Shown: positions 1 through 30,397 of the stretch, piece after piece
Layout: the number at the start of each line of letters is the position of its first letter
Position numbering within the stretch: position 1 is the stretch's first letter
Source of the DNA: a virus
Direction: 5' to 3' (one strand)
Length of the DNA stretch: 30,397 bases
Virus record (IMG/VR): IMGVR_UViG_3300021225_000391
Span: 1 to 30,397 of that record
The notes under the pieces: generated by a model
What the model saw: the letters and a program-made list of their open reading frames with translations, nothing else
Told to the model about the DNA's origin: nothing
Databases searched by the model: none
Program-made: the position numbers and the translations under genes

Positions 1-1031
1 ATTTTTACGAAATATCTTTTGTAAAAGAGCAGGAAATTATTCTCAGGACACCATATACTGGAACATCAGAGCCTCAAGTTGCACTATATAAGTCTATTAA
101 CTTTATACAGGATGACTCTTTAATAACTGTAAACTGCTTAGGTTACGAAGAGTCTGGGCTATGGCTTAGAACACCGTCGGACGCTGTTAGACATATGATT
201 CTCAATGATGCTGGGTTTGCATCTGTAAATGAAGCTTCATTTCTGGATGCTAAAAACTCATGTGATTATACTGTCTCCATCGTTTCACCACCAACATTAG
301 GCGGAAAACCTGAAGCAATTCGTGATGTAATCACCAAGATTAATGAATCAGTTTTTGGATCATTGTATGGAGATAGTTCAAATACTATTTCTTACTCAAT
401 ACTTAACTCTGATAAACCTGTTATACCACAGATAGTCGGTGATGATGATATAATCTCTTACGGGGCGGACTCTTACGGTAAGTTTTATAATGTTATTGTT
501 GTGAACTATAGGCCGTTTGTCGATCAGGTAACAGGGGAAAGCACAACTGACAAAATCACTTTTAATTCTGAATTTGTTAATTCATTTTTACAAGTAACAA
601 ACACGCTAGAGAAAGATGTCTACCTGTACGAAGAAAGCAAAGCTCAAATCATGGCGGAAAGATTGGCATTGTTTAACTCGCTAAGTCGAACAAAAGTAAC
701 ACTTAGAGGGAAAATGAACTTCTTTCTTAACTCAATTAATGACCGCATAACGCTTAATCTTGATCGGTTGTTTGCTAGATATTCCTCTAACGATAGAAGA
801 AGAATCGGTGTTGTGACTGGTATTAAGAGATCACAGTCAGAGGTCGAGCTAGTGTTGAGTGATTTAGGGAATATTTTTAACAGAATTCCATCTATTGCAC
901 CAAGTACGGCGGTGATTTATACCTCTGCAAGCGATAACGATAAGCTTCAATATGGTTACATTCTTGACAATATTACGTTAACGCCTGACACTAGTAGTGA
1001 ACAAGGTCTAGGATCGACTTTAATAGGGTAA
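1..1031 (+). CDS. Tail hub/tip-like protein, C-terminal part (5' end outside window)
   Basis: The frame is open from base 3, so the first ATG (195) is internal and about 342 residues of the C-terminal part are present. The product is a mix of beta and helical segments; a stretch near positions 780-870 (RRRIGVVTGIKRSQSEVELVL) resembles the late beta domain of tail hub or tail-associated proteins, an inference from pattern only. It is followed at 3-nt spacing by fibre-like genes. The gene truncated at 30244 is the natural candidate for its missing N-terminal part, because distal tail, hub and fibre genes normally follow in that order. It could instead be another tail-tip protein. The tail assignment is fairly firm; the hub role is not. 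Confidence 0.6.
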   Translation, partial: FYEISFVKEQEIILRTPYTGTSEPQVALYKSINFIQDDSLITVNCLGYEESGLWLRTPSDAVRHMILNDAGFASVNEASFLDAKNSCDYTVSIVSPPTLGGKPEAIRDVITKINESVFGSLYGDSSNTISYSILNSDKPVIPQIVGDDDIISYGADSYGKFYNVIVVNYRPFVDQVTGESTTDKITFNSEFVNSFLQVTNTLEKDVYLYEESKAQIMAERLALFNSLSRTKVTLRGKMNFFLNSINDRITLNLDRLFARYSSNDRRRIGVVTGIKRSQSEVELVLSDLGNIFNRIPSIAPSTAVIYTSASDNDKLQYGYILDNITLTPDTSSEQGLGSTLIG

Positions 1032-1034
1032 AAA

Positions 1035-1550
1035 ATGGCATTTATTACAATTCCATCTTCATTGATTCAAGTTGGTAGGGCAATTAAAAAAGACCTTTGG
1101 GACTTGGTTAAAGATAACTTTGACGACTTAAACACTCGTCTTAATACCGTCGAAGCATCTAGCCCAAAGATTAAAGTTTTAGAGTTCTATGCTTTAAATG
1201 CTTCAAGCTTTTCAACTGCGACTGGGCTTTATTACTATCGTTCGGTTGATACGTTTACGCTAACAAGTGCGACAATTCAGATTTTTGAAAAAGGTTCATT
1301 AACTGGTACGTTTGAAGTGGATGTTAGAAAATCAACCACAAATCTTGATGGGCCTTCATTTTCAAGTATATTTACAACAAAACCAAGTATTAATTTTTCA
1401 ACAGCTTCAAATTATGCAATTTCAACCAATCAGGTTTTTGACCCTACAAAAGTTAGTATTGTCCCAGGAAATTATTTAAGATTTGACATTACCTCTACGC
1501 CAAGCAGTGGAGTAATGAGTAAATTCTTAATCACGCTTTACGGAGAGTAA
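1035..1550 (+). CDS. Fibre-like virion protein with N-terminal coiled coil
   Basis: 171 residues. The first 45 residues are helical with a heptad-like stretch (DLWDLVKDNFDDLNTRLNTV), and the remainder is Ser/Thr/Phe-rich and beta-like. Short trimeric phage fibres or appendages often have this plan: an N-terminal coil that attaches or trimerises and a beta C-terminal head. The ATG lies 3 nt after the preceding stop in an A-rich context without a strong Shine-Dalgarno, so it is probably translationally coupled. No family is recognised; the virion role is inferred from position between the tail hub-like gene and the lysis genes. Confidence 0.55.
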   Translation: MAFITIPSSLIQVGRAIKKDLWDLVKDNFDDLNTRLNTVEASSPKIKVLEFYALNASSFSTATGLYYYRSVDTFTLTSATIQIFEKGSLTGTFEVDVRKSTTNLDGPSFSSIFTTKPSINFSTASNYAISTNQVFDPTKVSIVPGNYLRFDITSTPSSGVMSKFLITLYGE

Positions 1551-1553
1551 TTT

Positions 1554-2162
1554 ATGGCCGCACCTTTTATAATTCCATTTAACAATGAACCTACACTTTC
1601 AACCACGCTCAGAACGGCAAACTATACCGTTCCGGCGGGAAAGTATGCTAGGGTAATTCCCATTTCATACGATCAAACGTGGTCTATTGCAAACAATACA
1701 ACCGGGCAAACAACGATAGCAGGAATGCAGCTAAACGGTTCATATATTGGTAGTAAATCATTTTCAGTTACAGCATCAATGACAAGCACCGGGGTTGCGA
1801 ATAGAACCAATACTTTTTCAATTCCAGTCGGAACAGTAACAAATCCCTTTTTGAGCTGTGTATCAACAACTGGAAGCGCTGTTAGTATTGGTTATGAAAT
1901 ATTAACTGGAGCCACAACTCAAACCGTAACTATTTCAGCCCCAACTAGCGCAGTTACTGGAATAGCATCGTATCAAAGTTTACCAAATTGTAATGGTATT
2001 AGGCTTAACAACCTATCAACTGCTATTGGTGTTCCATTTACTAACACATGGACATTTTCATGCAATTATTTAATTGACCCTTTTTGGATCAGGGCTGGTG
2101 ATATCATCAATGCGAATAGTTGGGGTCGTTTTATAGCAGAAGAATTTACTTCAATTTCTTAA
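1554..2162 (+). CDS. Beta-rich structural or receptor-binding-like protein
   Basis: 202 residues, very rich in Ser, Thr, Asn and Ile, with no signal peptide, coil or catalytic motif. The N-terminus (PFIIPFNNEP) leads into regular beta-strand-like segments, with few charged residues until the C-terminus. It starts 3 nt after the preceding stop, with GGAG upstream, and sits in the fibre cluster. A receptor-binding or decoration role is an inference from composition and position; no family is recognised. Confidence 0.5.
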   Translation: MAAPFIIPFNNEPTLSTTLRTANYTVPAGKYARVIPISYDQTWSIANNTTGQTTIAGMQLNGSYIGSKSFSVTASMTSTGVANRTNTFSIPVGTVTNPFLSCVSTTGSAVSIGYEILTGATTQTVTISAPTSAVTGIASYQSLPNCNGIRLNNLSTAIGVPFTNTWTFSCNYLIDPFWIRAGDIINANSWGRFIAEEFTSIS

Positions 2163-2170
2163 GGAAAATT

Positions 2171-2497
2171 ATGTTTTGTTTTTTTAAAAATGATGCTTTT
2201 GAAAATTTTTGGTCTAATAAAATCGGCGATATTTTCTTTGATTTAACTATCCGTGGAATGAAATGGGATCAGTCACAAATTGATCTTGTTTTTTATCCAG
2301 GACTTGAAAAAGTTCCAGCCTATTATGAATTTGATTCTAATAAAAAGCTCATAATTAAAGATAGAATTGTTATGCACCAAGAAGTTACAAATGAAGACGG
2401 TACGTTAAGCGTATTAGAGTCTGAGTCATTTGTGATTAAATCAGAAATTGAGCCTATTGTTTATGCTGTTAAAGGCGTGATCATTAAACCTTGCTAA
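2171..2497 (+). CDS. Hypothetical protein in fibre cluster
   Basis: 108 residues from ATG 2171, chosen because AAGGA lies at good spacing just upstream; the upstream ATG at 2120 would overlap the previous gene by 43 nt. The product has an aromatic N-terminus (MFCFFKND), then mixed alpha/beta sequence, and no known motif. It lies between a fibre-like protein and an HNH gene and may be a fibre chaperone or accessory protein, though nothing in the sequence proves this. Confidence 0.5.
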   Translation: MFCFFKNDAFENFWSNKIGDIFFDLTIRGMKWDQSQIDLVFYPGLEKVPAYYEFDSNKKLIIKDRIVMHQEVTNEDGTLSVLESESFVIKSEIEPIVYAVKGVIIKPC

Positions 2498-2498
2498 T

Positions 2499-2990
2499 AT
2501 GAGAAAGAAAAAAGGTGTATTTAAAATTTGTTCGTGCTGTAAATCAGAATTCTATGTCCCAAAATACAGGGAAGAATCTGCCAGTTTTTGTTCTGTTAAA
2601 TGTTTAAATTCAAACCAATATGAGAAATACAAAATAAATTGCTTAGATTGCAAGAAAGAAATGATTGTATCTAACTCAAGAAGAAAAACTAAATTTTGCT
2701 CAGAGTATTGCAGGCACAATGCAAAAAAAACAATTATAGAGAATAGAAAAGATGCAAGACTTTCGGCAAGAATTAGCCGTGGTAAATTTACTGGAAAAAC
2801 TTTGAGAAAATTTGTTTTTTCAAAAAAACAGATAAAGTGTGAAATGTGTGGTTACGATGAATTTGATTTTTGTATAGATGTACATCACATAGACAATAAT
2901 CCGCTCAATAATGATATTAGCAATCTTCAAGTTCTTTGTGTAATATGTCATAGGTGTGTCCATAAGGGGTTAAAAAATGCCATTAATTAA
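2499..2990 (+). CDS. HNH endonuclease with N-terminal zinc fingers
   Basis: 163 residues. Residues 10-75 carry two CxxC-type zinc-finger blocks (C11/C14 with C31/C35, and C48/C51 with C67/C71). Residues 114-155 form an HNH nuclease: C114-C117, the VHH pair at H129-H130, the Asn-rich centre, then C147, C150 and H151. HNH enzymes nick or cut DNA with a single metal at the histidine motif. The gene is more A-rich than its neighbours and sits among late structural genes, typical of free-standing homing endonucleases. It begins 1 nt after the preceding stop and its 3' end overlaps the next small gene by 14 nt. Confidence 0.85.
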   Translation: MRKKKGVFKICSCCKSEFYVPKYREESASFCSVKCLNSNQYEKYKINCLDCKKEMIVSNSRRKTKFCSEYCRHNAKKTIIENRKDARLSARISRGKFTGKTLRKFVFSKKQIKCEMCGYDEFDFCIDVHHIDNNPLNNDISNLQVLCVICHRCVHKGLKNAIN

Positions 2991-3114
2991 AGGTTTTTCT
3001 AAAAAAAGCATTTCTGAAAATATAAAAAATGAGTCAAGAAAAAAATCGCAAGCTCAAGCCGTGGCAATTGCTCTTGATGTAGCAAGAAAAGCAAAGAAGA
3101 AAAAGAAGAAATGA
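2977..3114 (+). CDS. Small basic conserved phage protein (MPLIKG type)
   Basis: 45 residues from ATG 2977, overlapping the HNH gene by 14 nt and the next start by ATGA at 3111. The pattern is MPLIKG..KK.ISENI, then QAVAIALDVARKAK and a lysine tail. From general knowledge, many environmental phages encode very similar small proteins of this pattern near lysis or structural genes, with no established role. The high charge suggests nucleic-acid or protein binding, which is inference. Confidence 0.75.
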   Translation: MPLIKGFSKKSISENIKNESRKKSQAQAVAIALDVARKAKKKKKK

Positions 3115-3515
3115 AGTTTAAGACCAAAGAAATAGAAGAATCTTTTAAGAAGGTTTCGCCTATTCTTCAAAAGATAGTCTTAGAAATGCATAATTGGTCA
3201 ATGACTTTTGATAATTCACCAATTGTAATAACTGAAGCTGTTACGACATTAGAGCACGACAAGGCAGTTAATAGAAAATCGTCCACACACCGAGAAGGTC
3301 GGGCAGTTGATATTCGATGCAATGATTGGAAGCCTGAAAAGCTTGCTGACTTTCTTATATTTTTTGATGCTAAATACCGCCGTTATGGTGCAGTTGTGTC
3401 AGAGGGGAAAAGACGGTTTGTAATTGCTCATGGCGAAGGAATGAATCTTCACATACACGCTCAAATCGGGCGAGACATTAAGGAGAATAAGAATGTTACA
3501 AGTAATCGTCGATAA
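3111..3515 (+). CDS. M15-type peptidase, probable endolysin
   Basis: 134 residues. It shows the zinc site of M15 (D-Ala-D-Ala carboxypeptidase / L-Ala-D-Glu peptidase-like) enzymes: SSTHREGRAVDI with H60 and D67, and HIH near the end with H116. Phage members of this family cut peptidoglycan stem peptides and act as endolysins. There is no signal peptide, so a holin would release it; a holin-like gene overlaps its 3' end by 23 nt and the spanin-like pair follows. The ATGA overlap with the preceding gene suggests coupled translation. Confidence 0.88.
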   Translation: MKFKTKEIEESFKKVSPILQKIVLEMHNWSMTFDNSPIVITEAVTTLEHDKAVNRKSSTHREGRAVDIRCNDWKPEKLADFLIFFDAKYRRYGAVVSEGKRRFVIAHGEGMNLHIHAQIGRDIKENKNVTSNRR

Positions 3516-3654
3516 TCAAGGATCAATCCTAGTTGCTTTACTCGCACTATCTGAAGTATTGGCATTAGTTCCAAGTATTAAATCTAATTCTATTTTTCAG
3601 TTAGTGGTTAATGGACTTAAGAAGTTAAAAGAAGTTCTTTCTAAAGAAGCATAA
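3493..3654 (+). CDS. Small membrane protein, probable holin
   Basis: 53 residues from ATG 3493, with AAGGAG about 8 nt upstream inside the end of the endolysin gene. There is one clear hydrophobic segment (SILVALLALSEVLALVP, about residues 11-27) and a second weaker one, then a lysine-rich C-terminus. Small phage membrane proteins with the pattern ALLALSE.LALIPS..SNS.FQL are often found next to endolysins. The holin role is inferred from size, topology and position between the M15 peptidase and the spanin-like genes. Confidence 0.68.
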   Translation: MLQVIVDNQGSILVALLALSEVLALVPSIKSNSIFQLVVNGLKKLKEVLSKEA

Positions 3655-3656
3655 TA

Positions 3657-3899
3657 ATGCAATTTGTGGCTCTTGTTCTTGCTATCGCCAAGGCCGTCCC
3701 AATTATTGACAGATGGTTGGGGCTTATAGTTTTGGAGTACGTTAAGCATAAACAAGAGCAACTTATTAAACTAAATAAAAAGATCATTGAAGAAGCCCTT
3801 AAACTTAAAGATCAAAGAAATATTGAAGATGAAGAACATAGTGGTGAAGTTTCTGGCTCTGGTGATATTGTTGACAGCCTTCCCAGGATGCGTCACTAG
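3657..3899 (+). CDS. Candidate inner-membrane spanin (Rz-like)
   Basis: 80 residues, starting 2 nt after the preceding stop. An N-terminal hydrophobic stretch (residues 3-28, interrupted by a few charges) is followed by a long charged helix (about 29-60) suited to a periplasmic coiled coil. The out-of-frame lipoprotein gene that starts at 3829 within its 3' end gives the classical Rz/Rz1 nested arrangement. Spanins bridge inner and outer membranes and fuse them in the last lysis step of phages of Gram-negative hosts. The call rests on architecture rather than on sequence similarity. Confidence 0.55.
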   Translation: MQFVALVLAIAKAVPIIDRWLGLIVLEYVKHKQEQLIKLNKKIIEEALKLKDQRNIEDEEHSGEVSGSGDIVDSLPRMRH

Positions 3900-4122
3900 A
3901 AGCCGACTTAATGCCTATTTGTGGTTTGGTATAGCAATACCCGAAGATATTTGTGAAAAGACACCAGAGATAAAAGAATATGGTGTTTATAGGCGTTTAA
4001 ATGACGGAAGATTTGAGTTTGTCTCAATATGCTCAGATGAATATGAGCAATTCTTTTCAATGCGAAAAACCGATTTAGAGAGGTTACTAAATGGAAAAGG
4101 TCGGAAAGAAAGCTCTAAATAA
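3829..4122 (+). CDS. Lipoprotein, candidate outer-membrane spanin (Rz1-like)
   Basis: 97 residues from ATG 3829. The open frame extends upstream to a TTG at 3787, but only the ATG places a lipoprotein signal at the N-terminus: basic start (MKNIVVK), hydrophobic core (FLALVILLTA), then FPGC with C21 as the lipidated residue. The first 71 nt lie inside the Rz-like gene in another frame. At 97 residues it is longer and less proline-rich than many o-spanins, so it could also be another lysis-linked lipoprotein. Confidence 0.6.
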   Translation: MKNIVVKFLALVILLTAFPGCVTRSRLNAYLWFGIAIPEDICEKTPEIKEYGVYRRLNDGRFEFVSICSDEYEQFFSMRKTDLERLLNGKGRKESSK

Positions 4123-4246
4123 AAAAGAGCAAGCGCATTACTGGCAAGAAAAATACTTAGAAGCAAAGGCAAATGGCGACAAAGTTAAGATGAAAATGTA
4201 TGAAGCAGTTATTTTAAAGTTGGGATTTAAGCCGCCTAAGTTGTAG
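4091..4246 (+). CDS. Small basic hypothetical protein ending the late unit
   Basis: 51 residues from ATG 4091, with AGAGG upstream, overlapping the lipoprotein gene by 32 nt. It is helical and lysine-rich (KKALNKKEQAHYWQEKYLEA) with no known motif. Its last 33 nt overlap the convergent nuclease gene on the other strand, so the late and early units meet tail to tail without an intergenic space. Confidence 0.5.
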   Translation: MEKVGKKALNKKEQAHYWQEKYLEAKANGDKVKMKMYEAVILKLGFKPPKL

Positions 4247-4609
4247 CTGTTCTTCGACAATATCAATCGAGTCAGCAAGAAACGAAACACCACCTCGATC
4301 ATTAATAATATTTATAAAGTTTATTTGATCCTCACTAGCGAGCTTATGAAGTTCTTCTTGAGTCCGATGTTTAACGGCTAAAGTCTTCTTAGATATGTAT
4401 GGCTTCTTAACTTCAATTGCCAAAAACCTGCCCTCAAATATTCCAAGAATGTCAGACACTCCATTTATGTGGTGAGGATTCTTAGACTTTCTAAACACTC
4501 TTTTTCTTGGATCAAAAACACCCGTGGAGTTGTTCTTCCAACAAAATATCCCCTTGTTTTTAAGGTATGTAAGTATCTGATTTTCTATTTGTTTCTCATT
4601 TATTGACAC
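4214..4609 (-). CDS. VRR-NUC family nuclease
   Basis: About 131 residues. The sequence fits VRR-NUC (PD-(D/E)XK superfamily) proteins: helix with E..IENQILTYL, GVSDILGIF (catalytic D), then FLAIEVKKP (catalytic E-x-K), Q..FI, and a GGVSFLADS ending. Such phage nucleases act on branched or damaged DNA and would fit recombination alongside ERF and SSB. The start is placed at GTG 4609, which has GGAG 7 nt upstream; ATG 4615 is the alternative but touches the GGAG. The frame is open to 4750, but that upstream part overlaps the previous gene and encodes low-complexity PPPP sequence. Confidence 0.8.
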   Translation of the reverse strand: MSINEKQIENQILTYLKNKGIFCWKNNSTGVFDPRKRVFRKSKNPHHINGVSDILGIFEGRFLAIEVKKPYISKKTLAVKHRTQEELHKLASEDQINFINIINDRGGVSFLADSIDIVEEQLQLRRLKSQL

Positions 4610-4677
4610 GAACATGCTCCAATGAAAGAATAAAAGAGTGGTTTTAGCCTTTCCACTTTCCTTCAGGGCCATCATTG

Positions 4678-4693
4678 CCGTCATGGATGACGG
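4678..4693. other. Perfect inverted repeat after the metzincin-like gene
   Basis: CCGTCA-TGGA-TGACGG forms a 6-bp stem with a 4-nt loop, 13 nt past the stop of the leftward gene ending at 4707, next to a GGT triplet run. There is no T-run on either side, so an intrinsic terminator is unlikely. It may be an mRNA processing or stabilising hairpin in the 97-nt space before the nuclease gene. Confidence 0.4.
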
Positions 4694-4706
4694 TGGTGGT
4701 GGTTTC

Positions 4707-5135
4707 TTAAATAAAATCTTTAACGTAATTCTTAAAAATATTAGATGCAAGATATGGCACTGACAATAAATTATAAGAATTTACTCGGTTTCCATTATGC
4801 GAGTAACCGCACAGGTGAGTTATTTCGTGATATATCGTTTCAACCCTGTCTAGTATCGTTCCACTTTTTCTAGAATTAAAATAAATGATTCCGTCTTTAG
4901 CGTAACCAATGGCCTTAGAAAATGGATTAAGTGATTTATATTCCTTAATAGTAAAGGTCATTGATCTAGGCATATTACCGAGCTGAAAAGAAACCATAAT
5001 GGGTGATTGGTGAGTATGGTTAAATGAATCAACCTCAATAAGCTTTTCAAGAAAATCATCATCTTTATAGTGTTTCATAACAATGGCAGAAGCCTTGCGG
5101 ATTGTTTCGTCATTAATCTCACATATTATGCGCAT
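4707..5135 (-). CDS. Small protein with metzincin-type zinc motif
   Basis: 142 residues. Residues 103-113 read HEITHLCGYSH, an exact HExxHxxGxxH metzincin motif (H103, E104, H107, H113). No signal peptide is seen, so it would act in the cytoplasm, unlike most metzincins. The start at 5135 has AAGG at proper spacing. It lies in the early leftward operon between a small membrane protein and the VRR-NUC gene. The zinc motif is directly visible; substrate and role are unknown, and a takeover or anti-host protease is only one possibility. Confidence 0.7.
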   Translation of the reverse strand: MRIICEINDETIRKASAIVMKHYKDDDFLEKLIEVDSFNHTHQSPIMVSFQLGNMPRSMTFTIKEYKSLNPFSKAIGYAKDGIIYFNSRKSGTILDRVETIYHEITHLCGYSHNGNRVNSYNLLSVPYLASNIFKNYVKDFI

Positions 5136-5145
5136 AAATTACCTT

Positions 5146-5304
5146 TTATTCATGTCTAATGATCTTGAGACATTGCTGCAAAGATTGATTTGCCCTTGCC
5201 CTATCAAATTCAACTGACTCAACACCTGATTGAAACCCCAATATTCTTCCAGTGTGATAACCAAAGACCACTAAGAAAATGTAAATCACAATATTAAAAG
5301 ACAT
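5146..5304 (-). CDS. Small single-span membrane protein
   Basis: 52 residues from ATG 5304, which overlaps the end of the upstream gene by 11 nt. Residues 2-17 (SFNIVIYIFLVVFGYH) are a likely membrane span, followed by a hydrophilic C-terminal tail (RARANQSLQQCLKIIRHE). The frame is open further upstream to 5457, but that part lies inside the preceding gene. No function is recognised; a small early membrane protein could affect host envelope processes or exclusion, which is speculation. Confidence 0.5.
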   Translation of the reverse strand: MSFNIVIYIFLVVFGYHTGRILGFQSGVESVEFDRARANQSLQQCLKIIRHE

Positions 5305-5665
5305 ACTTAATCTCTTTCTCTGATGAAATCTCCATGAGGAGAGGGGAGTTAAATGGTCTACATAATGCCTTTCCAGAACTAGAAACGCCTTGATAAGTCC
5401 AATCACTGCCATCTTCGAGTAGCACAAACATAGCTCCCAGGTGTTTATTAGAATCAATTAAATCTTTAATAGTTTTAGGCTCAGCTTCACGGTGATTAAG
5501 CGCAAATGTTCTAAGTAATGCTGGAACGATATAGGGAGGAACATCATGCAGGGAAAATAGAAAGCTTCTTACTTCGGAGCTTGTCGTTCTAAAAGATGCT
5601 AGTAATTCTAGAACTTGTTTTGGGTTGTTTTGAATTTCTTCGGCCAGGTCTGTTAGTGTCTTCAT
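5294..5665 (-). CDS. Hypothetical early protein
   Basis: 123 residues from ATG 5665, chosen because AGAGG lies 5 nt upstream; an ATG at 5680 is in frame but lacks a ribosome site. The N-terminal half is helical (TLTDLAEEIQNNPKQVLELL) and the C-terminal half is mixed with no known motif. It overlaps the 3' end of the exonuclease gene by 77 nt, which is unusually long. The role is unknown; its place in the early recombination operon is the only hint. Confidence 0.55.
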   Translation of the reverse strand: MKTLTDLAEEIQNNPKQVLELLASFRTTSSEVRSFLFSLHDVPPYIVPALLRTFALNHREAEPKTIKDLIDSNKHLGAMFVLLEDGSDWTYQGVSSSGKALCRPFNSPLLMEISSEKEIKYVF

Positions 5666-6242
5666 TAATACCTCTTTCATAATTATAAAGCTCTTCCCTA
5701 CTTGTTAGCGGAAGAAGTTGTTTAATAATTTCTAAACAAGCATGAGCATCTGATTTAGCATCATGGTGGTTTAGCTTAATTCCTAATTGCTTGCATATAT
5801 TATCAAGCGAAAAACCTTCAAATGTAAAGCGACCCTGTAAAACTTTTGCAAGGCTATGGGTTGAATATGGTTTAAGCTTGTTAATCATATGGTATGGATA
5901 ATCACCCATATTAAGCATATTTATGCGCATAATTGCATAATCATAGGGAACTAATTTGCCGTACATTTTAGAGTTTGTATGACACCAAAATTCCTTTGCA
6001 CCAGACAAAGCAATCCAATTTATGAGGTCTTCATAAACCTCGCCAAATTTTCTGTACTTACTCGCCTGTTTCTGAGTTATCCCATGAACCGCTTCGGCTT
6101 CATATGACCACTTAAACGGACAGCATTTAATTTCACGCTCTGAAATAATATTAAAATTCTCGTCAACATGAATAAAGTGACCCGTCAAAATCTCAGCTTC
6201 AAAAACATTTAAGCTCGTTGTTTCTAGGTCAACGATTATCAT
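5589..6242 (-). CDS. DnaQ-like 3'-5' exonuclease (DEDDh)
   Basis: 217 residues. The three exonuclease motifs are visible: VDLETT (D5, E7), PYDYAIMR (D101), and HHDAKSDAHA (H160, D165), which define the DEDDh group of RNase H-like 3'-5' exonucleases. These remove nucleotides from DNA or RNA 3' ends and here probably serve recombination, replication fidelity or nucleic-acid turnover. The start overlaps the ssb stop by 4 nt (ATGA). The last 35 residues or so are polar and low in hydrophobic residues (RPGRRNSKQPK) and lie in the region shared with the next gene. Confidence 0.87.
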   Translation of the reverse strand: MIIVDLETTSLNVFEAEILTGHFIHVDENFNIISEREIKCCPFKWSYEAEAVHGITQKQASKYRKFGEVYEDLINWIALSGAKEFWCHTNSKMYGKLVPYDYAIMRINMLNMGDYPYHMINKLKPYSTHSLAKVLQGRFTFEGFSLDNICKQLGIKLNHHDAKSDAHACLEIIKQLLPLTSREELYNYERGINEDTNRPGRRNSKQPKTSSRITSIF

Positions 6243-6553
6243 GCTACTTCTTTTGCACTGGTAAACTGAGATTCAACCACTACGATTTGGGTCTTTGTAG
6301 CACCATCTTTTTCGTAATAATCAAGAGTCCCGTCAACGTATAGCTCCTTCCCTTCAGTTAAATACTTGCCAAGAATCTCAGCAAGCTTCCCATAGGACAC
6401 ACACTGATGGAATAGAGCCTTATCTTTCTGACCCTCGCCCATCTTCTTATAGGTCATGAGAGTGAAAAAAGTAATTGGCTTTCCATTCTTTGATTCGATC
6501 ATTTTAGTGTTGTAACACTTACCTAGCAGAATAACTTGATTTACGCCTAACAT
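6239..6553 (-). CDS. ssb: Single-stranded DNA-binding protein
   Basis: 104 residues from ATG 6553, which has AAGGA just upstream; an ATG at 6604 is in frame but would encode a lysine-rich low-complexity extension. The OB-fold pattern is typical of SSB: MLGVNQVILLGKCYNTK, ITFFTLMTYKK, HQCVSYGKLAEILGKYLTEG, LYVDGTLDYYE. It lacks the long acidic C-terminal tail of host SSB and ends soon after the OB core. It coats ssDNA during replication and ERF-mediated annealing, and is followed by the DnaQ-like gene at ATGA. Confidence 0.87.
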   Translation of the reverse strand: MLGVNQVILLGKCYNTKMIESKNGKPITFFTLMTYKKMGEGQKDKALFHQCVSYGKLAEILGKYLTEGKELYVDGTLDYYEKDGATKTQIVVVESQFTSAKEVA

Positions 6554-6587
6554 TTTATCCTTCTTTTTTCTTTTAATTATTAATTTA

Positions 6588-6623
6588 ACCCTGACCGTAA
6601 CCATGACCCTGACCCTGACCTTA
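6588..6623. repeat. Six tandem hexamers upstream of ssb
   Basis: The plus strand reads ACCCTG ACCGTA ACCATG ACCCTG ACCCTG ACCTTA, six head-to-tail six-base units that all begin with ACC (three identical). The array sits about 35 nt upstream of the ssb start and about 25 nt past the stop of the preceding gene, in otherwise T-rich DNA. Such an array could bind a protein or RNA regulator, or be an origin-like iteron set; neither is shown. Confidence 0.65.
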
Positions 6624-6647
6624 AAAGTTTTTGTCTTTTTACTCGAG

Positions 6648-6914
6648 TCATTTTAATTGTCCAAAACTCTCAATGCAGTTCTTTTGGATGCAGAACTCCG
6701 CAACACACAAGCTCTGTTCATCTTTATATTTATTCTCACTAAAGGAGCCAGTTTCATAAACGATCGCAGGGTCTTTAATTAAGACGCAGGTATCATTTAC
6801 ACCGATCAACTCACCCACATAAATATAATTAAGACAAAAAAATGTTACCCTTTTCCCCATCAAATTTAGCATACCTTCGTTCTCAACTTCAGTTACTTGA
6901 ATTAGCTTTTTCAT
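6648..6914 (-). CDS. Conserved small phage protein, beta-barrel-like
   Basis: 88 residues. The pattern (VTFFCLNYIYVGELIGVNDTCVLIKDPAIVYETG, then a C-terminal IESFG) is familiar from small phage proteins of unknown function. Regular short strands separated by G and N suggest a small SH3- or Sm-like barrel, an inference. The start at 6914 has GAGAGGG upstream, formed by the end of the ERF gene, with only 2 nt between the genes, so the two are probably translated together. Confidence 0.6.
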   Translation of the reverse strand: MKKLIQVTEVENEGMLNLMGKRVTFFCLNYIYVGELIGVNDTCVLIKDPAIVYETGSFSENKYKDEQSLCVAEFCIQKNCIESFGQLK

Positions 6915-6916
6915 AC

Positions 6917-7498
6917 CTACCCTCTCTTATTAGCTTGCTCGATTAGAGAGCTTGCTTCTGATTTTGTAATGTCATCATTAAATTTTACGCCTAGCTTTTT
7001 AAGTAGCGATTTCTGAGCATCACTAGCGGGGCCAGATAATGGCTTTTGCTGACCTATGCCATCGACTTGAAAGGTAGGCTTAATCACTTCTTTTTGAGTT
7101 TGCTTAATAGGATAAGAATCCTGTGGCATAGATACCGAATTACCATCATCGTCTTCGTCTGCAGTAGAAATACCGAGTAAAGCCTGAAGCTGATAACGCT
7201 TATAATATGTAATCAAAGATCCGAGTTTTTGTGGATCGTTCAAAATAGTAATAGGCATCTCGGAAATAAGTTCTTCGCCTGACTCATGGATAAGCTTAGT
7301 GATTAGGATCGTAATCGAATCCTGTACTCTCATGGATTGAATTATCGCAAGACCACAATCTGCCAACGGTTGCCTTACTGCGTCCAGGATACCAGAAAGC
7401 GTAAGATAATCACTTTTAAAAAATGGATTTTGAGCGTCTTTTTTAATTGGCTTAAGATTAGCGTGAAACTTTACGAGAGCCTGACTGATACTTTTCAT
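6917..7498 (-). CDS. erf: ERF-family single-strand annealing recombinase
   Basis: 193 residues. The N-terminal 125 residues match the ERF superfamily pattern: helical start (SISQALVKFHANLKPIKKD), NPFFKSDYLTLSGILDAV, PLADCGLAIIQS, LGSLITYYKRYQLQALLGI, then the acidic ADEDDDGN. A linker of about 30 residues leads to a short C-terminal helical domain (SDAQKSLLKKLGVKF). ERF proteins anneal complementary strands in phage recombination or genome circularisation, with SSB and the nucleases downstream. The start has AGGGG at good spacing. It overlaps the preceding gene by 41 nt. Confidence 0.9.
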   Translation of the reverse strand: MKSISQALVKFHANLKPIKKDAQNPFFKSDYLTLSGILDAVRQPLADCGLAIIQSMRVQDSITILITKLIHESGEELISEMPITILNDPQKLGSLITYYKRYQLQALLGISTADEDDDGNSVSMPQDSYPIKQTQKEVIKPTFQVDGIGQQKPLSGPASDAQKSLLKKLGVKFNDDITKSEASSLIEQANKRG

Positions 7499-7685
7499 TT
7501 GAAACCCCTGTTAATTTAATATTGAACTTTTTGGCAACTTCATTTATCGCCCAATCGAGCTTTTGTTTATCACTTTTTCTAGGACAAAGGCAACGTGTTT
7601 GACTAACAATTTCTTCTTCTTCCCTGAGTGAGTAATAAAGATCATATTCATAGAAGCAATATGGGCAAATTACAATCTCGCTCAT
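7458..7685 (-). CDS. Small zinc-ribbon-like protein
   Basis: 75 residues. CPYC at residues 7-10 and a C-x-C pair (RCLCP) near residue 32 form a likely zinc ribbon, followed by a helical basic C-terminus. It overlaps the upstream gene by ATGA and the ERF gene by 41 nt. Zinc ribbons of this size in early phage operons often bind nucleic acid or host transcription proteins, but no specific role can be claimed. Confidence 0.6.
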   Translation of the reverse strand: MSEIVICPYCFYEYDLYYSLREEEEIVSQTRCLCPRKSDKQKLDWAINEVAKKFNIKLTGVSNEKYQSGSRKVSR

Positions 7686-7867
7686 AGGTCACCTATGTAA
7701 ACAAGCTCACCAGACTCAAGGTCTTCTTCAAGCTGAAATAGAAACGGAACAACATCCTCTGTCATGATCTCGCCATACTGACCTAATAAATGAATCTCTT
7801 TCTTAGTTTGCCAAAAGACTAAAAGCTCGCCTTTGCGATTAGATAAAATAAATTGACGCTTTTTCAT
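7682..7867 (-). CDS. First gene of the leftward early operon, hypothetical
   Basis: 61 residues. The sequence (KKRQFILSNRKGELLVFWQTKKEIHLLG) suggests a small beta-rich N-terminal part and an acidic C-terminus. The ribosome site AAAGGGG is well placed before ATG 7867. It is the first gene after the leftward extended -10 promoter at 7897-7905, so it would be expressed earliest. No family is recognised. Confidence 0.6.
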   Translation of the reverse strand: MKKRQFILSNRKGELLVFWQTKKEIHLLGQYGEIMTEDVVPFLFQLEEDLESGELVYIGDL

Positions 7868-7896
7868 TTAATACCCCTTTTGTTTGGTAGGTAATC

Positions 7897-7905
7897 ATTA
7901 TAGCA
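7897..7905 (-). promoter_or_regulatory. Extended -10 promoter for leftward early operon
   Basis: On the minus strand the sequence is TGCTATAAT, a perfect TGnTATAAT extended -10. The -35 region is poor, as is usual for extended -10 promoters. The predicted start near 7890 gives a leader of about 23 nt before ATG 7867, containing the AAAGGGG ribosome site. Confidence 0.7.
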
Positions 7906-7957
7906 CAATTTCGATCAAGTAAACTTAAGATTGTAAAAATTACATATTTAACATTTA

Positions 7958-7974
7958 TAGATAGTTGCTATCTA
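7958..7974. promoter_or_regulatory. Perfect dyad, candidate operator
   Basis: TAGATAG-TTG-CTATCTA is a perfect 7-bp inverted repeat with a 3-nt centre, about 55-75 bp upstream of the leftward promoter. Size and symmetry fit a site for a dimeric helix-turn-helix regulator such as the XRE-type protein encoded at 10587. No second copy was noticed by eye. Confidence 0.5.
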
Positions 7975-8000
7975 ATAATTATATAGATCGTTTAATTTAC

Positions 8001-8020
8001 AAATCATTAACAAATGATTT
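8001..8020. promoter_or_regulatory. Perfect dyad, candidate operator
   Basis: AAATCATT-AACA-AATGATTT is a perfect 8-bp inverted repeat with a 4-nt centre, lying between the two divergent promoters, about 40 bp upstream of the rightward -35. Its sequence differs from the dyad at 7958, so two regulators or two roles are possible. Confidence 0.5.
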
Positions 8021-8059
8021 AAATCTTTATTACCGTTCTATGGGATTCTTAATTCACCA

Positions 8060-8088
8060 TTGATTGAGCAGGAAGAGACGGTTATATA
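8060..8088 (+). promoter_or_regulatory. Rightward sigma70-like promoter
   Basis: TTGATT, a 17-nt spacer, then TATATA. It is the only well-formed rightward promoter in the control region. Transcription would start near 8095 and give a leader of about 280 nt containing the long hairpin before the first gene at 8375. Confidence 0.6.
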
Positions 8089-8143
8089 CTGCCATGAAAC
8101 CTTGAATTAAGCTTTATACCGGATACCTCAAAGTGATAACTAA

Positions 8144-8241
8144 CTTAAGGATTGAAGGGAAGAGGCAAGGGATATTATTCTTAGTTTAAAGACTGTGAAG
8201 GAATTATCTCCCTAGTTATTCTTTTCCCTTGTTTCCTAAAG
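8144..8241 (+). ncRNA. 98-nt imperfect hairpin, candidate structured RNA or leader element
   Basis: Three stacked helices can be drawn. Outer: CTTAAGGA (8144-8151) with TCCTAAAG (8234-8241), 7 of 8 paired. Middle: AAGGGAAGAG (8155-8164) with CTTTTCCCTT (8221-8230), 10 pairs including one G-U. Inner: AGGGATATTATTC (8168-8180) with GAATTATCTCCCT (8201-8213), 11 of 13 paired. A symmetric 3x3 loop, an asymmetric 3x7 loop and a 20-nt apical loop complete it. It lies about 50 nt after the predicted start of the 8060 promoter and holds no reading frame. It could be a leader switch, an RNase III site, a small RNA or an origin element. The structure is drawn by hand, without an energy calculation. Confidence 0.6.
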
Positions 8242-8374
8242 TGATGTTTATTAATACATACTTACTAAGAACTTTCTTAATGCTTTTCTGTTATTGGTTG
8301 CACCCAAAGATTCTTATTGACTGGTAAACATTACATAATTTGACTTAACTAAATTTGATTGTAACCATATTAGC

Positions 8375-9343
8375 ATGGATAAGATTTCACTTCATGACAT
8401 GCTAGTAAAACTCAGAGATCTTGCTAAGAAGTTAGATAAGACACCAACCTCTAGAGAGTTTATTGCATCGGGTGTTTCTTGGAGACAGATTAGAAACCAA
8501 GGTGGATATAATAAATTAGTTGAGTTATTGGGCTTAGAGTTTAATCAATCTTCCCATACTTCAGAGCCTCATGAACTTCTTATTAGGCCGCCAAAGATTC
8601 TTATCTTTGACTTAGAAGTAGCTCCTGCCATTGCTTATACATACAATTTTAGAGAAGCCTTCATTAATCCTGAGAACATTATCCAAATGCCCTATATTTT
8701 AGCTTATTCAGCTAAATGGTATGGAGAGGATAGGGTTTATTATGGTGACACCAGAAACACGCCTAAAAACGATTTAAAGCTCTTACAAGAGCTATCTGAC
8801 TTAATAGCTGAAGCTGACTATGCCTGTGGGCACAACCTCAAGAGATTTGACCTTCCAACAACACGGGGCAGAATGATCATTGAGGAGATGATGCCACTTA
8901 AAAAGGTTGAGGTTATTGATACTTTGAAGATAGCTTTCAGACATTTTAAATTCCCTTTTTATAAGCTTGGAGAGTTGGCCAAATACCTTAAGTGTGAACG
9001 TGCCAAACTAGATCATGGAAAATTCCCAGGAACTTCATTATTTACTGAAGCTGATAAGGGCAATCTAGAAGCATTCATTGAAATGGAGGCTTATTGTAAA
9101 ATGGATAGTTTAGTGACTGAAGAGGTTCTTAAAAAGCTCATGCCATGGGAGCCATCAATTAACTTTCAGTCATTTTATCAGAAAAGAATATGCTCATGCG
9201 GTTCAGAACAGTTTAAGAAAGATGGGTTTCAGTATGGCCCTTCAAGTGCTCGCCAACGCTTTGCTTGCGTTAAATGTGGAAAAGGTTTTGTGCATAAAGA
9301 CAACATGCTAGATAAGAATATTAAAAAAGAGCTTATTAAATAA
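8375..9343 (+). CDS. DEDDy-type exonuclease with zinc ribbon
   Basis: 322 residues. Residues 10-55 resemble the short helix-rich repeat seen next to homing nucleases (TPTSREF...GVSWRQIRNQGGYNKL). Residues 74-255 form an RNase H-like exonuclease: FDLEV (D79, E81), GHNLKRFDLP (N154, D159) and YCKMD (Y240, D244), that is, the DEDDy set of polymerase B-type or YprB-like exonucleases. Residues 273-301 carry CSCG and CVKCG, a C4 zinc ribbon. No polymerase domain is present. The ATG has no clear Shine-Dalgarno. As first gene after the control region, it probably acts early in DNA processing. Confidence 0.78.
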   Translation: MDKISLHDMLVKLRDLAKKLDKTPTSREFIASGVSWRQIRNQGGYNKLVELLGLEFNQSSHTSEPHELLIRPPKILIFDLEVAPAIAYTYNFREAFINPENIIQMPYILAYSAKWYGEDRVYYGDTRNTPKNDLKLLQELSDLIAEADYACGHNLKRFDLPTTRGRMIIEEMMPLKKVEVIDTLKIAFRHFKFPFYKLGELAKYLKCERAKLDHGKFPGTSLFTEADKGNLEAFIEMEAYCKMDSLVTEEVLKKLMPWEPSINFQSFYQKRICSCGSEQFKKDGFQYGPSSARQRFACVKCGKGFVHKDNMLDKNIKKELIK

Positions 9344-9403
9344 AAGCGTCTTAGTCGGACATTAAATTGTTTTAAAAGTGACCAATCTTGATACGCTTTA
9401 AGT

Positions 9404-9727
9404 ATGAAGAAACTACCAAAAAACGTGACAATATTTGGCCGTAAAATACCTGTTTATTCTCTTTCCTCTGAAGAAATTAAAAAGCTATACCCTGAATTTA
9501 ACCAAGCACCGCAAGGACTTTGGGATTCATGCCATAGAAAGATTGTAATCAATTCAGACTTCCCACTTCTTGACCAAAAATACACCCTTAATCATGAAAT
9601 GGCTCACTCAGTCATGACCTTTGTTGGGTTAGATTTGATCATTGATCCATCTCTACAGGAGGTCATTGTTCAAACCATGGCCACACTAATTGAGGATGCA
9701 CTAAATCAGTCGCAGCTTTTGAAATGA
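9404..9727 (+). CDS. Small HExxH metalloprotein (ImmA/SprT-like)
   Basis: 107 residues. The zinc motif HEMAH lies at residues 64-68 with a downstream Glu (E86) as likely third ligand (LQEVIVQTMAT). The N-terminal half (GRKIPVYSL, GLWDSCHRKIVIN) matches small phage metalloproteins related to ImmA/IrrE or SprT. ImmA-type proteases cleave repressors, so a role near the XRE gene at 10587 is imaginable but not shown. No Shine-Dalgarno is visible before ATG 9404. Confidence 0.7.
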   Translation: MKKLPKNVTIFGRKIPVYSLSSEEIKKLYPEFNQAPQGLWDSCHRKIVINSDFPLLDQKYTLNHEMAHSVMTFVGLDLIIDPSLQEVIVQTMATLIEDALNQSQLLK

Positions 9728-9978
9728 ATATTCTATTTATAAATACTGGTTATCTTCCAAACCATGAGGAATGGGTTAGGTTAGAGAATATCCAGCGAGA
9801 GATTGCAGGATGGAGAGCGGAGCTTCATAGAGATTTTGAATTAAGAAAGTTTACACCAGGGGAAAGATACCTATCTAAACAGAGATTTCATAACGGCATA
9901 CGTCAAAACTGGAAAATATTTCAGGGCTTCAATATAAAAGATTCAAACACTCTTTACTTACCTAACACTTCAAATTAA
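9724..9978 (+). CDS. Hypothetical protein coupled to HExxH gene
   Basis: 84 residues, overlapping the preceding stop as ATGA. It is rich in Arg, Trp and aromatic residues (HEEWVRLENIQREIAGWRAEL), mainly helical in the middle, with no known motif. The tight coupling suggests that it works with the metalloprotein, perhaps as a partner. Confidence 0.5.
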   Translation: MNILFINTGYLPNHEEWVRLENIQREIAGWRAELHRDFELRKFTPGERYLSKQRFHNGIRQNWKIFQGFNIKDSNTLYLPNTSN

Positions 9979-9981
9979 CTT

Positions 9982-10006
9982 TACCTCCACAAAATCAGTG
10001 GAGGTA
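9982..10006 (+). promoter_or_regulatory. Hairpin burying a Shine-Dalgarno
   Basis: TACCTCCAC (9982-9990) and GTGGAGGTA (9998-10006) form a perfect 9-bp stem with a 7-nt loop. The right arm contains GGAGG, the very strong ribosome site for ATG 10011. In the folded form the site is fully paired, so translation should be low unless the hairpin is melted, by a protein, by coupling or by temperature. There is no T-run, so a terminator is unlikely. Confidence 0.7.
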
Positions 10007-10010
10007 TTAA

Positions 10011-10583
10011 ATGATTTATAATGATTGTGTCAAAAGAGCTAAAGAGCTTTTAACGCAAATTGAATGTCATCAGGTTGAAATTGCCTATCTTGCTACTATC
10101 GTGTGTGAAATAAAACACGGTGGAAGACAAACATCCAAAGAATATAATTTAACAAAATTCGCTAAAGACATTGGAATGAATAGAAAAACACTTTCTGGGT
10201 GGGTGTTAATTTACAAAAACATTATTAAAAAAATAGGAATAAACTATAAAGAAGTTTCAAAATCGGACTGGGAAAAGGCTAATTTAATTGACGAATACAT
10301 CAGGCAAGAAATTAGAATCATGCAAACGATTGATGGGAATAAAAGAAAGAAAGGCGCATACAAAGAACTTTCCGAAGATTACGTAAGAGACTTATATGGA
10401 AAAGCTTATTCAACTATTGAACTTCAGCAAAAAGTTAATAATTGGAATAGATACGTTATTTTTATAAAAAACAACCTACAATCAAAAGATTTGAATTTAG
10501 TAAGTGCTTCTTCTTTGTTGTCTATAAAAGAAAACATGGATGCAGCTTCGGACACTATTTTAAGACATTTAAGAAAAGGATAA
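10011..10583 (+). CDS. Putative helix-turn-helix DNA-binding protein
   Basis: 190 residues. Residues 48-70 (KFAKDIGMNRKTLSGWVLIYKNI) resemble a helix-turn-helix with a MNRKTLSGW recognition helix. The rest is helical and lysine-rich. The gene lies between the hairpin-controlled ribosome site and the XRE regulator. It could be a replication or transcription regulator; no family is recognised. Expression is probably restrained by the hairpin at 9982-10006. Confidence 0.5.
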   Translation: MIYNDCVKRAKELLTQIECHQVEIAYLATIVCEIKHGGRQTSKEYNLTKFAKDIGMNRKTLSGWVLIYKNIIKKIGINYKEVSKSDWEKANLIDEYIRQEIRIMQTIDGNKRKKGAYKELSEDYVRDLYGKAYSTIELQQKVNNWNRYVIFIKNNLQSKDLNLVSASSLLSIKENMDAASDTILRHLRKG

Positions 10584-10586
10584 AAA

Positions 10587-10880
10587 ATGATTATTCATTC
10601 TAATGAAGTCGCTAATTTAATGAGAAACCGTAGACGTGAATTAAAAATGTCTCAAGTAAAACTATCGGGAATGGTAGGATTTTCAGAGCGTGAAGGTCAA
10701 TTCGTAAGTAATGTTGAACGCGGAAAATGTCAATTTCCTGTAAGATATATTTCAAAACTTGCCAATGCTCTTGAAGTATCAGAGCTAACAATTATAGAAT
10801 TAATGGCCAACGACTATAGAAATGCAATTATTAAAGAGGTATTAAATGCATCTGAACTATCTAATCAAACAACTAATTAG
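10587..10880 (+). CDS. XRE-family transcriptional regulator (Cro/CI-like)
   Basis: 97 residues. Residues 6-66 form a typical XRE helix-turn-helix: LMRNRRRELKMSQVKLSGMVG, FVSNVERGK, and YISKLANALEVSELTIIELM. A short C-terminal helix follows, with no protease or dimerisation domain of the CI type. The ribosome site AAAAGG lies before ATG 10587. It may act on the dyads in the control region at 7958 and 8001, an inference. Confidence 0.8.
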   Translation: MIIHSNEVANLMRNRRRELKMSQVKLSGMVGFSEREGQFVSNVERGKCQFPVRYISKLANALEVSELTIIELMANDYRNAIIKEVLNASELSNQTTN

Positions 10881-11073
10881 CTACGAACATTCACTAGAAA
10901 ATAAGCTTGATATGCTTACTGAGATAGCAATCATGACAAGTAATGAGAAAGTATTAAAGGCAACCGAGGAGGTAAGACATGAATTGGCAAGTAACCCAGA
11001 AAACACTAAGGACAGGACAGAGAATTTTCGAAGTGACAAACATGCAAGTAACACTAGCAATTTTCAGCTATGA
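10846..11073 (+). CDS. Small helical protein overlapping the regulator gene
   Basis: 75 residues from ATG 10846, with AGAGG 5 nt upstream, overlapping the regulator gene by 35 nt. The first 50 residues are helical (YLIKQLISYEHSLENKLDML); the last 25 are polar and may be less constrained, because another small gene with a stronger ribosome site begins inside it at 10979. Function unknown. Confidence 0.45.
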   Translation: MHLNYLIKQLISYEHSLENKLDMLTEIAIMTSNEKVLKATEEVRHELASNPENTKDRTENFRSDKHASNTSNFQL

Positions 11074-11107
11074 AGAATTAGTTAAATTTCTTGAGGTAAA
11101 CAAATGA
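10979..11107 (+). CDS. Small gene embedded in the previous one
   Basis: 42 residues (MNWQVTQKTLRTGQ...ELVKFLEVNK) in a different frame, overlapping 95 nt of the preceding gene. Support: AGGAGG stands 6 nt before the ATG, one of the best ribosome sites in the window, and its stop overlaps the next start as ATGA at 11104. Against it: short length and heavy overlap. Function unknown. Confidence 0.45.
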   Translation: MNWQVTQKTLRTGQRIFEVTNMQVTLAIFSYEELVKFLEVNK

Positions 11108-11478
11108 ATATCAGAAAATCAATTTCCCACCCGGAACTATTGGTTGGATCAAACGGCTCTATCTATCACGCTTCTACAGGTGAAAGAATTAACTTAATGC
11201 ATGACCACGGAACAACCATGAGAGGTCACATGATCGCTTATAGGCATAACGGAAAGATCAAGCAGTTATCAGTTATTAGACTGGTATTTGAAGCTCATAT
11301 TAAGAAAGCAAAGATACAAACAAATGATTACGTTGAAACAATAGACGGGAATGATTTTAATCCTGATGCGAGTAATTTAACTTACGGATCAAGATACAGA
11401 AAGCCAGAGAAGAAAAAAGTAACCCACAATGGAGAAGAATATTCAACATGGATGGGAATTGATGAAGTTTACTGTTAA
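11104..11478 (+). CDS. Degenerate HNH/NUMOD-like DNA-binding protein
   Basis: 124 residues. The plan follows homing-nuclease-like HNH proteins: NUMOD4-like start (LLVGSNGSIYHAS), GHMIAYRHNGKIKQLSVIRLVFEAH, then DYVETIDGNDFNPDASNLTYGS. In active members the core reads VNHIDG..NN..NLEW; here the catalytic His is replaced by Thr79 and the Asn pattern is weak. It is therefore probably not a nuclease, and may keep only DNA binding. Compare the intact version at 12597. It is coupled by ATGA to the small gene before it. Confidence 0.55.
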   Translation: MNIRKSISHPELLVGSNGSIYHASTGERINLMHDHGTTMRGHMIAYRHNGKIKQLSVIRLVFEAHIKKAKIQTNDYVETIDGNDFNPDASNLTYGSRYRKPEKKKVTHNGEEYSTWMGIDEVYC

Positions 11479-11490
11479 TTATAAATGCCA

Positions 11491-11557
11491 ATTGAGCAGC
11501 GTAAAAGCTTGGTATAACAAAACGTCCGTTGTTTTGTGTGCGTCCTCATTGCTCAAT
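11491..11557. repeat. Nested inverted repeats before HNH gene
   Basis: ATTGAGCA (11491-11498) and TGCTCAAT (11550-11557) are perfect 8-bp complements enclosing a second perfect hairpin, ACAAAAC (11517-11523) with GTTTTGT (11531-11537) around a 7-nt loop. The outer right arm ends 18 nt before the ATG at 11575. It may be an mRNA leader structure. A tRNA was considered and rejected. Confidence 0.5.
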
Positions 11558-11574
11558 ATGGGGAATATTTTACT

Positions 11575-11841
11575 ATGAAAAATTTTAAGTCAGAAAAACC
11601 TTGTATTGTATGCGGAGAATCAAAAGAAAATTACGTAACTCTTCATCACATCTATACAAGAAAAGCTTTTCCTGAGTTTGAAAGTGCGCCATGGAACCTG
11701 ATTCCGGTATGCCAACCATGCCACAATCTTTTTCACTCACTTGGAAATCAAACGATGATGAAGAAGTTTATATCAGTTAGAAATTGGATGGAGCTAAGAG
11801 GTTGGGAAGTATTTAACGGTAAGTTAATTCACAGGGACTAG
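11575..11841 (+). CDS. Small HNH endonuclease
   Basis: 88 residues from ATG 11575, with GGGGA upstream; an ATG at 11536 is in frame but lies within the leader repeat. Zinc-HNH layout: C10-C13, LHH at H24-H25, N41, then C46-x2-C49-H50 and H54. Small HNH proteins lying near terminase genes can support cos-type packaging by nicking; others are plain homing genes. Its 3' end overlaps the opposite-strand gene by 29 nt. Confidence 0.8.
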   Translation: MKNFKSEKPCIVCGESKENYVTLHHIYTRKAFPEFESAPWNLIPVCQPCHNLFHSLGNQTMMKKFISVRNWMELRGWEVFNGKLIHRD

Positions 11842-12055
11842 GTTCATCAAAATAGATAATTACCGTTTCTGGTATGTTGTCAGGTGAACCAAGTTCCCAG
11901 GAATATGCCTCAGCTTCAGAACTATAAGAATCATCCGAGTTAATTAGTTCGTTCACTGGTTCAGGCTCTTTATAATCAGAATAGATTGCTTGAAGTAAAT
12001 AATCGTTAGGGTAAAAAACGGGTAAACTTAGAATAACTATTATAAGGGTCTTCAT
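11813..12055 (-). CDS. Small exported protein on the opposite strand
   Basis: 80 residues. The N-terminus (MKTLIIVILSLPVFY) is a short signal peptide or anchor; the rest is strongly acidic (EPEPVNELINSDD, SSEAEAYSWELGSPD). It is the only leftward gene among rightward ones between 8375 and the end, so it resembles a separately controlled accessory (moron) gene. No ribosome site is evident. It is divergent from the lipoprotein gene at 12139. Confidence 0.5.
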   Translation of the reverse strand: MKTLIIVILSLPVFYPNDYLLQAIYSDYKEPEPVNELINSDDSYSSEAEAYSWELGSPDNIPETVIIYFDEPSPCELTYR

Positions 12056-12122
12056 AATTTATTATTAAACTAAATCTGTACTATATAAAGAATTTAATGA
12101 CTTACAGCATTAGTCAATTATG

Positions 12123-12131
12123 TGGTATAAT
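12123..12131 (+). promoter_or_regulatory. Extended -10 promoter for lipoprotein gene
   Basis: TGGTATAAT is a perfect TGnTATAAT. The predicted start falls at about 12138, on the ATG at 12139, so the transcript would be leaderless. The same extended -10 form is used by the leftward early promoter at 7897-7905. Confidence 0.6.
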
Positions 12132-12138
12132 AGAACAT

Positions 12139-12333
12139 ATGCAATACTTAACCATCATTTTAATAGCCTTTATTCTATGCGCTTGCGGTAAGTCAGATAA
12201 AAAATGTATGAGCATGGATGAAGCAGTTCTCAGGTGCAAAGCTGATTTAGTGCAAAGATACTATCCTGGACAAGTGCCAACAACAGAGAATCGAATTTGT
12301 GAAACAAGCTACCCTGTTCAATCTTGTTATTGA
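12139..12333 (+). CDS. Small lipoprotein, possible moron
   Basis: 64 residues from ATG 12139. The lipoprotein signal is clear: MQYLTIILIAFILCACGK with LCAC as lipobox. The mature part has four further Cys residues (KKCMSMDEAVLRCKAD, RICETSYPVQSCY), suggesting two disulfides in the periplasm. An upstream ATG at 12097 would destroy the signal. Phage lipoproteins expressed from their own promoters are often superinfection-exclusion factors or virulence-type morons; that role is inferred. Confidence 0.65.
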   Translation: MQYLTIILIAFILCACGKSDKKCMSMDEAVLRCKADLVQRYYPGQVPTTENRICETSYPVQSCY

Positions 12334-12366
12334 CAACCATGTAAAATTTACAATAGCCTGAGTTAA

Positions 12367-12381
12367 AGACTCCGTGAGTCT
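12367..12381 (+). other. Hairpin between lipoprotein and next gene
   Basis: AGACTC-CGT-GAGTCT, a perfect 6-bp stem with a 3-nt loop, extendable by three more pairs after a small internal loop. It is followed by AAAC rather than T-rich DNA, so terminator function is doubtful. A second small repeat, CCC-AGT-GGG at 12391-12399, lies just before ATG 12404. Confidence 0.4.
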
Positions 12382-12403
12382 AAACATTAACCCAGTGGGC
12401 TAG

Positions 12404-12604
12404 ATGGAAATAAATTCAGATCATTCCGTGATTGGGTCGTGCCAGTGCGTCTTGGAATCAATTAAGACAAGAGTTGATGGATCAATAAGCGTATCAATTT
12501 CAATAGATGCCTCTAATCAAGAAATTCTTTCAAGGCTTTTAACGAATTTTTCATTTAATAAAAGATTAATGCAGGTTGCCTTTGTAGAGGTTAACAATGG
12601 TTAG
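12404..12604 (+). CDS. Small hypothetical protein
   Basis: 66 residues. The sequence (SVIGSCQCVLESIKTRVDGSISVSISI) predicts an alpha/beta fold with no known motif. The ATG lacks a Shine-Dalgarno and lies just after a GGG-paired repeat. It overlaps the next gene by 8 nt. Similar small proteins occur in phages near terminase genes in my recollection, without a function. Confidence 0.5.
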   Translation: MEINSDHSVIGSCQCVLESIKTRVDGSISVSISIDASNQEILSRLLTNFSFNKRLMQVAFVEVNNG

Positions 12605-13274
12605 GATAGTTGGTTATGACTCTTATTACATTAATGAAAATGGGGACGTATTTAGCTCAAAAAAAAATGGTAGTTTACAAAAAATGTCCCTAAATATTAA
12701 AAAAAATGGTTACGCCAATATTAATTTATGGAATGGTAAAAAAAGGAAAACATTTAGAATTCATAGATTAGTTGCCAAGTCTTTTTTAAAAAATGACTCC
12801 AATCTTCAGTTTGTTAATCATAAAGATGGAAATAAACTCAATAATAATGTGTCCAATTTAGAATGGTGCACACCTAGTCAAAATACTATCCATGCTATTT
12901 CTACTGGTTTAAGGGCAAAAAAAACACTTAGAGGATCACTGGATGATTTTCAAATTCTGACAATTAGAACCATGTCAAATATTTCTAATGACGAAATGTC
13001 AAAAATTTACAATGTGAGCAATAGTTTAATAAGCCAAATAAGGTCTAACGCTATTTATAGCGAGCAATGTTTAATTAATGATTATAAACCAAAATATTTC
13101 AAAAGATCATCTCATACCAAGCTAACAAAAGATCAGTTTTTTAATGTTGCAATATCTATAGAAAATATAAATTTAATTGCAAAAAAATACGGTATTAGTA
13201 AGCATAGAGTTTGTGCGATTAGAAAGATTTACAAAGATGGGTATTTGTTTAATTGGGGTAAATCACATGAGTGA
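12597..13274 (+). CDS. HNH homing endonuclease with NUMOD4-like and HTH parts
   Basis: 225 residues. N-terminal NUMOD4-like segment (YYINENGDVFSSKKNG), then FRIHRLVAKSFL and the HNH core VNHKDGNKLNNNVSNLEW (H75, N79, N84), intact here. The C-terminal half has two helix-turn-helix-like repeats (about residues 112-150 and 175-215), used by such enzymes to bind long targets. The gene is visibly A-rich with many A runs, unlike the terminase genes, which fits recent insertion. It overlaps the small terminase start by 8 nt. Confidence 0.87.
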   Translation: MVRIVGYDSYYINENGDVFSSKKNGSLQKMSLNIKKNGYANINLWNGKKRKTFRIHRLVAKSFLKNDSNLQFVNHKDGNKLNNNVSNLEWCTPSQNTIHAISTGLRAKKTLRGSLDDFQILTIRTMSNISNDEMSKIYNVSNSLISQIRSNAIYSEQCLINDYKPKYFKRSSHTKLTKDQFFNVAISIENINLIAKKYGISKHRVCAIRKIYKDGYLFNWGKSHE

Positions 13275-13695
13275 TGTTGGAAGACCGTCTGATTATCATC
13301 CTCGCCACATTACTGAAATGATCGAGTTCTTTCAGTCATGGCCAGAATATAGAGAAATAGAAAAGACCGTTGTGGCAAATGGTCGAGTAACAAAGATAAA
13401 AGAGAAAGTTGTAAATTATCCACCTACCTTAAACAAGTACGCCATCAAGCTTGGAATAGACAGGAAAACGCTTTTAAATTGGGCGGAAACCCATCCAGAA
13501 TTTTTCCCCACATACAAGGCGTGTAAGACCATCCAAGAGGAGTGGCTGTCAGACCGAGCAACCACAGGCGAATATCATGCAGGGTTTACCAAACTCATGC
13601 TAACAAACCACACTGACATTAAAGAGAAAGTCATACACGACATAACAGACGAAGCCAAAGAGGGCTTAAAACTTGCCTATAAACTCGGGAACTAG
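13267..13695 (+). CDS. terS: Terminase small subunit
   Basis: 142 residues from ATG 13267, with GGGG upstream in the end of the homing gene; an in-frame ATG at 13177 lies deep in that gene. The helix-turn-helix (TLNKYAIKLGIDRKTLLNWAETHPEF, residues 53-78) and the helical remainder fit DNA-recognition subunits of phage terminases. It would bind the packaging site and recruit the large subunit encoded next, whose start overlaps by 23 nt. Confidence 0.82.
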   Translation: MSDVGRPSDYHPRHITEMIEFFQSWPEYREIEKTVVANGRVTKIKEKVVNYPPTLNKYAIKLGIDRKTLLNWAETHPEFFPTYKACKTIQEEWLSDRATTGEYHAGFTKLMLTNHTDIKEKVIHDITDEAKEGLKLAYKLGN

Positions 13696-15031
13696 TTTAA
13701 CAACATTTAACCCATTTGCTGTTCCATATCAGTCAAAGGTGGTAAACCTACTTCGTAACGAGTGGGATTACTCGACTGGTACTCCGGAGATACTTTTAAG
13801 CGGTTCGTATGGATCGGCAAAATCAATCTTAATGGCGCATCTTATAGTCACTCATTGCCTATTTAATCCAGGGGCGAGAGGGCTATTAGCAAGGAAAGCA
13901 CTGCCAGACTTAAAACAAACTATTTACAAAGAAGTGCTAGAACATATTCAAGAGGATTTAATTGAGGGTAAAGATTACTGGGTTAATGAATCATCAGCAA
14001 CCATCAAATTCTCTAATGGGTCGGAAATAATATCAAGATCATGGGCGGATAAAAAATACAAAAAGGGAAGGTCTTTGAAAATATCTTTCCTAGTGTTTGA
14101 GGAATTAACTGAGAACAATGAAGAAGACAAAGAAGCCTTCATGACTTTAAAAGCAAGGCTTCGCAGGATACCGCACGTAAAAGAGAACGTGCTTATTGCT
14201 GCGACAAATCCAGACAGCCAGTCTCATTGGGTTTATAAATACTTTTTTAACAGTGAAATAAAGACCAGAATAGTTTTCAAATCAGTAACTACAGACAACC
14301 CATTTCTTGATCCTGTTTATATTGAGCAGCTTAAAACGGACTTAGACACCAGATCGGCCCAGAGATATTTATTTGGTGAGTGGGTCGATCTGGCAAAAGA
14401 TCAAATCTATTACTCTTACGAAAGAGACCGCAATTTTAGGAAAGATTTTAACGGAACCATAGACGAGTTAAGGCTATGCCATGACTTTAACATAGGTAGA
14501 AATAAGCCAATGAGTGCAGCGGCGGCGGTTAAGATTGGAAGTGTTTACCACATTATCAAATCGTTTCACGTTCAAGGGGCTAGAACAAACGACATTATGG
14601 ACGAGATAGCCGCAAGCGGTTTACTAGATAGAGCGAGAAAGATTTACGTTTATGGTGATGCCTCAGGCAAAAACAACGATACTAGATCACTGCGCTCAGA
14701 TTATGACATTATCAAGCACTTTCTTGCTAATTATAGAACCAAAGACAATAGGCTTCTTTCATTTGAGATGAGAATACCACCTAGCAATCCACCGATAAGA
14801 AGAAGACACAATGTTGTCAATGCCCACTTTTTAAATGAGAATAAACAAGTCAGGTTATATCTTTATGACGAATGGCTTCATGATGGTTTTACTCAAACCA
14901 CATTTAAGAAGGGTGCAGATTTAATTGAGGACGATTCGTTACCTCAACAGCATGTCACCACTGCCATTGGCTACATGATTGACTATGACCTAAATAGAAT
15001 AAGTTCAACTTCTCAGACAATACAATTATAA
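13673..15031 (+). CDS. terL: Terminase large subunit
   Basis: 452 residues. ATPase: Walker A GSYGSAKS (44-51), Walker B FLVFEE (139-144), coupling motif ATNP (177-180). RNase H-like nuclease: HDFN (D271), YVYGDASG (D329), and a final H427-x2-T-A-x2-Y element in which the usual third Asp is Thr430. The start is TTG 13673, with AGAGGG 8 nt upstream; a stop lies immediately before it in frame and no ATG precedes Walker A. It pumps DNA into the prohead and cuts concatemers. Confidence 0.92.
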   Translation: MPINSGTSLTTFNPFAVPYQSKVVNLLRNEWDYSTGTPEILLSGSYGSAKSILMAHLIVTHCLFNPGARGLLARKALPDLKQTIYKEVLEHIQEDLIEGKDYWVNESSATIKFSNGSEIISRSWADKKYKKGRSLKISFLVFEELTENNEEDKEAFMTLKARLRRIPHVKENVLIAATNPDSQSHWVYKYFFNSEIKTRIVFKSVTTDNPFLDPVYIEQLKTDLDTRSAQRYLFGEWVDLAKDQIYYSYERDRNFRKDFNGTIDELRLCHDFNIGRNKPMSAAAAVKIGSVYHIIKSFHVQGARTNDIMDEIAASGLLDRARKIYVYGDASGKNNDTRSLRSDYDIIKHFLANYRTKDNRLLSFEMRIPPSNPPIRRRHNVVNAHFLNENKQVRLYLYDEWLHDGFTQTTFKKGADLIEDDSLPQQHVTTAIGYMIDYDLNRISSTSQTIQL

Positions 15032-15040
15032 GGAATTAAT

Positions 15041-16390
15041 ATGCTAAAAGATCGACGTAAAGAGATAATCAGTTATGTAAAAGCACATAGAGAATTTATT
15101 GCTCAAAACAATGAAGCTCTAAATATTTATGAAGGTAACTTGTTGCCTTATATTGACTCAATTCTACAGAGTTCATTATCACCAACTTACTACAATGCTA
15201 TTAAGGATAGAATTCTACCTATTAACATTCTTCAGAGGTTTATTGATAAGGTATCTGTGACCTATTCAAAGGAGCCAAAAAGAACGAGCGCTAACGAAAG
15301 ACTAATGGAATTTGTAGAATTTTATGAAGAGCAATTAAACATCGATCAATCTGGTTATATTGCCGACGCATATTCAAACCTATTTAAAGGTTATGCATGG
15401 GAGCCGTATATTGATAAAAACGGAAAACCTGCGATTAGAGAACTACCATTTAATTCATTTTTAGTTATGTCTGACTCATTGGTTAACCCTGAAGAAGAGA
15501 CGGTCTTCATTAAGTTTATGGGTAAGCGTGGAGATGACGAGGAAACTATGCTTCTTCATGTTTACACTGATACTGAGTTCGACGCTTTCTACATGAACGG
15601 TCTAGAGGCTTCAGAATATTTAATTGAGAACCAAGGAATTAATGCTATTGGTGTTATTCCTTTCGTATATGGCAAGCGTCAAAAGAATAGACTTCTTCCA
15701 GTGCTAGACTCAGACACTTTAAAAGTGTGCAAAGCCATCCCTGTGATGCTCAGTGATGCTGCCGGCGCTCAGATGTTTCAATGCTTTTCTATTCTATACG
15801 GAGTAGACGTAAACTTTGAGAACGCTAAAATGTCACCCAATGTCATTTGGTCACTTAAATCAGACAGAGAATCGGACAAAACTCCACAGGTTGGAACAAT
15901 TAAACCTGAAGCCGATACTCAAAAAGTAATCGACTTCGTTGTGACAATTTTCACTCTTTGGCTTGAAACTAAAGGGGTAAGAGTAGGATCAATGGGTCAA
16001 CTTTCTGGATTATCTCAGGCCTCTGGCGTTGCCAAACTCATTGACGAATTAGATGTTTACGAAATCATTAAGAAGTCTCAAGAGTGGTTCGAGAAAGACG
16101 AGTCTGAACTCTGGAATATTAAGCTACCAAAGATTCACAACTATTGGATTAAGTCAGGCATGGTCAACCCATCTACAGTTCCAGGGTTAATTCCTGAAGG
16201 TACTGAGATGGACATTTACGTTGAGTTCGAAGACCCTTCACCTATGAAGTCTAAGCTAGATGAGATTGCAGAAATATCTCAAGAGGTAGCGCTTGGAACA
16301 ATGACTTTAAGACAAGCGATCAAGAAGCTTCATCCAGAAATGGAGGACGTACAAGTCGAAGAAGTTATTAACGATAGAGAAATTATATGA
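15041..16390 (+). CDS. Portal protein
   Basis: 449 residues. The pattern resembles SPP1 gp6-like portals: N-terminal helical YEGN..., LQRFIDKVSVTYSKEPKR, a GYAWEPYIDKNGKPAIRELPF beta wing, and a long C-terminal stem region (GVRVGSMGQLSGLSQASGVAKLI...). It forms the dodecameric ring through which DNA enters and is followed by neck-like genes. AAGGA precedes the ATG, 9 nt after terL. Confidence 0.9.
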   Translation: MLKDRRKEIISYVKAHREFIAQNNEALNIYEGNLLPYIDSILQSSLSPTYYNAIKDRILPINILQRFIDKVSVTYSKEPKRTSANERLMEFVEFYEEQLNIDQSGYIADAYSNLFKGYAWEPYIDKNGKPAIRELPFNSFLVMSDSLVNPEEETVFIKFMGKRGDDEETMLLHVYTDTEFDAFYMNGLEASEYLIENQGINAIGVIPFVYGKRQKNRLLPVLDSDTLKVCKAIPVMLSDAAGAQMFQCFSILYGVDVNFENAKMSPNVIWSLKSDRESDKTPQVGTIKPEADTQKVIDFVVTIFTLWLETKGVRVGSMGQLSGLSQASGVAKLIDELDVYEIIKKSQEWFEKDESELWNIKLPKIHNYWIKSGMVNPSTVPGLIPEGTEMDIYVEFEDPSPMKSKLDEIAEISQEVALGTMTLRQAIKKLHPEMEDVQVEEVINDREII

Positions 16391-16461
16391 TTATTGACGT
16401 AATGATTACAGGATTTGCAATGTTTATTACATGGAAAATGTTTTTTAGTCATGGCGAATAA
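16387..16461 (+). CDS. Possible 24-residue membrane peptide
   Basis: The ATG overlaps the portal stop as ATGA. The peptide (MIIDVMITGFAMFITWKMFF, then SHGE) is almost wholly hydrophobic, a single membrane span. It overlaps the next gene start by 11 nt. It may be a real small protein or a spacer that couples translation; the only support is the overlap geometry and the hydrophobicity. Confidence 0.3.
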   Translation: MIIDVMITGFAMFITWKMFFSHGE

Positions 16462-16990
16462 ATACACTAGGGAAAAGATTTCTATTCCTAAGTCAATTAA
16501 ACCTAAAGATCGGGTCAAGATTGCTAACATTGTTTTAGAGCATATTGTTTCTAGAACGGTTAGCGGTCTTGATAAAAATAATAGAAAGTTTCCAAACTAT
16601 GAAATTGATTACGCTAATAAAAAGGGAGTAGGAAAGTCAGATGTTGACCTTGTTTTAAGTGGTGAAATGCTAGATGAATTGACTCTTGTTTCTCATAAGT
16701 CTGGCGAAATTGTCATAGGATATAAAGACCCTAGCGATGAACTTGCTGGAAAAGTAGAGGGAAATCGCATTGGTTCTTACGGTGGTGAACCGAAAAGGTC
16801 TAAAGCAAGAGACTTTCTAGGCATTCCAAAAGACGAGCTAGACGTATTAATTGCAGCAATAGAAATAGACGTTGATCTTAATGAGGGTGATTTCTTAACT
16901 AAAGACGAAATTGTGCAAGGCGCTCAATCGGTTGATCCGTTTGATTCGTCATCAATATTAGACGCACTACTGGCCGAGGAGTTTGGATAG
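16451..16990 (+). CDS. Neck or virion-morphogenesis-like protein
   Basis: 179 residues from ATG 16451. The central segment VDLVLSGEMLDELTLVSHKSGEIVIGY has the L-x-x-G-x-M-L pattern followed by a beta element, as seen in tail-completion or virion-morphogenesis proteins. Later GSYGGEPKRSKARDFLGI and an acidic C-terminus. Its position between portal and scaffold suits a head-tail joining role. The next gene carries a similar module. Confidence 0.6.
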   Translation: MANKYTREKISIPKSIKPKDRVKIANIVLEHIVSRTVSGLDKNNRKFPNYEIDYANKKGVGKSDVDLVLSGEMLDELTLVSHKSGEIVIGYKDPSDELAGKVEGNRIGSYGGEPKRSKARDFLGIPKDELDVLIAAIEIDVDLNEGDFLTKDEIVQGAQSVDPFDSSSILDALLAEEFG

Positions 16991-17538
16991 TGACGCCACA
17001 AGAGAAAATTAAAAAGTTTAAAGAAAAGTATGGAAGACAAATTAAAATTGCGCTTAATGTAGCCACCCAGAAAGCAGCCGAAAAAACATTGAACGATGTT
17101 ATCAATAGAACTAAATCAGGCAATGGGACTAATGGAAATCTAAAGTCATTATCCCCTAGCTATATTGAATTTCGTAAAAGGTGGAGTTCATTTCTTGCAA
17201 GCGATACATCACCAGGAAAATCTAATCTAACCGCTACAGGACAATTATTAGAAGCTCTTTATTATCGTGTAGTTGGAAATAGATTTTTTATTAAGGTTAA
17301 TTCTAAAAACCGTGATGAAGGACTAGGTGGAGAGAACCTAGTAAAAGTACAGGTATCTAAAAAGAAGTCTGAAATGAAGTCCAAACTTACCAATGAACAA
17401 GTAAGAGAATACGTGGAAGATGCTGGAAGGGAATTCTTAAAGCTTAGCGACGAGGAAAAGAAACAACTTGAGAAATTTACGGCCGACATATTAAGGCAGT
17501 CTCTCAGAGATATATTAGGAGATGGAAAAGACATTTAA
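16990..17538 (+). CDS. Virion-morphogenesis-like / tail-completion protein
   Basis: 182 residues, from GTG 16990 that overlaps the preceding stop by one base, with GAGGAG upstream. Layout: basic helix (KYGRQIKIALNVATQKAAEKTL), LKSLSPSYIEFRKRW, SNLTATGQLLEALYY, a beta segment, and a charged helical C-terminus. It fits minor proteins of the phage virion-morphogenesis or HK97 gp10-like kind that complete the neck or tail. Confidence 0.65.
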   Translation: MTPQEKIKKFKEKYGRQIKIALNVATQKAAEKTLNDVINRTKSGNGTNGNLKSLSPSYIEFRKRWSSFLASDTSPGKSNLTATGQLLEALYYRVVGNRFFIKVNSKNRDEGLGGENLVKVQVSKKKSEMKSKLTNEQVREYVEDAGREFLKLSDEEKKQLEKFTADILRQSLRDILGDGKDI

Positions 17539-17544
17539 TTCAGT

Positions 17545-17565
17545 TTGTCAAAAATAATTTGACAA
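17545..17565. other. Perfect hairpin before scaffold gene
   Basis: TTGTCAAA-AATAA-TTTGACAA, an 8-bp perfect stem with a 5-nt loop in the 50-nt space before the scaffold start. No T-run follows on the plus strand beyond GATTTAT. It could be an mRNA processing or stability element that sets off the scaffold and capsid transcript, or a protein-binding dyad. Confidence 0.5.
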
Positions 17566-17591
17566 GATTTATATCAAGGAGAATGATGTTT

Positions 17592-18176
17592 ATGAGTACC
17601 GACAATGCAGCCAGTGGCGCACCTCAAGATTTGTCCAGTGGACAGCCTGAGAATCAATCCAATGACAAAGTGAGTTATGACACTTACCGTAAAGTACTTA
17701 ACGAAGCTAAGAAGCTAAGAGAAGCTTTTAAGCAAGTTGAGGAAGAAAAGCAGCGGTTAAGTGAACAGAAACTTCGTGAGCAAAACGAGTGGAAAACTTT
17801 AGCTGAGCAATATAAGACAAAGCTAGAGGACACCACTAAGACACTTCACGAACAAGAAGCTTCTATTGTTAATGGAATGAAATATCAGGAATTTGAGAAG
17901 CATTTAGGCGGAAGACTCAAGGATCAGGAGTATGCCACTTTTGTCCCATTCGACAAAATTGCAATTAATCCTGAGACAAAACGTGTTGATGAAGAATCTG
18001 TTAAAGGTGCAGTTGCCGATTTTGTGAAGAAGCACTCGCATTTAGTAGAATTTCAGTCAGGTGCTAAGCTTCCAAACGAAGCGGCTAGACCAGGATCAAT
18101 TGGCACAAAACCGCTAGAAGAAATGTCTTCAAGCGATATTATGAACGAGCTAAGAAAAATTGGAAAATTAATTTAA
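17592..18176 (+). CDS. Scaffolding protein
   Basis: 194 residues from ATG 17592; ATGs at 17583 and 17586 are in frame behind the same AAGGAG at 17576-17581, and spacing does not settle the choice. It has a disordered start, a long charged coiled coil (about residues 25-85: KVLNEAKKLREAFKQVEEEK), and a C-terminal helical part. This is the plan of phage prohead scaffolds, and it stands directly before the major capsid gene. It guides capsid assembly and then leaves or is degraded. Confidence 0.82.
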   Translation: MSTDNAASGAPQDLSSGQPENQSNDKVSYDTYRKVLNEAKKLREAFKQVEEEKQRLSEQKLREQNEWKTLAEQYKTKLEDTTKTLHEQEASIVNGMKYQEFEKHLGGRLKDQEYATFVPFDKIAINPETKRVDEESVKGAVADFVKKHSHLVEFQSGAKLPNEAARPGSIGTKPLEEMSSSDIMNELRKIGKLI

Positions 18177-18188
18177 CAGGAGAATACT

Positions 18189-19046
18189 ATGGCCGACGTT
18201 TACATGGGGAATACGCAATTAGGGGACACAAAAGCAACTCTAATCAGCAACCTCGTACAAAGAGAACTAGCTTTCGCAGCAATCCTTCGTGGATCAGTTA
18301 CAGATGTTTCTAACTTTGCACTTCCAGGTGCTAAAGAAATCAAGTTTCCTAAACTTACTTCTTTTTCTGTTTCTAACAGAACTGAAGGCGTACTAGGCGA
18401 AACAACAGCCGTTACTGCTTCATCTGATACTTTAGCATTAAACGTAAATGCTTATGTTTCATGGGCAATCGACGCTTTCACAGCTAAACAATCATCCATC
18501 GATTCTTCTCTTGAAAGCATTAAACTCGCTTCTCAGGCTATGGGTCGTTATGTTGACGAGCAAATTATTGCTAAAATGGTAGCTTCTGCAGCTTCTTTCA
18601 TTAACGTAGGAACTGACGCAGATGTAACTTATGCCAACCTTGTTGATATGAGAAAAGCACTTCTTAAGGCTGACGCTGTTCTAGCTCAGTGTGCAATCGT
18701 TGCTTCTCCAGCTCAGGAAGCTGCTATCATGAAGCTAACTGAGTTTAAAGATGCTTCAGTTTATGGACAAGCTAACATTCCACGCGGTGTTGTTGGTCAA
18801 ATCCTTGGTATGCCTGTTTATATCCATAACGGTCTACTTGATAAGCAACTTTTCATGTTTGAAAAATCTGCCGTAGCTGTTGGTTTCCAGAAGGAAGCTC
18901 AATACGGTGAAGAATCTTTCATCGAGCTAGGTGTAGGTGCTAAGCGTTGTGCAGTTGATCAATACTTCGGTGTTGCAGCTATGCAAACTGGTCTTAAGGG
19001 TGCTGCTTCTGGTAAGTCACCGCTTATCATCGGTCTTAACGACTAA
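18189..19046 (+). CDS. Major capsid protein
   Basis: 285 residues, with ACAGGAG before ATG 18189. The sequence is regular and low in Cys and Trp, and codon use is visibly different from neighbours (more GCT, GTT, CTT), as for a highly expressed gene. The segment DTLALNVNAYVSWAIDAFTAKQ and the later VVGQILGMPVYIHNGL fit the HK97-fold, P22-coat-like group of capsid proteins. Position after the scaffold and before a strong terminator supports it. Confidence 0.9.
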   Translation: MADVYMGNTQLGDTKATLISNLVQRELAFAAILRGSVTDVSNFALPGAKEIKFPKLTSFSVSNRTEGVLGETTAVTASSDTLALNVNAYVSWAIDAFTAKQSSIDSSLESIKLASQAMGRYVDEQIIAKMVASAASFINVGTDADVTYANLVDMRKALLKADAVLAQCAIVASPAQEAAIMKLTEFKDASVYGQANIPRGVVGQILGMPVYIHNGLLDKQLFMFEKSAVAVGFQKEAQYGEESFIELGVGAKRCAVDQYFGVAAMQTGLKGAASGKSPLIIGLND

Positions 19047-19066
19047 TTTGATTTAAAGCTTTACGG

Positions 19067-19095
19067 GTAGGGGAGAAATCCCCTACTCTTTTCTT
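19067..19095 (+). terminator. Intrinsic terminator after major capsid gene
   Basis: GTAGGGGA-GAAA-TCCCCTAC, an 8-bp GC-rich stem closed by a GNRA (GAAA) tetraloop, then TCTTTTCTT. It is the best terminator in the window and would raise the level of capsid transcript over downstream genes. The next start codon follows directly at 19096. Confidence 0.85.
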
Positions 19096-19311
19096 ATGCT
19101 AAAAGAATTATTTCACTGTAAAGATTATTTAAAAGCAAAAACCCCTGAAGGGCTTAAGCTTTTAATGATTAAGAACAACCTCAAAACTAACGCCTATCAT
19201 GATTACAAAATCATTCATGATGGACAGTTTTGGTTTGCATGGTACGAGTTTGATGCTTCTCAGATTATTGACAGAGAAACGAAGAGGGCACTAAATGAAG
19301 GACAGCGTTAG
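19096..19311 (+). CDS. Small virion-region protein
   Basis: 71 residues. The sequence (LKAKTPEGLKLLMIKNNLK, then DGQFWFAWYEFDASQIID) suggests a helix plus small beta sheet. The ATG lies at the last T of the terminator; the only purine-rich ribosome site (GGGGAG) is inside the hairpin stem, so translation may depend on read-through or on coupling. The gene overlaps the next by 17 nt. Confidence 0.5.
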   Translation: MLKELFHCKDYLKAKTPEGLKLLMIKNNLKTNAYHDYKIIHDGQFWFAWYEFDASQIIDRETKRALNEGQR

Positions 19312-19549
19312 GGATCGGGAGTTTGATAAGTTTCGATCGGCTGAAAATGATCTTTCTAGAGTAGCCGTTACAATGGAAGGAGATTCAGGTCTTCTTCAAG
19401 GTATTGAATATAACGACATTCAAGTTACCTATCCAACCAATGAAACAGAGCTTTATTCTTACTATTTAGGTGCAACACTTAAAGCACAGATAGAAGTCAC
19501 ATATACCAATCTAAGCAAACAAGAACTATTAAGAGTGAGAAGACTTTGA
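19295..19549 (+). CDS. Small virion-region protein
   Basis: 84 residues. Sequence RDREFDKFRSAEN...VAVTME recalls the small proteins found near head-tail or fibre genes in many siphoviruses, with a C-terminal segment TYTNLSKQELLRVRRL. It is coupled to both neighbours (17-nt overlap before, TTGA overlap after). The role is not known. Confidence 0.55.
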   Translation: MKDSVRDREFDKFRSAENDLSRVAVTMEGDSGLLQGIEYNDIQVTYPTNETELYSYYLGATLKAQIEVTYTNLSKQELLRVRRL

Positions 19550-20115
19550 GAATAGTTTTTAACCCGACTACTTCAAAGCTTGATTTTGTAGGGACGCAAG
19601 ACGCTCTTATAACTCAAGTTTACAATAGATCAGGCGCAACTATTACAAAGGGAAGTGTAATTTATTTAAATGGGTCACATGGGAACCTTCCTACCATTGC
19701 ACTAGCACAGGGAAACTCTGAAGCAACTTCTAGTAGGACTTATGGAATAGTCCAATACACTCTCCCAAATAATTCTATTGGAACAGTTATTCATGCAGGA
19801 CTTCTTCAAGGTCTAGATACTCAAAGTATTGCTGTTGGTGTTCCATTATATCTTTCGCCCATTGTTGCGGGTGGAATAACTTCTATCAAGCCGCAAGCTC
19901 CTGACCACATGGTTTTTATCGGAATGTGTACTAGAGCGCATCCAACCCAGGGCAGAATAGAGGTAACTATTGCAAATGGTTTTGAGTTAAACGAACTTCA
20001 TAACGTACAGATTGTGTCACCTACTGACGGACAGATTCTTTATTTTGAACAATCTTCTAATTTGTGGAAGAATATGGATGATAAGTCCCTTATTAACGCT
20101 CTTATTTTTGGATAG
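19546..20115 (+). CDS. Beta-rich virion protein
   Basis: 189 residues from TTG 19546, overlapping the preceding TGA. Residues 20-140 are Gly- and beta-rich (VYNRSGATITKGSVIYLNG, then VGVPLYLSPIVAGG), as in decoration or fibre-associated domains. The C-terminus SLINALIFG is nearly repeated at the end of the protein ending at 21034. A decoration or fibre-attachment role is inferred. Confidence 0.6.
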   Translation: MRIVFNPTTSKLDFVGTQDALITQVYNRSGATITKGSVIYLNGSHGNLPTIALAQGNSEATSSRTYGIVQYTLPNNSIGTVIHAGLLQGLDTQSIAVGVPLYLSPIVAGGITSIKPQAPDHMVFIGMCTRAHPTQGRIEVTIANGFELNELHNVQIVSPTDGQILYFEQSSNLWKNMDDKSLINALIFG

Positions 20116-20123
20116 GTTTATTT

Positions 20124-20480
20124 ATGGTTAACCCTGTAGAACATAATTTTAATTTGTATATCGGTCAGACTCTCGCCTATCCATTCACTGTCTGGAACGA
20201 TGAGGCGCAAACTTCCCCTTATGACTTCACTGGTCACACCGTTAAAGCACAGGCAAGAATTAACTACGCTTCAAGTCAGGCAATTAACCTTAATGCTACA
20301 ATTTCAGGGAATACTATTTACCTAAACGGAACACCTTCACAGCTTGCTGCGTTTGTTATTCCTGCGAACGAAAAAAGCGCAAAGTATGTTTACGACATTG
20401 AGATAACTAAACCAGATGCTAGCAAGTGGACACTATCTAGGGGAATCATTGAAGTGTTCCCAGAAGTGACGAAGATATGA
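20124..20480 (+). CDS. Small Ig-like/baseplate-like virion protein
   Basis: 118 residues. The sequence NLYIGQTLAYPFTVWND...YDFTGHTVKAQARINY, then ANEKSAKYVYDIEITKPDASKWTLSRGIIEVFP resembles the beta-sandwich N-terminal domain of BppU-like baseplate proteins. Its stop overlaps the next start (ATGA). It probably joins a fibre to the virion. Confidence 0.6.
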   Translation: MVNPVEHNFNLYIGQTLAYPFTVWNDEAQTSPYDFTGHTVKAQARINYASSQAINLNATISGNTIYLNGTPSQLAAFVIPANEKSAKYVYDIEITKPDASKWTLSRGIIEVFPEVTKI

Positions 20481-21034
20481 ATATAGTAGTAACTGAAGAA
20501 GTTTCTAAAGTTATTGTTGTAAATGAAGTTCAGCCAAAAGTAGTCACTGTTAATCAAGGACTGCCAGGATTGAGTTCAATTACACCATTAACTGAAACTA
20601 CTATTTCAGGATTACTAAAAGGTAGCTCTGGTCTTGTTTCTGGTGCTGTTGCCGGAACAGATTATGAAGCTCCTATATCCACTGGGACTACTTCTCAATA
20701 TTGGAGAGGTGACAAGTCCTGGCAAACATTAGATAAATCCGCAGTCGGTTTGAGCAATGTTGATAATACTAGCGACGCAAACAAACCAATCTCGACGGAT
20801 ACTCAAACTGCTCTTAATCTAAAATATGATTCATCAAATCCAGCTGGGTATGTAAATAGTTCGGGAGCAGCCGCAGCCTCGCCTGTCCAGTCAGTAAACT
20901 CATATACTGGTGCTGTTGTTTTAACTAAGAGTGACATTGGGCTAAGCAATGTGGATAATACTAGTGACATCAGCAAGCCGGTGTCTGTTGCGCAAAACGA
21001 GAACTCGATTATTAATGCGCTTATTTTTGGATAA
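20477..21034 (+). CDS. Fibre-like protein with repeats
   Basis: 185 residues. The tail-fibre repeat GLSNVDNTSD occurs twice (about residues 91-100 and 155-164), each followed by KP(I/V)S. N-terminal part: short beta (IVVTEEVSKVIVVNEVQPKVV). C-terminus IINALIFG. These repeats are typical of phage fibre shafts, though here the gene sits in the head-tail region and is short. Confidence 0.72.
   Translation: MNIVVTEEVSKVIVVNEVQPKVVTVNQGLPGLSSITPLTETTISGLLKGSSGLVSGAVAGTDYEAPISTGTTSQYWRGDKSWQTLDKSAVGLSNVDNTSDANKPISTDTQTALNLKYDSSNPAGYVNSSGAAAASPVQSVNSYTGAVVLTKSDIGLSNVDNTSDISKPVSVAQNENSIINALIFG
20747..20776 (+). repeat. Fibre repeat, copy 1
   Basis: A 30-nt unit encoding GLSNVDNTSD; 25 of 30 bases match copy 2 at 20939-20968. 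Part of the fibre-like gene. Confidence 0.7.
20939..20968 (+). repeat. Fibre repeat, copy 2
   Basis: A 30-nt unit encoding the same GLSNVDNTSD peptide as copy 1, with most differences silent, showing that the peptide is conserved. Confidence 0.7.
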
Positions 21035-21043
21035 GGATAAAGA

Positions 21044-23641
21044 ATGAAAAAGTTTATTACACCTACTTATACTTTCACTCCTGGAATTTCTGGGGTTGGT
21101 ACTGTAAACCTATCCGGCATTACTGGATTCAATGTTAAGAATCTTGTCTCAATCATTAACCAGACTAAAGGTGTTGTAATTTACGCTACTGGTTCACAAT
21201 CTCTTCGATATACAAACGTCGCAGGAACTACGGTCACATTGTTCTTTGACACTTCTTCGATGAGCGCAAGCGATACGCTACAGGTTATTTATGAGGACAA
21301 TTCTGCACAGCCAGTAGAGGCAATTTTACTAGATAAGAACGGAAACGAAGTGCCGGCCGCAGCTACCCCAAAAGGTGCTTTAGCAGTTGGAAACTCACTA
21401 AGTAAATTTAGGGATGCTTTCGTTCTTGGTGCTCCTGATTTAACTGTTTGGGATCAGTCTTTCGTAAACCAAGGAACAACCTTTGTCACTCGTGGCGGTG
21501 AAGCTAACGGATCATCGTATTTAAAAATTTCAATGTGTCCATTTACGGCCGGATCAGAATATTATTTAACATCAAAAGAGCTTTTTAAGTTTCCATTGAA
21601 TTTTGGTTTTGGATTTTCAGCAAGTTCAAGACCTAGGCAGAATAACTTACTAATCGGATTGGCCGGTGTCGATTCAAACAGCAACGTTCAATATGTTACA
21701 CCAAAGGCAGACGTAGCATTGCCTTCAACTGTTACTGTTGCTTCACTTATCATCACAATTAACTTTGCTACTAACCATTCATTCAAAGGAGGAGACAGGG
21801 TTTCTTTATATGGGAACGGAGATAACCGATTAAATATTGGGCCTGTCACTGTTTCTGTTATTACTGAAAAACAAATAACCATTCCAACTACTCTTGGGAA
21901 CGCCACTTATACGGCGGGCGGATTTATTCGATTCGATGATCCAGTAGCGGATTTATATAACGGTGCACTTGTATATACAGCCGACCAGACTTTGACTACA
22001 TCGTATAACACTTCCGCAAGAAGAAACGGCGCAAGTTTTAGAACATCAGTTATCGGCGGAACATCATCACAGGCAACTACTTCTGGATCGTCAAACTTTA
22101 CTGAATCTTATACATCTTCAAATATGTTTGAAGTTATCCCGACTCCTGACGATACTCTATTTACACTAAGAGCACCTGATGCTGTTTCATCACCGGGGAC
22201 CCCTGTAAGATTTTCTCAAGGATCGCCAGACGATACAATTAATTACAAAATTTTTATTGCAGCCAAAAATAATATTAGGATGCCTAGACCAATTGCCAGG
22301 ATTGTTTCTGCCGTTAAATCAGGATCAAACGGAGTAACATATACCACTGATGTTCCTCATAATTTAAACTTAAATAGCAGAATCACAATTTATGGCGTAA
22401 GAGATGCAGCCAACTTTCCTAACTTAACTTCACCCGTATCACCTACCACCATAATAAATTCCACTCAGTTTATTGTGCCAGTTGGTACATCAGCAACAGC
22501 GTCAAGCGCAGGTGGCCGTGTTGATCTTTGTGAAGGTGGAGATAACGTCGATAGTGCAAACTTCCCAAGCGTTCAAAGTATTTCCAGAACCGACAACGTG
22601 ATGACGATCACGCTAGTGACAACTGTATCAGGTCTTTCTCAAGGTGAAACAATTCATCTATATGGTTGTGACGCTACATCTATGGGTCTTTATGACGGTG
22701 CTTATTTAGTTCGTCGTTTTTTTGGCTCTACCATTATGGTTGATTCTGTTGGTGCAAACTTTTCTTCAATCAACTGTGGTGGAGCTATACTTAGACGACT
22801 TGATTATAGAATTCACTTTGTTAGAGTTAATGACTACGCTCGAACAGCAGTTGAGATTACTGGTAATACTTCTTCAGATGCTCAGCGATCCATTCCTGTT
22901 GTTCAGACTGGTACTGCGACTGTATCAGTATCAGGTACGCCATCCGTTATCATTTCAGGTCAGCCAACTTTTAACTTAAATACGCCAATTCAAAACTTAG
23001 TCCATAACGGAACAGTAACAAGTAACTCTAACTCAGCTTCATCAATTCCACTGGGTGTTTCAGTTTCTTTCCAACTTAATATTGGTGTAGTGTCTGGAAC
23101 TAACCCAACAATGGACGTAACTGTACAGGAATCATTCGATGCCGGTATTACTTGGCTTAATATTTACGCCTTTCCAAGAGTCACCTCTACTAACGTAGTA
23201 CAATCACCTACATTCCCATGTAATGGGAACAGGTACAGAGTGACATTTATTGTTGGTGGTACCACCCCAAGTTTCTCAACTGGTGTTAACATGATGACTG
23301 CACCAACTCCATCAAATAACTTTATGAGAAATGTCTACGATAGGGTTATTGCAGTAAACACTTTAAGCTCTACATCTCAGGTTATTTCAGCTTATAACGC
23401 AACCATAGCTCAATTAAGTATTAACATGGGAGCTATTACAACAACCGCTCCAGCGATTCAATTACAGGCGAGTGTTGATAACTCTTCTACATGGTTTAAT
23501 ATTGGTACACCACTAACTGCCGTTGCTAACAGCACAGTAAACACAGTCGTTTCTAATTTAAGTGTTGATGCTATTAGGGCAATTGTAACAACCGCAGGGT
23601 CAGGAGCAACTCTCAACTACATTCAATTGAGGACTTTGTAA
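21044..23641 (+). CDS. Large virion protein with three internal modules
   Basis: 865 residues, the longest gene, Thr/Ser/Asn-rich and beta-like throughout. A module of about 70 residues appears three times: near 230-305 (INFATNHSFKGGDRVSLYG), 425-500 (YTTDVPHNLNLNSRITIYG) and 510-590 (LVTTVSGLSQGETIHLYG), each ending in a Gly-Gly turn. The C-terminal third contains two related beta domains (VQESFDAGITWLNI and QASVDNSSTWFNI). A large fibre, decoration or host-attachment protein is likely. Confidence 0.7.
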   Translation: MKKFITPTYTFTPGISGVGTVNLSGITGFNVKNLVSIINQTKGVVIYATGSQSLRYTNVAGTTVTLFFDTSSMSASDTLQVIYEDNSAQPVEAILLDKNGNEVPAAATPKGALAVGNSLSKFRDAFVLGAPDLTVWDQSFVNQGTTFVTRGGEANGSSYLKISMCPFTAGSEYYLTSKELFKFPLNFGFGFSASSRPRQNNLLIGLAGVDSNSNVQYVTPKADVALPSTVTVASLIITINFATNHSFKGGDRVSLYGNGDNRLNIGPVTVSVITEKQITIPTTLGNATYTAGGFIRFDDPVADLYNGALVYTADQTLTTSYNTSARRNGASFRTSVIGGTSSQATTSGSSNFTESYTSSNMFEVIPTPDDTLFTLRAPDAVSSPGTPVRFSQGSPDDTINYKIFIAAKNNIRMPRPIARIVSAVKSGSNGVTYTTDVPHNLNLNSRITIYGVRDAANFPNLTSPVSPTTIINSTQFIVPVGTSATASSAGGRVDLCEGGDNVDSANFPSVQSISRTDNVMTITLVTTVSGLSQGETIHLYGCDATSMGLYDGAYLVRRFFGSTIMVDSVGANFSSINCGGAILRRLDYRIHFVRVNDYARTAVEITGNTSSDAQRSIPVVQTGTATVSVSGTPSVIISGQPTFNLNTPIQNLVHNGTVTSNSNSASSIPLGVSVSFQLNIGVVSGTNPTMDVTVQESFDAGITWLNIYAFPRVTSTNVVQSPTFPCNGNRYRVTFIVGGTTPSFSTGVNMMTAPTPSNNFMRNVYDRVIAVNTLSSTSQVISAYNATIAQLSINMGAITTTAPAIQLQASVDNSSTWFNIGTPLTAVANSTVNTVVSNLSVDAIRAIVTTAGSGATLNYIQLRTL

Positions 23642-23814
23642 TGTTTAAAATATATAAGAAAAATGAAGATTGCTTTGTTTATGTTGTTTCTTATGACTCA
23701 TTGGAAGATGGTGAATCTTACGTTGAGAGCATTATTTTAGAAGGTGAGGTTTTTGTCATAGAGCAAGATATGCCAACTGGGTGTAGAACAGTAAAAATAT
23801 TTGGGGTTAAATAA
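23641..23814 (+). CDS. Small hypothetical protein
   Basis: 57 residues. The ATG overlaps the preceding stop (TAATG) and the stop overlaps the next start in the same way, so all three genes are coupled. The sequence (KIYKKNEDCFVYVVSYDSLEDGE) predicts a small alpha/beta protein. No family is recognised. Confidence 0.6.
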   Translation: MFKIYKKNEDCFVYVVSYDSLEDGESYVESIILEGEVFVIEQDMPTGCRTVKIFGVK

Positions 23815-24638
23815 TGAGAATATTTTTCAAAGATGGGCCTAACGTCACTGAGATTACAAAACAGATTAATTCATATAAATCTGACACGTATCTAATGACT
23901 CTTACACCATCTGATGCAATTTATATCGCAACAGACTTTCCCATGAACCATCTGTTTATTAAAATGGGATATAATGCCAACGTGGTTAATGCAACCTTAG
24001 CGGTTCATTACTATGGCTCTCAAGGATGGGCAGCTTCAGTAAACACAAATGACTATACCAACTGTTTTCTTAAGTCTGGTTTTGTAGAATTCACTCCGAA
24101 CAAGGACGTGCCTTGGTTACTTTCAAACACTAATTCAAACGGTCAAAGCGTTGAAGGGTTGGAAGGTATTACTATTTACGAGCAATATTGGACTAGGCTA
24201 ACGGTTAATCAGTCATTAACTGAAGCTATTGAACTAGAATACATTGGCCATAAATTTTCTGAAGATGATGATTTATTTGCTGAGTTTCCCATTTTTAATG
24301 ACTCGTCTTTTCTATCTGGTTTTGAAGCTGGAAAAACTAACTGGGAAGAGCAAGCCGTTAAAGCAGCCGATCTTATTATCCAGGACTTAATTAAGAAAAA
24401 TGTAATTATAGGGCCAGAACAGATTCTAAACAGAAACGTGCTTTTACCTGCGTCTGTTTCTAAGATTGCTGAGATTATATTTAACGCCTTTGGTCGAGAC
24501 TATGTAGAACAAAGGCTACTCGCTAAAGAAGAATATGCAAGAAGACTAGACCTTTCTCGCTATATTGTTGATCAAAACAACAATGGGATTATTGAACCTG
24601 TTGATATTCAATTTAAACAGGGATGGTTATCACGATGA
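23814..24638 (+). CDS. Virion protein with head-tail-adaptor-like C-terminus
   Basis: 274 residues. N-terminal 150 residues: beta-rich. C-terminal 100 residues: helical (WEEQAVKAADLIIQDLIKKN, SVSKIAEIIFNAFG, EEYARRLDLSRYIVD), a pattern of DUF1320-type or gp6-like head-tail connectors. It stands directly upstream of the tail terminator-like gene, as expected for an adaptor. The fusion with an N-terminal beta domain is unusual. Confidence 0.6.
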   Translation: MRIFFKDGPNVTEITKQINSYKSDTYLMTLTPSDAIYIATDFPMNHLFIKMGYNANVVNATLAVHYYGSQGWAASVNTNDYTNCFLKSGFVEFTPNKDVPWLLSNTNSNGQSVEGLEGITIYEQYWTRLTVNQSLTEAIELEYIGHKFSEDDDLFAEFPIFNDSSFLSGFEAGKTNWEEQAVKAADLIIQDLIKKNVIIGPEQILNRNVLLPASVSKIAEIIFNAFGRDYVEQRLLAKEEYARRLDLSRYIVDQNNNGIIEPVDIQFKQGWLSR

Positions 24639-25087
24639 GCAAGATCGGTGAAATCTATCCTAAAATCATTGCTAAGATTGACGAGCTTTTCCCATATAAG
24701 ACGAGACTTCATAATCCATACTCTATAGAGGAAAACCCTGACATAGTTAAGAAAGACTCATGGGGAATTCGTGTGGGTGATGCTTCACCAGAGGAAATAG
24801 AATTTTGCAATCTATCTATCAATAGGCAGTTTACCTTTGTTCTGGTTAAGCAAATGGTTAGCTTAGCAGGGAAAGAAGATGGTTTCGACGATCTTTCGAT
24901 TAAGTTACTAGATGAGCAACAAACATTTTTAAATGCTTTTTATGCACCTGATGAAATTGGGGCGCAGGACTTAATTGATAGACTAGACTTCTCGTCTATT
25001 ACTGGCGTTCAGCAATTAATAACTAATGAAAAAAGATACCTTTTCTGTGAAATAACATTTAACATTTTAACAAGTGAAGAGATTTAA
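24635..25087 (+). CDS. Tail terminator-like protein
   Basis: 150 residues from ATG 24635, overlapping the preceding stop (ATGA); an ATG at 24623 is in frame. The sequence (IGEIYPKIIAKIDELFP ... NRQFTFVLVKQMV ... RLDFSSITGVQQLITNEKRYLFCEITFNI) suits the alpha/beta fold of tail terminators that cap the tube. Position just before the tail tube gene agrees. Confidence 0.65.
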   Translation: MSKIGEIYPKIIAKIDELFPYKTRLHNPYSIEENPDIVKKDSWGIRVGDASPEEIEFCNLSINRQFTFVLVKQMVSLAGKEDGFDDLSIKLLDEQQTFLNAFYAPDEIGAQDLIDRLDFSSITGVQQLITNEKRYLFCEITFNILTSEEI

Positions 25088-25096
25088 GGAGAACAT

Positions 25097-26590
25097 ATGG
25101 CAAGCGTAGGACAATCAAGAGCGAGTCAATTCGCAACAAAGAAAGAAACAACTACAGGGGTTTATGCTCCACCTACAGTTGGAAGTGATTTTCTCCCTTT
25201 GCGTCCAGGTAATGAACTTAATTACGAGCCTGAAATTACAGAAAATGATGAGCTTTTAAATGATATTGGTGCAGCTAAATCAATTAATACGGGTGATGCT
25301 GTTTCTGGTTCTCACTCAGCCTATCTTCGTCACTCTGGTGTTGAAGGTCAAGAACCGCAACTTTCTGAAGTGTGGGAATCTCTTTTCGGCTCTAAATACG
25401 TTGTAGCAGTTGAGCAAGTAGCAGCCGCATCTTCGACAACTACACTTGTAAAAGTTGCTGATGGTACTCAGTTCAGAGTCGGACAAGCTCTTTTAGTAAA
25501 GAAGTCTAACGGCTATAAGATTGTTAACATTGATTCAATTACGGGAAATGATCTTACTCTTAACTTTGCTCTTGATTCTGCGCCAGTTGCAGGGAATAAA
25601 CTTGGTTTAGCTGTATGTTATATCCCTACAGGTTCAGACCATCCTTCATTCTCTACAACTAAATATCTTGGAAATGGCTATGCTATCGAAGCAAGCGCAG
25701 GAAATATCACCACTGAAGCAGCTATCACGATGGATGCCAAGGGTCTTGGTTCTGTTGAATTTTCTTTTGAAGGAACTAAGTATTTTTATAATCCTATCAC
25801 TATCACAGCTACTTCTAAATTCTTAGACGTAACTGACGACACTGGAACTTTTGCCGTATCTGTTGCTGAAAAGACTTATAATACACCTGTTGAGCTTGCT
25901 GAAACTCTTAATGCTGCTTTAAGTGCAGCGTCTACTGAAACTTATACGGTTTCTTTTTCTAGCACTACTGGTAAGTTTACAATCGCATCAGGTTCAACTG
26001 TTTTAAGCCTACTCTGGTCAACTGGTACAAACTCAGCTAATTCTATTGGTGCGAAGCTTGGATTCGTTACTACTTCAAACGATACTGGAGCAGTAACTTA
26101 TTCTTCGGATAATGCCCAGGTTTATTCTAATTCAATCACTCCTTCTTATGACTCTTCTGATGCAATCATCATTAAGGGAGCTGAATTATTTATTGGAAAT
26201 CAATCTGACAATCTTTGTATTTGCGCTCAATCTATTTCAATTACTGTTTCTAAAGAAGTTGAAAATGTTGATTGTATTTGTGAAGAGTCAGGCACACTAG
26301 AAAAAATGCCTGTTTCAAGAACTGCCTCTATGGAAATTACAGCAACACTCAAGAAGCATGATGTTTCTTTGTTGGATGCTCTTCTAAAAAATAAATCTGT
26401 TTCTGCTATGGTCAACTGCGGCCCTAAGACTGGTGGAAACTGGGTAGGCGGTAAGTGTTTTAATGCTTATATGCAATCGGCAACGGTCGGGGCTTACACA
26501 ACTACAGGCGATAGTTTCCTACAAGTTTCTATCACTCTTAATGGTTTTGTTTCAGCTACTAAGAAAGATATTTACTTTAACTTTATTTAA
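25097..26590 (+). CDS. Major tail tube protein
   Basis: 497 residues, with AAGGAG before ATG 25097. Core start: SRASQFATKKETTTGVYAPP, a typical tail tube N-terminus. Residues about 235-350 look like an inserted beta domain of the kind YNTPVELAETLNAALSAAS...YTVSFSSTTGKFTI, found in tail and fibre proteins. Codon use resembles the capsid gene, indicating high expression. It stands directly before the frameshifting chaperone gene and the tape measure gene. Confidence 0.85.
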   Translation: MASVGQSRASQFATKKETTTGVYAPPTVGSDFLPLRPGNELNYEPEITENDELLNDIGAAKSINTGDAVSGSHSAYLRHSGVEGQEPQLSEVWESLFGSKYVVAVEQVAAASSTTTLVKVADGTQFRVGQALLVKKSNGYKIVNIDSITGNDLTLNFALDSAPVAGNKLGLAVCYIPTGSDHPSFSTTKYLGNGYAIEASAGNITTEAAITMDAKGLGSVEFSFEGTKYFYNPITITATSKFLDVTDDTGTFAVSVAEKTYNTPVELAETLNAALSAASTETYTVSFSSTTGKFTIASGSTVLSLLWSTGTNSANSIGAKLGFVTTSNDTGAVTYSSDNAQVYSNSITPSYDSSDAIIIKGAELFIGNQSDNLCICAQSISITVSKEVENVDCICEESGTLEKMPVSRTASMEITATLKKHDVSLLDALLKNKSVSAMVNCGPKTGGNWVGGKCFNAYMQSATVGAYTTTGDSFLQVSITLNGFVSATKKDIYFNFI

Positions 26591-26592
26591 TT

Positions 26593-26880
26593 ATGAAAGA
26601 AAAACAAACTCCGAAGGGTGTTTTGAAATACAGAATGCCCAACGTGATAGAAGGCTTTGAGTTCTTAAGTATGGTTGAAAGCATCAGGACAGGTGCGGAC
26701 TTATTTAAGGTTAAGGGAAAGTTCATTGGGAAAATGGACGGGTTAATTGATTATTCTTCATGTGGTTATCAATCATGGAATGAATTAATCAATGACAAAG
26801 AAGCAATGTTTCACCCATTATCTGAGATAGCTCAGGAAATATTTGATGATGTTACGGCGGTGTTAGTAAAAAAGAACTAA
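26593..26880 (+). CDS. Tail assembly chaperone, short form (G-like)
   Basis: 95 residues ending at TAA 26878-26880. It lies between the tail tube and tape measure genes, the usual place of the G/GT chaperones. Its last codons GTA AAA AAG AAC hold the slippery A AAA AAG, allowing a -1 shift into the following frame. The chaperone binds the tape measure and recruits tube subunits. The ATG has no clear Shine-Dalgarno and stands 2 nt after the preceding stop, so coupling is likely. Confidence 0.8.
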   Translation: MKEKQTPKGVLKYRMPNVIEGFEFLSMVESIRTGADLFKVKGKFIGKMDGLIDYSSCGYQSWNELINDKEAMFHPLSEIAQEIFDDVTAVLVKKN

Positions 26881-27122
26881 TCCCTGATGGTGTAAACACC
26901 TTCAGGAATAAGCTAACTAGGGATGAACTTCTAGACCTATTGGATGGGGACGAGTTCAAGACCGACAAGATACTAGAGGTTGTTAAGGATGTTTTAAATT
27001 ATTCCTTTTATGAGTCATCTCTTAAAGTTGGAATAACTTACTCTCCGAAAGATTTAACATTCTCTAAAGTGTTGCTCTACTCATGGATTAAAGAGGCAAT
27101 AGGCGATGGCAGAAAGCATTGA
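26593..27122 (+). CDS. Tail assembly chaperone, frameshifted long form (GT-like)
   Basis: About 176 residues if ribosomes slip -1 at 26868-26874: 94 residues of the short form, then 82 from the next frame (ELIPDGVNTFRNKLTRDELL...GDGRKH) to 27122. The second frame is open without a break through the slip site and has no good start of its own (only TTG 26940). The tail overlaps the tape measure start by 17 nt. This matches the GT arrangement of lambda-like siphoviruses. Confidence 0.8.
26868..26874 (+). promoter_or_regulatory. Slippery heptamer for -1 frameshift
   Basis: A AAA AAG in the reading frame of the short chaperone, one of the most efficient bacterial slip sites known (as in dnaX). 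It lies two codons before the stop of the short form. Confidence 0.85.
26883..26906 (+). promoter_or_regulatory. Hairpin downstream of slip site
   Basis: CCTGATGGTG-TAAA-CACCTTCAGG: 9 pairs with one T-T mismatch and a 4-nt loop, beginning 8 nt after the heptamer. Distance and stability suit a frameshift-stimulating stem-loop. Confidence 0.75.
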
Positions 27123-28977
27123 GTTCCGACTTAAGGTCATTGAAGATAAGCTCGGAATAGCACTAGATCAAAACGAAAAGAAAGCCAAATCACTAGGTGA
27201 CACACTGTCTGTCGCCGTTGGTACATTTGCCGGACAAGCTGCAATCAAGGGATTCAGCCTTCTAGGCAATGCTATCGGATCAGTAAATGATTTTATCTTT
27301 GATTCAATCAAAGCTTCGGCCGAACAAGAAGCCGCTCTTAATAGATTGGGTCAAGCTCTTAAGCAAACGGGGGACTTCTCTCAAGGTGCATTAGATGATT
27401 TTAATGCATTCGCTTCAGAGCTTCAAAAATCATCTATATTTGCCGATGAAGTAGTCCTTGGGCAGATTGCCATTGCTAAATCATTTGGAGCAACAAACCA
27501 ACAGGCTAAGGACTTAGTACAGGCAGCGGCTAACCTTTCAGCTCAGTTAGGTGGATCACTAGAAGAAAACGTATTTAAACTAGCAAAAACGCTAAACGGT
27601 GAGGTTGCTAGGGGCTTCAAGGCAGCAATTCCAGAACTTAAAAGCTTGTCTCAAGAAGCCTTAAATGCCGGAGGTGCAATTGATATCGTTAACCAAAAAT
27701 TTGTAGGATCGGCTCAGGCTCAACTAGAAACTTATTCAGGTTCACTTACTGCCCTGACTAATGCCTTTGGTGATTTACAAGAAATTGTTGGCGATACAAT
27801 CACTCAGTCTGATTTTGTTAAGGGTGTTTTCAGCTCAATATCAGAGGCAATAAATAGCACGATAGCATCTATTCAAGAATATCAAGCTCAGCAAAAAGTT
27901 TTGAATCAAGGATTTGTTGATAATCAATCTGAGATTAACGCTCTTTCTGGTGACTATGCAGACTTAACATTAGAGATAGAAAAGCAGCAAGCTATTATAA
28001 ATAAGCAGGGCCCAAATAAAGCTCTTGTTTCTACGGCTGAAATTCAAATTGCTGAAACAAAAGTGAAGTCATTAAGTTCCGAAGCTGAAAAGCTTTTTAA
28101 AATAATTAATGTTAACCAACAAGCTATTGCATTAGAAGATAAAAAAACAGGTGGTGATCCTGCGGCTAAGGTTAGGGAAAAAACAGTTCAAGAACTTGCA
28201 GCAATAGAAGAACGAAATATTGCCATAAGAGAACTAGAAAACCAATTTGCGCTGGAGTCTAATCAATTTGAATTAGAGCAAGATATAGCAGAAAAAGAGC
28301 GTTATGGTGTAAAGACTGCGAGTGATATTGAGGCGCTTACTTCTTTTGAATTAACAAAGTCTGAATTGATGTATCAGGCAGCAATGGACAGAGCTTCAAA
28401 TCTTGCAACAATAGAAGAGCAAGAAGCGGCAAAGTCTAAAGCTATTCTAGATAAAAAGAATAGAGATCAGAAAATAGGTGCAGACAATAAAAAGAAGTTA
28501 TTGGATCAAGAAATAAAAGACCAAGAAGCATTCTTTAGTGCAGCAACTTCTCTTTCTAGCTCAAAGAGCAAAGAGCTTGCAGCCATAGGAAAAGCCGCTG
28601 CGCTTTATGAGTTATCAATTAAGACGCCTCAAGCGATAGCTTCATCATTTGCATTCGGTTCGAAAACTGGTGGTCCTGCTCTTGGTTATACATTTGGAGC
28701 AATTGCTGGAATAGCAATGGCGCAACAGGCTGCAAAAATTGCCGGAGTTTCTGGTTTTGCAAATGGCGGTATTGTTGGGGCAACTTCAGGGCCAGACAAT
28801 GCACTAGCTACTGTTAGGACAGGCGAGATGATTCTTAATGCTGAACAACAGCAAAAGTTATTCAGCCAGATAAATAATGGCGGAAATGGTGGCGGAAATA
28901 TCGTGATCCAGATAGATGGAAGAAATATCGCCTACGCTGTCAGGGATCAAATTAATCAAGGCTTCAAACTTACTTAG
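27106..28977 (+). CDS. Tape measure protein
   Basis: 623 residues. Hydrophobic stretches near residues 36-60 and 525-550, helical and coiled-coil regions (about 265-500), and the typical C-terminal pattern SGFANGGIVGATSGPDNALATV, GEMILNAEQQQKLF. At the rule of thumb of 0.15 nm per residue the tail would be about 93 nm. Directly after the chaperone, as in other siphoviruses. Confidence 0.92.
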   Translation: MAESIEFRLKVIEDKLGIALDQNEKKAKSLGDTLSVAVGTFAGQAAIKGFSLLGNAIGSVNDFIFDSIKASAEQEAALNRLGQALKQTGDFSQGALDDFNAFASELQKSSIFADEVVLGQIAIAKSFGATNQQAKDLVQAAANLSAQLGGSLEENVFKLAKTLNGEVARGFKAAIPELKSLSQEALNAGGAIDIVNQKFVGSAQAQLETYSGSLTALTNAFGDLQEIVGDTITQSDFVKGVFSSISEAINSTIASIQEYQAQQKVLNQGFVDNQSEINALSGDYADLTLEIEKQQAIINKQGPNKALVSTAEIQIAETKVKSLSSEAEKLFKIINVNQQAIALEDKKTGGDPAAKVREKTVQELAAIEERNIAIRELENQFALESNQFELEQDIAEKERYGVKTASDIEALTSFELTKSELMYQAAMDRASNLATIEEQEAAKSKAILDKKNRDQKIGADNKKKLLDQEIKDQEAFFSAATSLSSSKSKELAAIGKAAALYELSIKTPQAIASSFAFGSKTGGPALGYTFGAIAGIAMAQQAAKIAGVSGFANGGIVGATSGPDNALATVRTGEMILNAEQQQKLFSQINNGGNGGGNIVIQIDGRNIAYAVRDQINQGFKLT

Positions 28978-28987
28978 TTGGTGAATA

Positions 28988-29746
28988 ATGTCATGCTTAA
29001 AATTCTTTAATAATAATTTAGTTGATACGGCGGTTATTACTCCAAGCTCAGAGGATGCAACATTCCCAGCATCTAACCTTAAAGACCCTAGGAGAACAAA
29101 AGTATTTAGAAGCAACACAAGCTCGGACAATATCGTTTTTGATTTTGGATCAGCTCAAAATATTGATTCATTCTTTATAGTTGGTGATATAAGAACAGGT
29201 TTAGGTGTTGCAACGGTTACGCTTCAGTTAAATTCGTCTAATTCGTGGGGAAGCCCTGCCTTCTCCCAAGTAATCACATTAGACACTGTTTTTAATATGG
29301 GCATTAAAATATTCACCCAACAAACCTATAGATATGCCAGATTAATATTAACTTCAGGGGCTTCATTCTGTGAGGTTTCTAAGGTGTTTATTGGTAAGCA
29401 TATCGACTTAGGAAGAGGCCCTTCATTTAACTGGTCATATCAGAGTGATGATCTTTCAAAGATTCAAGAAAACCGCTATGGTCAGAAATTTGTTGATACA
29501 ATTATCCGACAAAAAAAGCTCAATCTTTCATTTTCTTTATTGTCAAAAGATCAACTTGATCAGTTATTAGAGATTATTGACTCAAAAAGTTATACTTTGC
29601 CGTTTTTCATTGAGTTAGGTGATGATACGATAATATCAAACCACAATCGTTTTAGTGGTATGGTTTATCTGTCATCTGTGCCTAGTATTAGCAATTCAAG
29701 CTTTTCAAGGTATGCAGTGACTTTGCAACTTGACGAGGCAACATGA
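28988..29746 (+). CDS. Distal tail-like protein with discoidin-like domain
   Basis: 252 residues. Residues 20-130 (FPASNLKDPRRTKVFRS, NIVFDFGSAQNIDSFFIVGD, YRYARLIL) resemble an F5/8-type (galactose-binding) beta sandwich; the C-terminal half (GPSFNWSYQSDDLSKIQENRYGQ, FSGMVYLSSVPSISN) suits a distal tail or tail-tip module. It follows the tape measure, where the distal tail protein is normally found. The carbohydrate-binding role is inferred. Confidence 0.7.
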   Translation: MSCLKFFNNNLVDTAVITPSSEDATFPASNLKDPRRTKVFRSNTSSDNIVFDFGSAQNIDSFFIVGDIRTGLGVATVTLQLNSSNSWGSPAFSQVITLDTVFNMGIKIFTQQTYRYARLILTSGASFCEVSKVFIGKHIDLGRGPSFNWSYQSDDLSKIQENRYGQKFVDTIIRQKKLNLSFSLLSKDQLDQLLEIIDSKSYTLPFFIELGDDTIISNHNRFSGMVYLSSVPSISNSSFSRYAVTLQLDEAT

Positions 29747-29910
29747 ACAATGAACAAGAATGGCGTAATCGTCTATTTGATGAAATAAAAGAAGTCAGGC
29801 AAGACATTAAAGAAATAAAAACCGAGATGTTTTCCCTTAAATTAAAGGTTGCAGGAATAAGCTCTATTATCGGTTCACTGATTTCTTTAATGTTTAATAA
29901 ACTATCATGA
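29743..29910 (+). CDS. Small coiled-coil membrane protein (XhlA-like)
   Basis: 55 residues. Overlaps the preceding stop and the next start (ATGA on both sides). Layout: coiled coil (about residues 8-35: LFDEIKEVRQDIKEIKTEM) then one membrane span (VAGISSIIGSLISLMF). This is the plan of haemolysin XhlA-like holin-associated proteins, though it lies in the tail region rather than beside the endolysin. It could also be a tail-tip protein that engages the membrane during DNA entry. Confidence 0.6.
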   Translation: MNNEQEWRNRLFDEIKEVRQDIKEIKTEMFSLKLKVAGISSIIGSLISLMFNKLS

Positions 29911-30244
29911 GCACCTTTGCAGAATACTCTCAAAAATTAGTAAGCGAAAAGGTTACTTTAGTAACGTGTGAAGCTGCTCAATCGGCCAAGGTGTTTACTC
30001 TATATAGTGGAACAACTTATCAAAAGAGTGTTTCATACTTTGTTTCAAATGTTAAAAACTTTGGATATAACTTAATTCCTGGGGCTGATAAAGATTCACT
30101 AGGCGATGGAGAGTTTTATTACGATGTTGAGACAAAGATTCTTTACGTTAATATGCCAGATGGTTTATCTGGTCAAAATCTAGCTATCATATACAAGCAC
30201 TTTTTTTCAACTGCACCTCTAAGATTGCCTTATGATCTTAATAC
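29907..30244 (+). CDS. Tail protein, N-terminal part, truncated by adapter
   Basis: About 112 residues of genuine phage sequence (MSTFAEYSQKLVSEKV ... PLRLPYDLNT) up to 30244; the frame then reads on through adapter and unrelated sequence to a false stop at 30380. The sequence (DGEFYYDVETKILYV) fits a tail-tip or hub N-terminus. Together with the gene that enters at base 1 it probably makes one tail hub-like protein of about 455 residues or more. The last 45 residues of the apparent product must not be annotated as protein. Confidence 0.65.
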
Positions 30245-30308
30245 AGATCGGAAGAGCACACGTCTGAACTCCAGTCACCGATGTATCTCGTACTCCGTCT
30301 TCTGCTTG
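30245..30308 (+). other. Illumina TruSeq adapter with index CGATGT
   Basis: AGATCGGAAGAGC begins at 30245 and continues through the standard adapter to 30278; the six-base index CGATGT is at 30279-30284; the P7 end (finishing TCTTCTGCTTG) runs to 30308, with two mismatches (CT for TG at 30293-30294). The translation contains RKSTRLNSSH, the known contaminant peptide of adapter reads. Confidence 0.97.
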
Positions 30309-30397
30309 AAAAAAAAAAGGGCAATATTGGGTATTGTTAAATGTACACATGGCACAAAGTTGAATGTTTGTGGTCCATAAAGTTACTAATTACGATT
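30309..30397 (+). other. Poly-A and unrelated sequence after adapter
   Basis: Ten A residues (30309-30318), as often seen after adapter read-through, then 79 nt of unknown origin with a stop in each of the six frames, unlike phage coding DNA. Probably chimeric assembly extension. Confidence 0.85.

Follow-up and report, generated by a model that had tools for sequence, protein, structure and literature searches.

Pseudoknot leaders occur before plasmid replication genes of the IncI/IncL-M type, and HDV-like ribozymes, which cleave at their 5' end, fold into a nested double pseudoknot (P1-P2-P3-P1.1-P4). GOLLD and ROOL are several times longer than the RNA of ~215 nt described here. Both are large structured noncoding RNAs from phages and metagenomes whose function is unclear (PMC12286853). 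The HK022 put RNA (putL and putR) comprises ~70 nt, with two stem-loops and a short triplex, and lies after both PL and PR (PMC9378689, Nat Commun 2022). This leader RNA alone suppresses pausing and termination, and its binding site on RNA polymerase is the zinc-binding domain of the beta' subunit (PMC9378689).

The locus compared with these systems lies in a 30,397-base IMG/VR virus record (hereafter, the window), on which all coordinates are given unless a contig is named. A hairpin at 8144–8241 of the + strand makes up the 3' domain of a larger RNA, ~215 nt long, that is structured, conserved and spans ~8030–8245 (+). The initial annotation had correctly recognized a structured RNA in this control region, but the hairpin is only a part of an element that begins near 8030, and the 5' domain (8032–8111), which was absent from that description, is better supported than the hairpin. 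We hold the structure of the ~215-nt RNA to be nearly certain.

Hairpin stability and genomic setting

Folding with RNAfold revealed that 8144–8241 (+) forms one long stacked hairpin with a minimum free energy of -32.9 kcal/mol and a z-score of -3.87, and none of 200 dinucleotide shuffles gave an equal or better fold, confirming that the reported hairpin is real. The minus strand of the same segment reached -20.8 kcal/mol (z-score of -1.5) and did not stand out, and only one of 1,238 98-nt segments of the contig (both strands, step 49) was more stable than the hairpin. Three nested helices of 7/8, 10/10 and 11/13 pairs had been described; our counts were close to these, with an outer helix of 3 + 4 pairs and a middle helix of 10–12, although the inner helix was broken.

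The hairpin is located in a control stretch (7868–8374) that separates a leftward unit, encoding small proteins, an Erf-like annealing protein and SSB, from a rightward unit. No ORF of at least 40 aa was present in this stretch, in agreement with its earlier description as gene-free. By contrast, the good promoter that had been placed ~50 nt upstream of the hairpin was not recovered on the + strand by a consensus scan; a predicted promoter kept in relatives lies ~120 nt upstream of the hairpin, at 7996–8024, and was itself missed by a strict consensus scan. The features of the region are summarized in Table 1.

Elsewhere in the window, we observed an HTH regulator gene (10587–10880) and many HNH-type endonuclease genes (2499–2990, 11104–11478, 11536–11841 and 12597–13274). 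HNH-type genes adjoin the control site in contigs L095, L187 and L112, and several lie directly downstream in relatives. The SSB-like ORF of L004 (2725–3195) opens with an extended (GL)n tract encoded by a simple repeat, which may be either a start-choice artefact or a contingency repeat.

Table 1. Predicted RNA elements, promoter-like sequences and the first downstream gene at the control site of the window
Feature	Position	Strand	Remarks
RNA promoter	7996..8024	+	Predicted; -35 TTTACA 7996–8001, 17-nt spacer, -10-like TTAAAT 8019–8024
Whole structured RNA, type A	8030..8245	+	~215 nt, from a knotted 5' domain through a middle part to the 3' hairpin; ten homologous contigs
Pa 5' strand ACCGUUCU	8032..8039	+	Pairs with 8074–8082; compensatory changes at 3/6 scored pairs
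P0 5' strand AUGG	8040..8043	+	Pairs with 8057–8060; both-side changes at 4/4 pairs
P1 5' strand CUUAAUUC	8048..8055	+	Pairs with 8104–8111; both-side changes at 5/8 pairs
P0 3' strand CCAU	8057..8060	+	P0 loop contains P1 5' strand
Pb 5' strand UGAGCAG	8065..8071	+	A bulged; pairs with 8089–8094
Pa 3' strand AGAGACGGU	8074..8082	+	Sits in Pb loop
Pb 3' strand CUGCCA	8089..8094	+	Partner of 8065–8071
P1 3' strand GAAUUAAG	8104..8111	+	Partner of 8048–8055
X first copy AAAGTGAT	8130..8137	+	18–19 nt after P1 in 9/10 members; 15 in L095
ACUU	8143..8146	+	Could pair with either X copy; equivalent in 7/10 members (inspection), absent in L177, L183, L184
98-nt hairpin (3' domain)	8144..8241	+	Homologous hairpins in relatives
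Hairpin, GGCAAG side	8163..8168	+	
Hairpin, apical AGUUUAAAGACU	8183..8194	+	
Hairpin, conserved strand GAAUUAUCUCCC	8201..8212	+	
X second copy AAAGTGAT	8238..8245	+	At hairpin end
Exonuclease-gene promoter-like sequence TTGACT-N17-AACCAT	8340..8368	+	Ends 6 nt before ATG
DNA polymerase exonuclease subunit gene (phrog_403)	8375..9343	+	First gene downstream of RNA in window

Family members and covariation of the 5' domain

Relatives were collected by using the exonuclease and Erf genes as queries at the protein level, together with DNA patterns taken from the first relatives. The RNA, designated type A, was identified in ten distinct contigs: the window, L008, L095, L177, L183, L184, L195, L009, L187 and L193, with duplicates merged (L099 into L008 and L106 into L009). 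L009, L187 and L193 formed a diverged subgroup, and L177 and L184 were close to each other, leaving fewer than ten independent lineages. BLASTN searches of phage and plasmid collections with the control region or the RNA returned only weak, short AT-rich matches, and a single scan of genome contigs gave no useful match. The tail motif AATACATACTTAYTAAGAA was abandoned after it matched unrelated coding DNA in six contigs, and a weak model match in L113 (E = 0.011) was taken as chance.

Read from the 5' end, the helix strands of the 5' domain run Pa, P0, P1, P0', Pb, Pa', Pb', P1'. P0 is nested within Pa, and Pb within P1; these two nested sets cross one another, forming two interlocked pseudoknots. 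The register of Pb was set by eye and is least certain in L009, L187 and L193. An extra helix, P2 (CCUC/GAGG), seemed good in three sequences, but its partners occupied non-homologous positions and it was dropped.

In a MAFFT alignment of four members, which was not fitted to the structure and is thus less biased, although its pairs were still read off these sequences, 98.8% of cells were paired compared with 83.9 ± 3.0% in shuffles, and both-side changes were found at 10 of 21 pairs (0/500 shuffles). Slid versions of the helices paired only 33–48% of cells in this alignment. A hand alignment of all ten sequences, built to the helices so that its counts lean towards the structure, kept 231 of 240 pair cells, whereas the best of 5,000 strand permutations paired 198, and it showed compensatory changes at 18 of 24 positions. 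Comparison over related phages had been proposed initially as a check on the hairpin, and the arms were indeed found to vary while remaining paired, the 5' domain giving the clearest examples. Across the ten sequences there were 16 G-U pairs and a single A-C mismatch, a pattern consistent with a molecule that is RNA of the + strand.

A lone imperfect inverted repeat can arise in AT-rich DNA, and the fold could in principle be due to chance or to a DNA-level repeat with no role as RNA. The covariation, the asymmetry between G-U pairs and A-C mismatches, and the far better folding of the + strand than of the - strand in the window all oppose this explanation, which is refuted for the 5' domain and which we consider extremely improbable overall.

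The 3' domain and the twin element X

P1 is followed by a short middle part, extended in L095, L177 and L184, and then by the 3' domain, which most members fold as a long hairpin. Most of the main group retains the GGCAAG side and a strand AUCUCCC, and the apical AGUUUAAAGACU is common to the window, L008, L095, L177 and L184. The 3' domain is less well supported than the 5' domain, since conservation of one strand is accompanied by variation in the other. The 3' stretches of the window, L008 and L009 folded better than shuffles, whereas those cut from L095 and L177 did not.

Flanking the hairpin domain are two copies of an 8-nt element, X, which are its only + strand copies in the window. The word is AAAGTGAT in the window, AAAAGCAT in L008 and L009, AAAAGCAG in L183, AAAAGCAA in L195, and GAAATCAT in L177 and L184. 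X thus varies between phages, while the two copies within one phage agree at 8/8 positions in seven of the ten contigs, both copies changing in step. A strand of 4–5 nt (ACUU, GCUU or UUCC) that could pair with either copy may constitute a strand-exchange switch, but it is present in only seven of the ten members, and three contigs keep the twin X without it. No common complement of X was found inside the RNA across the ten members. A target-site duplication arising from insertion of the hairpin domain was rejected as the origin of the twin, given that the copies remain identical as they change from phage to phage and that no empty site was observed. Also discounted was a short ORF downstream of the second X copy, which the window and L009 have but L008 lacks.

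Promoters and position of the RNA in the transcript

The TTTAC-type -35 element lies equally far from the first helix in all ten members, with a more variable -10, and the first helix strand falls within a few bases of the predicted start in every one of them. In the window, transcription is expected to start near 8030. We infer that rightward transcription would proceed from the promoter at 7996–8024, which would place the knot at the extreme 5' end of the transcript. Between the divergent promoters, ahead of the RNA promoter, short palindromes were observed (7957–7977, ATAGATAGTTGCTATCTAAT, in the window; GTACTA-type repeats in L007 and L009), and these look like repressor operators.

The promoter-like sequence at the start of the exonuclease gene also precedes the homologous ATG in most relatives having this gene, which suggests a leaderless exonuclease transcript with an unusual -10 box. 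With such a sequence at its ATG in the window and in most relatives, this gene need not have the RNA as its leader. A further conserved stretch lies between the RNA and this promoter at 8299–8325 (TGCACCCAAAGATTCTTATTGACTG); it also occurs in L008, L009, L100 and L180 and is a possible operator.

The genes following the type A RNA vary (exonuclease, HNH or an unrelated ORF). In every member the RNA stands at the head of the rightward unit whatever gene comes next, which argues for a mechanism that is independent of the gene. ORFs start soon after the RNA in L177, L184, L187 and L195, at a distance of 10–35 nt in L187 and L195. No stem-loop followed immediately by a U run, as in an intrinsic terminator or attenuator, was found in 7850–8450, although terminator scans are weak evidence in AT-rich phages.

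We tentatively put first a cis-acting, gene-independent leader of the rightward early transcript, with an anti-pausing or antitermination role. In its favour, the RNA sits at the predicted +1 and is independent of the following gene, no terminator follows it in the window, and the type C RNA described below resembles a leader. The 5' knot would fold as soon as it is clear of RNA polymerase, and the long hairpin would close next, perhaps aided by the X copies exchanging for one complementary strand. In a put-like manner, the folded RNA might then carry polymerase past pauses or terminators, or determine by other means the output of the downstream operon. The covariation and the placement of the RNA at the predicted +1 in all members are consistent with such a leader, as are the ORFs that soon follow it in four contigs, and put, the best-known case of this kind of mechanism, shows that a leader RNA alone suffices; on the other hand, put is only ~70 nt long, with two stem-loops and no such knot, and L112 manages with a short leader and without such an RNA.

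The same arrangement could instead reflect a free-standing small RNA that acts in trans early in infection by binding a host or phage protein or RNA, a possibility we take seriously but doubt. Such an RNA would fit the dedicated promoter, the absence of an ORF, the separate promoter-like sequence of the next gene, the variable downstream genes and the exchange of whole RNA cassettes within little-changed surroundings. It fits poorly with the lack of a terminator after the RNA in the window, with the ORFs that begin 10–35 nt after it in L187 and L195, and with the leader that appears to occupy the same site as type C.

A knot at the 5' end might also act as a stability element, shielding the early transcript from 5'-end-dependent decay. 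Both the start of the first helix at about +1 in 10/10 members and the independence from the following gene agree with this, but a simple 5' stem would suffice for the purpose, and shielding accounts neither for the unpaired bases conserved within the 5' domain nor for the long 3' hairpin and the twin X; we regard it as unlikely.

Exchange of structured cassettes at the control site

Comparison between near-identical phages revealed that they carry unrelated structured cassettes, of type A, B or C, at one site. L007 (type B) and L009 (type A) were 91% identical just upstream of the cassette and 84% identical just downstream. Similarly, L187, with a type A RNA followed by an HNH-type ORF, and L190, with a type C RNA followed by a Lin1244_N gene, showed 93% identity up to the RNA and 92.6% after the cassette.

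Type B RNAs, found in L007 as well as in L100, L102 and L180, comprise ~270 nt with several hairpins. Their spans were located at L103:2780–3050, L100:3545–3811, L102:94–360 and L180:1446–1713; some hairpins have GNRA-type loops, and compensatory changes are present. The type B RNA of L102 had no Rfam match at E up to 1. No helices shared with type A were found, and a relationship between the two was rejected; an 18-mer match to type B in L179, lying within an apparent coding region, was dismissed as chance. Just downstream of type B, tandem hairpins ~1 nt apart were observed (L103:3072–3113, L100 at ~3835–3875 and L102:384–422), the second having a GGUAAAACC-type tip, with stem sequences that differ between phages. 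These tandem hairpins are reminiscent either of put RNA with its two stem-loops or of a terminator.

Type C cassettes form a simple pseudoknot that ends ~24 nt before the start codon of the Lin1244_N gene; both of its helices, P1 and P2, pair completely in L002, L004, L104 and L190 despite differing sequences. Type C sites were located at L096:2583–2675, L098:3351–3440, L104:2478–2563 and, on the - strand, before the Lin1244_N gene of L190, and the second stem is followed by a T-rich stretch in three contigs. By its position, type C reads plainly as a leader. The Lin1244_N gene is itself a candidate DNA-replication gene, and neither the window nor the type A and B loci examined, most of them partial, yielded a relative of it.

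The exchange between L187 and L190 raises the possibility that the type A RNA belongs to a replication origin, where the transcript or its R-loop would start DNA replication in phages without the Lin1244_N gene. These two contigs differ by exactly that cassette, relatives of the gene were not found in the window or the other type A and B loci, and no recognizable initiator, helicase or primase was found in the window. However, the replication role of the Lin1244_N gene is itself inferred, most loci are partial, the type A RNA is unlike known primer RNAs, and X is a single pair of words rather than an iteron array; an origin function is, in our estimate, decidedly unlikely.

Quite improbable is a broader proposal in which an exchangeable RNA-only module replaces a protein-plus-leader module at the control site and X matches each RNA to its phage. 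If true, a knotted RNA would by itself start phage DNA replication or license early transcription, a job that close relatives give to the Lin1244_N gene with its own pseudoknot leader. Apart from this proposal, the exchange of type A for two unrelated structured cassettes in near-identical phages makes RNA elements at such switch regions a modular layer of phage gene control that is invisible to protein-based annotation, and the cassettes provide clear variants with which antitermination or origin function by RNA alone could be tested.

Comparison with known RNA families

A search of the window against Rfam 15 (4,227 models) at the gathering cut-off gave no match to the RNA, as anticipated by the initial annotation, which knew of no named family for the hairpin. 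Ranked by E-value, the window region gave only two chance-level matches (E = 2.2 and 3), while L102, L177 and L193 gave none at E up to 1 and relatives gave no match. No tRNA or tmRNA was detected in the window by ARAGORN. A group I intron was likewise not indicated, there being no Rfam match and no exon reading frame around the RNA, and the conserved downstream gene or pathway that marks a riboswitch was lacking, as downstream genes differ between members. Searches of the open literature yielded put and reviews on large phage RNAs but no description of the type A RNA, an absence that is weak evidence given the coverage searched.

Among described systems, the type A RNA resembles GOLLD and ROOL in being a structured noncoding RNA of phages and metagenomes, but it is far shorter and matches no Rfam model. 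Type A has compact, crossed helices at its 5' end, as do HDV-like ribozymes, but differs from them in helix order, with P0 bracketing the P1 strand and Pa' lying inside Pb, and again in the lack of an Rfam match. The likeness to IncI/IncL-M leaders lies in type C, which places a pseudoknot ~24 nt ahead of the start codon of the candidate replication gene at this site; type A, by contrast, precedes no replication gene, and its knot is different and doubled.

As with put, the type A RNA is noncoding, downstream of an early phage promoter and independent of the following genes, all of which is deduced here from sequence. Unlike put, with its ~70 nt and two stem-loops, it comprises ~215 nt, combines interlocked pseudoknots with a long hairpin and occurs on the rightward side only. 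We favour the view that the type A RNA may work like put and yet is no member of the put family. It appears to represent an uncatalogued family of phage structured RNA, distinguished by an unusual knot and an unusual twin element.

Follow-up and report, generated by a model that had tools for sequence, protein, structure and literature searches.

A probable −1 programmed ribosomal frameshift linking predicted tail assembly chaperone genes of the lambda G/GT type, in phages whose versions match no Pfam or PHROG family

The tail module of the virus record analysed here (30,397 bases, the whole of which we call the window) raises the question of what is made from two overlapping reading frames that lie between the tail tube and tape-measure genes. 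The gene for the tail tube (major tail) protein (25097 to 26590) is followed by a 95-aa ORF, by a frame in the −1 register relative to that ORF, and by the tape-measure gene (27106 to 28977; PHROG 9483, E = 5.9e-10), whose ATG at 27106 overlaps the 3′ end of the −1 frame; these and all features described below are on the plus strand. The Pfam family Phage_tube_2 (PF18906) is matched by 9 of 20 distant relatives of the tube protein (best E = 2.9e-17), and such relatives also match PHROG 290. In lambda and most long-tailed phages an infrequent −1 shift, widely conserved in this group, yields two products, G and G-T; in lambda-type systems the tape measure is bound by G and the tube subunit is brought in by T, the proportion of the two products being important (PMC5009743, which reviews the work on lambda gpG/gpGT by Levin 1993 and by Xu, Hendrix and Duda 2004, 2013 and 2014). 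The 95-aa ORF and the −1 frame occupy the same place, between tube and tape measure, as a lambda-like G/GT pair. We conclude from the sequence comparisons below that the locus is very probably a tail assembly chaperone gene pair of this kind with a −1 programmed ribosomal frameshift.

The short ORF, for which 31 homologues were aligned, runs from ATG to TAA (26593 to 26880). Its last zero-frame codons are GTA (26866), AAA (26869), AAG (26872), AAC (26875) and TAA (26878), so that a heptamer A AAA AAG at 26868 to 26874 lies in X XXY YYZ phase and AAC is the sole sense codon between it and the stop (26878 to 26880). The second frame overlaps the end of the first without a start of its own there: it is open from 26850, directly after a stop, to a TGA at 27120 to 27122, and its first ATG, GTG or TTG is a TTG at 26940. 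A slip at the heptamer would add the residues encoded by 26874 to 27119, giving a predicted fusion of 176 aa (94 residues up to AAG and 82 from GAA at 26874). A hairpin of 9 pairs is found at 26883 to 26906, after a spacer of 8 nt (26875 to 26882). The original prediction, a programmed −1 frameshift in a tail chaperone gene, had described an in-frame A AAA AAG just before the short ORF's stop, a 9-pair hairpin 8 nt further on, a second frame open from before the slip site to 27122 with no good start, and predicted products of 95 and about 176 aa; each of these descriptions agrees with what we read. The coordinates given there, 26868 to 26906, cover the slip site and the hairpin only, and the whole unit spans 26593 to 27122. 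The ORFs of the window (approximately 9,261 codons) contain three in-frame A AAA AAG and nine in-frame A AAA AAR, and in a single genome the chance of such a heptamer within an overlap of approximately 9 codons at the end of an ORF is about 1%. Chance and sequencing error are ruled out because the arrangement recurs in 63 other distinct relatives.

These relatives come from scans of IMG/VR with alignments of the tube protein, the short ORF and the −1 ORF, which yielded more than 100 loci. With the window included, 64 distinct loci (more than 15% different around the site, with tube proteins down to approximately 32% identical) have an ORF after the tube gene that overlaps a −1-frame ORF and carries an in-phase canonical heptamer. 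Possession of a heptamer was a condition for inclusion among the 64, so that slightly fewer than 100% of all relatives have one. The heptamers are A AAA AAG (31 loci), A AAA AAA (9) and A AAA AAC (4) for the A type, G GGA AAC (10), G GGA AAG (7) and G GGA AAA (1) for the G type, and C CCA AAG and C CCA AAC (1 each) for the C type. The window's own protein family comprises 33 distinct loci, and every one of them has A AAA AAR; at distant loci the heptamer is G GGA AAx, A AAA AAC or C CCA AAx. In the closest relatives, L002 and L003, the short ORF is 82% and the −1 ORF 67% identical to that of the window; heptamer, spacing and hairpin are retained, with one U-A pair replaced by C-G. The zero-frame stop follows the heptamer directly or after one codon in 51 of the 64 loci. 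Two loci, L063 (4273-4372) and L100 (5848-5965), have it 30 and 36 codons past the heptamer, the distance in all others being 0 to 5 codons. A stop directly in front of the heptamer closes the −1 frame in 11 loci, and there the shift must occur on the heptamer itself.

Mapped on a quick tree built from the 64 tube proteins, the heptamer as a whole shows at least 23 changes and its XXX part at least 7, yet the −1 overlap and the position of the stop are retained. A few relatives have no canonical heptamer or no clear overlap: L095, L108 and L111 keep the −1 overlap without a canonical heptamer, their sites at the end of the short ORF being possible non-standard slip sites, and in L092 and L110 the arrangement is not clearly present. 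L108 has CTG GGG AAG TAG where its near relative L102 has TTG GGA AAG TAG. The tube proteins are near-identical within the sets L013/L014 and L018/L019/L021/L022 (end branches of at most 0.07) while the adjoining chaperone genes have strongly diverged, a pattern suggestive of a recombination point that separates tube gene and chaperone pair in these sets.

The −1 frame is conserved as protein. In the alignment of homologues, conservation of the predicted T protein starts at the KK encoded by the heptamer and continues onward, and comparison of the window with L002 gives dN 0.27 and dS 1.26 for this frame (dN/dS approximately 0.21), that is, the frame is under purifying selection. Profile comparison relates the short proteins of the close and the distant group (E = 8.8e-7, probability 91%) and likewise their extensions (E = 4.3e-5, probability 69%). 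An alignment with relatives had been named in the original prediction as a check, and relatives lacking both the heptamer and the second open frame as the outcome that would speak against it. The opposite was found: heptamer, −1 overlap and second protein are all conserved, the hairpin covaries (see below), and selection acts on the −1 frame.

The hairpin in the window has the sequence CCUGA-u-GGUG-uaaa-CACC-u-UCAGG, with a U-U mismatch within its 9 pairs, and is a likely stimulator of the shift. It lies, together with a second small hairpin, in a 61-nt stretch with a folding energy of −17.4 kcal/mol and a z-score of −2.8. Folding was also scored across the relatives in windows of 40 nt that cover −160 to +200 relative to the site; the mean z-score peaks in the window directly following the heptamer (−1.25, standard error 0.23; −1.59 for the loci with an A6 heptamer), the values at other positions ranging from +0.2 to −0.7. 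For covariation we used the 33 loci of the close family, aligned ungapped. In the register of the hairpin (i+j = 39), 61% of cells pair, compared with 22% to 46% in other registers, and for a 7-pair stem the value is 64.5%, against a maximum of 62.3% in 5000 shuffles of the 3′ arms, which do not account for relatedness. Compensating stem changes within the close family, for example CCT..AGG to AGA..TCT, give the forms CCT..AGG, AGA..TCT, CCG..CGG and GTT..AAG; they cross amino-acid changes, which argues for selection on the RNA. Approximately half of the close family has no stem in this register, so the hairpin is common and not universal. Rfam gave no match.

Upstream of the heptamer, GGCGGTG at 26856 to 26862 can pair with the anti-Shine-Dalgarno sequence and coincides with a peak in duplex energy, a signal that is present on average across the relatives. 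It is weak evidence for a possible upstream stimulator. We leave it as a possibility because the codons at this position encode conserved small residues, of which the signal may be a by-product.

Could the two frames be expressed without a ribosomal shift? T might be a separate gene that uses a weak or non-standard start of its own, reached by re-initiation after the stop of G, and an overlap of only approximately 10 codons makes termination-reinitiation conceivable, as does the TTG at 26940. We regard this as very improbable. Ahead of the slip site, 54 of the 64 loci lack any start codon (ATG, GTG or TTG) in the −1 frame, and 34 of the 64 also have none in the 15 codons after it; nevertheless, the protein is conserved right from the slip site. 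A start at the TTG would lose a conserved PDA segment, and a separate gene leaves the conserved heptamer and hairpin unexplained. Transcriptional slippage on the A run, which would generate a mixture of mRNAs and through it the fusion, draws on A runs of 6 to 9 in the A6 group. The run, however, is no longer than 6 A in the window, and 20 of the 44 A6 loci have just six; other relatives carry G GGA AAx or C CCA AAx, heptamers on which ribosomes slip but which are poor sites for slippage by a polymerase; as the downstream hairpin covaries as well, slippage by the polymerase appears exceedingly improbable.

The remaining alternative is that one long gene has been split by an indel that arose within the homopolymer during sequencing or assembly. 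The window does come from a metagenome, and its contig carries an artefact at the right end: positions 30245 to 30319 are what we take to be an Illumina TruSeq adapter (AGATCGGAAGAGCACACGTCTGAACTCCAGTCAC, index CGATGT, and a slightly imperfect flow-cell primer followed by poly-A). However, the same split occurs in the 63 further distinct loci, on other contigs and with different heptamers, and with the stop in the same place; the likelihood of an indel is negligible, and we consider it refuted by the relatives. The ORF at 29907 to 30380 is an artefact beyond approximately 30244, and the sequence past the adapter may be wrongly joined. Elsewhere in the window, the ORFs at 2499 to 2990, 11536 to 11841 and 12597 to 13274 resemble HNH-type endonucleases by eye, with zinc-finger or HNH-like motifs in their translations. 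Returning to the tail module, a programmed −1 frameshift in the chaperone gene is the reading supported by gene order, by conservation of heptamer, overlap and second protein, by hairpin covariation and by purifying selection.

The arrangement appears to be the known lambda type, here in phages whose predicted chaperone proteins match no described family. Pfam and PHROG scans with both proteins, for the close and the distant groups, gave no family above threshold; scattered weak matches named no consistent family and were taken as chance. Among described chaperone families the best match is that of PF23857 (Phage_TAC_19) to T, with 15 bits against a cut-off of 27. AlphaFold, run on the short protein and the extension separately, gave confident small folds (pLDDT 92.8 and 92.0, respectively). 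Foldseek on PDB and BFVD together with VIA-align found no significant structural match, which is no evidence of a new fold; the BFVD matches of the short-protein model include named tail assembly chaperones, none of the matches having E below 0.2. A sequence search of the PDB returned nothing credible. In 50,697 phage records, tblastn found nothing with the tape measure, the tube proteins of the window and L102, the short ORF or the −1 ORF, and we can therefore name no cultured relative or host. Two scans of 84,980 species genomes with tube alignments gave no true relative, this search being pattern-based and liable to miss distant ones. All relatives found are uncultivated contigs.

Compared with lambda gpG/gpGT, the gene order (tube, G, T, tape measure) is the same, and so are the position of the −1 slip near the end of G and, by inference, the status of the fusion as a minor product. 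The window differs in its heptamer (A AAA AAG), in having the downstream hairpin, in a zero-frame stop one codon past the slip, and in proteins without detectable sequence similarity to described chaperone families. G GGA AAG, carried by some of the relatives, is the heptamer of lambda itself. The frameshift in E. coli dnaX uses A AAA AAG with a downstream hairpin and an upstream Shine-Dalgarno-like stretch. The window shares the first two and possibly the third; dnaX, however, is a cellular gene in which the shift yields the shorter product, whereas here a phage gene would yield a longer one. The tail assembly chaperone frameshifts of the SEA-PHAGES collection (PRFect, PMC10885494) likewise have the slip shortly before the zero-frame stop and two overlapping chaperone ORFs, in phages that, unlike the relatives described here, are in culture.

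Judged by sequence, the locus has each testable defining feature of a lambda-like G/GT frameshift. That ribosomes shift here, at what rate, and that the products act as chaperones we infer from gene position and the lambda precedent. Most ribosomes would read G to its stop and release the 95-aa protein. In the smaller number that shift, the Lys-tRNAs on AAA and AAG would move one base backwards on A AAA AAG, aided by the hairpin and perhaps also by the upstream Shine-Dalgarno-like stretch, and these ribosomes would follow the −1 frame to 27122 to give a G-T fusion of 176 aa. On the lambda model, G would coat the tape measure, the T part would recruit tail-tube subunits, and both products would leave before the tail is completed. 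We also raise, as an unlikely extension of this mechanism, that the adjacent zero-frame stop is part of the control, with release-factor competition tuning the G:GT ratio, while around that stop the hairpin and a heptamer of A, G or C type have been rebuilt repeatedly in different lineages.

The 64 loci constitute a comparative set in which a single frameshift cassette keeps its arrangement through repeated changes of XXX type, and the set should be useful for learning which elements of a frameshift are essential. Gene callers that miss the −1 frame can be corrected at such loci, and a likely name and function can be given to two families of proteins that go unrecognised in present libraries.

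Follow-up and report, generated by a model that had tools for sequence, protein, structure and literature searches.

The DNA analysed here (the window) is an entire IMG/VR record, 30,397 bases long and classed as linear. Its 3' end carries a sequencing adapter, which begins 153 bases before the contig end in forward orientation and is read by the last predicted gene as protein. The features of the two contig ends are as follows.

3..1031, + strand: genuine 3' part of a tail-region gene (342 codons and stop), with 29-57% identity to the C-terminal part of a single ORF in 15 relatives
29907..30244, + strand: genuine 5' part of the same gene (112 codons and 2 bases), matched by tblastn in 18 related contigs at 27-61% identity
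30245..30278, + strand: TruSeq index-adapter stem AGATCGGAAGAGCACACGTCTGAACTCCAGTCAC, exact over 34 bases with 0 mismatches
30246..30380, + strand: false C-terminal 44 residues and stop of ORF 29907-30380, from the ORF translation
30279..30284, + strand: six-base index CGATGT, a listed index directly 3' of the stem
30285..30308, + strand: P7 end ATCTCGTACTCCGTCTTCTGCTTG (P7 reverse complement), 22 of the 24 bases of ATCTCGTATGCCGTCTTCTGCTTG
30309..30318, + strand: run of exactly ten A, putative copy of the T10 linker
30319..30397, no strand assigned: 79 bases without a match, noise past the template or a chimeric join

Identity of the adapter

The only exact match to AGATCGGAAGAGC in the window was found at 30245-30257 on the forward strand, and 62 of the 64 bases of 30245-30308 were identical to the 64-base TruSeq index-2 adapter (stem, CGATGT and P7), CGATGT being the sequence of TruSeq index 2. 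Such agreement with a commercial oligonucleotide excludes chance. The original prediction of a TruSeq adapter at 30245 with a readable index was thus borne out, the 34-base stem being exact and the index legible at 30279-30284. It had also described the P7 end as readable base by base; P7 was indeed present, although not as a perfect match, as two substitutions (T>C at 30293 and G>T at 30294) both fall within it. These substitutions are unusual yet compatible with late-cycle read errors. Scattered errors in the P7 stretch were also seen in four of the control contigs described below (L019, L038, L058 and L089), and the 24-mer carrying both substitutions had no exact match in any other IMG/VR contig. 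A search of 30200-30397 against Rfam returned no family, and positions 30245-30318 hold nothing biological. A second adapter-like site at 27149-27161 was rejected as a chance match, having two mismatches where 0.51 such sites were expected.

The same adapter in other contigs

IMG/VR contigs with the same 34-base stem were used as controls; at least 120 exist besides the window, and 120 were fetched. In 119 of these, the stem started no more than 250 bases from the end of the contig or of the retrieved DNA, the largest distance being 247 bases, a limit consistent with a read length of about 250 bases. The only exception was L013, in which the stem lay 1,291 bases from the end; here the adapter (3889-3951) is placed 1.3 kb inside the contig with other sequence directly after CTGCTT, and this contig is likely to be a chimera. 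The controls repeatedly showed an index, P7 and a run of A after the stem, with many different indices, CGATGT itself following the stem in L007, L018, L036, L061 and others. After a complete P7, the commonest length of the A-run was exactly ten, at which nine contigs stopped and beyond which eight continued. Tails past P7 were mostly rich in A and C (A 0.40, C 0.26). The same adapter was furthermore found in 24 GenBank phage records from unrelated hosts.

False C-terminus of the last ORF

The ORF at 29907-30380 encodes 157 amino acids and ends in YDLNTDRKSTRLNSSHRCISYSVFCLKKKRAILGIVKCTHGTKLNVCGP followed by the stop codon, its adapter part translating to DRKSTRLNSSHRCISYSVFCLKKKRAILGIVKCTHGTKLNVCGP and the stop. 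An annotation of the last gene had been predicted to be wrong, and the predicted protein is false from residue 114 onwards. Codon 113 is AC|A, with its third base derived from the adapter; because this codon specifies Thr with any third base, the number of wholly false residues is 44. The false protein end proposed earlier was therefore confirmed, with its count of 45 residues corrected to 44 and the 45th accounted for by the Thr of this degenerate codon. RKSTRLNSSH was present within the false end, as had been reported, and a literature search for this string gave no match.

A tail-region gene divided between the contig ends

Single-sequence searches with the last and first genes of the window returned no relatives, and nor did a search of genome_contigs with an alignment of the neighbouring gene (28988-29746). 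An alignment of this neighbouring gene with one relative led to 33 related IMG/VR loci, 15 of which hold counterparts of both 29907-30244 and 3-1031. In all 15, the two parts were found in one open frame on one strand, separated by a median of 1,176 bases (about 1,170-1,185 in 11 loci and 1,386-1,407 in four), and the adapter was absent from every one of them. The complete frames encode 847-938 amino acids, with about 848 in the nearest such relatives. With a single open frame in every one of these loci, both ends of the contig fall within the same gene, about 1.2 kb of which is missing, and the adapter marks an assembly break within this gene. PHROG and Pfam searches returned no family for either part, so that a tail role is suggested by the place of the split gene, after the tape-measure gene and two further genes.

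A circular map of about 31.4 kb is probable, from either a circular or a permuted genome. The contigs of two relatives are near this size, at 31.9 kb (L144) and 33.3 kb (L129). A search for terminal repeats of at least 20 nt between the two ends of the window found none.

Two side observations were made on gene content. The nearest relative, both by terminase (76% identity) and by the gene at 28988 (57%), was L124, in which positions 6001-10595, after the counterpart of the 28988 gene, hold different tail genes, including one for an 840-amino-acid protein, with no match to the split gene; this difference is a possible tail module exchange. Within the window, two genes share an end motif (SLINALIFG and SIINALIFG, at 20077-20114 and 20996-21033), with 83% identity over 35 nt.

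Origin of the artefact

The adapter is almost certainly part of an untrimmed sequencing read that became fused to the contig end. The observations behind this conclusion are the match in sequence, the position at the contig end, other contigs built in the same way and relatives in which the gene is unbroken; from them we infer a read-through step. The library fragment, ending at 30244, would have been shorter than read 1, which would have gone on into the TruSeq index adapter ligated there, with its index CGATGT, and then into P7. The read may next have copied the linker that joins the primer to the flow cell as ten A, before making further base calls with no template left or being joined to something else. 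The assembler would have kept the end of this read as the contig end, splitting the single tail-region gene. Illumina's own grafted primers contain the 10-T stretch. The ten A fit a copy of the T10 linker of the P7 flow-cell primer, and a read-off into this linker would explain their fixed number. A 10-T stretch before the P7 and P5 primer sequences has been described as a design for surface-bound primers (PMC11123353). From the start of the adapter onwards, the contig holds 153 bases, too many for a single 150-base read; this implies either longer reads (the controls would agree with about 250 bases) or the joining of more than one piece.

A different account of 30245-30380 is that it forms the genuine, fast-evolving C-terminus of a phage protein, as might be supposed from a frame that stays open to 30380. 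This stretch begins, however, with 62 of 64 bases of a commercial adapter, and in the 15 relatives the gene extends hundreds of codons further in a different sequence. The identity of the adapter refutes a genuine C-terminus, the probability of which we regard as negligible, and nothing counts against the adapter itself. The fused read also accounts for the part of the original prediction that placed an adapter on the phage; the chimeric tail that it added is possible for the 79 unmatched bases, with base calls past the template being equally possible.

These two readings concern 30319-30397 alone and leave the adapter untouched. Base-calling noise past the end of the template, to which we give an even chance, would be expected to look like the unrelated, low-complexity A/C-rich sequence that follows the ten A in many controls, and the limit of 247 bases on the distance from adapter start to contig end is what reads of about 250 bases would produce. 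The tail is, however, C-poor and T-rich (A 25, C 9, G 18, T 27), unlike most control tails, those of L020, L055 and L090 being ones that resemble it in composition. There is close to an even chance that it is instead real DNA of another molecule in the sample, brought in by a chimeric library molecule, a mis-join through the ten A or signal from a neighbouring cluster. Its composition is closer to ordinary AT-rich DNA than to most of the A/C-rich control tails, and it scored 13.3 bits towards a phage-like composition against a noise profile, a score to be read with caution, since 79 bases are too short a stretch for composition to be decisive and the profile comes from other runs. Against real DNA stands the lack of a match in any collection searched: the tail had no exact-pattern match in viral_contigs or genome_contigs and no similarity match in plasmids, and gave chance-level matches only to phages (best listed E about 3) and to the relatives' loci and the proteins of the missing stretch. 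Signal from a neighbouring flow-cell cluster in particular is an unlikely source; were it the true one, calls made past the template could bring real foreign DNA into assemblies.

Discussion

Adapters at contig ends are an ordinary, common and already published database error. Of the 15,657 MGnify species genomes studied by Moeller et al. (2024; PMC11536531), 1,020 (FDR-corrected) to 1,110 (p < 0.01) showed adapter contamination, which was concentrated at the ends of contigs; contigs could join once trimmed, and viruses or phages are not mentioned in that paper. As in their cases, AGATCGGAAGAG lies here in forward orientation at a contig end, is followed by index-adapter sequence and coincides with a broken contig. 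Unlike their prokaryote genomes from MGnify, the present case is a phage contig from IMG/VR, and the read continues through P7 and ten A. Another likeness is offered by the case checked among the GenBank phage records with the adapter, Enterococcus phage vB_Efs26_KEN12 (PP582185.1), an unrelated phage in which a TruSeq adapter (17845-17920) lies near the record end and is covered by a predicted gene, WZP35516.1, annotated as 'hypothetical protein' on the opposite strand. Positions 17844-17975 of that record correspond to L123 1000-1131.

The significance of these results is one of data quality, in that the correction is useful and of little biological interest. The occurrence of the same stem in the control contigs means that the artefact extends beyond the window, and RKSTRLNSSH should mark TruSeq read-through in protein catalogues where the adapter is translated in this reading frame. 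For the phage itself, as the two contig ends share one gene, the 'linear' class understates how close the genome is to being closed.
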